From the NCBI RefSeq assembly GCF_000420745.1, contig NZ_ATVN01000004.1, positions 62,001 through 126,000 of the forward strand: a DNA stretch of 64,000 nt. Reading direction: 5' to 3'. A program made the position numbers and the translations under genes. This document shows, one piece after another, positions 1-64,000 of this stretch. The notes under the pieces are model-generated. The model had not been told where the DNA came from, made no database searches, and saw only the letters and a program-made list of their open reading frames with translations. The DNA is from Pseudorhodobacter ferrugineus DSM 5888. GTDB lineage: Bacteria; Pseudomonadota; Alphaproteobacteria; Rhodobacterales; Rhodobacteraceae. How positions within the stretch are numbered: position 1 is the stretch's first letter; each line of letters opens with the position of its first letter.

Positions 1-1093
1 GCGTTTGCAAATCCAAGCGTTCATCCAGTGTCAGCGCCCGCAATTCGCGTGGCCAACCCGATTTGATCCGCGCGCCGCCTTTCAGCAGGTCGGCCAAATG
101 CCCCACCGCAATGACATAGGCATCGGCGGTATTGTACCGTTCAATCACTTGGAAATTGGAAAATATCAGAAACGACGCCCCCCGCGCGCCACCGGGCAGC
201 AACACCGATGCAGGCCCGTGGTCGGGTAAATCCGCGCCATCGGCGCCGCGCACACCCATCGCCTGCCAATTCGCCACAGGTTTTTTCACCCGTTCGCTGG
301 TTTGGTCATAATCAAACCCCGCAGGCAGGGTGATTTCCAACCCCCAAGGGGCACCTTTGGTCCAGCCATACCCCGCCAGATAAGCCGCGGTAGAGGCCAG
401 CGCATCGGTCGGATCATCGCCCCAGATGTTGCGCTTGCCATCGCCATCAAAATCCACGGCATAGGCAAGGAAAGACGAGGGCATAAATTGCGTATGCCCC
501 ATCGCACCGGCCCACGACCCTTGCAGATTGGCCGCAACCGTATCACCCGCTTGCAAGATTTTCAGCGCCGCCAATAACTCGCCTTCAAAAAACGCCGAAC
601 GCCTGCCATCATAGGCCAGCGTAGCCAGCGACTGCACTGTCCGTACCGAGCCGCGAAACGTGCCATAGGCACTTTCCAGCCCCCAGATCGCCGTGACCAC
701 CTCTTTGTCCACGCCGTAAGTATCTTCGATCTTTTGCAAGGTCGCGGCCTGTTTGCGCAGGGCCGCCATACCATTGCTTACGCGATCGTCCGATACAGCC
801 GTGTCCAGATAGTCCCAGATGGTTTTGGTAAATTCCGCTTGGTTGCGGTCGCGGCGAATGACATCCGCGTCATAGGCCAGCCCCGTCAACGCGCTGTCCA
901 TCACCGCATCCGAAATCCCCGCCGCCGCCGCCCGCACCCGAAACGCGGCCAACCAAGCTTGCAAGCCTTGCGTATCACCTTGCGCGTCCACGACACCCTC
1001 TTTCTGCTCTGCCATTACGGGCACCTCTGCAGTGTTGGCAAAGGCTACACACGCCGCCAAACACCACATCATCCCTGCCAAAACTATCCGCAT
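1..1093 (-). CDS. Lytic murein transglycosylase, MltB-like (3' end outside window)
   Basis: Cleaves peptidoglycan glycan strands in the periplasm to give 1,6-anhydromuropeptides. I translated 364 codons by hand. The N-terminus is hydrophobic and ends near ANTA; LAAC at residues 12-15 could also be a lipobox, so it may be lipid-anchored. The SLT_2-type catalytic core follows, with the expected catalytic glutamate E140 in AIWGLESAYG and conserved WAGAMGHTQFMPS and DFDGDGKRNIWG stretches. The last visible residues (TLDERLDLQT) look like the start of the C-terminal peptidoglycan-binding domain usual in this family. The ATG is preceded by GGCAGG. The gene runs off the left edge, so its end is unseen. 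Confidence 0.9.
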   Translation of the reverse strand, partial: MRIVLAGMMWCLAACVAFANTAEVPVMAEQKEGVVDAQGDTQGLQAWLAAFRVRAAAAGISDAVMDSALTGLAYDADVIRRDRNQAEFTKTIWDYLDTAVSDDRVSNGMAALRKQAATLQKIEDTYGVDKEVVTAIWGLESAYGTFRGSVRTVQSLATLAYDGRRSAFFEGELLAALKILQAGDTVAANLQGSWAGAMGHTQFMPSSFLAYAVDFDGDGKRNIWGDDPTDALASTAAYLAGYGWTKGAPWGLEITLPAGFDYDQTSERVKKPVANWQAMGVRGADGADLPDHGPASVLLPGGARGASFLIFSNFQVIERYNTADAYVIAVGHLADLLKGGARIKSGWPRELRALTLDERLDLQT

Positions 1094-1181
1094 CCTGCCG
1101 CCCGCCTGTTGTTTTACCAGCAGTCTAACGCCACCGGCATGATTGGCAACGCCCGCCACAAACCGCCCAACACATCGGCGG

Positions 1182-3434
1182 TTATTTGCGCCGCCGTACC
1201 ACTTTGCGTTTGGTCGCTTTGTCCTTAGCAGCCGCACGGCCCGGTTTGCGCGGCCCACCCCGCCCGCGCGGGGCATGGCCCTTGGGAAGCGCGCGGTCCT
1301 CAATCTCCAGCAGCTCCAAGATCAAGCCACCCGTCACGGGAACCGCCTCGGTCAGCCGCACGGTCACGCGTTGGCCGATGCCGATTGTCAGGCCCGTATC
1401 CGCACCCATCAGGGTTTGGGTATCCGCGTCAAAATGGAAAAATTCACGCCCCACAGACCGGATCGGGATCAACCCATCCGCGCCGCTATCATCCAGTTTC
1501 ACAAACAGCCCAAACCGCTGCACGCCCGACACGCGGCCTTTGAACGTGGCCCCCACGCGGTCCGACAAATAGGCCGCCAGATAGCGGTCTGTCGTGTCAC
1601 GCTCGGCTATCATCGACCGGCGTTCGGTATCGGAAATCGCCTTGGCGGTATCGGCCAATTCCTCAATATCCAGCGGCGTCAAACCATCATCGCCCCAGCG
1701 ATGCCCTGCAATCAAGGCGCGGTGGACAATCAGGTCCGAATAGCGCCGGATGGGCGAGGTGAAATGCGCATAATTCCGCAACGCCAACCCGAAATGGCCG
1801 AAATTCTGCGGGTTGTAATAGGCTTGGGTCATCGACCGCAGGGTCGTGATGTTCATCAACTCATCAAATTCGGTGCCTTCGGCCTGCGACAACAATTTGT
1901 TCAAATGTGCGGTTTTCAACACTTGCCCCTTGGCGAGCGTGAACCCAGATGCCTCGGCCACCTCGCGCAACGCCTCCAGCTTTTCGGGGCTTGGTTCCTC
2001 ATGCACGCGGAACAACAAAGGCGTTTTCAGCTTTATCAATTCCTCCGCGGCGGCAACGTTGGCAAGGATCATAAACTCCTCGATCACCTTATGCGCGTCA
2101 AAGCGGTCGTAGTAATCGACCGACAAAACCTTGCCTTCATCCGACAGGATTATCTTGCGTTCGGGCAGGTCAAGGTTCAGCGGCTGGCGCTCTGCCTTGG
2201 CGGTTTTAGTCGCCTCATACGCCGCATAGAGCGGGCGCAGAACGTCGTCCAACAGCGGTTCCGTCACCGCATCGGGGTTGCCATCAATCGCCGACTGTAC
2301 CTGCGCGTAATTCAAAGACGCCACCGACCGCATCATCCCACGGGTAAAGCGGTGGCTGATCTTGCGGCCCTGCGCGTCCAAAACCATCCGCACGGCCATA
2401 CAGGCGCGGTCCACGTTTTCGTGCAACGAACACAGATCACCCGACAATGTATCTGGCAACATCGGCACCACGCGATCGGGGAAATAGCTGGAATTGCCAC
2501 GCTTGCGCGCCTCACGGTCCAGCGCAGACCCCGGGCGCACATAATGCGCCACATCGGCAATCGCGACCCAAACGATATGCCCGCCGGGGTTCGTCTTATC
2601 CGTATCCGGCATCGCCAAAACCGCATCATCACGGTCGCGCGCATCCACAGGGTCGATCGTGACCAAAGGCATGTCGCGCAAATCCTCCCGCGCAGCCATA
2701 GGTGCGGGGTTAGCCGCATCCGCCTCGGCAATCACCTTGTCGGGGAACTGGTCGGGGATACCATGCTGATGGATCGCGATCAGGGAAATCGCACGCGGGC
2801 CACTTGGGTCGCCCAGCCGTGCGGTGATCCGTGCTTGCGGCAGGCCCATGCGCTTGGGGCCGGATTGTTCGGCTTCAACCAGCTCGCCATCCTTGGCGTC
2901 CATCGTGCCATCCCGCAGCACGCGCCATTCCTTGTCGTTCTTCTTGTCAACAGGCACCACGCGCCCACCTTCACTTTCGGCCCTGAAAATCCCCAACAGC
3001 TTTAGCGGGTTCGACCCCAGCTTGCGGATCAGCCGCGCCTCATAGTCATGGTCTTTGCCGCCCACAGGTTCCAGCCGCGCCAAAATCCGGTCGCCCTCGC
3101 CCAGCGCAGGATCAGATTTCTTGGTGACAATCAAAATCCGCGGCGCGTCGCCGTCGTCATTCCATTCGACCGCAGACGCGAACAAATCCCCATCCGCATC
3201 CGGCGCCTCGACCTTCAGAATAGACACTGGCGGCAACGCATCGGGGTCGCGGTACTGGCGCTCTTTGCGCACCAGCGCACCCTCATCTTCCAACTCGCGC
3301 AACATGCGCTTCAGCTCAATCCGCAGCTCGCCCCCTTTGATACCAAAGGCCCGCGCGATATCGCGCTTGGACGTCAGCGTGGGGTTATCAGTGAGCCACT
3401 GAACGATCTGCGGTTTTGACGGTAATTTTTCCAT
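1182..3434 (-). CDS. rnr: Ribonuclease R
   Basis: Processive 3'-5' exoribonuclease that degrades structured RNA, mRNA and rRNA fragments. The protein is 750 residues. An N-terminal winged-helix/cold-shock region is followed by the RNB catalytic domain with the acidic cluster D261-D270 (DPVDARDRDD), the signatures YFPDRVVPMLP and HFTSPIRRYSDL, an S1 domain near the C-terminus, and a Lys/Arg-rich tail typical of RNase R rather than RNase II. The ATG at 3434 was chosen over an upstream TTG at 3455 because AGGGCAAGG precedes it and family members start at this point. It is followed by the transglycosylase gene, with about 90 bases between. Confidence 0.96.
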   Translation of the reverse strand: MEKLPSKPQIVQWLTDNPTLTSKRDIARAFGIKGGELRIELKRMLRELEDEGALVRKERQYRDPDALPPVSILKVEAPDADGDLFASAVEWNDDGDAPRILIVTKKSDPALGEGDRILARLEPVGGKDHDYEARLIRKLGSNPLKLLGIFRAESEGGRVVPVDKKNDKEWRVLRDGTMDAKDGELVEAEQSGPKRMGLPQARITARLGDPSGPRAISLIAIHQHGIPDQFPDKVIAEADAANPAPMAAREDLRDMPLVTIDPVDARDRDDAVLAMPDTDKTNPGGHIVWVAIADVAHYVRPGSALDREARKRGNSSYFPDRVVPMLPDTLSGDLCSLHENVDRACMAVRMVLDAQGRKISHRFTRGMMRSVASLNYAQVQSAIDGNPDAVTEPLLDDVLRPLYAAYEATKTAKAERQPLNLDLPERKIILSDEGKVLSVDYYDRFDAHKVIEEFMILANVAAAEELIKLKTPLLFRVHEEPSPEKLEALREVAEASGFTLAKGQVLKTAHLNKLLSQAEGTEFDELMNITTLRSMTQAYYNPQNFGHFGLALRNYAHFTSPIRRYSDLIVHRALIAGHRWGDDGLTPLDIEELADTAKAISDTERRSMIAERDTTDRYLAAYLSDRVGATFKGRVSGVQRFGLFVKLDDSGADGLIPIRSVGREFFHFDADTQTLMGADTGLTIGIGQRVTVRLTEAVPVTGGLILELLEIEDRALPKGHAPRGRGGPRKPGRAAAKDKATKRKVVRRRK

Positions 3435-3486
3435 GCCTTGCCCTAGCACGGCCAAATAGCGGCGTCACCTGCCTTCACCGATCAGG

Positions 3487-3921
3487 CTATAGATCAATCA
3501 TCATGTCGCGGTGGGGAATGCCCGCATCATCATATTCGGGGCCAAAGGCCACAAAACCCAGCTTTTCGTAAAACGCAATCGCGTGGGTTTGCGCGCCCAG
3601 CTTGACCACCTCGATGCCCGCCATGCCGCGAAACTCCTCAACCGCTGCGCCAATCAGCGCCGCACCCAGCCCCGTGCCACGTTGATCCTGCAACACACAA
3701 ACCCGGCCAATCTTGCCCGTCGCGCCCTTAGTCAGCAACCGCGCCGACCCCACAGCCCGCCCATCAACCCAAGCCAGCAAATGCACCGCCGCGTCATCCA
3801 GATCATCGCGCTCGTCCGCCTCGGATACGCCTTGTTCCTCAATAAACACCACGCGCCGCAACGCCAGACAGGTTGCGATGTCGCGGGTCACTTCAATCCG
3901 TACTTTCGCAGGGGTATTCAT
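3487..3921 (-). CDS. GNAT family N-acetyltransferase (ElaA/YjcF-like)
   Basis: Predicted acetyl-CoA-dependent acetyltransferase of 144 residues; substrate unknown. The pyrophosphate-binding motif A is visible as [10 protein letters not shown] at about residues 79-88, followed by the C-terminal [11 protein letters not shown] strand/helix. The early segment [19 protein letters not shown] is characteristic of the ElaA/YjcF branch. Its ATG overlaps the stop codon of dapE by four bases (ATGA), so the two are translationally coupled; this gives no direct clue to substrate. Confidence 0.85.
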
Positions 3922-5066
3922 GCAAAATACTCTGTCAAAATGCGGGTATAGATGGTTTTCAACTGATAGATCTGCGCCACCTCGACCCGTTCATCGACTT
4001 GGTGCATGGTTTTACCCACCAGCCCAAATTCCACCACGGGGCAGTGATCCTTTACAAACCGTGCGTCCGATGTCCCCCCTGATGTCGACAGCACAGGCTC
4101 CACCCCCGTCTCGGCCTGCACCGCCCGCGCCACCAGCGCCGACAACTCACCGGGGGGCGTCACAAAGCTCTCGCCCGAGATTTTGATTGCAACCTCAAAC
4201 GCCACATCCGTCGCCGCCTGCATCGCCGCCCCTTCGGCCCGCAGCCATTCCGAAATGCTGGCGCCGCTGTGGCTGTCATTGAACCGAATATTCACCGTCG
4301 CACGGCAGGTCGCAGGGATCACATTCGTCGCTATATTGCCCGTATCAATCGTGGTAATCGCAAGCGTGCTTGGGTCAAAATGATCAGTCCCTTGGTCCAA
4401 CGCGTGACACGCCAACTTGTCCATCAACCGCACCGTCGCGTTCAGCGGGTTGTTGGCGCGGTGCGGATAGGCCGAATGGCCCTGCACGCCGCGCGCCACG
4501 AAATGCGCCGTCAGCGACCCGCGCCGCCCCACTTTCATCATCTCGCCCATCACATTCGGGCAAGTGGGTTCGCCCACCAAACACACGCTCATCGCCTCAT
4601 TGTTCGCAGCCATCCAGTCCAATAAGGCCACAGTGCCATCGGCGGCCACGTCTTCCTCATCCCCCGTAATCGCCAGAATAACTGCCCCGTCCGGCGGCGT
4701 GCCCCGCACGAAATCAATCGCGGCAGCGGCAAACGCGGCGACCCCCGATTTCATATCGGTCGCCCCGCGCCCATACATCCAGCCGTCCACAATTTCCGCG
4801 CCAAACGGGTCATGCGTCCACGCCGCGACATCGCCCACAGGCACCACATCGGTGTGGCCGTTGAACCCGAAACTGCGGTTCGCCCCCGCCTGCCCCCAGC
4901 GCGCAAAAAGGTTGGCAATCCCGCCCCGATCCACCCGCGTACAAGTAAACCCGCCTTCGGTCAAAACCGCCTCGAGCAGCACCAACGCCCCGCCATCGGC
5001 AGGGGTGACCGAATTGCAACGGATCAAATCAGCGGTCAGGGCAACTGGATCAATTGGGTCAGACAT
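3918..5066 (-). CDS. dapE: Succinyl-diaminopimelate desuccinylase
   Basis: Hydrolyses N-succinyl-LL-diaminopimelate to LL-diaminopimelate and succinate in lysine and peptidoglycan-precursor synthesis. The 382-residue length matches the M20 dizinc family. Visible metal-site residues are H71 and D73 (GHTDVVP), D104 ([10 protein letters not shown]) and the general-base pair E137/E138 (ITGDEED); the C-terminal SGGTSDARF and MHQVDERV motifs are also present. An excellent ribosome site (AAGGAGGATCCT) directly precedes the ATG. The next gene, a GNAT acetyltransferase, overlaps it by four bases. Confidence 0.95.
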
Positions 5067-5273
5067 AGGATCCTCCTTATTCTCGGCAAACTAAAGGGCT
5101 ACACAGCCAACCGATAACGCCTCGCCCCAACCCGCGCAACTGTTGCCAAACCGCGTTTGCCTGTTGCAACAGCGCAACCTTTGGCTGGGACAAATGACAA
5201 CCCAAATGTGAATACTCCGTGACAAGTGCCAATATTTACGCTTTGTTAGCGACATAATAAGTCCTGAGGCAGG

Positions 5274-5384
5274 GCAAACGCTGGGCCAACGAGCCCGAAC
5301 GAGTGGAAATAAAATAGTACTTGGCCGGTAAAACCGGGCAGATAAAGCGTTTGTGCTGACCTCCAAAGGAAATTGGGGGCAGAA
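5274..5384 (+). promoter_or_regulatory. Candidate structured 5' leader of the Hint gene
   Basis: Hand folding gives a closing stem 5275-5282 (CAAACGCT) with 5346-5353 (AGCGTTTG), enclosing two hairpins: 5283-5286/5293-5296 (GGGC/GCCC) and 5325-5329/5333-5337 (CCGGT/ACCGG). Downstream, 5360-5366 pairs with 5373-5379, burying the GGGGG ribosome site in a 7-bp stem with a 6-base loop. The remaining 5067-5273 is AT-richer and holds no gene I can support. Whether this is a true regulatory RNA is inference. Confidence 0.4.
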
Positions 5385-6959
5385 ATGGCAACTGGTGCCG
5401 AATTAACCTACACAACCAATGCTTCGGCAATGGCGATGGCGAACGCAATCTTTGGGTCTGGCGTGACCGTGCGAGCAGCAAGCTACTCTGGGCCCAACAA
5501 CTCCTCTGCGATCTATTCCAACGGCCAGCGGTCGCCGAGTGTTGTCCCATCCGAAAACGGCGTCATTCTGTCCACCGGCAACGTCCGTGACTTTACCCAA
5601 AGCAGCGGGGATCCCAACCGCAGCACAGGCACATCAACCGACACCAACGGCTTCGACAACACGTCCGATTTCAACGCCATCGCTGGGACCAACACCTATG
5701 ATGCCGTCTGGCTGGATGTTGACTTTACCCCCGCCGGCAATACCCTGACAATGAGTTTTGTGTTCGCGTCCGAAGAATTTCCCGAATACATCAATAGCCA
5801 GTTCAACGATGTTGTGGGCGTATGGGTCAATGGCAGCCATGTCCCGATCTCGGTTGGCTCTGGCAGAACTTCGGTGAACAACATCAATGGTACCACCCAG
5901 CAGAACCTGTTCGTGAACAACACCAATGATGCGTATAACACCGAAATGGACGGGTTCACCGTTACTCTGACTTTGACGATGCCGGTCATTGCAGGCACAC
6001 TGAACTCTATCCGCATCGGCATCGCGGATGCGGCGGATGCGAACTATGACAGTAACCTGCTGATCGGCGGCGACTCTCTTCAAACAACCCTTGTCGCTCT
6101 TGATGACAGCATGAACCTGAACCCCAACGGGGTAAAGACGCTGGACGTGCTGGCCAATGATATCCGCCCCTCGGGTGCGACACTGACCATCACCCACATC
6201 AACGGCATAGCGGTGACGGTGGGGTCTACGATCACCCTTCCATCCGGTCAAACAGTCAAACTCAATGCCGATGGCACCTTTACCATCACTGGCGACGGGC
6301 AGGTTGAAACCAAAAACTTTACTTACACAGTCTCGGATGGCTTGGGCCATACCGACACCGGCTTTGTCAAAATCAACTCGATCCCTTGCTTTGTCGCAGG
6401 CACAGCTATTCGCACCCCTTATGGCGAGGTGCCGGTCGAAACCTTGCTGCCCGGCGATCTGGTGATGACGCAGGATGACGGCCCGCAACCACTGCGCTGG
6501 ATCGGGCGGCGCACGGTCGCGGCCATCGGCAACTTTGCTCCCGTCCACATCCGCGCAGGCACCTTTGGCCAGCACCGCGACCTGATGGTATCCCCGCTGC
6601 ACCGCATCTTGATCCGCGACAGCCTGTCCGAACTGCTATTCGGTGAATCCGAAGTGTTGGTGGCGGCCAAGGATTTGGTCAACGACCGCTCGGTCCGCTA
6701 TGTTACAGGCGGTCAAGTTGAATATGTGCACCTTCTGTTTGACCGCCATCAGGTGGTTTTTTCCGAAGGTCTGGCGACCGAAAGCTTCCTTCCGGGCCCG
6801 CAAACGGCAAAAAGCTTTGAGGCCGATATCGTGACTGAAATTTGCGCGATCTTCCCCGAGATCGACCCCGAAACCGGCCACGGCTACAGCCCCGCCGCGC
6901 GCCGCACCCTGAGGACGTTCGAAGCCCGGCTCTTGTTCGCACTCGGTCGGGCGGCCTAG
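5385..6959 (+). CDS. Choice-of-anchor L plus Hint domain surface protein
   Basis: Probably a secreted or surface protein of 524 residues with no classical signal peptide; its role is unknown. Residues about 1-235 match the choice-of-anchor L type (FVFASEEFPEYINSQFNDVVGVWVNG split over a beta-rich, Asn-rich region). About 235-335 is a cadherin/VCBS-like module (LDVLANDI, FTYTVSDGLGH). About 340-480 is a Hint_2 domain: N-terminal Cys in CFVAGTAIRTPYGEVPVETL, GDLV, the block-B-like VSPLHRILI, and EYVHLLFDRHQVVFSEG. Hint folds self-process in other proteins. ATG 5385 was preferred over TTG 5373 because GGGGG lies five bases upstream; that site may be hidden in a hairpin. The next gene is a second Hint-family protein only four bases downstream. 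Confidence 0.85.
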   Translation: MATGAELTYTTNASAMAMANAIFGSGVTVRAASYSGPNNSSAIYSNGQRSPSVVPSENGVILSTGNVRDFTQSSGDPNRSTGTSTDTNGFDNTSDFNAIAGTNTYDAVWLDVDFTPAGNTLTMSFVFASEEFPEYINSQFNDVVGVWVNGSHVPISVGSGRTSVNNINGTTQQNLFVNNTNDAYNTEMDGFTVTLTLTMPVIAGTLNSIRIGIADAADANYDSNLLIGGDSLQTTLVALDDSMNLNPNGVKTLDVLANDIRPSGATLTITHINGIAVTVGSTITLPSGQTVKLNADGTFTITGDGQVETKNFTYTVSDGLGHTDTGFVKINSIPCFVAGTAIRTPYGEVPVETLLPGDLVMTQDDGPQPLRWIGRRTVAAIGNFAPVHIRAGTFGQHRDLMVSPLHRILIRDSLSELLFGESEVLVAAKDLVNDRSVRYVTGGQVEYVHLLFDRHQVVFSEGLATESFLPGPQTAKSFEADIVTEICAIFPEIDPETGHGYSPAARRTLRTFEARLLFALGRAA

Positions 6960-6963
6960 CGAT

Positions 6964-7983
6964 ATGGCAGGCTGGCTCGCCCTTTCCGATCGACCTACAG
7001 CTTTGGACGCGGGGACTGGCCAGTCCTTGCTGACCAGAGCGACGATGGTGTTTGAATTCGACCTGCCATTGGAAGGGTCGACCATCCTGCTGGACTTCAA
7101 AATCAACGACACATGGCCTCGCGCGTTTGCTGTTTTTGTCGATGATGTCGCTGGCGTGGTAATCTTGCACCGCCAAGGTGACCGATTGCTGCGCCATGTC
7201 CTGCCGGGTCCGCTTGACTTGCCCAGCTCAGGTGTCGGGCGCATTTCCTTTAGCTGGGATGGCCCCGGCAAAACTTGGGCACTTGGCTTGGAACACCAGG
7301 GCAAAGGCTCAGACACGGCCTGCAAAACCCGTGGCCGCGACCCGATGCCCATGCTGATGCAAGATATTTTGCAGATCTGCGACGGGTCCGGTGATACGAT
7401 CCGTCATAAATCCGTGCTGTGGTTTGGCGCGATGAATGGCGATGATCTACCCGCCCGCGCGCCATGGGTCGGCGTGCAAACGCCGGTGGACACCATTGAC
7501 GGCCCCGTCCCTGCGGGCAAGCTGCGCGCCGGGGATCTACTGCGCACCGATGATGGTGATTTCGCCGCACTCCTTTCGGTTCAGCACATGGATTTGCCCA
7601 GTCGCGGCTCGTTCAGCCCCGTCATGTTGCGCGCGCCCTATTTCGGGGCCGAGACCGATATTCTTGTGTCGTCAGATCAACTGATCGCTCTATCCGGCGA
7701 TGAGGTTGAATATCTGTTCGGCGATGAAACCGTTCTGACAATGGCCGGAAACGTCACCGATGGCCGCGCAGCCCTGATGGACTACCGCCGTGCTGTTTCC
7801 TCTTGTGTGTCCTTGGACATCGGCACCCCGCGCCTGATTTGCGCCCAAGGCTGCCGCTTGCTGACCCATTCCAACACAGTATCTTGGCAGACGCCGGACT
7901 ATCCGCATCCGGTGATACAGGCCTATGAAACCATTCCATTGCTCGACATGCTTGGCCGGTCCGGCAACCGCTCGGCAGCCTAA
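6964..7983 (+). CDS. Hint-domain family protein lacking the catalytic Cys
   Basis: Protein of 339 residues, four bases after the preceding Hint gene and so probably cotranscribed. The N-terminal 130 residues look like a beta-sandwich found in many Rhodobacterales Hint proteins (WPRAFAVFVDD, ISFSWDGPGKTWALGLE). The C-terminal half aligns by eye with Hint_2 (TPVDTIDGPVPAGKLRAGDLL; VEYLFGDETVL). However the usual starting Cys is replaced (WVGVQTP), and the block-B His is missing (VSSDQLIAL instead of VSPLHRILI). It therefore may be a non-processing partner. No signal peptide is visible. Function unknown. Confidence 0.8.
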   Translation: MAGWLALSDRPTALDAGTGQSLLTRATMVFEFDLPLEGSTILLDFKINDTWPRAFAVFVDDVAGVVILHRQGDRLLRHVLPGPLDLPSSGVGRISFSWDGPGKTWALGLEHQGKGSDTACKTRGRDPMPMLMQDILQICDGSGDTIRHKSVLWFGAMNGDDLPARAPWVGVQTPVDTIDGPVPAGKLRAGDLLRTDDGDFAALLSVQHMDLPSRGSFSPVMLRAPYFGAETDILVSSDQLIALSGDEVEYLFGDETVLTMAGNVTDGRAALMDYRRAVSSCVSLDIGTPRLICAQGCRLLTHSNTVSWQTPDYPHPVIQAYETIPLLDMLGRSGNRSAA

Positions 7984-7986
7984 ATT

Positions 7987-8328
7987 TCAGTCGTAAAACG
8001 GCGTCATCTGCGCAACGATCACCGAATTTTCCGCCAGTGCGCGGTCCATCAATTCCCGCTCGTCTGCCGCAATCTCGTCGCCACTCTCCAGTCGCTCTTC
8101 CAGCGTGCCATAGCCCGACACGTCCAGCGGCGCCATATCGGCTTGCTTCAAAATCGCCACTGTTTCGCGCACGGCTTCGGCCTCGTCCACGCCACTGGCA
8201 TAAATCATCAGCGCCGCCCCCGTCGCCTTGGCGGGCAGCCCGTCATTGGGGTTGCGTCCCACTTCTATCACCAAAGTATAGACCTGCTGGCGCGAGGCCT
8301 TTTTCGGCTTTTCCGTCTCATCTGTCAT
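7987..8328 (-). CDS. Conserved hypothetical protein
   Basis: Small acidic protein of 113 residues with no signal peptide, transmembrane segment or motif that I recognise. The sequence has a Lys-rich start (EKPKKASRQQ) and a compact alpha/beta pattern (YTLVIEVGRNP, ATGAALMIYASGVDEAEAVRETVAILKQADM). Codon use is like its neighbours, which supports a real gene. ATG 8328 was chosen over a GTG six bases upstream. It converges with the Hint-family gene, the stop codons being only about four bases apart. No function is proposed. Confidence 0.7.
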   Translation of the reverse strand: MTDETEKPKKASRQQVYTLVIEVGRNPNDGLPAKATGAALMIYASGVDEAEAVRETVAILKQADMAPLDVSGYGTLEERLESGDEIAADERELMDRALAENSVIVAQMTPFYD

Positions 8329-8451
8329 GGCCACACCACATTGGACTGCACTGCGCTGGCCTGAACGCCCCAGCCCAAAATGTCAACCAATAGGCTTGAC
8401 CATACCCTCGATATTCCCGTTCATAGGCGTCATCTCATAAAAGGCTAGGCC

Positions 8452-9531
8452 ATGCTCCATACCCCACCCGGTAAACCTCGCGCCCGTGCGCTTGGCCTTA
8501 TGTTTGATGGCACGCCCGGCCCCTTTAACGCCATCACCGATGTGGCGGGGGTGTCGGTTGGCTATACCACCCTGATATCCGGCAATGGCCCGCTGGTCAT
8601 GGGCCAAGGCCCCATCCGCACAGGCGTCAGCGCCATTCTGCCCCGCCCGCGCGATCAGCTTGGCCTGCCCGTTTTCGCAGGCTTTCACAGCCTGAACGGC
8701 AATGGTGAAATGTCGGGCACGCATTATATTGAGGAAATGGGAAAACTCTCGCTTCCAATCACCATCACCAACACCAATTCCTGCGGCCTTGCCCGCGATG
8801 CCACGATCCGCTGGGCGGTTGAAGCCTTTCCCGACTTGCTAGTGGATGATTTCGCCTTGCCCGTCGCCGCCGAAACCTATGACGGCTTTTTAAATGATAT
8901 CAACGGCTTTCACGTCACTACCCAACATGTCGTCGACGCCATCAACAATGCCACCACAGGCGCAATCGACGAAGGATCTGTTGGCGGCGGCACAGGCATG
9001 AAATGCTTTGGCTTCAAGGCTGGTTCCGGCACCGCCTCACGCCTTATGTCCGACGGTTTCACTCTTGGCGTGTTCGTTCAGGCCAATTTTGGCAGCCGCG
9101 CCGATCTTACCATTCGCGGCCACCGCCTACACCTAACCGAACCCGCGATGCACGAGGGCACGCCAGACCTTTCGTTGTCATCAATCATCACCATCATCGC
9201 CACCGATGCGCCGTTCCTGCCGCATCAACTGAAACGCCTCGCGCGGCGTGCCACCTTTGGCATCGGGCGCGTGGGCGGCCATGCCTATCACGGCTCGGGC
9301 GATATTTTCCTCGCCTTTTCCACCGCCAATTCCGATATCACGGGCGCAGGCATCAAATACGCGCGCTTTATTCCAGATGAGGCGATGGACCCCTATTTCC
9401 ACGCAACGGCGGCAGCGGTTGAAGAAGCGATCCTGAACGCAATGGTCGCAGCTGACCCCATGACAGGTCAAGGTGGCAACCATGTCCCCGCCCTGCCGCA
9501 TGACGTATTGCGCGGTTTGGCGGGAAAATAA
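8452..9531 (+). CDS. P1-family aminopeptidase, DmpA/BapA type
   Basis: Predicted N-terminal nucleophile hydrolase of 359 residues that removes N-terminal residues from peptides or beta-peptides after self-cleavage into two chains. Family landmarks are GPIRTGVSAILPRP (about 53-66), NSCGLARDATIRWAV, GSVGGGTGMKCFGFKAG (175-191) and VFVQANFGSRADL. By family knowledge the self-processing site should be G214/S215 in NFGSR, with S215 as nucleophile. There is no signal peptide, so it is likely cytoplasmic. The start is preceded by AGGCTAGGCC. It ends where a decayed GNAT gene begins. Substrate cannot be told from sequence. Confidence 0.9.
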   Translation: MLHTPPGKPRARALGLMFDGTPGPFNAITDVAGVSVGYTTLISGNGPLVMGQGPIRTGVSAILPRPRDQLGLPVFAGFHSLNGNGEMSGTHYIEEMGKLSLPITITNTNSCGLARDATIRWAVEAFPDLLVDDFALPVAAETYDGFLNDINGFHVTTQHVVDAINNATTGAIDEGSVGGGTGMKCFGFKAGSGTASRLMSDGFTLGVFVQANFGSRADLTIRGHRLHLTEPAMHEGTPDLSLSSIITIIATDAPFLPHQLKRLARRATFGIGRVGGHAYHGSGDIFLAFSTANSDITGAGIKYARFIPDEAMDPYFHATAAAVEEAILNAMVAADPMTGQGGNHVPALPHDVLRGLAGK

Positions 9532-9982
9532 TCCGCAGGGCCGCCACGCCTGATTATGACAGGTTTGGCAAAATCATATTCACCGCCATCCACGCAGGCC
9601 CCAGCTCCTACACACCAGCCCAGCGCCACGCGTGGCTCGCGACCCCCTATTCAGGCGCAGATTGGCACGCAAAACTCACCCAGTAATATGTCGTTCTGGC
9701 CACGATTGACACAGCGCCCGCTGGCTTCATGACCCTGCACCCCGACGGTTATCTGGATCTTGCCTTCTCCTGCCTGCCGCCCGTGGGCAGGGCCTATTCC
9801 GCAACCTCTACGCGGCGATTGAAACCCACGCCAAAGCCCAAAACCTGCCCCGCATCCACACCCAAGCCAGCCTTTCGGCCCAAACGCCCTTTGCCGCGAT
9901 GGCGGTTCAACTGGTCAAACATGAAACAGTCGACCGCGCAGGCCAAACCCTCGCCCGCGCCGCAATGGAAAAGTGGCTCTAA
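9530..9982 (+). pseudogene. Decayed GNAT acetyltransferase
   Basis: Reading 9530 onwards gives IRRATPDYDRFGKIIFTAIH and PSSYTPAQRHAWLATPYSG, a recognisable acetyltransferase N-terminus. It is broken by an in-frame TAA at about 9687. The same frame resumes (LATIDTAPAGFMTLHPDGYLDLAF) and then shifts frame around 9780, where RGQGLFRNLYAAIETHAKAQ (motif A and following helix) continues to AMEKWL and a TAA at 9980-9982. At least one stop and one frameshift mean it cannot make a full protein. Its end overlaps the convergent PhyH gene by four bases. No other gene is seen in this stretch. Confidence 0.8.
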
Positions 9983-10776
9983 CGCTGGAAAATCACTGGA
10001 AACCAATCTTCCCGCAGCACTTGGCCCGCCACCATATCATGCCCCGGAAATGGGGGTGACGTGCGCCCCGGCCGTTCCACATACCGTGCATCATCGCCCA
10101 GCAACCGTAATGAGAACGCCCGCCGCCGCGTGCCTGCCGTATTGCCCCGCGCGCCGTGCAACGTGCCATAGTTGAACGCCACCGCATCGCCGGGTTCCAT
10201 CGCCCATTCGCGAACATCCATGCCTTCGGCATCGGGGTCAGGCACAGGCATGTAATCATCAGGGTTCGGGTAAAAATTGGTTTCCGATAACCACCGCGTT
10301 GGCAACACTGGTTTTTCCCAGCGGTGCGACCCCGCCACACAGCGCAAAGACGCCTCGCGCACAGGGTCCAGCGGCGACCAGAAACTCACGTTCTGAATGC
10401 CATCAACGAAGTAATACGGCCCGTCTTGATGCCACGGGGTCGGCTTAGACGTGCCAGGCTCCTTAATCAGCACATGATCGTGAAACACCTGCACGCGGTT
10501 TGATCCCATCAAAGCGGCGGCCACCTCGGCCGCCGCCGAATTGCGGATCACATCCTCAAATTCCTCAATCCGCTGCCAGTTGCAATAATCGTCGAAAAAC
10601 CGGCCGCCTTCACCGGGTTTCAGGTTCTCGGCGGCATATTCCCCAGGCTCGGCCATATTGCGCTCTACCCCCGCGCGCAACGCCTCGACATGATTGGCGA
10701 ACAGGCCCTTTATCATGACAGCCCCGTCCCGTTGGTAGGCATCAATATCGGCTTGAGTAACTAAAGGGTGAGGCAT
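9979..10776 (-). CDS. Phytanoyl-CoA dioxygenase (PhyH) family protein
   Basis: Predicted Fe(II)/2-oxoglutarate-dependent oxygenase of 265 residues that hydroxylates an unknown small molecule. The HxD iron motif appears in WHQDGPYYFVDG and the distal His in NYGTLHGARGNTAG, followed by an Arg likely to bind 2-oxoglutarate. The opening MPHPLVTQADIDAYQRDGAVM is typical of PhyH proteins. ATG 10776 was chosen because AAAGGACATCCT precedes it; the frame is open further upstream but without a better site. It stands among broken genes on both sides. Substrate specificity cannot be inferred. Confidence 0.88.
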   Translation of the reverse strand: MPHPLVTQADIDAYQRDGAVMIKGLFANHVEALRAGVERNMAEPGEYAAENLKPGEGGRFFDDYCNWQRIEEFEDVIRNSAAAEVAAALMGSNRVQVFHDHVLIKEPGTSKPTPWHQDGPYYFVDGIQNVSFWSPLDPVREASLRCVAGSHRWEKPVLPTRWLSETNFYPNPDDYMPVPDPDAEGMDVREWAMEPGDAVAFNYGTLHGARGNTAGTRRRAFSLRLLGDDARYVERPGRTSPPFPGHDMVAGQVLREDWFPVIFQR

Positions 10777-10894
10777 AGGATGTCCTTTGATGTTCTGCCC
10801 AAACTGGCCCCGAACCGCCGCTTTTGCAAATGCCAAATCGCCGCTTGCCGAACCAATCTGTCGCTCTTCATATCAGGCTATGCAGGAGGAGCCT

Positions 10895-11176
10895 TTGAAA
10901 ACCCCAGCCCACAGTTTGACGGGCCAACCCCTGCTGCGGCGCGGGGTGTGGGGCGATGATCTATCTGCCAGCGATTGCATGCACCTCGACCTGCTGCGCA
11001 GCCCCCTTTGGCACGGGCGCGATCACCCTTTTGGGCGAGACGCAGGCTAGGCAAATGCTCGGTGTTATACCTCATCTCACTTCCGCAGATTTAGCTACAG
11101 CAGCGCAACACTCACCCCTGATGCGCTTGAATTGATCGTGATGGAGGTCGACGACGCCACCCGCAATGCCATCTAA
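10895..11176 (+). pseudogene. Remnant of a molybdenum hydroxylase large subunit (CoxL/XDH type)
   Basis: Only scattered pieces survive. From TTG 10895, after AGGAGGAGCC, the frame reads LTGQPLLRRGVWGDD and LDLLRSPLWHGR, the usual N-terminal layout of xanthine-dehydrogenase-type large subunits (TGQ.LLR...G..DD, RSPHAHAR). A frame change is then needed to read ITLLGETQARQMLGVIPHL and TSADLA, and further on DALELIVMEVDD, matching the DALELIEVEYD segment that normally lies some 40 residues later. It ends at TAA 11174. The assignment rests on motif resemblance by eye and is moderate. Confidence 0.5.
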
Positions 11177-11228
11177 ATAACCAGCACGTCGCGATAAAAA
11201 TTCACCCCAGGCCGCCGATGAGGCGTCC

Positions 11229-11445
11229 GAGGCCTTGACCCATGATCCGCTCTGAAACTTTGTATGTGCTTGAAAGACTTAAGGCACAAGGCCAGTCTAT
11301 TTTTCTGATCGACAAGAATTTGAGCTTTCTGAAACGGCTTGCCGACACGTATTACTTCATCGAAACAGGTCACAAGGCTTGGCACGCAATGAGGACAGAT
11401 TTGAACAATGATGCAAATACGGTGCAGGCCTATGTCGGGCAGTGA
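11229..11445 (+). pseudogene. C-terminal remnant of a LivF-type ABC ATPase
   Basis: The 67 codons from ATG 11242 read VLERLKAQGQSIFLIDKNLS, FLKRLADTYYFIETGHKAW and end VQAYVGQ. This is the stretch after the Walker B motif of branched-chain amino-acid (LivF) or urea-type transporter ATPases, where GQ-S-I-LIDKN replaces the usual IVEQN. Just upstream, 11229-11241 encodes a frameshifted remnant of the GL-P-MI motif (one base lost near CCCATG). Walker A and signature motifs are gone, so this is a relic. It overlaps the start of the aspartate dehydrogenase gene. Confidence 0.6.
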
Positions 11446-12241
11446 TCTGCGCCTTGTTCTGGTGGGATGGGGGGCGATTGCGACCCGTGTTTCTGCATTG
11501 TTGGCCCAGCATGGCACGCCGGTTCGTATTGTCGCCGTGGGGCTGCGCAATGCCTACGCGCACCGCGATGGCCTGCCCAAAGGTACGCGGCTGATCAGCG
11601 ATCCTGCGGAATTGGGTACAATTGACGCCGATTTGTTGATTGAGGCGGCAGGTCGCGACTCCGTTTCCCCTTGGGCGCGGGCGGGCTTGGCGCGGGGCTG
11701 GGATGTCGCGATATCCTCAACCTCGGCGCTGACAGATGCGGCGCTTTTGGTCGATTTGACCCAACGTGCCCGCCAAGCCCGCAGCCAAATTCTGATCCCA
11801 CCGGGGGCGTTGGGAGGCATTGATGCGCTGTCTGCAGCGTCACGGCTGGGCCTGCAATCTGTACGTCATGAGGTGGTCAAACCTGCCCGCGCTTGGGCAG
11901 GCACGCAGGCGGAATCCTTATGTGATTTGTCCGCGCTGACCGCGCCCTTCACTTTCTTTGAGGGTAGTGCCCGCGCCGCCGCCGCTGCCTATCCGCAAAA
12001 CGCCAATGTCGCGGTCATCTCGGCGCTGGCAGGCATCGGACTGGACCGGACAACGGTGGCGCTAACCGCCGATCCATGCGCCAAACTGAACAGCCACCGC
12101 ATCACAGCCATAGGCGACTTTGGCACCCTGACCCTGTTGCTGGAAAACAGCCCGCTTGCGACCAACCCAAAATCGTCGGAAATGACCGCGCTGTCGCTGG
12201 TACGGATGATTGAAAACCGCGCGGGCACGCTGGTGATTTAA
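11432..12241 (+). CDS. L-aspartate dehydrogenase-like protein
   Basis: Predicted NAD(P)-dependent oxidoreductase (269 residues) of the AspDH/NadX family, which converts L-aspartate to iminoaspartate, a precursor for quinolinate and NAD in some bacteria. Visible features are the Rossmann start LVLVGWGAIATRV (family GxGxIG-like), DLLIEAAGRDSV, IPPGALGGIDAL and the C-terminal NANVAVISALAGIGLDRTTV that pairs with the dehydrogenase catalytic domain. ATG 11432 is a reasonable start before the Rossmann strand, but the ribosome site is weak and ATG 11408 is possible. It follows a LivF remnant, suggesting it outlived a larger operon. The family is firm, the true substrate less so. Confidence 0.75.
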   Translation: MSGSDLRLVLVGWGAIATRVSALLAQHGTPVRIVAVGLRNAYAHRDGLPKGTRLISDPAELGTIDADLLIEAAGRDSVSPWARAGLARGWDVAISSTSALTDAALLVDLTQRARQARSQILIPPGALGGIDALSAASRLGLQSVRHEVVKPARAWAGTQAESLCDLSALTAPFTFFEGSARAAAAAYPQNANVAVISALAGIGLDRTTVALTADPCAKLNSHRITAIGDFGTLTLLLENSPLATNPKSSEMTALSLVRMIENRAGTLVI

Positions 12242-12246
12242 TCAAA

Positions 12247-12837
12247 TCAGGGCTGTGCAGGTGACAGGGCACGCACAATCAGCCGGGCAAGGCGGGCTTG
12301 ACCGGCCTGGTAGCTGGGAAAATCGGCGGCTGTGGTTTTCAGGCCTTTCAGCGCCGCCATAGTGGTCTCGGCCATGTCTTCGCCATTGCCGAGATCCGGG
12401 GGCAGGCCCTGCGCAGTGTACCAATGTGCAAATGTGGCGGCCATCGCGGCCTCGCCCTCGGCCACGATATCGGCGCTAACGGAAAAACCCGCGTCCAGCA
12501 ATTCGCCACCATGCGGCGACGTCAGGATCAGTTCCATCAGCTTGCCGTCCTTGGCGGCAAAGGCTGCAAGCAAGGCGGTTTCGGTATCTTTCGCCGCGCC
12601 AAGGGCTGCCTGCATCCCGGCCTGCGCCTGACTGAAATAGGCTCGGGCAAGGCTCCGGAAAATGTCTTCTTTGTTGCGAAACCGCAGGTACAGCGCAGCC
12701 CGCGACATGTCGGCGCCATTCGCGATATCTTCCATCGCGGTACGGCGATAACCATATTGCGCAAAGGCCCGCAATGCAGCGGCAAAGATCGCCTCGGTCG
12801 GATCTGTTTTGTCGGACTTGAGTGTTGGGCTGTGCAT
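12247..12837 (-). CDS. TetR/AcrR family transcriptional regulator
   Basis: Predicted dimeric repressor of 196 residues. The N-terminal helix-turn-helix is clear: AIFAAALRAFAQYGYRRTAM, then EDIANGADMSRAALYLRFRNKEDIF. The C-terminal ligand domain is helical and Ala-rich, with no recognisable ligand signature. ATG 12837 gives the usual short lead before the helix-turn-helix; the frame extends to 12894 but that would run through the operator region. It is divergent from the molybdenum hydroxylase genes at 12931, with a palindrome between them, so it probably controls those genes and itself. The ligand is unknown. Confidence 0.88.
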   Translation of the reverse strand: MHSPTLKSDKTDPTEAIFAAALRAFAQYGYRRTAMEDIANGADMSRAALYLRFRNKEDIFRSLARAYFSQAQAGMQAALGAAKDTETALLAAFAAKDGKLMELILTSPHGGELLDAGFSVSADIVAEGEAAMAATFAHWYTAQGLPPDLGNGEDMAETTMAALKGLKTTAADFPSYQAGQARLARLIVRALSPAQP

Positions 12838-12866
12838 CAGATGAAAGTGGAGTATGTGGCACGCCC

Positions 12867-12900
12867 TGTCAATTGACATCCTGACACTTTTCATTCATTT
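12867..12900. promoter_or_regulatory. Candidate TetR operator and promoter region
   Basis: 12867-12878 is the perfect 12-base palindrome TGTCAATTGACA. It contains a TTGACA -35-like hexamer on each strand. On the plus strand CATTTT lies 17 bases downstream as a weak -10. Further half-sites TGACA (12882) and TGTCA (about 12900) form a second, wider inverted pair. Binding by the adjacent TetR protein is inference. Confidence 0.5.
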
Positions 12901-12930
12901 TGTCATTCATCTTAGAAAGCGGAGCTCCCG

Positions 12931-13395
12931 ATGGCCTATTCCCTGACAGTAAACGGCGAAACCCGCCTTATAGACATGCCGGGTGATACGCCCTTGCTTT
13001 GGGTGCTGCGGGACGGATTACACCTGACCGGTACGAAATACGGCTGCGGCGTTGCGGCATGTGGTGCCTGTTCGGTCCATGTGGATGGGCAGGCGGTGCG
13101 ATCGTGCCAAACGCTGTTAGAAGATGCCGCAAACGCGGAGGTGACAACAATCGAAGGCTTGGGCACGCCCGAAAACCTGCATGCCATTCAAGCCGCTTGG
13201 CTGGAACATCAGGTCGCACAATGCGGCTACTGCCAGTCGGGGCAGATCATGCAAGCGGCAGCGTTGCTAGCCGAAACACCGCAGCCCACCGATGCGGAAA
13301 TAGACGAAGCGATGGGCGGCAATTTGTGCCGCTGTGGCACATATCCACGCATTCGCGCCGCAGTACATTCCGCTGCCGCCACGTTGAAAGGATAG
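12931..13395 (+). CDS. (2Fe-2S)-binding small subunit of a molybdenum hydroxylase
   Basis: Electron-transfer subunit (154 residues) of an isoquinoline 1-oxidoreductase/nicotinate dehydrogenase-type enzyme. The plant-ferredoxin-like cluster has C39, C44, C47 and C59 ([17 protein letters not shown]). The second alpha-helical cluster has C98, C101, C133 and C135 ([22 protein letters not shown]). Length and spacing are standard. It is followed after three bases by the large subunit, and it lies across an operator-like palindrome from a TetR gene. No FAD subunit is encoded nearby, so electrons likely pass to a cytochrome, as in IorAB-type enzymes. Substrate is unknown. Confidence 0.92.
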
Positions 13396-13398
13396 ACT

Positions 13399-15624
13399 AT
13401 GGGTCGCGTCAAAACCATCGCTCGCCGGACGTTCCTGATCGGGTCAGCCGCGATTGCGGGGGGCGTCGCCTTTGGCACGTGGCAGTATAAAAAGGCCATT
13501 CCAAACCCTTTGTTGGCGGATGAGGCCTATACCCTGACGCCTTATGTGCTGATTGATGCGAACGGGGTGACGCTGATCACCCCACGCGCCGAAATGGGGC
13601 AAGGGGTGCAGACCACGCTTGCCGCCTTGTTGGCCGAGGAGATGGATCTGGATTGGGACCAAGTGCAAATCCTGCACGGCCCCGCATCGCGCGCCTATTT
13701 CAACGCAGCGATTTTAGAGGAAGGCGCACCCTTTGTGCCCACCGATACCAGTTGGCTTGCCGAAACGGTGCGAGGTGCAATGCATATTCCGGCCAAGTTC
13801 TTGGGCATGCAAATCACCGGCGGGTCATCCAGCACCCCTGATGCATTTGACAAAATGCGCGCGGCAGGCGCAGTGGCCCGTGCGGCCTTGGTCGATGCTG
13901 CGGCGCAGCGTAGCGGGTTTGCTGCTGGCGATTTGATAACCGCTCGTGGCGCGGTTGTGCTGCCCGATGGCACCGAAATCCCTTATGCCGATTTGGCCGC
14001 CGATGCCGCCAACAGCGACTTGCCCGACACCCCACCACTGAAACCGCAGTCCGAGTGGAGGCTGCTGGGCCGCGCCTTGCCGCGCAAGGATATGCTGGGC
14101 AAGGTGACAGGCACCGCGCAATTCACTGCCGATATACGCTATCCCGGCATGCTGTTTGCCACGGCGCGCAGCAATCCGGGCCTTGGCGCTGGCGTGACAT
14201 CTTATGATGCCAAGGCCGCTTTGGCCTATCCGGGGGTAGAGGATGTGATTGAGGTGCCGAACGGGGTGGCGGTTGTTGCCAATTCCACTTGGGCCGCGTT
14301 CAAGGCGATGGAGTTGGTTGAGATTGTCTGGGACCCCGCCCCCTATGCCGGAACCGACGCCGAGATGCGGGCGCAGGTTGAGGCATCGCTGACCGCCGAT
14401 CACCAAGACAGCCGCAACCGTGATGATGGCGATGTCGCGGCGAACTTGCCCACTGATGCATGGACTGCCGAATACACCGTCCCCTACCTTGCCCATGCCA
14501 CGATGGAGCCGATGACGGCAGGCGCGTGGCTGGACGGTGATCGCCTCCGCGTGTGGGCGGGCAACCAACTGCCAACCCAAGTCCTAAAAGAAGGCGCTGC
14601 GATAACAGGGTTGGATGAGACCGCGATAGACGTGGAAACTCCGGTGATGGGTGGCGGGTTTGGTCGCCGCGCCGAAATGGATTTCATCAAGCAAGCGATC
14701 ACGGTGGCCAAGGCGCTGCCAAACCGCCCCGTTCTGCTGACTTGGACGCGCGAAGAGGATATGACGCATGACGCCTTTCGCCCGATGGCGATGGGCCGGA
14801 TTTCGGGCACCGTTGCGGGTGGGGAAATCAAGGCGCTTGATCTGCATCTGGCAGCCCCTTCGGTAATTTCCTCGCAAATGGGGCGAATTGGGTTAAACCT
14901 GCCCGGGCCCGATGCCACCATCGTGCAAGGCGCGTGGGAACAGCCCTACACCTTCCCCAATTACCGCGTAACGGGCTACCGCGTACCTGCGGGCGTTCCT
15001 GTGGGGTCTTGGCGGTCGGTTGGTGCCTCGCAGAACGCATTTTTCCACGAGTCTGCGGTGGATGAACTGGCCTATCTGGCGGGCGTAGACCCACTGGAGT
15101 TTCGGTTGAACCAGATTGATCATCTGCCATCGCGCAAGGTGATCGAGGCGGTGGCGGCGGCATCCAATTGGGGCAACCCCCCTGCGGGCCGGGCGCGGGG
15201 CGTTGCGTTTTGCCTGTCGTTCGGCGTGCCAACGGCCGAAGTGATAGAGGTCGCGATGACCCCGCAAGGCTTGCAAATGACAGGCGCTTGGGCAGCGGTC
15301 GATGTGGGGATTGCACTGGACCCGTCAATCATCGAGGCGCAGGTGCAAGGCGGCATGATCTATGGCCTGTCAGCCGCGATCAATGGTGAGATCACGTTTG
15401 ACGGCGGGCATGTGCAGCAAACCAATTTCCCCGATTATGACGGGTTGCGCATGCCGCAATGCCCACCCATAGCCGTGACGGTCCTGGAAAACGGCAGCAA
15501 AATTCGCGGGATTGGCGAACCGGGCACGCCACCTGCTGCGCCTGCGCTGGCCAATGCGATTTTTGCTCTGACAGGCCAACGCATTCGCGCCTTGCCCTTG
15601 GGCAAAGCGATCGGGTTCGCCTAA
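13399..15624 (+). CDS. Molybdopterin-binding large subunit, isoquinoline 1-oxidoreductase type
   Basis: Catalytic subunit (741 residues) that would hydroxylate an N-heterocycle or aldehyde using water and a Mo-cytosine-dinucleotide cofactor. The N-terminus has a twin-arginine signal (ARRTFLIG, residues 8-15) with a hydrophobic stretch, so the complex is probably exported folded or membrane-anchored. Family motifs include PRAEMGQGVQTTLAALLAEE, GGGFGRRAEMDF and the expected catalytic glutamate E707 in RGIGEPGTPPAAP. It forms a two-gene operon with the iron-sulfur subunit. No XdhC-like maturation gene is in the window. A remnant of another molybdenum hydroxylase lies 1.8 kb upstream. The particular substrate cannot be read from the sequence. 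Confidence 0.9.
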   Translation: MGRVKTIARRTFLIGSAAIAGGVAFGTWQYKKAIPNPLLADEAYTLTPYVLIDANGVTLITPRAEMGQGVQTTLAALLAEEMDLDWDQVQILHGPASRAYFNAAILEEGAPFVPTDTSWLAETVRGAMHIPAKFLGMQITGGSSSTPDAFDKMRAAGAVARAALVDAAAQRSGFAAGDLITARGAVVLPDGTEIPYADLAADAANSDLPDTPPLKPQSEWRLLGRALPRKDMLGKVTGTAQFTADIRYPGMLFATARSNPGLGAGVTSYDAKAALAYPGVEDVIEVPNGVAVVANSTWAAFKAMELVEIVWDPAPYAGTDAEMRAQVEASLTADHQDSRNRDDGDVAANLPTDAWTAEYTVPYLAHATMEPMTAGAWLDGDRLRVWAGNQLPTQVLKEGAAITGLDETAIDVETPVMGGGFGRRAEMDFIKQAITVAKALPNRPVLLTWTREEDMTHDAFRPMAMGRISGTVAGGEIKALDLHLAAPSVISSQMGRIGLNLPGPDATIVQGAWEQPYTFPNYRVTGYRVPAGVPVGSWRSVGASQNAFFHESAVDELAYLAGVDPLEFRLNQIDHLPSRKVIEAVAAASNWGNPPAGRARGVAFCLSFGVPTAEVIEVAMTPQGLQMTGAWAAVDVGIALDPSIIEAQVQGGMIYGLSAAINGEITFDGGHVQQTNFPDYDGLRMPQCPPIAVTVLENGSKIRGIGEPGTPPAAPALANAIFALTGQRIRALPLGKAIGFA

Positions 15625-15727
15625 CGCTCCTTATGCCTTGCGGCTTTCATCGCGCCATTGCGAAGAGCACCACAAGGTGCGATGAGCCCCCTTCCCCCGC
15701 ACCCGCACTTTCGGCTAGGTTTGCCGC

Positions 15728-16150
15728 ATGTTGCGGATCAATGATGAAATCACACTCGCGGATTGGGAACTGTCAGAAAATTTCACACGCTCTTCCGGTC
15801 CCGGTGGGCAAAATGTGAACAAGGTCGAAACCGCGGTTGAATTGCGGTTCGAGGCAGAACGCTCTCCCCACTTGTCCGGCCCGGTGAAAACCCGGCTCAA
15901 GCGGCTTGCCGGGCGCCGTTGGACGCTGGACGGTGCCATTGTGATCCGTGCTGAAGAAACCCGCAGCCAGATCCGCAACCGTGAATTGGCCCGCGAACGG
16001 CTGGTCGCGATGATCCGCGCGGCATTGGTCGCCCCCAAACGCCGGATCGCGACCAAGCCGACCTATGGCAGCCAGAAACGCCGCCTTGCCGCCAAGGCCG
16101 TGCGCGGCACCGTCAAATCCCTGCGCGGCAAAGTGGAGCCTGATGAATGA
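15728..16150 (+). CDS. arfB: Alternative ribosome-rescue factor ArfB
   Basis: Peptidyl-tRNA hydrolase of 140 residues that frees ribosomes stalled on broken mRNA. The catalytic GGQ sits at residues 26-28 in RSSGPGGQNVNK, and the C-terminal 40 residues form the Lys/Arg-rich tail (KRRIATKPTYGSQKRRLAAK) that occupies the empty mRNA channel. It lacks the N-terminal domains of true release factors, so it is ArfB (YaeJ) and not PrfA/PrfB. Its stop overlaps the ATG of the following aminotransferase gene, indicating translational coupling. Confidence 0.93.
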   Translation: MLRINDEITLADWELSENFTRSSGPGGQNVNKVETAVELRFEAERSPHLSGPVKTRLKRLAGRRWTLDGAIVIRAEETRSQIRNRELARERLVAMIRAALVAPKRRIATKPTYGSQKRRLAAKAVRGTVKSLRGKVEPDE

Positions 16151-17412
16151 CCGAAACTATGACCGACCGTCGCGCCCGCCTGATGGGGCCAAATGTGCCA
16201 ACCTTTTACCGCACCCCCGTGCATATCGTTCGGGGCAGCGGTGTCTGGCTTTGGGATGCGGCGGGCAAGCGGTACTTGGATTGCTATAACAACGTGCCAC
16301 ACGTGGGGCATTGCCACCCGTCCGTGGTGGTGGCGATTGCGGACCAAGCGGCGATTTTGAACACCCACACCCGCTATCACCACGACCTTGTGCTGGACTA
16401 TATCGAACAGCTGACCGCCCGCCTGAACCACGGCATTTCGCAATGCATTATGACGTGCACAGGATCCGAGGCAAATGATATCGCCCTGCGGATGGCGCAG
16501 GCGGTCACGGGCAAGATCGGGGTGATCGCCACCGATAACACCTATCACGGGAACACGACCGCGACCTCTGCCTTGTCGTCACGCCGTCCTCCGATTGGGG
16601 GCTATCCGGCCCATGTGCGCCGGGTGCCCGCCCCCGACAGCCTGCGCAACCCTGACCCGGACGGGAGTGTGTTTGCCGCCCAAATCAAAGTGGCGATTGA
16701 CGATTTGAACGCGTGCGGGATCGGTTTTTCTGGCATGATGCTGTGCCCCGCATTTGCGAATGAAGGCATCCCTACCGTCACCCCCGGCTTTTTCAGCAAG
16801 GCCGAAGCGGTGATCCGCGCGGCGGGTGGGTTGATCATGTGTGATGAGGTGCAGCCCGGTTTTGGCCGCATGGGCAGCCATTTCTGGGGGCATGAGTGGT
16901 TGGGGATGACCCCCGATATCGTGACCTGCGGCAAGCCGATGGCGAATGGTCACCCGGTTGCCGCCGTTTTGGCGCGGCCCGATGTGATGGCGGCGTTCCG
17001 CAATGCATTTGGCTATTTCAACACCTTTGGCGGTAATCCTGTGTCTGCCGCCGCCTGCATTGCCACCTTGAAGGTGATCGACGATGAGGGTCTGCAAGAC
17101 AACGCCGCCCGCACATCGGCCTATGTAATGGACCGATTGCGCGCCCTGCGCCATCCGCTGCTGGCCGAGGTGCGCGGCGTGGGTCTGTTCTTTGGCGCTG
17201 AATTTGTGCTGGACGCCGACAACACCCCAGCAACGGCGTTTGTGGAGGATTTGGTCGAGGTGATGGTCGCCAAGGGCTTTATCCTCAACCGGATTGGCCG
17301 CGCGGGGAATACGCTGAAAATCCGTCCGCCTTTGCCGTTTAACCTTGAACATGCCGATATGCTGATCGATGCGCTGACCGATGCGCTGGCAACAACTCCG
17401 GTGCCTGCATGA
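16147..17412 (+). CDS. Class-III PLP enzyme, aminotransferase or phospho-lyase
   Basis: PLP-dependent fold-type I enzyme of 421 residues. Expected active-site residues are D233 (MCDEVQPGFGRMG), the Schiff-base lysine K263 (TCGKPMANGHPVAAV) and the TFGGNPVSAAACIATL motif. It overlaps by four bases a downstream APH-type kinase gene. In other organisms this pairing occurs with AGXT2L-type phospho-lyases, which act on phosphoethanolamine or phosphohydroxylysine, eliminating phosphate and ammonia instead of transaminating. That role is an inference from synteny and overall resemblance; a plain omega-aminotransferase remains possible. Its start overlaps arfB. Confidence 0.85.
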   Translation: MTETMTDRRARLMGPNVPTFYRTPVHIVRGSGVWLWDAAGKRYLDCYNNVPHVGHCHPSVVVAIADQAAILNTHTRYHHDLVLDYIEQLTARLNHGISQCIMTCTGSEANDIALRMAQAVTGKIGVIATDNTYHGNTTATSALSSRRPPIGGYPAHVRRVPAPDSLRNPDPDGSVFAAQIKVAIDDLNACGIGFSGMMLCPAFANEGIPTVTPGFFSKAEAVIRAAGGLIMCDEVQPGFGRMGSHFWGHEWLGMTPDIVTCGKPMANGHPVAAVLARPDVMAAFRNAFGYFNTFGGNPVSAAACIATLKVIDDEGLQDNAARTSAYVMDRLRALRHPLLAEVRGVGLFFGAEFVLDADNTPATAFVEDLVEVMVAKGFILNRIGRAGNTLKIRPPLPFNLEHADMLIDALTDALATTPVPA

Positions 17413-18347
17413 CCATCGAGGCGCTGGCGGTTGAAGCGGCAGCGCATTGGGGCGGCACACCTCTGGCCCTGATCCGCAACCGTGAAAATGCGGTGTTTCG
17501 CATGGCCATGCCCAATGGCAAACAGGCGGCGCTGCGGCTGCATCGTGTGGGCTATCAAACGGCAGCGGCGATTGAATCGGAACTTTGGTTTTGTGGGGCT
17601 TTGGCCGCGCGTGACCTGCCCGTGCCGCGCCCTTTGTCCGCCCAAAACGGCGCAGGTTTGGTGACGTTGCAAGCAGGTCGTATGGCCAGTGCTGTGGAAT
17701 GGTTAGCGGGTGTGCCGCTGGGCGAGGCAGGTGTGCCTCTGACTGGCACGGCGCAGGCGCAGGCTGCGCGGCATCACGCCTTGGGCCGCCTTGTGGCACA
17801 GGTTCATGACGCGACTGCGGCGTTGCAGTTGCCAAACACATTCAACCGCCCCGCGTGGGACATCGACGGGCTGACGGGTGAAACCCCGTTTTGGGGCCGG
17901 TTTTGGGACCATCCTGCGCTGACCGAACCCGAACGCCAGCAGATGCAAGCTGCCCGCGCCTTTCTGCGCGATGCCTTGCAAACCCACGCCAAAAACGCGG
18001 ACTTGATGCCCATCCACGCCGATGTGCTGCGCGAAAACATACTTGTCGATGGCCCGCACCTGTCACTGATCGACTTTGACGACAGCGGCATGGGCTTTGC
18101 GCTGTATGACCTTGGAACTGTACTGTCGCAGAACCTTTATGAACCCGCATTCGCCGATATTCGTGCGGGGCTGATTGCAGGTTATGAAACCTTGCGGCCC
18201 GCAGACCCACATATGGTGGATATATTCACCCTTGCCCGCTGCCTTGCATCTGTGGGTTGGACCATGCCGCGCCTGTCCCACGATGACCCAATCATGCGCA
18301 GCCACATTGCTCGCGCGCTGCTGTGTGCCACGCGTGTTATGGGATGA
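17409..18347 (+). CDS. Phosphotransferase, aminoglycoside/choline kinase (APH) fold
   Basis: Predicted small-molecule kinase of 312 residues. The Brenner motif is visible with H203, D205 and N210 (PIHADVLRENIL), followed by the metal-binding DFDDSG at 222-227. The N-terminal lobe has NRENAVFRM and QAALRLHR as the likely nucleotide-binding strand. Overlap with the upstream PLP enzyme (ATGA) suggests a pathway in which the kinase phosphorylates an amino alcohol such as hydroxylysine or ethanolamine and the PLP enzyme eliminates the phosphate. It is more like APH-fold hydroxylysine kinases than drug-resistance enzymes, but this is inference. The downstream Nudix gene also overlaps it. Confidence 0.82.
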   Translation: MTIEALAVEAAAHWGGTPLALIRNRENAVFRMAMPNGKQAALRLHRVGYQTAAAIESELWFCGALAARDLPVPRPLSAQNGAGLVTLQAGRMASAVEWLAGVPLGEAGVPLTGTAQAQAARHHALGRLVAQVHDATAALQLPNTFNRPAWDIDGLTGETPFWGRFWDHPALTEPERQQMQAARAFLRDALQTHAKNADLMPIHADVLRENILVDGPHLSLIDFDDSGMGFALYDLGTVLSQNLYEPAFADIRAGLIAGYETLRPADPHMVDIFTLARCLASVGWTMPRLSHDDPIMRSHIARALLCATRVMG

Positions 18348-18796
18348 TCGCAACCCTGTCGCGCCTTATTCACAGCTTGTTCTACCGCCCCGACCTGTTG
18401 CAAGTCGCGGCCTTGTGCTGGCGCGAAACCGACAACGGCCTCGAAATCTTGCTTATCCGCAGCCTTGACAGCAACCGCTGGATCATTCCCAAAGGCTGGC
18501 CAATGCGTGGCAAAACCCTGTCCCAAGCCGCCGAAATTGAGGCGTGGGAGGAAGCGGGCGTTTCCGGCCAGATTTCGGCAGATCCGATTGGCAGCTTTCA
18601 GTATGAAAAACGGCGTGGATCAGGGGTCAAACAATCTTGCACGGTGCAGGTGTTTGCCCTCCACGTCACAACCCGCAAAGACGACTTTCCCGAGGCGGAC
18701 CTGCGCCGCGCAAAATGGTTTAGTCAGGCCGATGCCCGTAAACGCCTGCGAGAGCCGGATTTGCAGGCGCTTATCCAAAACCATTTCACGCCATGA
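18344..18796 (+). CDS. Nudix hydrolase, diphosphoinositol-polyphosphate phosphohydrolase-like
   Basis: Predicted pyrophosphohydrolase of 150 residues. The Nudix box reads KGWPMRGKTLSQAAEIEA then WEEAGV. The final EE-G core that binds Mg2+ is intact, but the usual first Glu is Lys and the Arg before the catalytic helix is Ile. A similar variation is usual in the alphaproteobacterial DIPP-like branch (PKGWP...A.EA.EEAG). ATG 18344 overlaps the stop codon of the APH kinase gene, so the gene ends the arfB-initiated run of overlapping genes. Substrate unknown; a diphosphoinositol or nucleoside diphosphate derivative is only a family-level guess. Confidence 0.85.
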   Translation: MIATLSRLIHSLFYRPDLLQVAALCWRETDNGLEILLIRSLDSNRWIIPKGWPMRGKTLSQAAEIEAWEEAGVSGQISADPIGSFQYEKRRGSGVKQSCTVQVFALHVTTRKDDFPEADLRRAKWFSQADARKRLREPDLQALIQNHFTP

Positions 18797-18873
18797 TCTG
18801 ATCCCCGTTGTTTCCTTGGTAAAAACCAGATAGCCCCGCGCGAAATGTAACGCTCGCATGACAGGTTTTTACA

Positions 18874-20346
18874 ATGTCCGACCGCCCGGTGAACCAGTGG
18901 AAAACGCTGGACAAAGACCTTAACCGTATCTCGCATCTGGAAATGGCCACGCAATATGTGGCGCGCCCGCTGGTGGCACCGGGGCTGGGGCTGGCGTTTA
19001 TTGTGGTGGTGGCGATCATCGCGGCAGTGCTGACCGGCGGGTCACAAGACCAGTTGATCGTAATTTCGGCAGCGGTGTTCGGGGCCTATATGGCGCTGAA
19101 TATCGGGGCCAATGACGTAGCCAATAACATGGGCCCTGCCGTGGGGGCCAATGCCCTGACAATGGGCGGCGCAATTGCGATTGCGGCAGTGTTTGAAACG
19201 GCAGGCGCCTTGCTGGCGGGGGGCGATGTTGTGTCGACCATTTCGGGCGGGATTGTCGCACCCGAAAGCCTTGCCGATCAGGCCACATTCATCTGGGCGA
19301 TGATGGCCGCGCTGATTTCGGCCGCGCTGTGGATCAACCTTGCCACATGGCTTGGCGCACCCGTTTCCACCACCCATTCGGTTGTTGGCGGCGTTATGGG
19401 GGCAGGCATTGCCGCCGCTGGCCTGATGGCGGTGAACTGGCCAACGATGGGGGCCATCGCGGCAAGCTGGATCATCTCACCCGTATTGGGTGGGGCTGTG
19501 GCCGCGATGTTTTTGGCGTTTATCAAGGCCAAGATCGAAACCGCCGAGGATAAAATCGCCGCAGCCCGCCTTTGGGTGCCAATTTTGATTGCGATCATGG
19601 CAGGCACTTTTGCCGCCTATCTGTCGATCAAGGGTTTGAAAAAGGTCATCAATATCGACATGTCCAGTGCACTGTTGATCGGATTGGGGGTTGGTATCGC
19701 GACCCAGATCATCACCAAACCCCTTATCCGTAAACAATCCGAAGGATTGGAAAACCGCAAAAAGTCGCTGAAAAAACTGTTCGGCATGCCGCTGGTTGCC
19801 TCGGCTGCGTTGTTGTCCTTTGCGCATGGCGCGAATGACGTGGCCAATGCGGTTGGCCCTTTGGCCGCCATCGTCCATGCAGTGCAGGATTTTGACAGTT
19901 CGACCAAGGTGCAAATCCCGCTGTGGGTCATGATCGTTGGCGCGGCTGGCCTGTCGTTCGGCCTGATGCTGTTCGGGCCAAAGCTGATCCGCATGGTTGG
20001 CAGCCAGATCACCAAACTGAACCCGATGCGCGCCTATTGCGTGGCACTGTCGGCAGCGATTACCGTGATCGTTGCGTCATGGCTGGGCCTACCGGTCAGC
20101 TCAACCCATATCGCCGTCGGGGCCATTTTCGGCGTGGGCTTCTACCGTGAATGGCATGCCGAACGCCGCGCGCGCGAACTGGGCATCCTGAAAGGCAAAC
20201 CCGTCGCCCCCGAAGAACGCAGCCGCCGCAAACTGGTACGCCGCTCGCATTTCCTGACCATCATCGCAGCATGGGTGATCACGGTTCCGGCAACCGCTAT
20301 GTTGTCGGCGTTGGTCTATCTGGGACTATCCATGGTGGCGTCATAA
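18874..20346 (+). CDS. Inorganic phosphate transporter, PiT family
   Basis: Membrane transporter of 490 residues that takes up phosphate (often as a metal-phosphate complex) with H+ or Na+. The two PiT signature repeats are obvious: GANDVANNMGPAVGANALTM near residue 75 and SFAHGANDVANAVGPLAA near residue 310. Matching partner motifs PVSTTHSVVGGVMGAG and PVSSTHIAVGAIFGVG lie in the two halves. About ten hydrophobic helices surround a cytoplasmic loop rich in Lys and Arg (RKQSEGLENRKKSLKK). Its start codon stands alone with its own 77-base upstream gap. No Pho-box was recognised. Confidence 0.93.
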   Translation: MSDRPVNQWKTLDKDLNRISHLEMATQYVARPLVAPGLGLAFIVVVAIIAAVLTGGSQDQLIVISAAVFGAYMALNIGANDVANNMGPAVGANALTMGGAIAIAAVFETAGALLAGGDVVSTISGGIVAPESLADQATFIWAMMAALISAALWINLATWLGAPVSTTHSVVGGVMGAGIAAAGLMAVNWPTMGAIAASWIISPVLGGAVAAMFLAFIKAKIETAEDKIAAARLWVPILIAIMAGTFAAYLSIKGLKKVINIDMSSALLIGLGVGIATQIITKPLIRKQSEGLENRKKSLKKLFGMPLVASAALLSFAHGANDVANAVGPLAAIVHAVQDFDSSTKVQIPLWVMIVGAAGLSFGLMLFGPKLIRMVGSQITKLNPMRAYCVALSAAITVIVASWLGLPVSSTHIAVGAIFGVGFYREWHAERRARELGILKGKPVAPEERSRRKLVRRSHFLTIIAAWVITVPATAMLSALVYLGLSMVAS

Positions 20347-20388
20347 CGGCCCTGCCAAAAATGTTGCAACCCTGATACACCTAACTTC

Positions 20389-20409
20389 TTATTAATAAAC
20401 ATATGTTTA
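20389..20409. promoter_or_regulatory. Adjacent palindromes upstream of the interrupted Hint gene
   Basis: 20389-20398 is TTATTAATAA and 20396-20409 is TAAACATATGTTTA. Both are perfect palindromes overlapping by three bases in an AT-rich intergenic stretch. They sit 45-80 bases before the possible starts of the Hint gene, a position suited to an operator. No regulator is identified. Confidence 0.4.
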
Positions 20410-20453
20410 CCCTGCGCCAACTATGGTAAGCTGACATTTTGTAATCATTCGGA

Positions 20454-21713
20454 TTGGCTGCCGCCCGAAGAGTGGTTGAGGTTGGTGAGTTGGCGGATCT
20501 TTTACGCGGTGGTATCGCAATAAATGAGATCTTGGCGGACCCGAACGGGGCCACCTCGTTCGATACAGATGGCAACGGCACAGCCGCGGCTACTGATGAA
20601 TTTGTCGAACTCGTCAACGTCACCAATTCATCCATCAGCATTGCAGGCCTTCAGCTTTGGGACCGTGGCTCCGGCCGCTGGTTCATCTTTCCGACTGGGG
20701 CCGTGCTGGGGCCGGGCGGACGCGCGGTGGTGGTGGTCGGGGTGCAAGCTGGGGGCAGTTTGCCAGCAGTTCCAGCAGGCAGTCTTGCATTCAACGCTGG
20801 GCGCGGGTCGGCGGTTATCAACAACACGGGCGACAATGTGGTCGTTTATGACCCCACCGCCAACAGCTATATCATAGCGCGGTTCAACGGTGTGGCGTTG
20901 GACAATCCTACATCGGCGGGCACCTACACCGGATTTTCCAGCACGGACACGCGGATCGGTGCGGGCGAGAATTTTGGCAATGACATCGACGGCATGTCCA
21001 TCCAGCGCGCGCCGGACGGGTCGAATGTCTTTGTTAACAACAAAACGCCCACGCCGGGCACGTTCAACGTCTGCTTTACAGCCGGAACCCGCATTCAAAC
21101 GCCGCGCGGAATGGTGGCGATTGAAACCTTGCGCCCCGATGATCTGGTCCTGACCCGCGATCATGGGCCGCAACGTGTGGCCTAGATATGGTCGGACACC
21201 CACAGCGCCGATGCCCTTGCCCAGAACGAGCGCCTGCGCCCCGTGCGCATTGCGCGGCACGCCTTTGGCAATGGCCTGCCCCGCCGTGACCTGCTTGTGT
21301 CACAGCAGCACCGTATTCTCATCGGCTCGCGCATTGCCGAACGGGTTTTTGGCACCGCCGAGGTGCTGATTGCCGCGAAAAACCTGATCGCTTTGGATGG
21401 CGTCGAAGTGGTGTTGCCTGACCACAGTGTGACCTACATCCACCTGCTGTTTTGTGAACATGAGATCATTTTTGCCGAAGGCACAGCAAGCGAAAGCCTG
21501 TATTTGGGGCCACAAGCCTTGCGCGCGATGGACGCACCCGCGCTGGCCGAGCTTGAACTGTTGCTGGGTGTAGATGGCAGCAGCCTGCCGCAAACCGCCC
21601 ACAAACCCGCCCGCCTGTTTGCCGTGGGCAAGCAGGCCCGCCTGCTGGTGGAGCGCCATATCAAGAACAGTCAGGCGCTATTGCCCCGCCTGACTGCTTT
21701 TGCCGCGACCTGA
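20454..21713 (+). pseudogene. Lamin-tail plus Hint domain protein, interrupted by in-frame TAG
   Basis: Together the two halves encode about 420 residues. The first half has a lamin-tail-like domain (IAINEILADPNGATSFDTDG, ATDEFVELVNVTNSSISIAG) and the start of a Hint_2 domain with its Cys (VCFTAGTRIQTPRGMVAIETL, DDLVLTRDHGPQRV). A TAG at 21183-21185 interrupts it exactly where relatives read RWIG or RWIWS. The same frame then continues without shift: WSDTHSADALAQNERLRPVR, LLVSQQHRILIGSRIAERVF, VTYIHLLFCEHEIIFAEGTA, to TGA at 21711. The start is uncertain: TTG 20454, GTG 20472 or TTG 20490, the last with a nearby GAGG. Either a recent nonsense mutation or a regulated read-through. Confidence 0.75.
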
Positions 21714-21718
21714 CTGGG

Positions 21719-23011
21719 TCAGACGATCACATCCATCGCGTTCTGTGCGCCCACGCCAAATACCCGTTTATAGCGCGCTATCTCATCCGCAGGGCCCATC
21801 GCCTTGTTCGGATTATCCGACAGCTTTACCGTGGGTCGTCCGTTCGCCGAAATCGCCTTGCAGACAAGGCTGAACGGCGCCAGCGCGTCGTCCGCCACCA
21901 GCCCACGGAAATCATTGGTCAGCATGGTCCCCCAACCGAATGACACCTTTACGCGGCCCACGAATTGCCGGTGCAACTGTTCAATAATCTCCACGTCCAA
22001 CCCGTCCGAAAAAATAACCAGCTTTTGCCGGGGGTCTTCACCCCGATCCTGCCACCATTTGATCGCCGTTTCCGCCCCCGTGGCCGGATCACCGCTGTCA
22101 ATGCGAATGCCGGTCCATTTGGCCAACCATTCCGGCGCGCGGTCCAAAAAGCCTTTGGTCCCATAGGTATCGGGCAGCATAATCCGCAGATTGCCTTCAT
22201 GTTCTTCGTGCCAATCGGCAAGCACCTGATAGGGCGCTTGGGACAATTCGGCGTCACTATTGGCCAAAGCGCTGTAAACCATCGGCAGTTCATGCGCGTT
22301 CGTGCCAATCGCCTCCATCTCGCTGCGCATCGCGATCAGGCAGTTGGACGTGCCCGCAAACGCATCGCCAAGACCTTCTTGCATCGCCTGCACGCACCAA
22401 TCCTGCCACAAGAACGAATGGCGGCGGCGGGTGCCAAAATCGGCAATCTTCAACCCCTCAACCTTGCGCAGGCGTTCAATCTTTTCCCACAGCTTTGTCA
22501 TCGCGCGGGCATAGAGCACCTGCAATTCAAACTTGCCCATATGGCCCAGCACCGCGCGGCCGCGCAGCTCCATCAGCACGGCCAGCGCGGGAATTTCCCA
22601 CATCATCACCTCGGGCCATTTGCCCTCGAACGTCAGCTCATACTGGCCATCGCGTTTTTCCAGATGATAGGGCGGTAGTTGCAGCCCCTCGAACCATTCG
22701 ATGAAATCGGATCGGAACATCTGGCGCTTGCCATAAAACATATTGCCCCGCAGCCAGGTGCTTTCGCCGCGCGACAGACGCAAGGTGCGGATATGGTCCA
22801 ACTGTTCACGCAGCTCGCCCTCATCCACAATATCGGCAAGGCGGATGGTTTTGGTCCGGTTGATCAGGCTAAAGGTGACATTGGTATCAGGCTTGTTGCG
22901 AAACACCGACTGGCACATCAGCAGTTTGTAAAAATCGGTATCGATCAACGACCGCACAATCGGGTCAATCTTCCACTTGTGGTTATGCACCCGCGTTGCA
23001 ATATCGACCAT
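21719..23011 (-). CDS. pncB: Nicotinate phosphoribosyltransferase
   Basis: Joins nicotinate and PRPP to nicotinate mononucleotide, using ATP, in the NAD salvage pathway. The 430-residue protein has the family start DTDFYKLLMCQSVF, the central EGLKIADFGTRRRHS region, GTSNCLIA and HELPMVYSAL, and a C-terminal phosphate-binding part IRIDSGDPATGAETAIKWW with SDGLDVE. ATG 23011 was selected because GGAAGGAACGATC precedes it; the longer open frame upstream lacks a site. It is divergent from argC and one gene away from pncA, the nicotinamidase that makes its substrate. Confidence 0.95.
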   Translation of the reverse strand: MVDIATRVHNHKWKIDPIVRSLIDTDFYKLLMCQSVFRNKPDTNVTFSLINRTKTIRLADIVDEGELREQLDHIRTLRLSRGESTWLRGNMFYGKRQMFRSDFIEWFEGLQLPPYHLEKRDGQYELTFEGKWPEVMMWEIPALAVLMELRGRAVLGHMGKFELQVLYARAMTKLWEKIERLRKVEGLKIADFGTRRRHSFLWQDWCVQAMQEGLGDAFAGTSNCLIAMRSEMEAIGTNAHELPMVYSALANSDAELSQAPYQVLADWHEEHEGNLRIMLPDTYGTKGFLDRAPEWLAKWTGIRIDSGDPATGAETAIKWWQDRGEDPRQKLVIFSDGLDVEIIEQLHRQFVGRVKVSFGWGTMLTNDFRGLVADDALAPFSLVCKAISANGRPTVKLSDNPNKAMGPADEIARYKRVFGVGAQNAMDVIV

Positions 23012-23130
23012 GATCGTTCCTTCCCTGCTATCCCCAGCGGTTAAATCAAGCTGCCCGTCACTTGTCCAGCTTGGCGAAGGCCGCCACAGCCTGTATACGG
23101 GCCGCAACCACAGCCAAAAGGGGCAAGGAT

Positions 23131-24039
23131 ATGAGCGCGAAAGTCTTTATCGACGGCGAAGTTGGCACGACTGGCCTGCAAATCCGTGACCGCTTGGTAA
23201 ACCGCGAAGATATCACCCTGATTTCCCTGCCCGAGGATCGCCGCAAAGACGCGGCCGCGCGGGCCGATGCGTTTGCGCAAGCCGATGTCGCCATTTTGTG
23301 CCTGCCCGATGATGCATCACGCGAAGCGGCGGTGATTTGCGAAACCCTGCCCACGCGCCTTATCGACGCCAGCACCGCCCACCGCATCAATCCAAACTGG
23401 GTCTACGGTTTTCCCGAACTGGCCGCTGGCCAACGCGCGGCGATAGCGGGCGCGAAACTAGTGTCTAACCCCGGTTGCTATTCCACCTGCGCCATAGCAC
23501 TTTTGCGGCCATTGACCGATGCGGGTTTGATTTCCAGCGATGCCGATCTGTCGATCTTTGGCATTTCGGGCTATACGGGCGGCGGCAAGGCAATGATTGC
23601 CGAATATGAAAAGGGTGAAACCACAGGCAATTTCATCTATGCCACGCCCCAGCATCACAAACACATGCCCGAAGTGATGCATTACGGCAAGGTCGCAAAA
23701 TCCCCGATTTTTGTGCCTAGCGTGGGCCAATATGCCCAAGGCATGATCGTGCAAATTCCGCTGCACACCAGCCGCGCGGTTGAACTGCATGCCGCCCTGA
23801 CCGCCCACTATGCCGGCAGCCAGTTCGTCAACGTCCGCCCCTTGGATCAGGCACAGGCACGCGAAAACCCGCAGGCGTTCAACACCACCAACCAGTTGGA
23901 ACTGGCGGTACTGGGCGATGCCGCTGATGGCCGTGTGGTGCTGTCGGCCATTCTGGATAACCTTGGCAAGGGTGCGTCAGGCGCTGCGGTGCAGAACCTG
24001 AACATCATGCTGGGGCTGGATGACGCCGCAGGTCTTTAA
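23131..24039 (+). CDS. argC: N-acetyl-gamma-glutamyl-phosphate reductase, short type
   Basis: NADPH-dependent enzyme of arginine synthesis that reduces N-acetylglutamyl phosphate to the semialdehyde. At 302 residues it is the short (type 2) ArgC. The N-terminal Rossmann motif is GEVGTTGLQIRDRL, and the catalytic cysteine is C116 in VSNPGCYSTC. GISGYTGGGKAMI and HKHMPE segments follow as expected. ATG 23131 is preceded by GGGGCAAGGAT. It lies between pncB (divergent) and pncA (convergent); no other arginine genes are nearby. Confidence 0.95.
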   Translation: MSAKVFIDGEVGTTGLQIRDRLVNREDITLISLPEDRRKDAAARADAFAQADVAILCLPDDASREAAVICETLPTRLIDASTAHRINPNWVYGFPELAAGQRAAIAGAKLVSNPGCYSTCAIALLRPLTDAGLISSDADLSIFGISGYTGGGKAMIAEYEKGETTGNFIYATPQHHKHMPEVMHYGKVAKSPIFVPSVGQYAQGMIVQIPLHTSRAVELHAALTAHYAGSQFVNVRPLDQAQARENPQAFNTTNQLELAVLGDAADGRVVLSAILDNLGKGASGAAVQNLNIMLGLDDAAGL

Positions 24040-24040
24040 G

Positions 24041-24062
24041 GCGGCTGGCCTTTAAGCCAACC
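24041..24062. terminator. Hairpin between convergent argC and pncA
   Basis: GGCTGGC and GCCAACC can pair (one wobble) around a CTTTAA loop, located just after the argC stop and overlapping the pncA end. There is no clear T-run on either strand, so a terminator role is tentative. Confidence 0.35.
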
Positions 24063-24648
24063 GAACCCCCGCCGCTTTCATTTTATCCACCATGCCCACC
24101 AATGACCCGTCAAGGTCAATGGCGCGGCACAGGTCCATCCGCACGGTCACGTCAAACCCCTGCGCCACGGCATCCAACGCGGAAAACCCCACGCAAAAAT
24201 CGGTGGCAAGGCCGGTCAGGACCAGCTTTGTCACGCCACGGCTGCGCAAATACCCGTCCAGCCCCGTTGGCGTTTTGTGGTCATTCTCAAAGAACGCGGA
24301 ATAGCTGTCGATCTGGGACCGAAACCCTTTGCGGATAATCATATCGGCGCGGTCACTGTTCAGGTCATCATGAAACGCCGCCCCGTTTGACCCCTGCACA
24401 CAATGGCGCGGCCACAGCACTTGGGGGCCATAAGGCATGTCCATCATGCTATACGGGTCCGCCCCCGCATGATTATCGGCAAAGGACGAATGCCCCGCCG
24501 GATGCCAATCCTGCGTCAGCACCACAGCGCCGAATTCGGCCATCAGCACATTGATTCCCGCCACAATCGCATCGCCGCCCGCCACAGCCAGCGCGCCACC
24601 AGGGCAAAAATCATTCTGCACATCAATCACAATCAGCGCGCTTGTCAT
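24052..24648 (-). CDS. pncA: Nicotinamidase
   Basis: Hydrolyses nicotinamide to nicotinate and ammonia (also pyrazinamide). The 198-residue isochorismatase-fold protein shows the catalytic triad D9 (VIDVQNDF), K107 (IIRKGF) and C152 (ATDFCVGFSALD). Metal ligands D47, H49 and H53 are in TQDWHPAGHSSF, and HCVQGSNGAAFH is also conserved. It feeds PncB, encoded 1 kb away. It converges with argC and is divergent from trhO, with about 70 bases between the starts. Confidence 0.95.
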   Translation of the reverse strand: MTSALIVIDVQNDFCPGGALAVAGGDAIVAGINVLMAEFGAVVLTQDWHPAGHSSFADNHAGADPYSMMDMPYGPQVLWPRHCVQGSNGAAFHDDLNSDRADMIIRKGFRSQIDSYSAFFENDHKTPTGLDGYLRSRGVTKLVLTGLATDFCVGFSALDAVAQGFDVTVRMDLCRAIDLDGSLVGMVDKMKAAGVRLA

Positions 24649-24715
24649 AACCGTCCCCTATCCTGCGTCATCTGATACCTTGCCTTTTTGCGCGCAGCAC
24701 GGCAAGAGAATGCCC

Positions 24716-25621
24716 ATGTTTACAATCGCAGCCCTTTACCATTTCACCCGCTTCCCCGACTTTGCCGCCTTGCAACAGCCGCTGCTGGCGCTTGGCCGTG
24801 CGAATGGCATCCGCGGGTCACTTTTGTTGGCATCCGAAGGGATCAATGGCACCATTTCCGGCGACCGCGCGGGGATTGATACCATGCTAGCCCATATCCA
24901 CGCCCTGCCCGGTTGCACCGATCTGGAACACAAGGAAAGCTGGTCCGACGACCAACCCTTTGGCCGTTTCAAGGTGCGGTTGAAAAAGGAAATCGTGTCG
25001 ATGGGCCAGCCCGATATCGACCCGCGCGCCAAGGTTGGGCACTATCTGAACCCTGCGGAATGGAACGCGCTGATCGCCGACCCCGATGTCGCCATCATCG
25101 ACACCCGCAATGATTACGAGGTGGGGATTGGAACCTTTGAGGGCGCTATTGACCCCGAAACCAAATCCTTCCGCGAATTTCCTGCGTGGTGGGAGGCGAA
25201 CAAACACCGCTTTCACAACAAACGCATCGCGATGTTTTGCACTGGCGGGATTCGCTGTGAAAAATCCACGAACTATCTGCTGGGCCAAGGGGTCGAGGAT
25301 GTGTACCACCTGAAAGGCGGCATCCTGAAGTATCTTGAGGAAATGCCACAGGATCAAAGCCGCTGGAACGGCGAATGCTATGTGTTCGACAACCGCGTGT
25401 CCGTGGGCCATGGCCTTGTGCCCGGCCCCTATTCCACCTGCCACGCCTGCCGCCGCCCGCTTGCGCCCGCCGATACGGCACGGTCCGAATATGAAGAAGG
25501 TGTGTCCTGCCATCAGTGCCACCATGAACACACAGACGAAGACCGCGCGCGGTTTCGCGAACGGCAAAAACAAATCGCGCTGGCCCGCGCCCGCGGCGAA
25601 CGGCATTTGGCCGAAGGCTAG
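24716..25621 (+). CDS. trhO: tRNA uridine(34) hydroxylase, rhodanese-fold
   Basis: TrhO (YceA) introduces the 5-hydroxy group at uridine 34 of tRNAs, the first step to 5-methoxyuridine, using O2. The protein is 301 residues. The N-terminal acylphosphatase-like region is followed by a rhodanese domain (VAIIDTRNDYEVGIGTFEGA) with active-site C175 in MFCTGGIRCEKS. The Cys-rich C-terminal segment (CHACRRPL, CHQCHHEH) is typical. ATG 24716 was chosen over ATG 24710 because the AAGAGA site is at better spacing for it. Confidence 0.93.
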   Translation: MFTIAALYHFTRFPDFAALQQPLLALGRANGIRGSLLLASEGINGTISGDRAGIDTMLAHIHALPGCTDLEHKESWSDDQPFGRFKVRLKKEIVSMGQPDIDPRAKVGHYLNPAEWNALIADPDVAIIDTRNDYEVGIGTFEGAIDPETKSFREFPAWWEANKHRFHNKRIAMFCTGGIRCEKSTNYLLGQGVEDVYHLKGGILKYLEEMPQDQSRWNGECYVFDNRVSVGHGLVPGPYSTCHACRRPLAPADTARSEYEEGVSCHQCHHEHTDEDRARFRERQKQIALARARGERHLAEG

Positions 25622-25733
25622 CTGCGCCGTTCATGACAATCCGGTGAGAATCCGCTGATTTACCTTTACGGACCTATGCGCATTGCCCGTCGCAGTTATA
25701 CTCGTATGACTTTTTTCAAATAGGAGCATCCCC

Positions 25734-26174
25734 ATGCGATTCGTTGCCAAAGCCTTAATTGTAGGCCTAACCCTGACCGCTGGTATCGCCATCGCCAAAG
25801 AAGGCGTCCAGGACCCAACCGTCAAAGCCCGGATGGATTTGATGAGCACTGTTGGCATGAACACCAAGGTTCTTGGTGATATGGCAGGCGGCAAAGCCCC
25901 GTTTGATGCCAGCGCCGCCGAGGCTGCCAAAACAGCCCTTGCCGCCGCTGCCGCCCAGATCCCCGCCGCCTTCGAGGTTGAAGCCGATGATCCGGTATCC
26001 GAGGCCCGCCCCGACATCTGGATGAACATGGAAGGCTTTGTTGAAAAGGCCAAGGGTCTGGAAACTGCCGCCAATGCGATGGATGTGTCCTCGCTGGAAT
26101 CGGTTCAGGCCGGCATGGGTGCCATTGGCGGCAGCTGCAAAGCCTGCCACAGCGATTTCCGCGCCAAAAAGTAA
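25734..26174 (+). CDS. Cytochrome c'
   Basis: Periplasmic four-helix-bundle c-type cytochrome, 146 residues with a 21-residue signal peptide (ending AGIAIA). The heme motif C135-K-A-C138-H139 lies close to the C-terminus as usual in this family, with the axial His provided by H139. Family proteins bind NO and may protect against nitrosative stress. Helix signatures RMDLMSTVGMNTKVLGDM and FVEKAKGLETAANAMD are present. A good hairpin (26194-26222) follows the stop, and the gene appears to be transcribed alone, with the start preceded by AGGAGC. Confidence 0.93.
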   Translation: MRFVAKALIVGLTLTAGIAIAKEGVQDPTVKARMDLMSTVGMNTKVLGDMAGGKAPFDASAAEAAKTALAAAAAQIPAAFEVEADDPVSEARPDIWMNMEGFVEKAKGLETAANAMDVSSLESVQAGMGAIGGSCKACHSDFRAKK

Positions 26175-26193
26175 GGCAACACTCACCCAGAAT

Positions 26194-26229
26194 GGCCAGC
26201 GCTGCACCCCGCATCGCTGGCCGCTTTCT
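26194..26229 (+). terminator. Rho-independent terminator after cytochrome c'
   Basis: Perfect 8-bp stem GGCCAGCG (26194-26201) with CGCTGGCC (26215-26222) around a 13-base loop, followed by GCTTTCTATC. It sits 20 bases past the cytochrome stop and directly before the end of the convergent lipoprotein gene. Confidence 0.6.
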
Positions 26230-26539
26230 ATCCGCAGGTAATGCGCGCGATCAGGCCTTTTTCATCCAGATAAATATCAACACGGTGCGAATTGTATTCT
26301 TGCGTCACCAAGGTGCCAAACGGCACAATGCGGTATTCGGCAGGCAGCTGAACCGTCCGCAGCATCCCTTCCGGTTGGCCCATCAACCCCGTCAACTTGT
26401 CTACGCCGCAACTGTCCGGCTCACGCGTGACCAAACCATTGTCAAAAACCGGGGGCGGCACATAAACCGGCTCGGGGTCTGGCGCGCGCACACAACCAAG
26501 GCACAGTGACAGGGCAACAAGCGGCAAAAGGTATTTCAT
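26228..26539 (-). CDS. Lipoprotein with peptidase-inhibitor I78-like domain
   Basis: Small protein of 103 residues. A type II signal ends at the lipobox LCLGC (Cys16), so it is lipid-anchored in the envelope. The mature part contains CGVDKLTGLMGQPEGML, YRIVPFGTLVTQEYNSHRV and DEKGLIARITCG, which correspond to the I78 inhibitor family: a conserved N-terminal Cys-G, a G-x-V-T-x-(D/E)Y core and a final CG, with the two cysteines able to pair. Family members are thought to inhibit serine peptidases. It converges with the cytochrome c' gene. Target unknown. Confidence 0.8.
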   Translation of the reverse strand: MKYLLPLVALSLCLGCVRAPDPEPVYVPPPVFDNGLVTREPDSCGVDKLTGLMGQPEGMLRTVQLPAEYRIVPFGTLVTQEYNSHRVDIYLDEKGLIARITCG

Positions 26540-26673
26540 CGGGGCAAACTCACACTACTGACGGCCCTATTTCGCATAACCCGCGTCAAAAGGACAGTCC
26601 CCTACCACCAATCCCCCCTGTCACCCCCCGCCATGTTCCGCTAGGCTGGACCCAATTGCAAAAGGAGCCCCAA

Positions 26674-27453
26674 ATGGCTGACCAACGCGCCCCACGGCTT
26701 GCCGTCCTGATCGACGCTGACAACGTCCCCGCCTCCTATGCCGAGGCGATTTTTGAGGAAATCGCCGGTCTGGGCGAGGCATCGGTCCGCCGCATCTATG
26801 GCGATTGGTCGGCGCAGCGCTTGGGCGGCTGGGCGCGCAAAGTCGCCGCCTTGGGTCTTGTCGCCGACCAGCAGTTTTCCAACACCAAGGGCAAGAATGC
26901 GTCCGATATTGGCCTTGTCATCGCCGCCATCGACTTTCTGCATTCCGGCCTGTTTGATGGCTTTGTTCTGGTCAGTTCCGACAGCGATTTCACCCGGCTT
27001 GCGGCGCGCATCCGCGAACAGGGCCTTGATGTTTACGGCATAGGCGAGAAAAAAACGCCCGAAGCGTTTCGTATGGCCTGCAAGCGGTTCATCTATGTTG
27101 AAAACCTTGGCAGCGATGATTCCGAAGACCGCACACCCGAACCCACCCGCGCAGCACAGCGCCCTGACCGCGGCATGATACCCGAACTGCCGTCCGAACC
27201 CACCCCCGCCCGTGGCCCGAAAGAGGCGCCGGCCAAGGCCATCCCCCTGATCATCGCTGCCATGCGCGCCATCGACCCCGAAGGCGAATGGTATTCGCTG
27301 GGTCAAATCGGCCAATACATCACCCAAGGCGCCCCCGATTTTGACACGCGGACCTATGGCAGCGCCAAACTGTCCGACCTCGTACGCAAAATCAGTCGGT
27401 TTGAGGTGAAATCCGGCCCCGGTGGTCAGCTTTTGGCGCGCGACGTGGCTTGA
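26674..27453 (+). CDS. NYN (PIN-like) domain and LOTUS/OST-HTH-like protein
   Basis: Predicted RNA-binding or RNA-cleaving protein, 259 residues. The N-terminal NYN domain resembles LabA/DUF88: acidic LIDADNVP, IYGDWSAQRLGGWARKVAAL, the ligand-type NASDIGLVIAAIDFL and VLVSSDSDFTRLAARIRE. A Pro-rich linker (about 150-185) leads to a C-terminal OST-HTH/LOTUS-like module (AIDPEGEWYSLGQIGQYITQ, RTYGSAKLSDLVRKISRFEV). ATG 26674 is set by AAAGGAG seven bases upstream. It overlaps the convergent glycosyltransferase gene end by 28 bases. Target RNA unknown. Confidence 0.87.
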   Translation: MADQRAPRLAVLIDADNVPASYAEAIFEEIAGLGEASVRRIYGDWSAQRLGGWARKVAALGLVADQQFSNTKGKNASDIGLVIAAIDFLHSGLFDGFVLVSSDSDFTRLAARIREQGLDVYGIGEKKTPEAFRMACKRFIYVENLGSDDSEDRTPEPTRAAQRPDRGMIPELPSEPTPARGPKEAPAKAIPLIIAAMRAIDPEGEWYSLGQIGQYITQGAPDFDTRTYGSAKLSDLVRKISRFEVKSGPGGQLLARDVA

Positions 27454-28727
27454 TCTAACGCCGCCGCAAGCGCGACCAGCGCCTGCCTGCAGTGTGCAAT
27501 CGGGATCACAGCGCTATAGGACCATCCGTCTTTGGTTTGCGTCAGTTCCAGTGTTTTGCCCTTGCCCAACCCTGGAACAATCGCCTTATCCAGTTGTGCA
27601 AACAGCGCGGGGGCCAGCACGGGATCATCAGGGAAATGTACCTCGATGCCCATCCGCCGTGCGTTCACTTGCCGGATAAGGCGCAGATACACCCCACCCG
27701 CCCCCGCATAAAACAGCCGTAGCTGCTTGCGCTGGGTGTCCAGATCGACCTGCAGGCACAGCGGCAAATCGGGGCGCAAACCATCATAAAGCTCCGCCCA
27801 AAAGGCGCGATTGCGTGCCGCCTTCAGCGCCTTATCAGGCATCGCCGGCAACACATCGCCCAACCGCTGCACCCCGTCATACCCCGCCCCGCCAACCGCG
27901 CGCCACGCCGCCAAATTCTGCGCAAATTCGGGAAAGGCCAGTTGCAAGGGTGCCGAATTCCAAAACTTGTCCGGCCCAATGGCATGGACAATCGCCGCAT
28001 TCCGCACATCAGGGGCGATAACCGGATGGTTGAACCGCTCCTCCAACAGATGCACATCCAACCCGCGTGAAACGGCCGCAAAATACAACGCCAGCTCATC
28101 AATCGACGTTGCATCGGTTTGCACCAACAACCGTGCGGCAATCGCATAAAGATCGGCAGGCGCAATCCGCCCCCGCAGCGCTTGCCCCATGCCAACCACC
28201 CCGCCATTCAGCAAGGGTCGTGTGCCATCGCCGCACATATCGGCAAAATCGGTCATAACCGCACTGCGCCGCGCAAAGGCACCTGCGTGCAAGGGTCGCC
28301 AAGCCAATCCTTCAAACACCCAAACCGCCGCCAGACTGCCCTGCACCAAAATATCGACATCCAGCCACAGGCAGGCGTCATACCTGTCCAGCAAGTCCAG
28401 CATTTCAAACTTGGCAAAGATCATGGGGCTGTAAAGCGCCAACACCTTGCCCAAATCCACACCCGCGCCAAACCGCGCCGCCACATCCTTTAAACCAAAG
28501 GCGCGAAACAGAACGCTTACCCCCAGCGCCCCCAAATGCTTTTGTTGCGCAACGGTCAATCCATCGTGAAACACCACAAAGTCGCCTGAAAAATCGGGGT
28601 TATGCCGCCGAAAACCCGCAATCAAACAGCCCAGCGCAAATGCATGATCCGCTGATATGGCACACACAATGGCGCGGCGGTCGATGATGCGGTCGGGGGT
28701 ATTGTCCTGCGTCACGCGGCACCTCAT
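27426..28727 (-). CDS. Glycosyltransferase family 8-like protein
   Basis: Protein of 433 residues. The N-terminal half looks like a GT-A sugar transferase of the GT8 kind: RRAIVCAISADHAFALGCLI, then the metal-binding DxD in ACLWLDVDILVQG, LNGGVVGMG, and a late NHPVIAPDVRNAAIVHAIG in place of the usual H-(x)-G-KPW. The C-terminal 170 residues are unrecognised. There is no signal peptide or membrane segment, so it is probably cytoplasmic. ATG 28727 was chosen (a TTG at 28748 is alternative; both ribosome sites are weak). Acceptor and sugar are unknown, and no capsule or LPS cluster is adjacent. Confidence 0.65.
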   Translation of the reverse strand: MRCRVTQDNTPDRIIDRRAIVCAISADHAFALGCLIAGFRRHNPDFSGDFVVFHDGLTVAQQKHLGALGVSVLFRAFGLKDVAARFGAGVDLGKVLALYSPMIFAKFEMLDLLDRYDACLWLDVDILVQGSLAAVWVFEGLAWRPLHAGAFARRSAVMTDFADMCGDGTRPLLNGGVVGMGQALRGRIAPADLYAIAARLLVQTDATSIDELALYFAAVSRGLDVHLLEERFNHPVIAPDVRNAAIVHAIGPDKFWNSAPLQLAFPEFAQNLAAWRAVGGAGYDGVQRLGDVLPAMPDKALKAARNRAFWAELYDGLRPDLPLCLQVDLDTQRKQLRLFYAGAGGVYLRLIRQVNARRMGIEVHFPDDPVLAPALFAQLDKAIVPGLGKGKTLELTQTKDGWSYSAVIPIAHCRQALVALAAALDQATSRAKS

Positions 28728-28855
28728 GGCTTTTGTCTCAATCTGCAACCCAAGCCCGCCACTTTCAACCCGTCACAATGCGCCATCCTATTTGCATTTC
28801 CAGCCCCATAGGCTTATCTGGTCGTTAAGTTAAGCGACCAAAGGGCCAAGCACCG

Positions 28856-29785
28856 ATGAACTGGATCACCAACTACGTCCGCCCCACCATCAACTCCCTC
28901 TTTTCGCGGCGCGAAGTGCCCGAGAATTTGTGGACGAAATGCGGAGAATGCGGAACGATGCTGTTCCACCGCGAGCTGAAGGATAACCTGAATGTTTGCA
29001 CCACCTGCGATCACCACATGGCGATCACGCCCCGTGACAGGTTTGCAGCCCTGTTTGATGGCGGTATTTTCACCGAGGTAAAGGTGCCGGAACCTGTGGC
29101 CGATCCGCTGCATTTCCGCGACCAAAAGAAATATCCTGAACGCATGAAGGCCGCGCAGAAAACGACTGGCGAAAAAGATGCCATGCTGGTGGCGCAGGGC
29201 GAAATCGCCCGCACCCCGATCATCGCCGTGGGTCAGGACTTTTCCTTTATGGGCGGGTCGATGGGCATGTATGTGGGCAACGCGCTTTTGGCCGCGGCCG
29301 AACGTGCCGTTGAATTGAAACGCCCTTTGGTGCTGTTTTCCGCAGCTGGTGGCGCGCGGATGCAAGAAGGCATTCTTAGCCTGATGCAAATGCCACGTAC
29401 CACAGTTGCCGTGGAAATGCTGCGCGAGGCGGGGCTGCCCTATGTCGTTGTGCTGACCCATCCGACCACGGGCGGGGTTACGGCGTCTTATGCGATGTTG
29501 GGCGATGTGCAAATTGCCGAACCCAATGCGCTTATCTGCTTTGCCGGACCGCGCGTGATTGAACAAACCATCCGTGAAAAACTGCCCGAAGGGTTCCAGC
29601 GCGCCGAATATTTGCTGGACCACGGCATGCTTGACCGCGTGACCCACCGCAAAAACATGCGGGATGAACTGACGACTGTTCTGCGCATGTTGATGAAACA
29701 GCCACCAGCCGTGCGGGGCGACTTGCCACCCCCAGATCCGGTTGCCAAACCAGCAACGCCCACAGAAAAGGCCGCGCCCAAGTGA
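28856..29785 (+). CDS. accD: Acetyl-CoA carboxylase carboxyltransferase, beta subunit
   Basis: Half of the carboxyltransferase that moves CO2 from biotin to acetyl-CoA, making malonyl-CoA for fatty acids. The 309-residue protein has the zinc ribbon C29, C32, C48 and C51 ([21 protein letters not shown]). The carboxylase core follows ([43 protein letters not shown]). The alpha subunit gene accA is in this window at 51130, not adjacent, as is common in Rhodobacterales. Its stop overlaps the start of folC by four bases, so the two are coupled. Confidence 0.96.
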
Positions 29786-31050
29786 GCCTGCCCAGTTCTG
29801 ACGCGCTGCTGGAACGGATGATGACCCTTCATCCAAAGATCATCGACCTAACGCTCGACCGTGTGACCCGCCTTTTGGATGCCCTTGGCAATCCAGAACG
29901 GCGCTTGCCCCCGGTGATCCACATCGCCGGAACCAATGGCAAAGGCAGCACCCAAGCGATGATACGCGCGGGGCTGGAAGGGGCGGGATTGACCGCACAT
30001 GCCTATACCAGCCCGCATTTGGCACGGTTCCACGAACGCATCCGTCTGGCGGGTGACTTGATTGGCGAAGACGCGCTGTCGGCGCTGCTGGATGAATGCA
30101 TCACCGCCAACGGTCCCGATGCCATCACATTTTTTGAGGCGACAACCTGCGCCGCCATGCTGGCGTTTTCCCGCGTGCCTGCCGATTTTACGTTGCTAGA
30201 GGTGGGGCTTGGCGGGAGGCTGGATGCAACCAATGTGGTGGAACACCCCGCGCTGACCATCATCACCCCCGTATCCTTGGACCATCAGCAATATCTGGGC
30301 GACACGCTGGCCCTGATTGCAGGCGAAAAGGCTGGGATCATCAAGCGCGGCGTGCCTTGCATCGTTGGCCCGCAAGCGGCTGATGGCCTTGAGGTGATCG
30401 AAGCCCGCGCCGCCCGTTTGGGGGCGCCGCTGCACGTTTTTGGCCAGCAGTGGCACTGTTTTGCCGACCGTGGGCGCATGGTGTTCCAAGATGAAAACGG
30501 GTTGTTGGACCTGCCCTTGCCCAACCTGCCGGGTCCGCACCAAGTTCAAAACGCGGGGGCCGCCGTTATGGCCCTGCGCCTGCTGGGCAAAGGCGATGCT
30601 GAGGCCGCCGTGACCCGCGCCTTTTGGCCCGCCCGCATGCAGCGCCTGCGCAAAGGTCCGTTGGTCGACGTCGCCCCCAAGGTCGAACTTTGGCTGGACG
30701 GTGGCCACAATCCCGCAGGGGGCGAGGCGGTTGCCGCCACCTTGGCCGCAATGCCCAAACGCCCGACTCATCTGATTTGTGGCATGCTCAACACCAAAGA
30801 TATCGGCGGCTATCTGCGCCCCTTGGCGGCCCATGCGACAACCCTTTCGGCAGTGTCTATTCCAGGTGAGGCGGCGACGTTGCCAGCGGCAGCGACCTGT
30901 GAGGCGGCCCTAAAGGCTGGAATTGTGGCGACCGAGGCTGCAACCGTGCTGGACGCCCTGCGCGCCATTGCCCAAACCGACCCGCAAGCGCGTGTGTTGA
31001 TTTGTGGATCATTGTATCTGGCGGGGCAGGTGCTGCGCGAAAACGGCTAA
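29782..31050 (+). CDS. folC: Bifunctional folylpolyglutamate / dihydrofolate synthase
   Basis: Adds glutamate to dihydropteroate and to folates (ATP-dependent). The 422-residue Mur-ligase-like protein has the P-loop [15 protein letters not shown] (residues about 48-61), [14 protein letters not shown], and a central THF-binding part [15 protein letters not shown] with [12 protein letters not shown]. The C-terminal domain holds [15 protein letters not shown]. The start codon is GTG, overlapping accD (GTGA). Downstream is a hairpin-plus-tail repeat, then a terminator before the mrp operon. Confidence 0.95.
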
Positions 31051-31130
31051 CTGTGGCGGGGGCATTCTGCCCCCCTTCGCCTTGTGGCGAATTCCCCCCT
31101 GAGGATATTTTTGCCGAAAAGAAATTGGGG
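31051..31130 (+). repeat. Intergenic hairpin-plus-tail repeat, copy 1
   Basis: Hairpin GGGGGCA (31058-31064) / TGCCCCC (31068-31074), then 31101-31124 with the tail GAGGATATTTTTGCCGAAAA and GAAA. The same layout recurs at 40655-40707 and, inverted, at 52706-52765. It directly follows the folC stop. Confidence 0.65.
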
Positions 31131-31220
31131 TGTTGCGTCAACCTGTCCGCATGGTTTTTGGTTGTTTTTCGTCGGTTTGCCTTGACACAGCGCGGCCCGT
31201 CACACAGTTAACTAACGGAG

Positions 31221-31248
31221 GCGGCCCGCGCTATTTGGCCGCTTTTTT
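31221..31248 (+). terminator. Intrinsic terminator between folC and mrpA
   Basis: GCGGCC (31221-31226) pairs with GGCCGC (31237-31242), loop CGCGCTATTT, followed by six T residues. A TTGACA at 31182-31187 lies just upstream without a convincing -10. The hairpin ends only 38 bases before mrpA, so it could be either the end of the accD-folC transcript or an attenuator of mrp. Confidence 0.7.
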
Positions 31249-31286
31249 GATATATGACGACCCGAGCAAAGAACGGAACACAACGA

Positions 31287-34142
31287 ATGTCCCTTGCCCT
31301 GATCGCCGCCCTGCCATTTCTTGGCGCGCTGCTCCCCGGCCTGTTGATACGCGCGGGGCGCAATGCCTGCGCAACAGTTACCGGATTGGTCACTGCCTTG
31401 GCCCTGTTGGGCATCTTGCTGCACGCCCCCGCCGTCATGCGGGGCGAGGTGATCACCACCCGCATCGAATGGCTTCCAGCGCTTGGGCTGAACGTCAATT
31501 TCTTTCTGGATGGGCTAGGGTTGCTGTTTACGGGCCTGATCCTTGGCATTGGTCTGTTGATCATCCTTTACGCACGTTTCTATCTGTCATCAAAAGACCC
31601 GATGGGCCAGTTTTACGCCTATTTGCTGCTGTTCCAAGGTGCGATGGTCGGGATCGTTCTGTCCGACAACATCCTGCTTTTGCTGATCTTTTGGGAGCTG
31701 ACCAGCCTCAGCTCTTTCCTGCTGATCGGCTATTGGAAACACCTGCCCGAAGGCCGCCAAGGCGCACGCATGGCGCTGACTGTCACGGGCGCGGGTGGTT
31801 TGGCGATGATTGCAGGCATGCTGATTTTGGGCAATATCGTGGGGTCCTATGACCTGACCGTGATCTTGCAAAACAAGGATTTGATCCAAGGGTCCGAATG
31901 GTACCTGCCCGCCCTGATCCTGATCCTGATCGGGGCATTCACCAAGTCGGCGCAGTTTCCATTCCATTTCTGGTTGCCGCACGCCATGGCCGCCCCTACG
32001 CCTGTGTCGGCCTATCTGCATTCGGCCACCATGGTAAAGGCGGGTTTGTTCCTGATGGCGCGGATGTGGCCGGTTTTGGCGGGCACCCCCGAATGGTTCT
32101 ATATCGTCGCCACCACGGGCCTGATCACCATGGTCATGGCCGCCAAAATAGCGCTGTTCAAGGATGACCTAAAGGCCCTGCTGGCCTTTTCCACCGTGTC
32201 GCACCTTGGCCTGATCACCATGCTTTTGGGGTTCGGCACGACCGAGGCTGCGATGGTCGCCGTGTTCCACATCATCAACCACGCCACGTTCAAAGCGGCG
32301 CTGTTCATGAGCGCGGGGATCGTCGACCACGAAACCCACACCCGAGACATCAAACGGCTGGGCGGTTTGCGGCATCTGATGCCGATCACCTTTACCATCG
32401 TTTGCATCTCGGCCCTGTCGATGGCGGGCATCCCGCCGCTGAACGGCTTCCTGTCCAAAGAACTGATGCTAGAGGAGTCTACCCACGCCATTTGGGCCGG
32501 CAACCATTGGGTCATGCCTGTGCTGGCCACGATTGGCGCGATGTTTTCTGTCGCCTACTCTTTCCGCCTGATCGCGCACACTTTCCTTGGGCCCGTGCGC
32601 GATGATTACCCTGCCAAACCGCACGACCCCGGCTTTGGCATGTGGGCCGCGCCTGCGTTTTTGGCCGCTTTGGTCATTGCAATCGGCATCATGCCCATGA
32701 CCACCGTCGGCGAATTGGTCCGCGCCACCGCCAGCGCCGTTACGGGCACGGAGGTTGAGGTGTATATCAGCCATTGGCACGGCTTCGTGCCTGCGCTGTG
32801 GATGTCGATCATCGCAGTTGGCGCAGGCTTTATCCTGCTGGGCCTACACCGCCCGTTGGACAGGATCTGGCTGGCCACTCCTCGCCCCGAGGCAAAGGCG
32901 ATTTTTGATGCCATTCTGGAACCCTTTGCCCGCGCGTCCCGTGCCATCATCGACCGTTTGCATGACGGGTCACTCGCCCGCTATCTTGCTGTGGCCACGC
33001 TGACCATTCTGGCCGCAGGCATCTACGCCTATCAAACCGGCACCCACAGCCCCGGCACCCGCGCGCTGACGCCGATTGAACCTGTGCCCGCCGTCGGTTG
33101 GCTGCTGCTCATGGGGGCCACCGCGTCGCTGTTCACCTTCCACCGCAACCGCCTTCTGGCGCTGGTGCTGGTGGGGGTGATCGGCCTTATGGTTTCGGTT
33201 GGTTTCGTCTATCTGTCCGCTCCCGACCTTGCCCTGACCCAAATCAGCGTTGAGGTGGCAACCGTTATGCTGCTGCTGCTGGCCCTGAACTTCCTGCCCA
33301 AAGACAGCCCCGTCGAAAGCACCGTGGCCCGGCGCAGCCGTGACGGGATTATCGCAGGCGCGGCTGGCCTTGGCATCGGCGCGCTGATATTCGCGCTGAT
33401 GACCCGCGACTCTGCCTTTCAAACGATCGCCGACTTCCACCTTGCCAATTCCAAACCGGGCGGCGGCGGCACCAATGTGGTCAACGTAATCCTCGTCGAC
33501 TTCCGTGGCTATGATACTTTTGGCGAGATTATCGTGCTGGGTATCGCGGGCCTTGTCATCTATGCACTGGTCGAGGCGCTGCTGCGCGGTGGCCCCGCCA
33601 ATGATCGCCTGCTGGCATGGGTACCCGATCAGAAACGCGCAGGCGACCGTCACCCACTAATGCTGGTTGTGGCCACGCGGATGATCCTGCCTATCGCGCT
33701 GATGGTTGGGGCCTATATCTTCTTGCGCGGCCATAACGAACCCGGCGGCGGGTTTATTGCGGGGCTTGTCGTCGCGATTGCCACGATCATGCAATACATG
33801 GCCTCGGGCTTTGGCTGGGCGGCGGCGCGGCAGCGGATCGATTACCATGCGCTGATCGGCTGGGGCGTTACCATTGCGGGCCTGTGCGGTGTGGGGTCGT
33901 GGTTCGCCATGCGCCCGTTCATGACCACCAATTTCGGCTATTTCAAACTACCGTTCATCGAAAAGTTCGAACTCGCCACCGCCGCGATCTTTGACCTTGG
34001 GGTATTCCTTACTGTCGTGGGCGCGGTGATGCTCGCCTTGGCCTCTATCAGCCGGATTGCAATTCGCGCGGGTGAAACGGTCAACGTGGAGCCGTTCGAT
34101 ATCCAACCCGATGAAGAACCCACAACCGAGGGGGTGCGCTGA
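31287..34142 (+). CDS. mrpA: Mrp-type Na+(K+)/H+ antiporter subunit A, fused to subunit B
   Basis: Large membrane subunit (951 residues) of the multi-subunit cation/proton antiporter, related to NuoL of complex I. The NuoL-like part carries many helices with the expected conserved charged residues, e.g. in FWELTSLSSFLLIGYWK (E and K) and HAMAAPTPVSAYLHSATMVK. After the MrpA-type C-terminal extension (DLALTQISVEVATVMLLLLA) the last about 160 residues match MrpB (RMILPIALMVGAYIFLRGHNEPGGGF). Such an A-B fusion is common in alphaproteobacteria. ATG 31287 was favoured over ATG 31254, which has no ribosome site. The whole operon mrpA(B)CDEFG follows. Confidence 0.93.
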   Translation: MSLALIAALPFLGALLPGLLIRAGRNACATVTGLVTALALLGILLHAPAVMRGEVITTRIEWLPALGLNVNFFLDGLGLLFTGLILGIGLLIILYARFYLSSKDPMGQFYAYLLLFQGAMVGIVLSDNILLLLIFWELTSLSSFLLIGYWKHLPEGRQGARMALTVTGAGGLAMIAGMLILGNIVGSYDLTVILQNKDLIQGSEWYLPALILILIGAFTKSAQFPFHFWLPHAMAAPTPVSAYLHSATMVKAGLFLMARMWPVLAGTPEWFYIVATTGLITMVMAAKIALFKDDLKALLAFSTVSHLGLITMLLGFGTTEAAMVAVFHIINHATFKAALFMSAGIVDHETHTRDIKRLGGLRHLMPITFTIVCISALSMAGIPPLNGFLSKELMLEESTHAIWAGNHWVMPVLATIGAMFSVAYSFRLIAHTFLGPVRDDYPAKPHDPGFGMWAAPAFLAALVIAIGIMPMTTVGELVRATASAVTGTEVEVYISHWHGFVPALWMSIIAVGAGFILLGLHRPLDRIWLATPRPEAKAIFDAILEPFARASRAIIDRLHDGSLARYLAVATLTILAAGIYAYQTGTHSPGTRALTPIEPVPAVGWLLLMGATASLFTFHRNRLLALVLVGVIGLMVSVGFVYLSAPDLALTQISVEVATVMLLLLALNFLPKDSPVESTVARRSRDGIIAGAAGLGIGALIFALMTRDSAFQTIADFHLANSKPGGGGTNVVNVILVDFRGYDTFGEIIVLGIAGLVIYALVEALLRGGPANDRLLAWVPDQKRAGDRHPLMLVVATRMILPIALMVGAYIFLRGHNEPGGGFIAGLVVAIATIMQYMASGFGWAAARQRIDYHALIGWGVTIAGLCGVGSWFAMRPFMTTNFGYFKLPFIEKFELATAAIFDLGVFLTVVGAVMLALASISRIAIRAGETVNVEPFDIQPDEEPTTEGVR

Positions 34143-34143
34143 T

Positions 34144-34503
34144 ATGGAACTTCTTGTCGCTTCGGCTGTTGGCCTGATGACTGCATGTGGGGTCTACCTG
34201 ACCCTGCGCAAACGCACCTTTCCTGTGATTGTGGGAATTGCGATGCTGTCCTATGCCGTCAATGTGTTCATCTTTGCCTCAGGCCGTTTGGCCATTGGCC
34301 TGCCTGCGATCATTACCGAAGGCGCCAGCTACACCGACCCGCTGACCCAGGCGCTTGTGTTGACCGCCATTGTAATCAGCTTTGGCATGACCGCGCTGAT
34401 CGTGATGATGGCCCTTGGTGCGTTCTTGGAAACGGGTGATGATTATATCGGCATGGAAGACGATGCCGATGCGCCCACCCCACCGCAGGAGGGCCAAAAA
34501 TGA
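34144..34503 (+). CDS. mrpC: Mrp antiporter subunit C
   Basis: NuoK-like membrane subunit of 119 residues with three hydrophobic helices: LLVASAVGLMTACGVYLTL, FPVIVGIAMLSYAVNVFIF and the segment after YTDPLTQALVLTAIVISFGM. TDPLTQALVLTAIVI is the hallmark shared by MrpC/NuoK. ATG 34144 begins one base after the mrpA stop. The next gene, mrpD, overlaps its end by four bases. Confidence 0.93.
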   Translation: MELLVASAVGLMTACGVYLTLRKRTFPVIVGIAMLSYAVNVFIFASGRLAIGLPAIITEGASYTDPLTQALVLTAIVISFGMTALIVMMALGAFLETGDDYIGMEDDADAPTPPQEGQK

Positions 34504-36014
34504 ACCATTGGATCATCGCCCCCGTCATTCTGCCGGCGCTTTTAGCCCCCTTTATCGTCCTGGTGATGCGCCACGACCTGTCGTTGCAGCGCGTGTTTTC
34601 CACCACAGGTACCGCCGTTCTGGCTGCCATATCGGTCGTTTTGCTGTACACCGCATCGACAAACCCGCCCGAGGTGTATTTCCTTGGCAACTGGCCCGCC
34701 CCTTTTGGCATTGTGCTGGTGCTGGACCGTTTGTCGGCGATGATGATCGCGCTCACGGCTGTTTTGGCGCTGTTGGTGCAGCTTTACGCCATCAGCACGG
34801 GCTGGGATTCCCGCGGTAAGCATTTTCACGCATTGTTTCAGTTTCAGTTAATGGGCCTGTGTGGCGCGTTTCTAACAGGTGATGCGTTTAACCTGTTCGT
34901 GTTTTTCGAGGTGTTGCTGATCGCCAGTTATGGCCTGATGATCCACGGCGGCGGAGCAAAGCGGCTAAAGGCGGGCGTGCAATATGTGGCCTATAACCTT
35001 GTCGGCTCTACCTTGTTTTTGTTTGCGCTGGCGTCGATCTATTCGGTGACTGGCACGTTGAACATGGCCGATCTGGCAGTCAAGGTGGCCGAGCTTCCGG
35101 CGGGCGATGCGGCCCTGATGCGCGTCGGCGCTGTGCTGTTGCTGCTGGTCTTTGCGGTCAAAGGCGCGCTGGTGCCGCTGCAATTCTGGCTGCCTGCCAC
35201 CTACAGCTTTGCCCCCGGTCCCGTCGCCGCCTTGTTCGCGGTGATGACCAAAGTCGGCGCCTATGCCGTGATCCGCACCTATACGCTGATCTTCCCACCA
35301 AATACCGCCTCAACCGGCCTGCTCTTTGCCGACCTATTGCTCCCCGCCGCCATTATCACGCTGGTCGTCGGCGCCATCGGCGTGATGGGGGCCACGAGCA
35401 TGGCGCGCATGGTGGCCTTTGCGGCCATCGGGTCGATGGGCACCTTGTTCATTGCCGTGGCACAGTTCACCCCGCAAGCGATGACCGCAGGGCTTTACTA
35501 CCTTGTGCATTCCACCCTTGCGACCGCCGCGCTGTTCTTGGTCGTTGATCTGGTGCAGGACCGGCGCAGCAATGACAGCTTGCGCGCCGCCGCCCCACCC
35601 TTTGGCCAACACGGGTTGCTGGCAGCCCTGTTCTTTGGCGCGACAATCGCCATGGCAGGCATGCCGCCGCTATCGGGGTTTCTGGGCAAACTGCTGGTGC
35701 TGGATGCCACACGCGGCGCGAATATGGCGGTGATCTGGACCGCAATCCTTGCCACCTCGCTGATCACCATCGTTGGGTTTTCCCGCGCAGGGTCACAGGT
35801 GTTCTGGAAGGCGCACGCCACCACAACCACCCAAACCCGCCCCGAAGGCAAGGCCGAACCGCTGGCCTTTGCCGTGGTGTTTGCCTTGCTTGCGGGCCTT
35901 GCCGTAATGACCGTTTTGGCGGGCCCCATCACCGATTGGCTAGCAGATACCAGCGCCGAATTGTTCGACCGCATGGCTTATATCAACGCCGTCCTGCCAA
36001 CGGCACAGGAGTAA
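34500..36014 (+). CDS. mrpD: Mrp antiporter subunit D
   Basis: NuoN/NuoM-like membrane protein, 504 residues, about 14 helices; part of the proton-driven ion-exchange machinery. Conserved acidic and Lys residues are seen in FNLFVFFEVLLIASYGLM and VAYNLVGSTLFLF, and FAVKGALVPLQFWLPATYSF contains the essential Lys. GPVAALFAVMTKVGAYAVIR matches the family. It overlaps mrpC by four bases and is followed after four bases by mrpE. Confidence 0.94.
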   Translation: MNHWIIAPVILPALLAPFIVLVMRHDLSLQRVFSTTGTAVLAAISVVLLYTASTNPPEVYFLGNWPAPFGIVLVLDRLSAMMIALTAVLALLVQLYAISTGWDSRGKHFHALFQFQLMGLCGAFLTGDAFNLFVFFEVLLIASYGLMIHGGGAKRLKAGVQYVAYNLVGSTLFLFALASIYSVTGTLNMADLAVKVAELPAGDAALMRVGAVLLLLVFAVKGALVPLQFWLPATYSFAPGPVAALFAVMTKVGAYAVIRTYTLIFPPNTASTGLLFADLLLPAAIITLVVGAIGVMGATSMARMVAFAAIGSMGTLFIAVAQFTPQAMTAGLYYLVHSTLATAALFLVVDLVQDRRSNDSLRAAAPPFGQHGLLAALFFGATIAMAGMPPLSGFLGKLLVLDATRGANMAVIWTAILATSLITIVGFSRAGSQVFWKAHATTTTQTRPEGKAEPLAFAVVFALLAGLAVMTVLAGPITDWLADTSAELFDRMAYINAVLPTAQE

Positions 36015-36018
36015 GCCG

Positions 36019-36510
36019 ATGCTGCGCAAACTCTTTCCGCACCCCTACCTGACCCTGCTTTTGGTCATCACTTGGATGCTTCTGGTCAACCAACTCAAGC
36101 TCGGGTCGCTGGTGCTTGCCGTGATTCTTGGTACCATCATCCCGCTTATAACGGCCCCCTATTGGCCCGACCGCCCGATCCTGCGCAACCCGATGGCGAT
36201 CATCGGCTATGTGCTGATCGTGCTGTATGACATCGTAAAGTCGAACTTTATCGTGGCCGGTGTCGTCTTGCTTAAACCCAACAGCCAGCTGAAACCCGCA
36301 TGGGTCACCGTGCCCATCGACCTGCGCACCCCCGAGGCGATTACCGTTCTGGCTGGCACCATCACCATGACCCCCGGCACCGTTACCGCCGATATGTCGG
36401 GCGATGGCCGCTCGCTTCTGATCCACTGCCTCCACGCACCTGACCCTGACGCTGTGCGCGACGAAATCAAATCCCGCTACGAGGCCCGATTGATGAGGAT
36501 TTTCGAATGA
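36019..36510 (+). CDS. mrpE: Mrp antiporter subunit E
   Basis: Small membrane subunit, 163 residues. Two to three N-terminal helices (YLTLLLVITWMLLVN, LVLAVILGTIIPLIT, MAIIGYVLIVLYDIVKSNFI) are followed by a cytoplasmic domain with LRTPEAITVLAGTITMTPGT, characteristic for MrpE. The VKSNFIVAGVVL segment is also typical. It overlaps mrpF by four bases and has no other recognised function. Confidence 0.92.
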   Translation: MLRKLFPHPYLTLLLVITWMLLVNQLKLGSLVLAVILGTIIPLITAPYWPDRPILRNPMAIIGYVLIVLYDIVKSNFIVAGVVLLKPNSQLKPAWVTVPIDLRTPEAITVLAGTITMTPGTVTADMSGDGRSLLIHCLHAPDPDAVRDEIKSRYEARLMRIFE

Positions 36511-36776
36511 TCCACTATGCCCTGATCTTTGCTTTTGGCTGTTTCGGCCTTGGCCTCTTGTTCAACCTGTACCGTATTTTCGTGGCTCCCGGCGTGGTGG
36601 ACCGCGTGTTGGCGCTTGATACGATGGTCATCAACATCATCGCGCTTTTGGTGCTGTACGGTATCTCCACCCATTCCGGCGTGTATTTCGAGGCGGCCTT
36701 GCTGTTCGCCATGACGGGCTTTGTGTCGACCGTGGCCTATTGCAAATTCATCCTGCGCGGCGACATCATCGAATAG
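36507..36776 (+). CDS. mrpF: Mrp antiporter subunit F
   Basis: 89-residue, three-helix membrane protein. The family motif around APGVVDRVLALDTMVINIIA contains the conserved Asp residues, and the final helix region includes ALLFAMTGFVSTVAYCKFI. Length and order (between E and G) match the canonical Mrp operon. The start overlaps mrpE. Confidence 0.93.
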   Translation: MIHYALIFAFGCFGLGLLFNLYRIFVAPGVVDRVLALDTMVINIIALLVLYGISTHSGVYFEAALLFAMTGFVSTVAYCKFILRGDIIE

Positions 36777-36785
36777 GATACGACT

Positions 36786-37202
36786 ATGGAATTTTTGGCC
36801 GAAATCGTTATTTCCGTACTGCTGGTTGCTGCGGGCATCTTTGGGTTGGTGGGCAGCATTGGCCTGATCAAACTGCCCGACACGATGACACGTCTGCACG
36901 CACCCACCAAGGCCACAACCTTGGGCGTAGGCGGTGTGCTGATCGCATCAATGCTGTATTTCTGGATCTTTAAGGCCACACTCAGCTGGCATGAGCTGCT
37001 GATTACCATGTTCCTGCTGCTGACCGCGCCCATCACAGCAAACTTCATCGCCAAGGCGCATCTGCACCGGTTTGGCAAAGAATCCGACCTGCCAGATACC
37101 AAAACCGATCGCGGCTGGGCCACGTTTGAAGATGAGGCCAAGGAAATGCAGCCCGTCATGACCCGCGTCACACCGCCTGCACAGGCACCATCCGACCACT
37201 AA
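36786..37202 (+). CDS. mrpG: Mrp antiporter subunit G
   Basis: 138-residue membrane protein with three helices. GLVGSIGLIKLPDTMTRLHA and PTKATTLGVGG are the family signature, and FLLLTAPITANFIAKAHL matches the last helix. The C-terminal tail (about 35 residues) is hydrophilic. It closes the mrp operon; a 103-base gap before deoC holds a GCGGCA/TGCCGC inverted repeat that could end the transcript. Confidence 0.93.
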   Translation: MEFLAEIVISVLLVAAGIFGLVGSIGLIKLPDTMTRLHAPTKATTLGVGGVLIASMLYFWIFKATLSWHELLITMFLLLTAPITANFIAKAHLHRFGKESDLPDTKTDRGWATFEDEAKEMQPVMTRVTPPAQAPSDH

Positions 37203-37305
37203 ATCTGACCTATTGGTAAAATTCCGGCTGCCCTGACCGCGCGGCACTCTTGCCAGCCGTAATGCCGCGTGGCACGGTCAACCCATCCAATCAGCGGAGG
37301 TTGCT

Positions 37306-38313
37306 TTGCATACCGACACCCCACACATCCCCTTGCAGGGTGAGGCGACCCAAAACCTGCCCCAGCTTACCCATGCCCGCAATAACGGTATGCCGCTGGA
37401 TCTGGATTGGGTGGCATCCGTACAGGCCAACACATCCGCGATTGAGCGCCGCGCCGCTACCTTGCCCGGTCGGCGTTCGGTGAAAAAGGACTATCAGGCC
37501 GCGTGGCTGTGCAAGGCGATTTCCTGCATCGACCTGACCACCTTGTCGGGCGATGATACCGCTGGCCGCGTACTGCGCCTGTGCATCAAGGCCCGCCAAC
37601 CCGTGCGCCCAGACCTGCTGGCCGCGCTGGGGATGGAGGGACTGACAGTAGGCGCGGTCTGCGTCTATCACGATATGGTTGAAACCGCTGTGCGCGCGCT
37701 GGATGGGTCGGGCATTCCCGTGGCTGCCGTCTCCACCGGTTTTCCCGCTGGCTTGTCGCCCCTGCATTTACGACTTGCCGAGATTGGCGAGAGCGTTGCC
37801 GCCGGTGCCCGCGAGATCGACATCGTTATTTCCCGCCGCCATGTGCTGACCCAGAACTGGCAGGCACTCTATGATGAAATGGCCGCCATGCGCGCTGCTT
37901 GCGGTGATGCCCATGTCAAGGCGATCCTGGCTACAGGTGAACTTGGCACGCTGCGCAACGTGGCCCGCGCGTCCCTGATTTGCATGATGGCGGGGGCCGA
38001 TTTCATCAAAACCTCGACCGGCAAGGAACCCGTGAACGCCACTTTGCCCGTGACCCTAACCATGATCCGCGCGATCCGTGATTATCAGGACAGGACGGGC
38101 ATCAAGGTCGGGTACAAACCCGCAGGTGGCATTTCCAAGGCCAAGGACGCGCTGGTCTACCTGTCGATGATGCGCGATGAATTGGGCCTGCCTTGGGTGC
38201 AGCCCGACCTGTTTCGCTTTGGTGCGTCGTCCCTGCTGGGCGATATTGAACGCCAGTTGGAACACCACGTCACCGGCGCCTATTCCGCCGCCAACCGCCA
38301 CGCAATCGGGTGA
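37306..38313 (+). CDS. deoC: Deoxyribose-phosphate aldolase
   Basis: Splits 2-deoxyribose 5-phosphate into acetaldehyde and glyceraldehyde 3-phosphate. The 335-residue TIM-barrel protein shows the Schiff-base lysine K235 (ADFIKTSTGK), the second lysine K271 (GYKPAGGI) and an acidic residue in EIDIVI. It is the longer DeoC type, with an N-terminal extension of about 60 residues. The start is TTG 37306, supported by GCGGAGG five bases upstream; no ATG lies near it. It is followed directly by an aldehyde dehydrogenase gene that could oxidise the acetaldehyde. Confidence 0.93.
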   Translation: MHTDTPHIPLQGEATQNLPQLTHARNNGMPLDLDWVASVQANTSAIERRAATLPGRRSVKKDYQAAWLCKAISCIDLTTLSGDDTAGRVLRLCIKARQPVRPDLLAALGMEGLTVGAVCVYHDMVETAVRALDGSGIPVAAVSTGFPAGLSPLHLRLAEIGESVAAGAREIDIVISRRHVLTQNWQALYDEMAAMRAACGDAHVKAILATGELGTLRNVARASLICMMAGADFIKTSTGKEPVNATLPVTLTMIRAIRDYQDRTGIKVGYKPAGGISKAKDALVYLSMMRDELGLPWVQPDLFRFGASSLLGDIERQLEHHVTGAYSAANRHAIG

Positions 38314-38317
38314 TGCT

Positions 38318-40642
38318 ATGACAGTCAAAGAGATTTTCAATTCCATGTCTTACGGTCCCGCCCCTGAAAGCGCGACCGAGGCAACGGCATGGATCACCGC
38401 CCATGCCCCCTTTGGCCACTGGATCAATGGCACCTTCACCGCAGCGGGTGACACATTCGCCACCAATAACCCCGCCACGGGCAAACCCTTGGCGCAAGTG
38501 AGCCAAGGCAGCGCTGCCGACATTGACACAGCCGTGGCCGCTGCCCGCCGCGCCCAACCCAAATGGGCCAAACTGCCCGCCCATAAACGCGCGGCCTATC
38601 TTTATGCGCTGGCCCGACTGGTGCAAAAACACAGCCGCTTGCTGGCCGTCACAGAAACCTTGGACAATGGCAAACCGATCCGCGAGTCGCGTGACATCGA
38701 CATCCCTCTTGTCGCCCGTCATTTCTATTACCACGCAGGGCTTGCGCAACTGCTGTCCTCGGAACAGCCCGATATGGAACCCTTGGGCGTCTGCGGCGCG
38801 GTGATCCCGTGGAACTTCCCTTTGCTGATGCTGGCATGGAAGGTCGCACCCGCCTTGGCCGCAGGCAATACGGTGGTCCTGAAACCCGCAGAATATACCC
38901 CGCTGACCGCTCTGTTGTTCGCGCATCTCAGCCGAGAAGCAGGCCTGCCCGCGGGGGTGTTAAACGTGGTCACAGGTGACGGTGCCACAGGTGCGGCCTT
39001 GGTCGACCACCCCGATGTCAATAAAATCGCCTTTACCGGCAGCACCAGTGTTGGCCGCAAAATCCGGCAGGCCACTGCAGGTACGGGCAAGGCGCTGACC
39101 TTGGAACTGGGCGGAAAATCCCCCTATATCGTGTTTGACGATGCCGATCTGGATAGCGCGGTCGAAGGGCTGGTCGATGCGATTTGGTTCAACGGTGGTC
39201 AAGTCTGCTGTGCAGGCAGCCGCCTGTTGGTCCAAGAAGGCGTGGCCGACCGTTTCCACACCAAACTGCGCGCCCGCATGGACGGTTTGCGCATCGGCGA
39301 CCCGATGGACAAATGCATCGACGTGGGCGCGATCGTGGACCCGGTGCAACTGGCCCAAATCACCGCGATGGTTGATGCAAGCGAGGGTGAGAAATACCAA
39401 ATCCCGTGCCCCACAGGCTGCTTCTACCCGCCGACCCTCATCACCGGCCTCGGCTCTGCCAGCCCTTTGATGCAAGAGGAAGTCTTTGGCCCCGTGCTGG
39501 TGTCGATGACCTTCCGCACGCCTGTTGAGGCGGTGGAGATTGCCAACAACTCGCGCTACGGGCTTGCAGCGAGCATCTGGAGCGAGAACATCAACCTTGC
39601 GCTGGATATTGCGCCCAAGGTTAAGGCCGGTGTGGTTTGGATCAACGGCAGCAACATGTTCGACGCCGCCGCAGGCTTTGGCGGGGTACGCGAAAGCGGC
39701 TTTGGCCGTGAAGGCGGCTGGGAAGGGCTGCTGGCCTATCTGCGCACCAAAGGCGATGCGAAACCGCTGAAACCTACTACCGCTTTGCCCGAACCCAAAA
39801 ATGCTGAGATTTCGGGCCTTGACCGCACCGCCAAACTTTATATCGGCGGCAAACAAGCCCGCCCCGATGGCGGGTATTCGCAGGCAATCTGGTCACCACG
39901 CGGCAAGCTGCTGGGCCATGTGGGGATCGGCAATCGCAAAGACATTCGCAACGCGGTTGAGGCGGCACAAGCCGCGAAAGGCTGGGGCAAAACCACCGCC
40001 CATCTGCGCGCGCAGATATTGTATTACATCGCAGAGAACCTGTCGGCCCGCACGGATGAATTTGCGGAGCGGTTAAAGGATATGACCGGAAAATCGGGCG
40101 CGGCCGAGGTAGAGACCAGTATCGCGCGACTGTTCACCTATGCCGCCTGGGCCGACAAATTTGACGGCGCGGTAAAGTCGGTGCCGATGCGTGGCGTGGC
40201 GCTGGCGATGCATGAACCTTGCGGTGTGATCGGCGCGATTTGCCCTAATGAAGCACCCTTGTTAGGGTTGATCAGCCTGATGGCCCCCGCGATTGCAATG
40301 GGCAACACTTGCGTGTTGGTGCCATCGCAGGCCTTTCCGCTTGCCGCGACCGACCTGTACCAAGTGCTTGATACATCCGACCTGCCCGCTGGGGTGGTTA
40401 ACATCGTCACCGGTCCGCATGGCGATCTGGCGAAACCTTTGGCAAGCCATATGGACGTAGATGCGGTTTGGTGCTTTGGCGCGGCAGACCTTTCGGCCGT
40501 GGTCGAGCGTGAAGCGGCTGGCAATTTGAAGCGCACCTGGGTAAATAACGGCCGCGCGACCGATTGGGATCGCGCCGAGGGGCGCGCGTTTTTGCGCGCC
40601 GCCACCGAGGTAAAGACGGTCTGGGTGCCATACGGCGAGTAA
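38318..40642 (+). CDS. Tandem aldehyde dehydrogenase protein
   Basis: 774-residue protein with a full ALDH domain (about 30-490) and a partial second one (about 510-774). The first has the general base E263 (LELGGKSP) and catalytic C297 (FNGGQVCCAG), with CGAVIPWNFPLLML and AFTGSTSVGRKI for NAD binding. The second repeats the cofactor half (GVIGAICPNEAPLLGLISLM, AGVVNIVTGPHGDLA) but stops before any catalytic Cys, so it is probably structural. ATG 38318 follows the deoC stop after four bases. Position next to deoC suggests oxidation of acetaldehyde from deoxyribose breakdown; this is inference. Confidence 0.85.
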   Translation: MTVKEIFNSMSYGPAPESATEATAWITAHAPFGHWINGTFTAAGDTFATNNPATGKPLAQVSQGSAADIDTAVAAARRAQPKWAKLPAHKRAAYLYALARLVQKHSRLLAVTETLDNGKPIRESRDIDIPLVARHFYYHAGLAQLLSSEQPDMEPLGVCGAVIPWNFPLLMLAWKVAPALAAGNTVVLKPAEYTPLTALLFAHLSREAGLPAGVLNVVTGDGATGAALVDHPDVNKIAFTGSTSVGRKIRQATAGTGKALTLELGGKSPYIVFDDADLDSAVEGLVDAIWFNGGQVCCAGSRLLVQEGVADRFHTKLRARMDGLRIGDPMDKCIDVGAIVDPVQLAQITAMVDASEGEKYQIPCPTGCFYPPTLITGLGSASPLMQEEVFGPVLVSMTFRTPVEAVEIANNSRYGLAASIWSENINLALDIAPKVKAGVVWINGSNMFDAAAGFGGVRESGFGREGGWEGLLAYLRTKGDAKPLKPTTALPEPKNAEISGLDRTAKLYIGGKQARPDGGYSQAIWSPRGKLLGHVGIGNRKDIRNAVEAAQAAKGWGKTTAHLRAQILYYIAENLSARTDEFAERLKDMTGKSGAAEVETSIARLFTYAAWADKFDGAVKSVPMRGVALAMHEPCGVIGAICPNEAPLLGLISLMAPAIAMGNTCVLVPSQAFPLAATDLYQVLDTSDLPAGVVNIVTGPHGDLAKPLASHMDVDAVWCFGAADLSAVVEREAAGNLKRTWVNNGRATDWDRAEGRAFLRAATEVKTVWVPYGE

Positions 40643-40654
40643 GCCGACCAGCCG

Positions 40655-40707
40655 CTGGGGGTTGCACACCCCCAGACCCCCGTGGGATACTTTTGCCGAA
40701 AAGAAAG
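40655..40707 (+). repeat. Intergenic hairpin-plus-tail repeat, copy 2
   Basis: Hairpin CTGGGGGT / ACCCCCAG (40655-40675), followed by ACCCCCGTGGGATACTTTTG and the tail CCGAAAAGAAA. It lies between the convergent ends of the aldehyde dehydrogenase and ccoS genes and may also terminate transcription. Confidence 0.6.
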
Positions 40708-40711
40708 CGGA

Positions 40712-40870
40712 TCAGGGTTTCGGGTGGTCGTCGTAATCGGTTTTCAAGATGCGCGCTGCGTCGCCTTGGGGGTCTTCAAACTGTTTGGTTTTTAGTGCCC
40801 AAAAAAATGCCAGTAGGCCGATACCGCCAAGGAGCAGTGAGACGGGAATCAGGATGGTCAAGATTTCCAT
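40712..40870 (-). CDS. ccoS: cbb3-oxidase assembly protein CcoS
   Basis: Tiny membrane protein, 52 residues, read by hand. One N-terminal helix (residues 3-26, ILTILIPVSLLLGGIGLLAF) is followed by the typical LKTKQFEDPQGDAARIL segment of CcoS. It is needed to put heme and copper into subunit CcoN. It starts five bases after the ccoI stop and ends the ccoGHIS operon. Confidence 0.93.
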   Translation of the reverse strand: MEILTILIPVSLLLGGIGLLAFFWALKTKQFEDPQGDAARILKTDYDDHPKP

Positions 40871-40875
40871 TTTTT

Positions 40876-43068
40876 CTACCTTAGGCGCAATGCGTTCAAG
40901 GACACGGTAATCGAAGACACCGACATCGCCAAGGCTGCAAGCAAAGGCGTGGCCAAACCCATTAGCGCCAAGGGTACCGCTACGACGTTATATGCAGCTG
41001 ATAAACCAAAGTTTTCGCGGATGCGTCGGGTCGATTGCTTGGCGATGCGCAAAGCATCGGCCACTGGGGCCATATCCTGACCCAAGAGCACAATATCCGA
41101 CGCTGTGCGCGCCGCATCCAGTGCGGATGCAGGCGAGATGGAAACATAGGCCTGCGCGAGTGCAGCTGTATCATTCAGCCCGTCACCGATCATAAGCACT
41201 TTATGGCCTTGGTCTTGCAAGGCGCGCACTTGGGCCACCTTTTCGGCGGGCAGTTTACCCGCAGCGAATTCCGTTATTCCAAGCCTTGTTGCCAAATCCG
41301 CGACGGGGGCGCTTGCATCGCCTGATAGCAGCATCAAGCGTAGGCCCGCCGCCTTCATCGCAGCGACTGCGGTTTCCGCACCGGGGCGCAGCTTATCGGC
41401 AAACTTGATCGCATGGGTTTCGCCGGCAACCAAGACATAGGTCGCGGTTTCATCAGCAGGCGCGGCGCCCACCCATTCGGCGCGACCCAAGCGCACGGTT
41501 TCACCGTTCAAACGGGCCTCGATCCCATAGCCAGGTACCTCGCGCAGATCGGTTAATGGCGCGGGTTGGCCCGTTACAGCTCGGGTCAGCGCGACGGCCA
41601 ATGGGTGCGATGAGCCCGCAGCAAGCCCTGCTGCGACGGCAAGCGCATCCTGCGGCAGCATGTCAAGATTGGTCGGTGTCGGCGTGCCCAGTGTGAGGGT
41701 GCCGGTTTTGTCGAACACCACATAATCCACCTCGGCCAGCCGTTCCAGCGCCGTGCCGTCCTTGATCAGCAAGCCTTTGCGAAACAGCTTGCCGCTTGCC
41801 GCCGTCACCACGGCTGGCACCGCTAGGCCCAAGGCGCAAGGGCAGGTGATAATCAGCACCGCGGCCGAGATATTGATCGCATAGCGCAGATCGCCGCCCG
41901 TCGCCCACATCCAATACCCAAAGGCCCCAAAGGAAAGCAAATGCACCAGCGGCGAATAGGCGCGCGCCGCACGTTCGGCAAGGCTGGTATATTTCGTCTT
42001 GGTGCTTTCGGCGACGGCGACCAGATCGGCCATGCGGTGCAGGCTGCTGTCGCGCCCAGCGGCAATGACACGCACCATAAGCGGCCCTGTCAAGTTGATC
42101 TCGCCTGCTGCAACCATCGTGCCAGGGCCCGCCACCGCAGGCAGACTTTCGCCGGTCAGCAAGGACCGGTCCACTTCAGACATCCCGCTGATCACCTCGC
42201 CGTCCACCGGCATCCGACCGCCGGGGCGCACGCGCACCGTATCACCCACAGCCAGCGCCGAAATAGTCACGGTTTCTTCAACCCCGTCCACCACACGGAT
42301 TGCACGCGGCACTTCCAATGCGGCCAGTTCCTCGGCTGCGGAACGGGCCACGGCGCGGGTGCGATGATCCAGATAGCGACCGGCAAGCAGGAAAAACACC
42401 AGCATAACGGCGGCGTCGAAATAGGCGTGATGGCCGGAATTGAACGTCTCAAACAAGCTAATGGACGAGGCGAGGATGATGGCCAGCGAGATTGGAACAT
42501 CCATGCCCAAACGCCCAACCCTCAGGCTGGCCCAGGCCGATTTGAAAAACGGCTGGCCTGCGAAAACGACTGTGGGCAAAGCAATCGCCGCCGAAATCCA
42601 ATGGAACAAATCACGCGTCGCATCACCCGCGCCCGACCACACGGCAACAGACAGCAGCATCACGTTCATCATGGCAAACCCAGCCACACCCAGCCGCATC
42701 AGCAACTCACGGCCTTGCTTGTCGGTCTCGGTCGCTGACAGCAGGCCGGGGTCCAACTCATGCGCCTCATAGCCCAGCCCAGCCAGAATAGGGATCAGGC
42801 TTTCGGCTGTCACCTCGGGATCGGCATCCACACTGACGCGGCGCAAGGTCAGGTTGACCCGCGCCGATTGCACGCCCGGCACCGCTTGCAGCCCGTTTTC
42901 CACGGTCGACATGCAGGCGGCACAATGCGCGGTGGGCAAGGACAGCATCAACCGCGCGGATACGGGGCGCGACAGTTCGGCCAAACGCTCGGCCGAGGGG
43001 GCAACGGCGCAGGCGGGGCATGCCGATGGGCTTACATGGCCCGCATCATAACCGTCTGCCAGTGCCAT
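40876..43068 (-). CDS. ccoI: Copper-translocating P-type ATPase CcoI
   Basis: Membrane P1B-ATPase (730 residues) that exports copper for assembly of the cbb3-oxidase CuB centre. The N-terminus has CPAC (17-20) and a heavy-metal domain with C49 and C52 (HCAACMST). The transport motif CPC is 409-411, the phosphorylated Asp is D453 (DKTGTLT), and TGES and the hinge GDGLNDTAALAQA are intact. Eight hydrophobic helices are expected. It follows ccoH by three bases. Confidence 0.94.
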   Translation of the reverse strand: MALADGYDAGHVSPSACPACAVAPSAERLAELSRPVSARLMLSLPTAHCAACMSTVENGLQAVPGVQSARVNLTLRRVSVDADPEVTAESLIPILAGLGYEAHELDPGLLSATETDKQGRELLMRLGVAGFAMMNVMLLSVAVWSGAGDATRDLFHWISAAIALPTVVFAGQPFFKSAWASLRVGRLGMDVPISLAIILASSISLFETFNSGHHAYFDAAVMLVFFLLAGRYLDHRTRAVARSAAEELAALEVPRAIRVVDGVEETVTISALAVGDTVRVRPGGRMPVDGEVISGMSEVDRSLLTGESLPAVAGPGTMVAAGEINLTGPLMVRVIAAGRDSSLHRMADLVAVAESTKTKYTSLAERAARAYSPLVHLLSFGAFGYWMWATGGDLRYAINISAAVLIITCPCALGLAVPAVVTAASGKLFRKGLLIKDGTALERLAEVDYVVFDKTGTLTLGTPTPTNLDMLPQDALAVAAGLAAGSSHPLAVALTRAVTGQPAPLTDLREVPGYGIEARLNGETVRLGRAEWVGAAPADETATYVLVAGETHAIKFADKLRPGAETAVAAMKAAGLRLMLLSGDASAPVADLATRLGITEFAAGKLPAEKVAQVRALQDQGHKVLMIGDGLNDTAALAQAYVSISPASALDAARTASDIVLLGQDMAPVADALRIAKQSTRRIRENFGLSAAYNVVAVPLALMGLATPLLAALAMSVSSITVSLNALRLR

Positions 43069-43071
43069 TGC

Positions 43072-43632
43072 TCAGTTCCTTACCAACAGGTCAATGCGCT
43101 GGCGAAACGCCGTGCCATCAGCGGCCTTCGCCTCGACCTGCATCATCCATTTGCCGATTTGCAGATCCAAAGGTGCCACGAACACCCCCGCCTCGCTCAC
43201 GAATTTTGGACGGGTATCGTCACTCGCCTCGGTTGCGCGCCCTACCATGACCTCAAGGTTGACCACCGCAGCCGGAAAGCCGGTACGATCGGTAAAGGCC
43301 AACCGCAGCTCTTTACCGACGTTGTCATATTCCGGCACAAGCACCCAACCCAAATCATTTTGCGCCGCACGATCGGCGTCAAAACTTTGGCTGGCAACAT
43401 AGGAATTGCTGACCTCTAGCCCCGGAAACGTAGAAATCGCCCGATTGGCCATGATCAGATTTGCCACAATCACAACGCCAAAGAACAGCGACACAAGTCC
43501 AAAAACCTTGGAGCCCGTCAGCGCGATACGGCTGAAAACAACACCAATCAAAATGACGACCGCCACCAGCCCGAACGAGAACAAAACCTCGGGGCGGGTG
43601 ATGAAAGTCACAAAGGAAATATCGCCAATCAT
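43072..43632 (-). CDS. ccoH: cbb3-oxidase assembly protein CcoH (FixH)
   Basis: Membrane protein of 186 residues involved in cbb3 assembly. The family core is clear: NRAISTFPGLEVSNSYVASQ followed by SFDADRAAQ, a periplasmic beta domain and GKWMMQVEAKAADG. Relatives usually have one helix before this core; here there are two (EVLFSFGLVAVVILIGVVF and VFGLVSLFFGVVIVANLIM), so the N-terminus is longer than normal. ATG 43632 overlaps the stop of a 12-codon upstream frame that has the better ribosome site. Confidence 0.85.
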   Translation of the reverse strand: MIGDISFVTFITRPEVLFSFGLVAVVILIGVVFSRIALTGSKVFGLVSLFFGVVIVANLIMANRAISTFPGLEVSNSYVASQSFDADRAAQNDLGWVLVPEYDNVGKELRLAFTDRTGFPAAVVNLEVMVGRATEASDDTRPKFVSEAGVFVAPLDLQIGKWMMQVEAKAADGTAFRQRIDLLVRN

Positions 43633-43667
43633 ACCAATCCCCAAACGGTTATCTGTGCATTTTTCAT
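43629..43667 (-). other. 12-codon leader frame before ccoH
   Basis: The sequence after the ccoG stop, AAAGGGAAGTAACG then ATG 43667, opens a short frame, MKNAQITVWGLV, that ends with TGA overlapping the ATG of ccoH (ATGA). It may couple ccoH translation to ccoG; it could also be a stub of a longer ancestral N-terminus. Confidence 0.45.
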
Positions 43668-43669
43668 CG

Positions 43670-45100
43670 TTACTTCCCTTTGCCGTTAAAGATCGTGTCA
43701 TGGTACACCCGATTGGTGGACCCGTTTTGTTCAATCCACAGGCGCAGGTCCGTCCTGTCTGCAGTGGCCGCCGCCGATCCGGGCTCGGCGACAATATACA
43801 CCCGCTGGGTCTTTTGCTCGTTCGCTTTGACCGTCACGCTCAGCTCTTGGGTGCCTTCCAGCGAAATCCGCATCGGTGCGTCCGCTGTCAGCGACAAGTG
43901 GAACACCTCGTCCTGCCCCAGCTTGTTCAGCAACCGCACGTCATAGGTGTTGCGGATCGCCCCGTCCGACAGCGTGACAAAGGTCGGATTGCGGACAGGC
44001 GTCACGTTCACATCAATGTCAGACCGCATGAACAACGCAACGACCAGCCCGATGCCAACGGCAGACCACAATGTCGTATACATAATGGTCCGCGCCCGAA
44101 ACACGTGCTTCCACACCGACTTCGGCTCTTTGCCGGCAATCTCGGCCACCTCATCTGTCAGGGCCATATAGCCGATCAGGTCGCGTGGCTTGCCGATCCG
44201 ATCCATCACATCGTTGCAGGCATCAATGCACAGCCCGCAGGTGATGCAGGCCATCTGCTGACCGTCTCGAATATCAATCCCCATCGGGCAGACGTTGACG
44301 CAGGCCATGCAGTCGATGCAATCGCCTTGGTCGGCTACCACTTCGCCCTTTTGCAGCTTGCCCCGCGGCTCACCGCGCCAATGACGATAGTTGATGGTCA
44401 GCGTATCCTCATCAATCATCGCGGCCTGAATGCGCGGCCACGGACAGGCATAAATGCAAATCTGTTCGCGGAAAAAACCGCCGAAAAAGAAGGTCGTCGC
44501 CGTTAGCACCAGAATGGTAATATAGGCCACAGGGTGCGCCTGCCCCGACACCAAATTCACCGCCAAAGTTGGCGCATCGGTGAAATAGAACACCCAAGCC
44601 CCACCTGTCGCCACGGCAATCAACAGCCATGCCGACCATTTCACAGCCGTCTTGCGAATCTTCTCACCGTTCCATTTGCTACGGTGCAGGCGCAGCCGCG
44701 CGTTTCGGTCGCCTTCGACCCAGCGTTCCACCAGAATAAACAGGTCGGTCCACACCGTTTGCGGGCAGGCATAGCCACACCAAACCCGCCCCGCAGCGCT
44801 TGTGAACAAAAACAGCCCCAAGCCCGCCATAATCAGCAGGCCCGCGACAAAGTAAAACTCATGCGGCCAAATCTCGATCATAAAGAAAAAGAATCGGCGG
44901 TTCGCCATGTCAATCAACACCGCTTGGTCCGGCAGGCTTGGCCCCCGGTCCCAGCGAATCCAGGGCGTGATATAGTAAACCCCCAGCGTAAATGCCATTA
45001 GCCACCATTTCAGGTTGCGAAACGCCCCCGAAACACGGCGCGGAAAGATCGGTTCGCGTTTTTGGTACAGGCTCTTGGGTTCGGTGTCTGGGCTGCTCAC
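43670..45100 (-). CDS. ccoG: cbb3-oxidase assembly ferredoxin CcoG (RdxA/FixG)
   Basis: Membrane iron-sulfur protein of 476 residues; proposed to reduce copper for CuB assembly. Five or so helices in the N-terminal half, with CGYACPQTVWTDLF and ICIYACPW, precede two 4Fe-4S sites: C261, C264, C267, C271 and C285, C288, C291, C295 (CIDCMACVNVCPMGID, CITCGLCIDACND). The C-terminal 150 residues form an Ig-like periplasmic domain. It begins the ccoGHIS operon, 58 bases downstream of an Fnr-type box. Confidence 0.95.
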   Translation of the reverse strand: MSSPDTEPKSLYQKREPIFPRRVSGAFRNLKWWLMAFTLGVYYITPWIRWDRGPSLPDQAVLIDMANRRFFFFMIEIWPHEFYFVAGLLIMAGLGLFLFTSAAGRVWCGYACPQTVWTDLFILVERWVEGDRNARLRLHRSKWNGEKIRKTAVKWSAWLLIAVATGGAWVFYFTDAPTLAVNLVSGQAHPVAYITILVLTATTFFFGGFFREQICIYACPWPRIQAAMIDEDTLTINYRHWRGEPRGKLQKGEVVADQGDCIDCMACVNVCPMGIDIRDGQQMACITCGLCIDACNDVMDRIGKPRDLIGYMALTDEVAEIAGKEPKSVWKHVFRARTIMYTTLWSAVGIGLVVALFMRSDIDVNVTPVRNPTFVTLSDGAIRNTYDVRLLNKLGQDEVFHLSLTADAPMRISLEGTQELSVTVKANEQKTQRVYIVAEPGSAAATADRTDLRLWIEQNGSTNRVYHDTIFNGKGK

Positions 45101-45157
45101 GGTTCTACTCCGGCATCATTTCAGGCTTTGGTATCCCGCATCCGTGGGACACCTGCT

Positions 45158-45171
45158 TTGACCTGAATCAA
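45158..45171 (-). promoter_or_regulatory. Fnr-type box upstream of ccoG
   Basis: TTGACCTGAATCAA matches the FnrL/FNR consensus TTGAY-N4-ATCAA. Its centre is about 64 bases before the ccoG ATG, which would fit a class II position near -41 with a start site around 45123. Binding is inferred. Confidence 0.65.
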
Positions 45172-45244
45172 TATCGCATTGCAGATACGAGTTTACACCA
45201 TATCACCCCTGCGGCATCTGCGCACGTCTGGCCTTTTTCAGGCG

Positions 45245-45613
45245 TCAGAACGGGGTTTCGGCCATCAAGCTGGCAACCTGAGCCCGCAACTTTGGCAATA
45301 CATCCGCCTCGAACCAAGGGTTTTGCCGCAACCAGCGTCTATTGCGCGGGCTCGGGTGGGGCAAAACCCGCAAGTCATGGCGTTCAACACCGCGCACCAG
45401 TTTGGCCAAGGGCAGCGCCTTGGAATCGGGCAAATGGCACGCCACGGCATACCGCCCGATCACAAGCACCAACTTTATATCCGGCATCGCAGCCAGCAAC
45501 CACGCCATCGCACTTGCCTGCACCAACGGGCGCGGCCCAAGTGGCAACCCTTGGCAAATCTGACAGGCCCGAATTTCGGCCAGCAACGCGTCCAAAAATA
45601 ACCCCCGAAACAT
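45245..45613 (-). pseudogene. Uracil-DNA glycosylase-like gene with internal deletion
   Basis: The 122 residues carry both ends of a family-4/5-type uracil-DNA-glycosylase-like protein but not its middle. The N-terminus LLAEIRACQICQGLPLGPRP matches the usual start. The frame then jumps at about residue 35 to AMAWLLAAMPDIKLVLVIGRYA. The C-terminus HPSPRNRRWLRQNPWFE is intact. The expected GQAPG-type catalytic segment and about 70 residues are missing, so it should be inactive. ATG 45613 sits directly against the ccoP terminator. The frame stays open, so an in-frame deletion is the simplest cause. Confidence 0.7.
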
Positions 45614-45645
45614 AAAAAAGCCCCCCAGCGTTAACCGGAGGGCCC
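45613..45645 (-). terminator. Terminator of ccoNOQP
   Basis: On the minus strand GCCCTCC pairs with GGGGGGC (one wobble), loop GGTTAACGCT, followed by six T residues. It lies 25 bases past the ccoP stop. Confidence 0.8.
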
Positions 45646-45669
45646 AAAGTTTTCCAGCTTTAACAGCGC

Positions 45670-46578
45670 TTACTCGCCGCCGCCAAGACCGTGCACATAG
45701 GTTGCAACGGCGCGAATATCGGCTTCGGACAGGCGCGTGTTCCAGTTTGGCATTGCCCCCGCCCGCGAATACACGACCGTGTGGGTCAAAGCCGCCACAT
45801 CACCACCATAAAGCCAGATCGCATCCGACAGATTCGGCGCGCCCAGATCGCGGTTGCCTTCGCCTGCTTCGCCGTGACAGGCAGCGCAGTTTTCCTCGAA
45901 CACCACAGCGCCGGCGGTTGCCATCGCTGCATCATGCTCTTGACCAGAAATCGCCAGCACATGCTGCACAACCTCGTCGATCTGCGGCTTTTCCAGCAAC
46001 TCGTCTACGCCAAAGCGCGGCATGTCAGAAATGCGGGCATCTTCATCCGTGGTGTTGCGAATACCGTGGGTGATCGTCGTGTGGATCGCCTCAATATCGC
46101 CGCCCCAGATCCAGTCATCATCCAACAGGTTCGGATAGCCCGAGGCCTGAACCCCCGCCGCGCCCGACCCGTGGCACTGTGCGCACCATGTCCGGAACAC
46201 AGCGGCACCGGCGTTGTTGGCAAAATCCGCCAGCTCTGGATCGCTGGCAATCTCCGTCAACTCGGCCGCTTCCAGCTTGGCGCGGATTGGCCCGTTCCGG
46301 TCCGAAAACTCCTGAATCTCGGCCGCAACATCGGCGCGGGTCGAGGCACCCAACAGACCGGGTGTTGCGCGGCTGATCATCGGCCATGCCGGATAGGCGA
46401 TGGAATAGATCAGCGCCCAGGCGATGCAGACGTAAAACGTCCACAGCCACCAACGCGGCATCGGGTTGTCGAATTCCTCAATCCCGTCCCAGCTGTGACC
46501 CGTAGTGTTCGGATCACCCTCTTGGTGGGTTTTGGATCTGGGGCCGGGGCCCGCTTGGTTTTTGGGGTGCTTACTCAT
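45670..46578 (-). CDS. ccoP: cbb3 cytochrome c oxidase subunit III, CcoP
   Basis: Diheme cytochrome c subunit, 302 residues, that passes electrons to CcoN. A cytoplasmic start leads to one membrane helix ([19 protein letters not shown], residues 45-63), then two heme domains with C132, C135, H136 (CAQCH) and C231, C234, H235 (CAACH). The MPRFG and MPNWNTRLS segments supply candidate Met ligands. It overlaps ccoQ by four bases and ends at a strong terminator. Confidence 0.96.
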
Positions 46579-46772
46579 GTCCGCGCCTCCTCGGAATTAT
46601 CCGCCGCTGCGGCGGGCTTGTCATCATTGCGAAAGATGGATGCTGCAATCTCATCGTGAACCTTGCGGCTGCCGGGGCGAAACGCCCAGACAATCACCGC
46701 CGTGAACACCAACGTCAGGAACAACAACATCCAGCTATCAGCGAATTCGCGCAACAGGCTATAGGTATCCAT
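46575..46772 (-). CDS. ccoQ: cbb3 oxidase subunit IV, CcoQ
   Basis: Small membrane subunit of 65 residues that stabilises the complex. It has one central helix ([18 protein letters not shown]) followed by the conserved [20 protein letters not shown] tail. It lies between ccoO and ccoP, with the end overlapping ccoP, as expected for this operon. Confidence 0.93.
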
Positions 46773-46783
46773 ATCTGGCCCCC

Positions 46784-47509
46784 TTACCGGCTTGCATCAG
46801 GCTGGAAGGTCGAAAAATCAACCATCGTGCCCAACACTTGCAAATACGCAATCAGCGCATCCATTTCTGTCAAAGCAGGCGTGCCATCATAGTTGCGGAC
46901 CGTTGCCTTGCCATAACGCTCTACCAACCCGTCATAATCGCCATCAGGATTGGCCTGCACTTTGAAATCGGCCACAGCATTTTCCATCATCTCGTCGGTG
47001 TAAGGCACACCTACGATACGATGCACTTTCATGCTGTCTTCAATATACTTGCCGTCAATCACCTTGTTCGTCAGGAAGCCATATTTCGGCATCACCGATT
47101 CCGGCACAACCGATTGCGGGTTGGTCAGGTGGTCCACATGCCACGCGTCCGAATACCGCTCACCCACGCGGGCAAGGTCTGGCCCGGTGCGCTTGGACCC
47201 CCATTGGAACGGGTGGTCATACATCGACTCCGCCGCCAGTGAATAGTGGCCATAACGCTCCACCTCGTCACGCATCGGGCGGATCATCTGGCTGTGGCAG
47301 ACATAGCAGCCCTCACGAACGTAAATGTCACGTCCGGCCAGCTCCAGTGGGGTGTAGGGGCGAACCCCTTCCACCTTTTCAATCGTGTTCTCCAGATAGA
47401 ACAGCGGCACGATCTGCACCAAACCACCAATTGTCACCACCAAGAAAGACAGCACCAAAAGCAGCGAGGCGTTGGTCTCAATGACCTTATGTTTGTCAAG
47501 AATTCCCAT
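46784..47509 (-). CDS. ccoO: cbb3 cytochrome c oxidase subunit II, CcoO
   Basis: Monoheme cytochrome c, membrane-anchored, 241 residues. The N-terminal helix is [19 protein letters not shown]; the heme-binding motif C68, C71, H72 lies in [20 protein letters not shown], the usual CcoO signature. [11 protein letters not shown] and [11 protein letters not shown] are conserved. The start is preceded by CCGGAGGCGAAA. It follows ccoN by about 12 bases. Confidence 0.96.
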
Positions 47510-47521
47510 TTTCGCCTCCGG

Positions 47522-49123
47522 TTATTCAGCAGGAACGAACGCGTTGTCACTGGCCCGTTCGGGCTGTGCTTTCACGGTCATCCACAGGTTGTAGCACATG
47601 ATCAACGCGCCGGTCAGGAACATAACCCCGCCCATACCGCGCACCACATACATCGGGAACTTGGCCGCAACCGTGTCGGCAAATGCGTTCACCAGGAACC
47701 CGTTTGCATCCACTTCACGCCACATCAGGCCTTCCATGATGCCGGTGACCCACATCGAGGACGCGTACAAAACGATCCCGATTGTCGCCAGCCAAAAGTG
47801 CCAGCTGACCAGCTTCAGGCTATATAGCCCTGAACGGTTCCACAGCTTTGGCGTCAGATAGTAAAGCGCGCCAAAAGTGATCATCCCGTTCCAGCCCAGC
47901 GCACCGGAATGCACGTGACCAATGGTCCAGTCGGTATAGTGTGACAGGCTGTTCACCGCTTTGATTGACATCATCGGCCCTTCAAAGGTCGACATGCCAT
48001 AAAAACCGATGGACACGACCATCATCCGAATAATCGGATCGGTGCGCAACTTGTCCCATGCACCAGACAGCGTCATCAGACCGTTGATCATCCCACCCCA
48101 GCTTGGCATCCACAGCATGATCGAAAACACCATGCCCAACGTTGATGCCCAATCCGGCAGCGCGGTATAGTGCAAGTGGTGCGGACCAGCCCAGATATAG
48201 AGGAAGATCAGCGCCCAAAAGTGGATGATCGACAGCTTGTACGAAAACACAGGGCGTTCCGCCTGTTTCGGCACAAAGTAATACATCATCCCAAGGAAAC
48301 CGGCGGTCAGGAAAAAGCCCACGGCATTGTGGCCATACCACCACTGCACCATCGCATCCTGCACACCGCTGAACACCTGAACCGACTTCGACCCAAACAG
48401 CGATACCGGAATGGACAGGTTATTAAACACATGCAGCATCGCCACAGTGATGATGAACGATAGATAAAACCAGTTCGCCACATAGATATGTGGTTCTTTG
48501 CGTTTCACCAGCGTGCCAACGAACACGGCCAGATAGGCAAGCCAGACAATCGTCAACCACCAGTCGGTCATCCACTCTGGTTCAGCATATTCTTTGGACT
48601 GTGTGGCACCCAACAGATAGCCAGTTGCGGCCAGCACGATCACCAACTGGTATCCCCAGAACACGAACCAACCCAGGTTCCCGCCCCACAGCCGTGCCGC
48701 ACTCGTGCGTTGCACAACATAGAAACTGGTCGCAATCAGCGCGTTGCCACCAAAGGCAAAGATCACTGCCGATGTGTGCAAAGGCCGCAAGCGGCCAAAG
48801 TTGGCATAGCCCTGCGCCCATTCAAAGTTCAGGCTTGGAAAGGCCAGCTGGAAGGCGATCCAAACGCCAACCAAAAACCCTGTCACACCCCAAAACGCCG
48901 TTGCAATCACGCCCGCGCGTACAACGCCGTCAAAATACTCTTTCTCTGATGCAACCAGCTTTGGCTCACCCACGCGGCGCACGGACCACAAAAACAGCCC
49001 CCCCGCCACAAGCATGATCGTCAGCACATTGACCAAATAAGCTGGATCGCGCGCGTAATTGGCTGCAATCGCGGCCAGTACCGCGATCAGACCCAGCACG
49101 ATCAGTTTAATGTAATCCCACAT
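47522..49123 (-). CDS. ccoN: cbb3 cytochrome c oxidase subunit I, CcoN
   Basis: Catalytic heme-copper subunit (533 residues, about 12 helices) reducing O2 to water in microaerobic respiration. Conserved His-containing segments are seen, e.g. [51 protein letters not shown] and [20 protein letters not shown]. The start ATG 49123 has AAAGGGACGC upstream; the frame is open further, but that would run toward the promoter. Two Fnr-type boxes lie between it and the divergent stress-protein gene. Confidence 0.97.
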
Positions 49124-49213
49124 TTTGCGTCCCTTTGTCCTGTCCCGGTCCAAAAAGATTCGGCCGAGTATTCGTTGACATGTTGCTTCTGAACGGCTGA
49201 GCGGATTACCGCT

Positions 49214-49227
49214 TTGATCCACATCAA
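49214..49227 (-). promoter_or_regulatory. Fnr-type box, ccoN-proximal
   Basis: TTGATCCACATCAA is a perfect FNR/FnrL consensus palindrome (TTGAT-N4-ATCAA). Its centre is about 97 bases before the ccoN start, suited to activation of ccoNOQP from a start site near 49179. Confidence 0.75.
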
Positions 49228-49245
49228 TGAATCAACACCTAATTC

Positions 49246-49259
49246 TTGACCTTGATCAA
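49246..49259 (+). promoter_or_regulatory. Fnr-type box, stress-gene-proximal
   Basis: TTGACCTTGATCAA matches TTGAY-N4-ATCAA with one asymmetric base. Its centre is about 65 bases before ATG 49318, fitting activation of the universal stress gene. It lies 32 bases centre-to-centre (three helical turns) from the ccoN-side box. Confidence 0.65.
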
Positions 49260-49317
49260 AGCACATTCTGCGGCGCAGCGGTAGCGTGTTGTAATGTCAC
49301 AGCAGGAGGTTACGCTC

Positions 49318-50166
49318 ATGGCTTACAAATCAATTCTAACCATTTGTGCCGATCCCGTCCGCGCGCCGCAAACTTTTGCCACCGCCGCGTCGCTTGCCAT
49401 CGCCGAAGATGGCCATCTTGAGGCGCTTGCCCTTGGGGTTGATCGCGCCCAGCTCGGCTATTCCTATATCGGGGCCAGTGCCATTGTGATGCAGGCCGCC
49501 CAAGAAAACGCAACCGCCGATGTAAAAGCCGTCGAAGCCGCTATTCGCAAGGCGGCCGATGCCGCCGGCCCTTCGCTGCGCTGGTCATCCGAAGGCGCAA
49601 TTGCGATGATTGGTGGCTTGGCCGATCTGATCGCCCTACGCTCGCGCTTTGCCGATCTGGTCGTCCTCACCAAACCATACGGCGAAAATCACGGGGATGA
49701 GGAAGAGGCGATTGTCGAATCAGCGATGTTCGAAGGGCAATCGCCCGTACTAATTCTGCCAGATGCAGCCCTTGATGCCACCAATATCGGCAAACGCGTC
49801 ATCATTGCATGGAACCAAAGCCGCGAGGCGATGAATGCCATTCGCCGCGCTTTGCCATTTCTGAAAAAGGCCGATCATGTCTGGATCACCATCATCGACC
49901 CACCGCAACACGGCCCAGAACGGTCCGATCCCGGCGGGGCGTTGTGCCAAATGCTGGTCCGCCACGGGGTCAAAGCCGAGGTGTCGGTCCTCGCCCGCAC
50001 CATGCCCCGCATCTCGGACGTGCTTGCGCGCCATTGCAGCGATGTGAATGCCGACATGCTGGTCATGGGGGCCTATGGCCATTCGCGGTTCCGCGAAGCA
50101 ATCCTTGGCGGCGCGACCCGCAACATGCTGGAAACCGCCTCGGTTCCTGTGTTTATGGCGCATTAA
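49318..50166 (+). CDS. Universal stress protein, two-domain
   Basis: 282-residue cytoplasmic protein, likely tandem UspA folds. The first half (SILTICADPVRAPQTFATAA) is diverged. The second half has the ATP-type loop: VIIAWNQSREAMNAIRRALP, then MGAYGHSRFREAILGGATRNM, the G-x2-G-x9-G(S/T)-like element. ATG 49318 is set by AGGAGG at good spacing; an ATG at 49294 lacks one. The gene is divergent from ccoN with two Fnr-type boxes between, suggesting it is induced at low oxygen. A strong terminator follows. Confidence 0.88.
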   Translation: MAYKSILTICADPVRAPQTFATAASLAIAEDGHLEALALGVDRAQLGYSYIGASAIVMQAAQENATADVKAVEAAIRKAADAAGPSLRWSSEGAIAMIGGLADLIALRSRFADLVVLTKPYGENHGDEEEAIVESAMFEGQSPVLILPDAALDATNIGKRVIIAWNQSREAMNAIRRALPFLKKADHVWITIIDPPQHGPERSDPGGALCQMLVRHGVKAEVSVLARTMPRISDVLARHCSDVNADMLVMGAYGHSRFREAILGGATRNMLETASVPVFMAH

Positions 50167-50189
50167 ACCGCTCGCATCCGTGCGGGCTG

Positions 50190-50216
50190 GGCAGGGGGTC
50201 AAACCTCTGCCTTTTT
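50190..50216 (+). terminator. Intrinsic terminator after the universal stress gene
   Basis: GGCAGGGG pairs with CCTCTGCC (one wobble), loop GTCAAA, followed by five T residues; 24 bases past the stop. Confidence 0.75.
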
Positions 50217-50278
50217 GCATTGCACTGCAGCGGTCTTGGCCCTAGCGTCCGGGCGTAACCACCGATGAAAGCCTTCCA

Positions 50279-50818
50279 ATGCCCATCTACCTAATCCGCC
50301 ACGGCCAGTCCGAGTTCAACGCAGCCCATACAGACGGCGGCCCCGACCCGCTGATCTTTGACGCACCTCTGACCGAGCTGGGCAAGCAACAAGCCCTCGC
50401 CGCCCGCGAACAGGCCTCACATCTTGGCATTCAGCACGTCATCTGCACGCCCCTGACCCGCGCCATCCAAACCGCCAAAATCATCTTTGACGGCATCGCG
50501 CCCATCACTGTCTCCGCTGGTCCGGTCGAACACCTTTCCCACAGCTGCGACATGGGCCGCAGCCCCGAACTGCTGGCTGCCGAATTCCCCGAGCTGAATT
50601 TCACGCACCTGCCTGATGTCTGGTGGCACAACGGCCCCCAAAACCCCAACGGCGTGCCCGAAGAACCCGAAGACCTCTTTCACGCCCGCATTACCAATTT
50701 TCGCGACACATTGGCCAACACCCACCCCCGCCCCTTGGCGATTGTAGGTCATTGCAACACCTTCCGCTCTCTCGCAGGGTTCGACATGAAAAACTGTGAA
50801 ATACGGCGCTACGTCTAA
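50279..50818 (+). CDS. Histidine phosphatase family protein
   Basis: Phosphoglycerate-mutase-like protein of 179 residues. The catalytic histidine H8 is in YLIRHGQSEFN, with PLTRAIQTAKIIF as the second active-site Arg motif, and IVGHCNTFRSLAGF near the end supplying the second His. The protein is shorter than mutases, so a phosphatase (e.g. of the YhfR/GpmB kind) is more likely; the substrate is unknown. The stop overlaps the convergent exporter gene by four bases. Confidence 0.87.
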   Translation: MPIYLIRHGQSEFNAAHTDGGPDPLIFDAPLTELGKQQALAAREQASHLGIQHVICTPLTRAIQTAKIIFDGIAPITVSAGPVEHLSHSCDMGRSPELLAAEFPELNFTHLPDVWWHNGPQNPNGVPEEPEDLFHARITNFRDTLANTHPRPLAIVGHCNTFRSLAGFDMKNCEIRRYV

Positions 50819-51129
50819 GCCAGCTTCAGCGCAACGATCCCCGCCACGATCAACCCGATCCCGGCAATCCGCGCGGCATTCGCCGGCTCACCAAACAGCA
50901 CCACGGCCAGCGTGGCGGTGCCCACCGTGCCGATCCCCACCCAAACCGCATAGGCGGTGCCAACGGGCAGCGTTTTCATCGCATGGCTTAACAACCAAAA
51001 GCTGGCAACAGCCCCCAACACCGTCAAAACAGACGGCCCCAGCTTGGTAAATCCGTTCGAATATTTCAACCCCAGCGCCCAGCCAATCTCGAAGATACCA
51101 GCCAGAACCAACGCAGGCCAGGCCCCCAT
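50815..51129 (-). CDS. SMR family exporter, Gdx/SugE type
   Basis: Four-helix membrane protein of 104 residues; Gdx-type members export guanidinium in exchange for protons, as dual-topology dimers. The key Glu14 is in AGIFEIGWALGLKYSNGF and the Gdx-like GTAYAVWVGIGTVGTATLAV is present, which separates it from EmrE-type multidrug pumps. ATG 51129 follows the accA stop without a gap (TAAATG), so it is probably read from the accA transcript. The small gap leaves no room for a guanidine riboswitch. Confidence 0.85.
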   Translation of the reverse strand: MGAWPALVLAGIFEIGWALGLKYSNGFTKLGPSVLTVLGAVASFWLLSHAMKTLPVGTAYAVWVGIGTVGTATLAVVLFGEPANAARIAGIGLIVAGIVALKLA

Positions 51130-52089
51130 TTACGCGGCCAACCCTTTGGACCCCATCGCAATAAACTTGGCCCGACGATCCTTGATCAACGCAGCGGGCT
51201 TCATGCCTGCCATCTCGCCCAGCATCGTCTCAACCGCCTTGCCAACAGCCGCAATCGCATCACGCCGCCCACGCTGCGCCCCACCCATAGGCTCGGCCAC
51301 AATCCGATCAATCACCCCCAGCTTTTGCAAATCCTGCGCAGTCAGCCGCAACGCCTCCGCCGCCTCGCGCATTTTGTCGGAATCCTTCCACAAAATACTG
51401 GCGCAGCCCTCGGGCGAGATCACCGAATAAACCGAATGCTCCAACATCGCGATGCGGTTCGCCGTGGCAAAGGCAACCGCCCCACCCGATCCGCCTTCGC
51501 CAATAATTACCGATACCAGCGGCACACCCACGGTCAGGCATTTCTGCGTCGACCGCGCAATCGCCTCGGCCTGCCCCCGCTCCTCGGCCCCTTTGCCGGG
51601 ATAGGCGCCGGGCGTATCCACCAGCGTGATCACAGGCAACCCGAACCGATGCGCCATATCCAACAGGCGCACGGCCTTGCGATATCCCTCAGGCCGCGCC
51701 ATGCCAAAATTACGTTCAATCCGGCTTTTGGTGTCATTGCCCTTCTCATGGCCAATCACCATGACCGGCATATCATTGAACCGCGCCAATCCGCCCATCA
51801 CAGCATGATCATCAGCAAAGTTCCGGTCGCCCGCCAGCGGCGTATATTCGGTAAACAACGCCTCGATGTATTCCTTGCAATGCGGCCGGTCCGGATGCCG
51901 CGCCACAAGGCATTTCTGCCAAGGCGTCAAGCCCTTGTACAAATCGCGCAGCATCGTCGCGGCTTTCGCATCCAGCTGCGCCGCTTCCTTTTCCACATCC
52001 ATCTGTTTGTTGGACCGCGCCATCGCGCGCAGCTCTTCCGCCTTGCCCTCAATTTCGGCCAACGGCTTTTCAAACTCAAGATAGTTCAT
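51130..52089 (-). CDS. accA: Acetyl-CoA carboxylase carboxyltransferase, alpha subunit
   Basis: Other half of the carboxyltransferase with AccD (encoded at 28856). The 319-residue protein starts [20 protein letters not shown], with [59 protein letters not shown] and [20 protein letters not shown], all canonical. ATG is preceded by GCGGAGATCC. Directly followed by a Gdx-type exporter gene. Confidence 0.96.
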
Positions 52090-52236
52090 CTGGATCTCCG
52101 CTCTCGCATTCCTGCGTTATATGACGCTTGGGCAGCCCAAATGCAACTGACCACGCCTTTCGGCCTCACATAACCCTGTGCCCGCCGCAAATTTGTGTCA
52201 AACTGGTGCAAAGCTCGCTTACCCAAAGGACAAACC

Positions 52237-52701
52237 ATGTTCCCCGTCACCGTCAAGAAACTCCGCTCGCGCAATCTGGTCGGGCTGCCCCATACAGGCG
52301 ACTACCAGCAGCTTTCGGATACCTACGCAAAACTGTTTGATCTGCTGGATACCCGCGACCTCACAGATAAAACCCGCCAAATGGTCGCAATCTTCTACGA
52401 TGATCCGTCCAAAACCGCCGCCCCCAACCTTCGCTCTTTCGCCGCCGTCACAGCGCCCAAAACCGTGCCCTGCGACACGCCCCTGCAACCCATCACCCTG
52501 CCCACCGGCCCCCACGCCGTTCTGCGCTTTACCGGCCCCTACTCCGGCCTGCCAACCGCCTACACCTATCTCTATGGCGACTGGCTGGCACAATCGGGCC
52601 AACACCCCTCCGGCCAACCCAGCTATGAGGTTTATATCAACTCTCCCCGCACCACCGATCCAGCAGAGCTCGTAACCGAAATCTGCCTCCCCCTAAAATA
52701 A
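52237..52701 (+). CDS. GyrI-like small-molecule binding protein
   Basis: Protein of 154 residues from the GyrI-like/SOUL effector-binding superfamily; it would bind a small ligand or inhibit gyrase. The pattern LVGLPHTGDYQQLSDTYAKL, MVAIFYDDPSKTAAPNLRS, LPTGPHAVLRFTGPYSGLPT, and the final YEVYINSPRTTDPAELVTEI CLPLK (split here) is typical of the family, where a final D/E-rich turn is followed by TEI-x-LPL. ATG 52237 has AAAGGACAAACC before it. It stands alone, with a repeat element after it. Confidence 0.8.
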   Translation: MFPVTVKKLRSRNLVGLPHTGDYQQLSDTYAKLFDLLDTRDLTDKTRQMVAIFYDDPSKTAAPNLRSFAAVTAPKTVPCDTPLQPITLPTGPHAVLRFTGPYSGLPTAYTYLYGDWLAQSGQHPSGQPSYEVYINSPRTTDPAELVTEICLPLK

Positions 52702-52705
52702 CCCC

Positions 52706-52765
52706 CGCTTTCTTTTCGATACAAATATCCTCGGGGAGAAAGGGTTTGCCCCTGCGGCAAACCCT
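52706..52765 (-). repeat. Intergenic hairpin-plus-tail repeat, copy 3
   Basis: Inverted copy: on the minus strand hairpin AGGGTTTGCC / GGCAAACCCT (52741-52765), then CCCCGAGGATATTTGTATCG and AAAAGAAAG. Follows the GyrI-like gene. Confidence 0.6.
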
Positions 52766-52872
52766 GTAGGGGGGGGGCAAACAGCCCCCCTTTCTGCGCC
52801 GCCCCTTCCCGCTTTTCAAAACGGCGCAATCCGTGCAAGCTTGCGCCAAACAGTCTGACAAAGGCCCAAACC

Positions 52873-53517
52873 ATGCCCCTGCCCAGATGGCTTCGCGCCT
52901 TTTTGCCCAAACCCGTCTCCCCCACGCCACCCGTGCCCGCCAGAGATGTTCACGTCCTTGCCGCCAGCACGGCCGCTTGTGAACAGGCCCGCGCCGACTT
53001 GCAGCCAAGCCGTGATTTCATCGACACAGGCGTGCGCATGCATATCGCCGCCCATGACCCCGAATTTCCCAACAAACGCGAAGCCGCCGTAAAAACCATT
53101 CTTGCGGCAATTGATACTGTGGCACAGACGCATGGCTTTACCAAAAAGGCCAAATCATGGGCCAAAACCGGTAATCTCGGCATCGTCTCGATCCACCTTC
53201 AACGCAGCCGCTACGGGTTTGAAAGCTATGTAAATCTCGGATTTCAACCGCTTGACGAGGCCCCGCATGGCCCTTGGGCGCAAGATGATTTTGTCCGCCT
53301 AGCGCGGTTTTATCCGCCCAGCGCACCTCAATCCGGCGAGGCAGGAACCCTTACCTATCTGGATGTCTTTGACGATCCCTCAGCCCTCGACCAGCCTATG
53401 GAAATCCTGTCCGAACGGGCCTTGCCGTGGCTCGTGGCGCATTTGACCAACCCCACCGCCCACAGCCTGCCCTTCCTGCAAGGTCAGGCTGCGCTGCCCA
53501 ATGACATATCCGATTGA
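52873..53517 (+). CDS. Hypothetical protein, DUF4304-like
   Basis: 214-residue protein without signal peptide or membrane segment. The central stretch KTILAAIDTVAQTHGFTKKA, KSWAKTGNLGIVSIHLQRSR and YGFESYVNLGF resembles DUF4304 proteins (GFKKKG..W......I..QKS....F..NLG). The first 45 residues are Pro-rich. The last part contains PWLVAHLTNPTAHSLPFLQG. No function is known for that family. It appears monocistronic; the start has no strong ribosome site. Confidence 0.65.
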   Translation: MPLPRWLRAFLPKPVSPTPPVPARDVHVLAASTAACEQARADLQPSRDFIDTGVRMHIAAHDPEFPNKREAAVKTILAAIDTVAQTHGFTKKAKSWAKTGNLGIVSIHLQRSRYGFESYVNLGFQPLDEAPHGPWAQDDFVRLARFYPPSAPQSGEAGTLTYLDVFDDPSALDQPMEILSERALPWLVAHLTNPTAHSLPFLQGQAALPNDISD

Positions 53518-53536
53518 ATCGGTGGAACTGCCCGGT

Positions 53537-53695
53537 TTAGGCAAGCCCTAAAACCAAGGTGCCCAGCTCCGCCAAAACTGTCGTCTTGCGCCCGGCAACC
53601 ACGAACAGCAGCAAAATTGTCAGCGCAAGGATAAGGCACAACCGCCCAACAGGCAGGCGCGTACGGTCCTTGGGAATTTCAAGCCACTTGTCCAT
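53537..53695 (-). CDS. Small single-helix membrane protein, hypothetical
   Basis: Candidate 52-residue protein starting MDKWLEIPKDRTRLPVGRLC with a hydrophobic helix LILALTILLLFVVAG and a basic stop-transfer RKT. The frame is open further to 53788, but that region is not protein-like. No family recognised. It might be real, from the clean membrane topology, but evidence is limited. Confidence 0.45.
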   Translation of the reverse strand: MDKWLEIPKDRTRLPVGRLCLILALTILLLFVVAGRKTTVLAELGTLVLGLA

Positions 53696-53823
53696 CCAAG
53701 GGCTTCTACACGAGTTTGGGTTAACAAAACCGCATTTCCCCGCAAAAAATGGGCAACACGCCGTTTCCAGTTTAGAAACGCCCTGCACGGCAATATCGGA
53801 TTTTCGCCCAAGCGGGCGGTGGG

Positions 53824-54147
53824 CTACTTGGCCTCGGGCCGCTTGAACACCGGGCCACCCGTGTTGCGGGCACCCGCATCCTCGCGCGTGGCGCTCAAAA
53901 ACCGGATAGACGAAGTTTTGACCTTGGCCTTCAACACCACCGCACAGCCAAATGTTTTCAACTTGCTAGCACGTGCATCGGCAGAACAGTCTTCATACTG
54001 CGCGTTGCGCGTCTCAACCCTGTTCGGATCCGTCTCGGCAGGCTGAAGCCCAAACTCTTGGCTCGCCACGCCGCACAGGCTCATGACCCCCAGCGCAAGC
54101 ACAATGCGCTTAATTCCCGCGATCCGGTCTTTCCAATCGCCTGACAT
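53824..54147 (-). CDS. Hypothetical secreted protein
   Basis: 107-residue protein. A basic start (MSGDWKDRIAGIKR) and hydrophobic stretch IVLALGVMSLCGVASQ resemble a signal peptide, possibly with LCGV near the cleavage. The mature part is short and basic (RNAQYEDCSADARASKLKTF, GCAVVLKAKVKTSSIRFLSA). Two Cys may form a disulfide. No family or function recognised. ATG 54147 lies about 11 bases after AAAGG. It is divergent from pheT. Confidence 0.55.
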   Translation of the reverse strand: MSGDWKDRIAGIKRIVLALGVMSLCGVASQEFGLQPAETDPNRVETRNAQYEDCSADARASKLKTFGCAVVLKAKVKTSSIRFLSATREDAGARNTGGPVFKRPEAK

Positions 54148-54294
54148 AATCGTACCAACCTTTCCAAATACCCCTGCATCTTGTATGCGAAATTTGTCTA
54201 AACTTTGCGCGAATGGGGGCTTTCTCCTGTTATTGCGCCCCGCAGAATGAAACCGCCGACCCGAACAACCGCGCCTCAGCATTGGAGCCCTGCC

Positions 54295-56712
54295 ATGAAA
54301 TTCACCCTGTCCTGGCTCAAGGATCATCTCGACAACACCGCGTCACTTGACGACATCCTGTTTGCCCTGACCGATCTGGGGCATGAGGTGGAAGGCGTTG
54401 AAAACCCCGCCGATACGCTTGGCGCGTTCCGCATCTGCCGCGTGATCGAGGCGGTTCAGCACCCCAATGCCGACCGTTTGCGCCTGTGCCGCGTGGAAAC
54501 CTATCCCAACGGTCCCGATGGCGCGCCGGAGGAAGTGCAGGTTGTCTGCGGTGCCCCGAATGCGCGCACGGGGTTGGTTGGTGTGTTCGCGCCCGTCGGC
54601 ACCCATGTTCCCGGAACCGGCGTAGACCTGAAACCCGGCAATATTCGCGGCGTCGACAGCAACGGGATGCTGTGTTCCGAACGCGAACTCATGCTGTCGG
54701 ACGATCATGACGGCATTATTGATTTGCCCGCCGATGCGCCCTTGGGCGAACGCTTTATCGACTATCGCGGCGTCAATGACCCGATGATCTACGTGAAAAT
54801 CACTCCCAACCGCCCCGATGGCCTTGGCGTGCGCGGCCTTGCCCGTGACCTTGCCGCCCGTGGCCTTGGCACGCTCAAAACCCTTGATATCCCCGAAATC
54901 AAAGGCAGTTTTCCTTGCCCGATCACCGTGACAATCGACGCTGACCTGAAACCCAAGGCCGCCCCGCATTTCGCAGGCCGCCTGATCCGTGGCGTCAAAA
55001 ACAGCCCCTCGCCTGCATGGATGCAAGCCCGCCTGCGCGCAATCGGCCTGCGCCCCATTTCCGCACTCGTTGATATCACCAACTATTTCACCATCGGCCT
55101 AAACCGCCCCTTGCACGTGTTTGACGCGGCCAAGGTTGTGGGCAACCTCCACATTCGCCCCGCGCAAGCAGGCGAAACCCTGCTGGCGCTCGATGGCAAA
55201 ACCTACACCCTGACCCCAACCCAAATGGTCATCGCCGATGACAATGGCCCGGAATCCCTCGCCGGTATCATGGGCGGCGAACATTCCGGCTGCACCGACA
55301 CCACCACCGATGTGTTCCTTGAATCCGCCTATTGGGACCCGATCACCATCGCCGCCACCGGCCGCGCGCTGAAAATCAACTCCGATGCCCGCTACCGGTT
55401 CGAACGCGGCGTCGACCCGGCCTTCACCCTGCTAGGCCTCCATGCCGCCACGCAAATGATCCTCGATCTGTGTGGGGGCGAGGCGTCCGACATCACCAGT
55501 GACGGCGCCGCCATCAACACCACCCGCCAGTATAAATTCGACCCCGCCCGCACAGGCTCTCTCGTCGGCATGGACATCCCCGAATCAACCCAGCGCCAAA
55601 CCCTAACGGCCCTTGGTTTTGCCCTCACAGGCAACCTCGCAACCCCCCCCTCCTGGCGCCCCGATGTGCTGGGCGAGGCTGACTTGGTCGAGGAAATCGC
55701 CCGCATCGCCTCGCTCTCGAAACTGGTCGGCAAACCCTTGGCGCGCACCCAGTCCGGCGTCCCTGCCCCTATCCTGACCGCCGCCCAAATTCGCGAACGC
55801 GCTGCCCGCCGCACCTTGGCCGCCCTCGGTTACAATGAATGCGTCACCTACAGCTTCATCGACCACCAATCCGCTACCCTGTTTGGCGGCGGCACCGATG
55901 CCGTACGCGTCGATAACCCCATCTCATCCGAAATGTCGCACCTGCGCCCCGACCTTTTGCCGGGCCTTCTGCGCGCCGCCGCCCGCAATCAGGCCCGCGG
56001 CTTCATGGACCTGCAACTGGCCGAGGTTGGCCCAGCTTTCAGCGGCGGCGAACCGGGCGAACAACACACCCAGGCCGCAGGCATCCTTATCGGCCACATG
56101 GCCCCGCGTGACCCTTACGGGTCGCGCCGCCCCGCTGATATCTATGATGCCAAGGCCGATGCCGAGGCGGTTCTGGCCGCCCTTGGTGCCCCAACCCGTG
56201 CGCAAATCAACCGCAAAGTGCCAGCTTGGTTCCACCCGGGCCGCGCAGGCACCATCGGCCTTGGCCCCAACACGCTGGCCACCTACGGCGAAATTCACCC
56301 CCGCATCGTGGCGGAAATGGACCTGAAAGGCCCTGTCATGGGCTTTACCGTCTATCCCGCGAACGTCCCGCAGCCCAAAACCAAAACCACCCTGCGCCCC
56401 GCCTTGGCGCTGAACGCCCTGCAACCCGTAGACCGCGATTTCGCCTTTGTGGTGGATGCGAATGTCGAGGCCCTAACCGCCCTGAACGCCGCCATCGGTG
56501 CCGATAAAGCCCTGATCGCCAGCGTGCAGCTGTTTGACCAGTTCACCGGCGAAAAGGCGCAGGCGCAAATGGGCGCAGGCAAGAAATCCATCGCCCTGAC
56601 CGTGCGCCTGCAACCCACCACCGCCACCCTGACCGACAAAGACATCGAGGCCGTGTCGGCCAAGATCATCGAAAAGGTCAGCAAAGCCACAGGCGGCACG
56701 CTACGGGGGTGA
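54295..56712 (+). CDS. pheT: Phenylalanyl-tRNA synthetase, beta subunit
   Basis: 805-residue subunit of the alpha2-beta2 enzyme that charges tRNA-Phe. It begins MKFTLSWLKDHLDNTASLDD, with the tRNA-binding OB fold (about 40-150), the B3/B4 editing region, B5 (about 400-470), a synthetase-like core and the C-terminal ferredoxin-fold anticodon-binding domain (ALNALQPVDRDFAFVVDANV). Length is standard. pheS is not in this window, so the two genes are separated by at least the next genes. A 7-bp hairpin (56719-56735) follows. Confidence 0.96.
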   Translation: MKFTLSWLKDHLDNTASLDDILFALTDLGHEVEGVENPADTLGAFRICRVIEAVQHPNADRLRLCRVETYPNGPDGAPEEVQVVCGAPNARTGLVGVFAPVGTHVPGTGVDLKPGNIRGVDSNGMLCSERELMLSDDHDGIIDLPADAPLGERFIDYRGVNDPMIYVKITPNRPDGLGVRGLARDLAARGLGTLKTLDIPEIKGSFPCPITVTIDADLKPKAAPHFAGRLIRGVKNSPSPAWMQARLRAIGLRPISALVDITNYFTIGLNRPLHVFDAAKVVGNLHIRPAQAGETLLALDGKTYTLTPTQMVIADDNGPESLAGIMGGEHSGCTDTTTDVFLESAYWDPITIAATGRALKINSDARYRFERGVDPAFTLLGLHAATQMILDLCGGEASDITSDGAAINTTRQYKFDPARTGSLVGMDIPESTQRQTLTALGFALTGNLATPPSWRPDVLGEADLVEEIARIASLSKLVGKPLARTQSGVPAPILTAAQIRERAARRTLAALGYNECVTYSFIDHQSATLFGGGTDAVRVDNPISSEMSHLRPDLLPGLLRAAARNQARGFMDLQLAEVGPAFSGGEPGEQHTQAAGILIGHMAPRDPYGSRRPADIYDAKADAEAVLAALGAPTRAQINRKVPAWFHPGRAGTIGLGPNTLATYGEIHPRIVAEMDLKGPVMGFTVYPANVPQPKTKTTLRPALALNALQPVDRDFAFVVDANVEALTALNAAIGADKALIASVQLFDQFTGEKAQAQMGAGKKSIALTVRLQPTTATLTDKDIEAVSAKIIEKVSKATGGTLRG

Positions 56713-56746
56713 ACGGGCGGTGGGTTCCACCCACCCTACGCATACC

Positions 56747-56773
56747 AAAAAAGGGCGGTGCAATACCGCCCTT
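56747..56773 (-). terminator. Terminator downstream of the PIN-like gene
   Basis: AAGGGCGGT / ACCGCCCTT with loop GCAAT. On the minus strand it is followed by a T-run (56747-56752 read in reverse), about 60 bases past the PIN-like gene stop. It may also limit pheT read-through. Confidence 0.7.
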
Positions 56774-56832
56774 ATATCGGCCATGTGTCGGGGTTCACCC
56801 CGTCTCTCTTCCCTCTTGGTAATCCAGCCACA

Positions 56833-57807
56833 TTAGCGGCAAATGGAAGGGACTAAATCTTTCAAATCACTGGACAAGAGGGTTGAATACTTGCGGTCTA
56901 ATCCTGCTTGCTTCGCCCAACTTATGCTTGCGTTTTCAGCGATGATTACGTCTGCATAGGCAAGTGAAGCACACATCAACTCTATATCTCTAGAATCGTT
57001 TTCTATTAACGGCTGTGGCTCAGCCTCTAAAACCAAAGCCATCTCCCTCTCTATGTGGAGCCACGGCACGCCTCGAATAAAGTCTTTAAAAACAGAAGCC
57101 GCTATCGCCTTAAACTCAGCGGTAGGTATTCCCAAAGCGTCCACTTCAGCCCAAAAATGATCTTGGTTGTCCATCCACATTTGTGCACTCATTGCCCTTC
57201 GCCGCATCGACAAGGTTTCCAACGCAAACCGCTCTCTACGGTCTTGAATGGTAATCAACATTTTCCCCATACCCTCTGAATAACGCCGCAAGCCTTCGCT
57301 TCTGACGTCTGGATCTCGATCATTAATATAGGAAAAAAATGCGCCAGCAGGGTCAACTTTTATAGATTTCAATACAGCATCCGACAACTGATAACCGTCG
57401 ATCAGCATCTCAATTGGCGCTGTTGCCTCCCAGTGAAGATCGGATAAAAACCAAAATTCCTCAAGGACAGGACTTGGCAACGAAAATGCTTTGCACAGCA
57501 CCGTTTGCACTTGCCATTTTCTTTGGATCGCTCGCCCAACAATTACTTTTCCTTGGCTAACCAAACATTGAACATAAGACCGACTGCGGCGGCGCTTTGG
57601 ATTTTCTATTCTTTCCGTCTCAAATATGGTTGTTTGACATAACGGAAAGACCGCACCTCCTTCTTGTGCCAAACGAACAATGTTTAACAAAATGTCGTAA
57701 GTCTCAGGATATTTTTCAGGCTGATCCAAAGCGTCTGCCAATGCGATCCACTTGTTTTGATCAAGAACGACTACTTTCGCCCCGCCAGCCCCATAATCCC
57801 GTCCCAC
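56833..57807 (-). CDS. PIN-like domain protein of unknown role
   Basis: 324-residue protein, unlike its neighbours in codon use and clearly AT-richer (about 46-48% GC by eye against about 60%). The opening KVVVLDQNKWIALADALDQP, the internal FPLCQTTIFETERIENPKRR and the late IELMCASLAYADVIIAENAS supply the acidic residues and helices expected of a PIN-like nuclease. I recall similar LDQNKWI-type proteins but no assigned function. The only in-frame start found is GTG 57807, inside the tail of the upstream gene, so the true N-terminus may be lost or differ. It ends before a strong terminator. Probably horizontally acquired; a toxin or defence RNase is a guess. Confidence 0.65.
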   Translation of the reverse strand: MGRDYGAGGAKVVVLDQNKWIALADALDQPEKYPETYDILLNIVRLAQEGGAVFPLCQTTIFETERIENPKRRRSRSYVQCLVSQGKVIVGRAIQRKWQVQTVLCKAFSLPSPVLEEFWFLSDLHWEATAPIEMLIDGYQLSDAVLKSIKVDPAGAFFSYINDRDPDVRSEGLRRYSEGMGKMLITIQDRRERFALETLSMRRRAMSAQMWMDNQDHFWAEVDALGIPTAEFKAIAASVFKDFIRGVPWLHIEREMALVLEAEPQPLIENDSRDIELMCASLAYADVIIAENASISWAKQAGLDRKYSTLLSSDLKDLVPSICR

Positions 57808-58439
57808 TCCAAAACCTCCTCACCGTCACCCGCCCGCACAACATTGCGCGCCATCGCGGCCCCCAGTTTGGCCACCTCAACCCCCCGAAACTTGCGCAAT
57901 CCGCCTTGCAAAACAGGGGTCAGCAGGGGCCAGACCTTCAGGATAATCCCTTGCGACAGCCCGTAACGGTTGGTCGGCGTCAAAATTATTGACGGGTGAA
58001 ACAGGCTAAGGCGTTCAAACTCCAACCAGCGCAGCCCGTCCTCCAGCTCGCCCTTGCTGCGCAGGAAATAGGACCGTGACCGTGATGACACCCCCACCGA
58101 TGACAGTAGTGAAAAATGCTGCACGCCCGCCGCTTTGCAGGCCGACGCAAACTCCAGCACGGCGGTTTTATCAACGTGCAAAAATTCCTCTCGGCTTACC
58201 TTGGATGGCTCGCCCACGCCAAAGGTGCAAATCGCGGCTCTGTGCCCTGCCAGATGCGCGGCATAGCTTGTGGGGTCGAATACATCGACCACCTCTTGGT
58301 GCAGTTTGGGATTGGACAGGGGCAAAACCCGCCGCCCCAAACTGGTGATCTGCGCCACATCCGGCAGCGCCAGTGCTTGCGTCAGCGCCTGCCCGCCCAC
58401 AGCCCCAGACGCCCCCAACATCACAACCGAAACCGCCAT
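57771..58439 (-). CDS. NAD(P)-binding protein, TIP30/NmrA-like
   Basis: 222-residue short-chain-dehydrogenase-like protein. The Rossmann start VVMLGASGAVGGQALTQALA binds NAD(P); FSLLSSVGVSSRSRSYFLRS and KGELEDGLRWLEFERLSLFH resemble TIP30/HTATIP2-type proteins (Y-x-x-x-K-like). No obvious substrate. ATG 58439 has AAAGGGAAGAGTG before it. Its last residues (MGLAGRK) are followed at once by the AT-rich PIN-like gene, whose GTG start lies inside this frame. Confidence 0.83.
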   Translation of the reverse strand: MAVSVVMLGASGAVGGQALTQALALPDVAQITSLGRRVLPLSNPKLHQEVVDVFDPTSYAAHLAGHRAAICTFGVGEPSKVSREEFLHVDKTAVLEFASACKAAGVQHFSLLSSVGVSSRSRSYFLRSKGELEDGLRWLEFERLSLFHPSIILTPTNRYGLSQGIILKVWPLLTPVLQGGLRKFRGVEVAKLGAAMARNVVRAGDGEEVLEWDGIMGLAGRK

Positions 58440-58698
58440 CACTCTTCCCTTTCAAAACCCCGCTTTGCCCCGTTGTGTACGCATTAAAATTCAGTTAACA
58501 GAAACAGATATATATATGTATATCAACAGGTTACAAAAATGTTCGCGCGCGGTCATTTTCGTGGACACGCGGGCCAGTATTACCAAGCATCGGCGATTGG
58601 TCCGGTTTCGTAAACCCTTCCTTTCTGCAATCCCTTGGCATTTCAATCCTGCCAGCCCTATAAGCGGGCAACTCGATCCAATCGGAAAGCCCTGCCTG

Positions 58699-59313
58699 AT
58701 GACCATTCACCTGCACCAAAATGACCTGCCAGACGGCCTTGACCTTGGCAAAATCGTCGCGATTGATACCGAAACGATGGGCCTTGATCCACGCCGCGAC
58801 AGGCTTTGCGTGGTCCAGCTTTCTTCGGGCGATGGGAACGCCCATTTGGTTCAGATTTCCAAAGGCCAGACCTCGGCCCCGAATTTGGAACGGCTTTTGA
58901 CCGACCCTGCCGTGACCAAGCTGTTCCATTTTGGCCGGTTCGATGTGGCGGCCCTTCAAAACGCGTTTGGCGTGGTCACGGCCCCCGTTTGGTGCACGAA
59001 AATCGCGTCCCGTTTGGTGCGGACTTTTACCGACAGGCATGGCCTGAAATACCTGCTTCAGGAACTGGTCGGGGTGGATGTTTCCAAACAGCAACAAACG
59101 TCAGATTGGGGCGCGGCCCAGCTGACCGAGGCGCAAAAAGATTATGCCGCGTCAGACGTTCTTTACCTGCACAAATTGAAAGAGGCGCTGGAGGCGCGTT
59201 TGATCCGTGAGGACCGTTTGGACCTTGCCCTGCGCCTGTTCCATTTTCTGCCAACCCGCGCGGAACTGGACCTGATGGGATATGATGAGCCGCTGGATAT
59301 TTATCACCACTAG
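58699..59313 (+). CDS. Ribonuclease D-like 3'-5' exonuclease
   Basis: 204-residue DEDD-family exonuclease domain protein, short because it lacks the HRDC domains of E. coli RNase D. Catalytic acidic motifs: D23 and E25 (AIDTETMGLD), FHFGRFDVAAL, and DYAASDVLYLHKL with the usual Y-x3-D. It likely trims tRNA 3' ends. Its position before lptC is common in Rhodobacterales. The upstream 260 bases contain an AT-rich ATATATATGTATAT patch and no gene that I recognise. Confidence 0.88.
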   Translation: MTIHLHQNDLPDGLDLGKIVAIDTETMGLDPRRDRLCVVQLSSGDGNAHLVQISKGQTSAPNLERLLTDPAVTKLFHFGRFDVAALQNAFGVVTAPVWCTKIASRLVRTFTDRHGLKYLLQELVGVDVSKQQQTSDWGAAQLTEAQKDYAASDVLYLHKLKEALEARLIREDRLDLALRLFHFLPTRAELDLMGYDEPLDIYHH

Positions 59314-59402
59314 GCGGAGGAACGCCGCCGCCAAGGGCAAGGCTTGGCCTGCCAGCCAGCCGCGCCTATGGTGGCCGAAATCGCTTTGTGTTCGAGGGTG
59401 CC

Positions 59403-60014
59403 ATGACGGGCCATGATAATTTCCACTCGACCGCCGTTGCATGGCTAAAGGTCGCGCTGCCCTTGCTGGCATTGGCGATCCTATCGACGTTATTTCTGGT
59501 ATCGCGCACGATTGACCCGTCCGATGCCATCCCCTTTGCCGAGGTCGATGTCAAAGACCGCGTCCGCCAGCCGCGATTGACCAACCCGACATGGGCGGGC
59601 GTGACCGATGATGGCGCCGCCCTGACGATTGCGGCAAGCGAGGCCCGGCCCGAACAGGCAAACGGGGCTGCCGCTAGTGCCACCTCTCTTGTAGCGGATC
59701 TTGACACGCCTGACGGGGCCAGCACCCAATTGGTCGCAGCGCGCGGCGAGTTTGATACGGCGGCCAGGGTTTTTGCGATGGACGGAGGTGTTTTGATCAC
59801 CACATCCACAGGATATACCTTGGAAACCGATGCGATGACGGCGGCATTGGACCGCACCTCGCTGATGAGCGACACCCCTTTGGCGGGGCGCGGACCCGCT
59901 GGAACCCTGACAGCAGGGGCGATGGAGTTGGTTCAAGCACCTGATGGTACAGGCGCGTATGTTCTTGTTTTGAAAAACGGTGTGAAGCTGGTATATCAAC
60001 CCGTAGTCAAATAA
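59403..60014 (+). CDS. lptC: LPS export protein LptC
   Basis: 203-residue bitopic membrane protein that passes lipopolysaccharide from the LptBFG transporter to LptA. One N-terminal helix (VALPLLALAILSTLFLV) is followed by a periplasmic beta-jellyroll rich in Gly and Asp, as in the family. ATG 59403 is preceded by GAGGGTGCC. It starts the lptC-lptA-lptB run. Identification relies on topology and gene order as much as sequence, since LptC is poorly conserved. Confidence 0.87.
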   Translation: MTGHDNFHSTAVAWLKVALPLLALAILSTLFLVSRTIDPSDAIPFAEVDVKDRVRQPRLTNPTWAGVTDDGAALTIAASEARPEQANGAAASATSLVADLDTPDGASTQLVAARGEFDTAARVFAMDGGVLITTSTGYTLETDAMTAALDRTSLMSDTPLAGRGPAGTLTAGAMELVQAPDGTGAYVLVLKNGVKLVYQPVVK

Positions 60015-60042
60015 GAATATCTGCAAAGTGATAGGGCTGGGC

Positions 60043-60543
60043 ATGTTAAAGGCAATTCGAATTACCACAGTTTTGGCATTGTTTGCCCTTGCCCCCACAA
60101 TGGGTGCAGCACAGGGCGCCAGCGTTGCCTTTGGCGGGTTGAAGCAAGATACGTCGCTTGCCGTCGAAGTTTCGGCAGATCAACTGGCCGTTAATCAGGC
60201 CGATGGGACAGCGGTGTTTACGGGCAATGTGCTGGTTGGGCAGGGTGCGATGCGGCTGTCTGCGGGGCGGGTCAAGGTGGAATATACCGCCGATGGTACA
60301 GGTATTTCCAAGCTGTTCGCCAGCGAAGGTGTGACCCTGATCAACGCAACCGATGCCGCCGAGGCGCGCGAAGCCGTCTATACAATCGACAGCGGCAATG
60401 TGGTGATGACGGGCGATGTGCTGCTGACCCAAGGCGGCAACGCGCTGTCGGGGCAAAAGCTGGTGATTGACCTTAAGGCCGGGACCGGCGTGATGGAGGG
60501 GCGTGTGCAAACTGTCTTTCAGCCGGGGAAAGCCAAGAACTGA
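60043..60543 (+). CDS. lptA: LPS transport periplasmic protein LptA
   Basis: 166-residue protein; signal peptide to about residue 25 (ALFALAPTMGAAQG). The mature part is a beta-jellyroll (VEVSADQLAVNQADGTAVFT, GNVLVGQGAMRLSAGRVKVE), the OstA/LptA pattern, that forms the periplasmic bridge for LPS. ATG 60043 chosen; a GTG at 60028 is also in frame. It lies 28 bases after lptC, and its stop overlaps the lptB ATG. Confidence 0.9.
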   Translation: MLKAIRITTVLALFALAPTMGAAQGASVAFGGLKQDTSLAVEVSADQLAVNQADGTAVFTGNVLVGQGAMRLSAGRVKVEYTADGTGISKLFASEGVTLINATDAAEAREAVYTIDSGNVVMTGDVLLTQGGNALSGQKLVIDLKAGTGVMEGRVQTVFQPGKAKN

Positions 60544-61301
60544 TGTCATCACCCGATCTGACAGTCACCGACGGGACTGCTGGCCTGCACATCGAAGGGC
60601 TGCGCAAAAGCTATAAGAACCGGCCTGTTATTCGGGATGTATCAATCCATCTGAATCGGGGTGAGGTTGTCGCGCTTTTAGGGCCGAACGGATCGGGCAA
60701 GACCACTTGTTTCTATTCAATTGCGGGGCTTGTGTCGCCAGAAGGCGGGCGGGTCATGATTGATGGGTATGACGTGACCGGCCTGCCCATGTACCGCCGC
60801 GCGCGAATGGGGATTGGCTATTTGCCGCAAGAGGTCAGCATTTTTCGTGGCCTGTCGGTTGAGGATAACATCCTAGCCGTGCTGGAAATCACGCTGGATG
60901 ACCGCCACAAGCGGCGGGAACGACTGGAAGAGCTGCTGTCAGAATTCTCGATCACCCATCTGCGCCGTGCGCCTGCGCTGGCGCTGTCGGGGGGTGAACG
61001 GCGCCGTGTGGAAATTGCCCGCTGTTTGGCGGCTGATCCGAAATACCTGCTGCTGGACGAACCGTTTGCGGGGGTTGATCCGATTGCCGTGGGTGAAATC
61101 CGGCATTTGGTAAGCGATTTGAAACGGCGGGGAATTGGCGTTTTAATAACCGATCACAACGTCCGCGAAACGCTGGAAATCGTGGACCGCGCCTATATTT
61201 TGCACGATGGCAAGGTGTTGATGAGCGGGACCACAGACGAGGTGGTGCGCGATGAAAACGTGCGGCGGGTCTATTTGGGTCAAAATTTCCGAATTTCTTA
61301 G
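60543..61301 (+). CDS. lptB: LPS export ABC transporter ATPase LptB
   Basis: 252-residue ATPase that powers LPS extraction from the inner membrane. Walker A GPNGSGKTT, the Q-loop region YLPQEVSIFRGLSVEDN, signature LSGGERRRVEIARCL, Walker B LLLDEPFAGVDP and the H-loop TDHNVRE are all intact. Overlaps the lptA stop (TGATG). Its membrane partners LptF and LptG are not in the window. Confidence 0.96.
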   Translation: MSSPDLTVTDGTAGLHIEGLRKSYKNRPVIRDVSIHLNRGEVVALLGPNGSGKTTCFYSIAGLVSPEGGRVMIDGYDVTGLPMYRRARMGIGYLPQEVSIFRGLSVEDNILAVLEITLDDRHKRRERLEELLSEFSITHLRRAPALALSGGERRRVEIARCLAADPKYLLLDEPFAGVDPIAVGEIRHLVSDLKRRGIGVLITDHNVRETLEIVDRAYILHDGKVLMSGTTDEVVRDENVRRVYLGQNFRIS

Positions 61302-61584
61302 GCCGGTGCCTCTTGATTTTTGTACCTGATCAACGGGTTTGAAAAATCAGCATTTCATCGCTGAAAATCACTAGATTTCAAACGACCCCATTGACAAGCG
61401 CGCCTTGTCTGTCGCCAACTGGCCGTGATGCTAGCACGTACCGAACCAGTTCTGTGTTTTTACCCGATTGGCCTAAGCGCCCAAGCGCAAAGGGTTTTTG
61501 TTAACTGGATCGGTGTCTAACACCCATCGGCAGGGCCCCCTGCAAGGTGCGGGGACCCTTTGTAGAACCTAAAAAGGAGGGACT

Positions 61585-62160
61585 ATGCGGTATCAGATCA
61601 GCGGGAAGCAAATCGACATTGGGGAAGCGCTTCAAACCCATGTAAAGGCCGAACTGGGCGAAACGGTTGAAAAATACGCCCAGCGCCCGACCGAAGCCAT
61701 CGTGGTGTTTTCGCGCGAGGGCCATCAATTGATTTGTGAAGCAACGATCCACCTGTCGACGGGTCTGACGGCGCAGGCCCGCGGGCATGCAAGCGAGATC
61801 TATGCCGCTTTTGAATCCTGCCGTGAAAAGATGGACAAGCAATTGCGCCGCTACAAGCGCCGTTTGCGTGACCATCACCGTGATCGGCCAACCCCTGTTG
61901 AATTCGACGGCGGTTCCTCTTATATCCTCGCGTCAAGTGAGGACCACGGGGATAATGAGCCCGAGTCACTCCAGCCAATGATCATCGCCGAGATGGAGAC
62001 CAAGGTTCCCACCGTCTCTGTCGGCGAAGCGGTCATGCAGCTGGAATTGGCTGGGCAACAGATGCTGGTGTTCCGCAACTCAAAGCATGGCGGGGTAAAC
62101 GTCGTCTACCGTCGCGATGACGGAAACGTCGGTTGGATTGACCCGCGACATATAACGTAG
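61585..62160 (+). CDS. hpf: Ribosome hibernation promoting factor, long form
   Basis: 191-residue protein that binds the 30S subunit and makes 100S dimers during slow growth. The N-terminal S30AE domain starts MRYQISGKQIDIGEALQTHV, with an acidic/basic linker, and the C-terminal dimerisation domain ends MLVFRNSKHGGVNVVYRRDD GNVGWIDPR (split here). A strong ribosome site AAAAAGGAGGGACT precedes it. The 283-base gap before it contains a TTGACA (61393) and two inverted repeats but no gene I can support. Confidence 0.94.
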   Translation: MRYQISGKQIDIGEALQTHVKAELGETVEKYAQRPTEAIVVFSREGHQLICEATIHLSTGLTAQARGHASEIYAAFESCREKMDKQLRRYKRRLRDHHRDRPTPVEFDGGSSYILASSEDHGDNEPESLQPMIIAEMETKVPTVSVGEAVMQLELAGQQMLVFRNSKHGGVNVVYRRDDGNVGWIDPRHIT

Positions 62161-62193
62161 AGCGCCTAATGCGGCGTAGGATAAAAGCGGACC

Positions 62194-62661
62194 ATGGAAC
62201 TAACCAATATCTTGGCACCCGGTGCCGTACGTATCGTTAGCCATTTGACCAGTAAAAAACGCCTGTTTCAAGAGATTGGAGAGGTTGTAGCCTCTGTTCA
62301 CGGTCTGAATGCGTCCATCGCAGTTGACGGCTTGCAAGAGCGCGAAAGCCTTGGCCCCACAGGTGTGGGCCACGGCATCGCCCTGCCGCATGCGCGATTG
62401 CAGGAATTGGATAAAATTGTCGGCGTGTTCATGCGGCTGGAAAAGCCGTTGGATTATGATTCGGTAGATCGCCAACCAGCTGACCTGATCTTTGCGCTGT
62501 TTGCGCCCAAGGATTCGGGCGTGGACCACTTGAAAGCGCTGGCGCTGGTGTCACGCACCATGCGCGATGCAGGTGTGCTGGCAAAACTGCGGGCCAATAA
62601 TGACCCGGCCAAGCTGTACGCGATACTGACCGAGGCACGCGCGCCACAAGCCGCCGCCTGA
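62194..62661 (+). CDS. ptsN: PTS IIA-like nitrogen-regulatory protein PtsN
   Basis: 155-residue EIIA(Ntr). The phosphorylated histidine is H66 in [11 protein letters not shown], and the fold is the mannitol/fructose EIIA type ([20 protein letters not shown]). It receives phosphate from EI-Ntr and NPr and regulates other proteins. As in many alphaproteobacteria it follows hpf, here without rpoN between lptB and hpf. Confidence 0.94.
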
Positions 62662-62669
62662 CCGGAACA

Positions 62670-63692
62670 GTGGACAGTTTCCGCGAAACCCTGCATGCCC
62701 GCGCCCTGGCCGAGGGATTTTCGGCGATGGGCATTTGTGCGCCGGATGCGACACCTGATACCGCCGAACGGCTTGATCAATTTGTAGCGCTTGGCCGACA
62801 TGGCCAAATGAGTTGGATGGCTGAACGCATGGGCTGGCGCGGGTCTGCTGCTGCTCTGTGGCCGCAAGCACGGTCTGTGATCATGCTGGCCGAGGTGTAT
62901 ACGCCGGATGGCAACCCCTTGGATGTGTTGTCCCAGCGCGATCGTGCGGCTGTGTCGGTCTATGCCCAAGGGCGGGACTACCATGATTTGGTGAAAAAGC
63001 GCCTGAAACGGTTGGGGCGCTGGATGGTGGAAACCACAGGGGCCGAAATCAAGGTGTTCGTCGATACCGCCCCTGTGATGGAAAAGCCCTTGGCACAGGC
63101 GGCGGGTCTGGGCTGGCAAGGCAAGCATACCAACCTGTTGTCGCGTGATCTGGGCAGTTGGTTTTTCCTTGGGTCTATATTCACCACGCTGGACCTGCCG
63201 TTTGATACCCCCGAGGCCAGCCATTGCGGCAATTGCACCGCTTGTCTTGATATCTGCCCGACAAACGCTTTCCCCGCGCCATATCAGTTGGATGCGCGCC
63301 GTTGCATTTCATACCTGACGATTGAACATAAGGGCGAGATTGACCCAGACCTGCGCCCCCTTTTGGGCAACCGCATCTACGGCTGCGATGATTGCCTTGC
63401 CGTCTGCCCGTGGAACAAGTTTGCCGTTGCCGCGTCCGAGGTCGGCTATGCCCATCGCGTGGGTGCGCCACCTTTGGCCGAGTTGGCAGGGCTGGATGAT
63501 GCCGCGTTTCGGGTACGGTTTTCCGGCAGTCCGGTAAAGCGGATCGGGCGTGACAGATTTTTGCGTAATGTGTTGTACGCCATAGGAAATTCCGGTGATT
63601 CCGCGTTAATTTCGGCCGCGATGCCGCATCTTTCAGACCCCGACAGTGCCGTGGCAGATGCCGCCGCTTGGGCCATTGGCAGTCTGTCATAA
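62670..63692 (+). CDS. queG: Epoxyqueuosine reductase
   Basis: Last enzyme of queuosine synthesis in tRNA; reduces epoxyqueuosine using cobalamin and two 4Fe-4S clusters. The 340-residue protein has the catalytic Asp in [20 protein letters not shown] (D132), cluster ligands C186, C189, C192, C196 ([12 protein letters not shown]), and C239, C242, C246 ([10 protein letters not shown]) with C212. A C-terminal HEAT-like helix pair completes it. The start is GTG 62670, with GGAAC just upstream. Confidence 0.95.
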
Positions 63693-63783
63693 TCGGCAAA
63701 CTTAGGCCAACTTCACAACTTGCAGGCGACCTGTGCCACATTTCATGCTAAAGTCCGACTCGTTAAACCTCTGGGAGGACAAG

Positions 63784-63978
63784 ATGACCAAGCACCTTAC
63801 AGACCATCGCAACGCGCCCGAAACTGGGCGGAAAAGGCATTTTTGGGCGATTGAACGGCAGGGAGAAATGGACACGCCACATCCGGCAATCCGCGCCCTA
63901 AACCAGCGCCCCCAAACCCGCAACGACGGCCCGCGCATGCAGCACTTTCTGCGCATTGATCGCGGAGTCACCGCCTAG
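63784..63978 (+). CDS. Small basic protein, hypothetical
   Basis: 64-residue candidate beginning MTKHLTDHRNAPETGRKRHF, rich in His, Arg and Pro, with no hydrophobic segment or motif known to me. Support comes from a very good ribosome site (GGGAGGACAAG) and in-frame coding composition. It follows queGs C-terminus by about 90 bases. ATG 63784 was favoured over an upstream start at 63733. No function proposed. Confidence 0.5.
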   Translation: MTKHLTDHRNAPETGRKRHFWAIERQGEMDTPHPAIRALNQRPQTRNDGPRMQHFLRIDRGVTA

Positions 63979-64000
63979 GCCAATAAAAGGCCCGAACCGC

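Follow-up and report, generated by a model that had tools for sequence, protein, structure and literature searches.

Leader location and gene context

The region upstream of a choice-of-anchor-L/Hint gene in the window (the whole 64,000-nucleotide stretch of Pseudorhodobacter DNA that was analysed) raises the question of whether its folded RNA controls access to the ribosome-binding site and, if so, what sets its state. The original prediction placed a possible RNA switch at 5274–5384. Our analysis suggests that the unit starts ~20 nt upstream of 5274, with 5253–5384 as the probable 5′ leader of the choice-of-anchor-L/Hint mRNA. A transcript start is expected near 5253, upstream of the 5300 limit set by the original prediction and ~13 nt before the word GAGGCAG, because a conserved −35/−10 pair is found there among orthologues (Table 1); the −10 element of the window is itself a weak match. 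A start at this predicted position would set hairpin P0 at the 5′ end of the mRNA. The A-rich tract that follows was considered as a −10 box and discarded, since it has no conserved T positions and a better −35/−10 pair lies upstream.

The controlled gene product was assigned from its domain scores (NF038133, E = 1e-49; Hint_2, E = 2e-52). The Hint_2-only gene that follows is probably in the same operon and co-transcribed, and a gene of this kind also lies beside many orthologous leaders.

Table 1. Coordinates of the leader, its predicted signals and its neighbouring genes in the window.
Feature	Position	Strand	Basis
Divergent dapE-type peptidase M20 gene	3918..5066	−	Pfam; syntenic marker of the locus
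Predicted −35 element GTGACA	5219..5224	+	TTAACA/RTGACA conserved ~48 nt 5′ of GAGGCAG in most of 90 orthologues
Predicted −10 element TTTGTT	5242..5247	+	TAnnnT conserved ~25 nt 5′ of GAGGCAG in orthologues
A-rich 5′ end of predicted transcript, AUAAUAA	5254..5260	+	A-rich columns −13 to −6 relative to GAGGCAG in 90 orthologues
P0, 5′-terminal hairpin GUCC-UGAGGCA-GGGC, GAGGCA in loop	5261..5275	+	Strands co-vary between orthologues
5′ GAGGCAG, anti-anti-SD strand of helix P1a	5266..5272	+	Near-invariant; pairs with 5356–5363
P1b 5′ strand (closing stem)	5275..5282	+	Pairs with 5346–5353; covariation
P2 hairpin GGGC-CAACGA-GCCC	5283..5296	+	Orthologues show compensatory changes; paired in 62% of cells
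Internal GAGUGG, candidate second recognition site	5301..5306	+	GAGCAG in many orthologues
Variable third hairpin CCGGU-AAA-ACCGG	5325..5337	+	From the fold; sequence and position not conserved
P1b 3′ strand	5346..5353	+	Fold and covariation
Anti-SD strand CUGACCUCC	5356..5364	+	Partner either 5266–5272 or the SD
SD-occlusion hairpin, 5356–5366 with 5373–5382	5356..5382	+	Compensatory changes in all 7 pairs
Shine-Dalgarno (SD) region GGGGGCAG	5375..5382	+	
Controlled gene, encodes a 524-aa protein with choice-of-anchor L, Ig-like and Hint_2 parts	5385..6959	+	Domain matches
Second gene, Hint_2-only protein	6964..7983	+	Hint_2, E = 4e-13; 4 nt 3′ of the anchor-L gene

Fold and exclusive helices at the ribosome-binding site

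The closing stem described by the original prediction, CAAACGCU with AGCGUUUG, was confirmed as a perfect helix of 8 bp, and it encloses hairpins as had been proposed: the MFE fold of 5250–5400 contains the stem and a multi-way junction, with GGGC/GCCC (5283–5286/5293–5296), an AU-rich hairpin and a CCGGU/ACCGG hairpin inside it. The z-score of this fold was −3.51, and that of 5253–5384 was −3.95; in both cases, 0 of 200 shuffles were equally stable. The proposed occlusion hairpin was borne out as a pairing, with 5360–5366 (CCUCCAA) fully complementary to 5373–5379 (UUGGGGG) across the SD and extendable by 5356–5358/5380–5382, but it is absent from the lowest-energy fold. There, the anti-SD strand pairs instead with 5266–5272, at −54.6 versus about −51 to −52 kcal/mol. 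The GAGGCAG at these positions is a near-copy of the SD region, and CCUGAGGCAG sits ~10 nt 5′ of the reported closing stem. This 5′ element, which had escaped the original prediction, is what makes the two states exclusive.

The two states of the window RNA thus calculated are within ~3 kcal/mol of each other, with the 5′ pairing (ON) as the default; in other genera, unlike the window RNA, the calculated default is OFF. Across 90 orthologues, the two states were about equally favoured, P1a exceeding 0.5 in the calculated ensembles of 39 leaders and the SD hairpin in those of 42, with all fold energies computed for RNA free of pseudoknots and bound factors. P1a pairs in 88% of cells, and departures in its anti-SD strand are mostly C-to-U, which keeps G-U pairs. 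Since the 5′ strand is invariant, no double changes were found for P1a in the orthologue alignment, and the case for this helix is therefore one of complementarity and energetics. Among orthologues, the sequence of the SD itself is often GGGGCAG or GAGGCAG, which presents the anti-SD strand with two near-copies as partners.

By comparison and by calculation, two exclusive helices are predicted to control access to the SD. The earlier likening to a translational riboswitch stood in that the leader is conserved, structured and able to hide the ribosome site, but its metabolite-sensing part was unsupported, with no evident conserved ligand-binding core between the helices. The switch is well supported as a structure, to which we infer a factor, a direction and a function below.

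Covariation among orthologous leaders

The original prediction had staked itself on covariation in orthologous leaders, and this was found: the closing stem covaries. In a model-made alignment that was fitted to the structure, and whose pair counts accordingly lean towards it, double changes were present at 17 of 17 pairs (143 cells, as against 53 after shuffling), and with the partners slid, covariation fell from 0.310 to at most 0.112. An alignment-free swap test showed that the strands of P1b fit their own partners better than those of other leaders (p<1e-4). The same test gave p<5e-5 for P0, whose stem strands change in step between orthologues (GUCC/GGAC, GACC/GGUC and AACC/GGUU); a second register of this hairpin was unsupported by a shuffle test. 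When changes were placed on the DapE protein tree, the inner three P1b pairs had undergone at least 17, at least 17 and at least 15 independent Watson-Crick-to-Watson-Crick changes, and the signal is therefore not the shared ancestry of a few changes.

In 87% of cells the SD hairpin was paired, and each of its pairs had compensatory changes. Its swap test was marginal (p=0.13 in one run, p=0.036 in another), probably owing to sequence similarity. GAGGCAG (columns 0–7) was essentially invariant across the 90 orthologues, in part because only leaders with this word had been kept. An internal GAG[CT][AG]G was found in 58 of the 90 anchor-L leaders, versus 9.2 in shuffles, and lies either before or after P2.

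Distribution of the leader

The leader was first traced in relatives by DNA search and then with covariance models built from 7, 33 and 98 sequences, which recovered it in 32, 108 and 127 of 395 sampled Rhodobacteraceae genomes, respectively, essentially one genome per genus. As the searches were iterative, this count depends on the model, the E-values are rough and the weakest matches include chance ones. Outside the family, 289 genomes across the class gave five matches, apparently unrelated and about the number expected by chance at the cut-off. The named records found to carry the leader with a strict pattern, at three loci only, are Rhodobacteraceae, including Phaeovulum. A one-mismatch pattern search of the 395 genomes exceeded its reversed-pattern control, yet the number and heterogeneity of its matches made them unusable.

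The leader lies nearly always between a divergent dapE gene and a choice-of-anchor-L or Hint gene. A DapE homologue was present at 103 of 109 leader loci tested, including most of those with only a Hint gene downstream. Among 22 anchor-L loci inspected, the exact word GAGG[CT]AG was found upstream of 12 of 13 dapE-linked genes, with a single exception, versus 0 of 9 unlinked paralogues; the plasmid-borne homologues examined (Pseudosulfitobacter, Paracoccus aminovorans) had no leader. At four loci (L124:2001-2126, L120, L127 and L134), the leader precedes a Hint-domain gene only; leader and dapE remain, and the anchor-L gene has apparently been lost or moved. In one genome (G127), a weaker model match (R3, E ~1e-5) was observed upstream of an mraZ-like gene (L153:1501-1648, minus strand).

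Comparison with known leader classes

In agreement with the earlier remark that the fold resembles no class that could be named, the window and 14 orthologous loci gave no Rfam match at the gathering score, nor did 5150–5450 up to E=10. A loose similarity to the GEMM class had been noted, together with the lack of its conserved core. The likeness consists of a local GGGCAAAC string, present in the window and in close relatives, and of a target gene that is possibly adhesion-like; the core is indeed missing, as the Rfam c-di-GMP-I model did not match and the GGGCAAAC-like string is not family-conserved, varying freely after GGGCA in orthologues.

With translational riboswitches and other anti-SD/anti-anti-SD leaders, this one has in common mutually exclusive SD helices and one conserved adjoining gene. 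It differs in having no evident ligand core and in that its anti-anti-SD strand is a near-invariant word in a 5′-terminal hairpin, found again in the leader of another gene. Leaders repressed by CsrA/RsmA carry a short motif more than once, in the loop of a 5′ hairpin and again at the SD or the start codon. The layout here is similar, but the motif GAG(G)CAG is without a GGA core: GGA does not occupy both loop and SD, and the conserved loop word is GAGGCA. A leader-peptide or ribosome-mediated attenuator was also considered and rejected, as columns 7–16 after GAGG are T-poor and contain no conserved ATG, GTG or TTG.

Other motifs are likewise restricted to Rhodobacterales, in gene contexts that differ from that of the anchor-L leader: the SAM/SAH riboswitch upstream of metK (PMC2864571), and HRC-8-4 between cco operons and uORFC-8-2 upstream of cysS (PMC8632094). 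A text search of the main texts of PMC2864571 and PMC8632094 turned up no leader of this kind and no Rhodobacterales motif associated with an anchor-L or Hint gene. Searches of the open-licence literature returned no paper on the leader or on anchor-L genes in Rhodobacter, and no described role for choice-of-anchor-L/Hint proteins in Rhodobacteraceae. The leader is an RNA family that occurs in about one third of the Rhodobacteraceae genera sampled and covaries strongly; neither an Rfam entry nor a description of it was found.

A second gene family with the same word

GAGGCAG with a second GAGCAG also precedes a gene for a Wza-like polysaccharide-export lipoprotein in at least eight genera. These loci (L137, L166, L201, L203, L206, L208, L209 and L210) were reached via weaker model matches, and the one representative protein tested had Poly_export and SLBB domains. 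The eight leaders open with a mostly A-rich stretch, and GAGGCAG, AGGAG and GAGCAGUGA follow it unchanged in all of them; GAGGCAG with GAGCAGUG is likewise invariant across the eight genera. The GAGCAG ends directly at the GUG start codon. These leaders are roughly 50 nt long and have no P1/P2 scaffold; the anchor-L and Wza-like leaders have the recognition word in common, not the scaffold.

Proposed mechanism and alternatives

We consider it fairly probable that 5253–5384 switches translation between two states and that its 5′ strand is at the same time the recognition site of a trans-acting repressor. P1b and P2 would form a scaffold common to both states. In the ON state, the strand CUGnCCUCC that follows P1b would pair with the 5′ GAGGCAG, extending P1 and leaving the SD free; in the OFF state, the same strand would pair with the SD region. 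A repressor, either an RNA-binding protein or an sRNA, would read the 5′ word; bound to the P0 loop, it would sequester this word and so let the anti-SD strand close over the SD, and the start region may be a further binding site. The helices, their exclusivity and the fixed and common word are taken from sequence comparison, and we infer from them a factor that exists, represses and acts through P0. Two observations point to a repressor acting in trans at the 5′ word: the word stays constant even though the anti-SD strand that pairs with it changes along with the SD, and the leader of an unrelated surface gene carries it too, together with a second copy, GAGCAG.

An Hfq-dependent sRNA as the factor, with the A-rich 5′ end recruiting Hfq and the sRNA pairing with GAGGCAG/GAGCAG, is unlikely on the present evidence. 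In its favour, the word is immediately preceded by an A-rich tract in both families of genes, and the GAG[CU][AG]G variants are those that G-U pairing tolerates. On both strands of the window genome (G000), however, there was no non-coding perfect 11-nt complement; leaving the leader aside, the 11-nt element or its perfect complement occurred only in probable coding sequence. This slightly disfavours a strongly complementary sRNA, though not one that pairs over a shorter stretch.

A metabolite riboswitch of a new class, in which a ligand pocket built of P0, P1, P2, GAGGCA and GAGCAG chooses the state of the SD, would account for the compact multi-helix domain, the conserved unpaired words and the exclusive SD pairing, yet we give it rather little credence. 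The only conserved words are GAGGCAG and GAG[CU][AG]G, in a variable arrangement: from genus to genus, loops differ freely in length, and P2 and GAGCAG in order. Moreover, the controlled genes are surface genes rather than metabolic ones, Rfam gave no match, and the words recur in the roughly 50-nt Wza leader, which lacks the P1/P2 scaffold. This recurrence before the Wza-like gene favours a trans-acting repressor over a metabolite riboswitch.

It is less probable still that the leader acts free of any factor, as an RNA thermometer or a constitutive tuner whose two helices set basal translation. The near-equal energies of the states in many orthologues are consistent with it, but neither the near-invariance of GAGGCAG beyond the needs of pairing nor its reuse in a second gene family would be explained, and Rfam gave no match to a thermometer family (ROSE, fourU). 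The least credible reading takes the 5′ word for a transcription-factor site in the DNA close to the start site, with RNA pairing secondary. It fits the fixed position just 3′ of the predicted promoter, but the RNA-level signals of P0 covariation and P1b compensatory changes and the conserved SD complementarity speak against it.

If a trans-acting repressor reads the word, the likely surface roles of both genes suggest control of attachment or capsule-type functions. More tentatively, an undescribed Rhodobacteraceae regulator, an RNA-binding protein or sRNA, might recognise GAG(G)CAG where it lies in a 5′ hairpin or at the start of translation, and might co-regulate a widespread surface protein and polysaccharide export via an SD-mimicking 5′ switch. 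The choice-of-anchor-L/Hint and Wza-like export genes would then be a candidate two-gene regulon with one recognition word, and because both candidate targets carry this word, the regulator could be hunted directly by RNA pull-down. Such a regulatory handle would help to find the role of choice-of-anchor-L/Hint proteins.

Further occurrences of the word

A broad regulon was considered and rejected, as RMCCYGAGGCAG matches in seven genomes lay mostly inside coding frames. In the window genome, no second clear regulon member was found, and no Wza-type element rose above the control. Elsewhere, AAAAAAGAACCGAGGCAGGGC was observed upstream of a polysaccharide chain-length (Wzz-type)-like protein with no Pfam match (L163:1501-1589). 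Words of the ACCCGAGGCAG type were seen just before the start codons of other genes at L204:1501-1552 and L149:1501-1529, both on the minus strand, where GAGG could be the SD itself.
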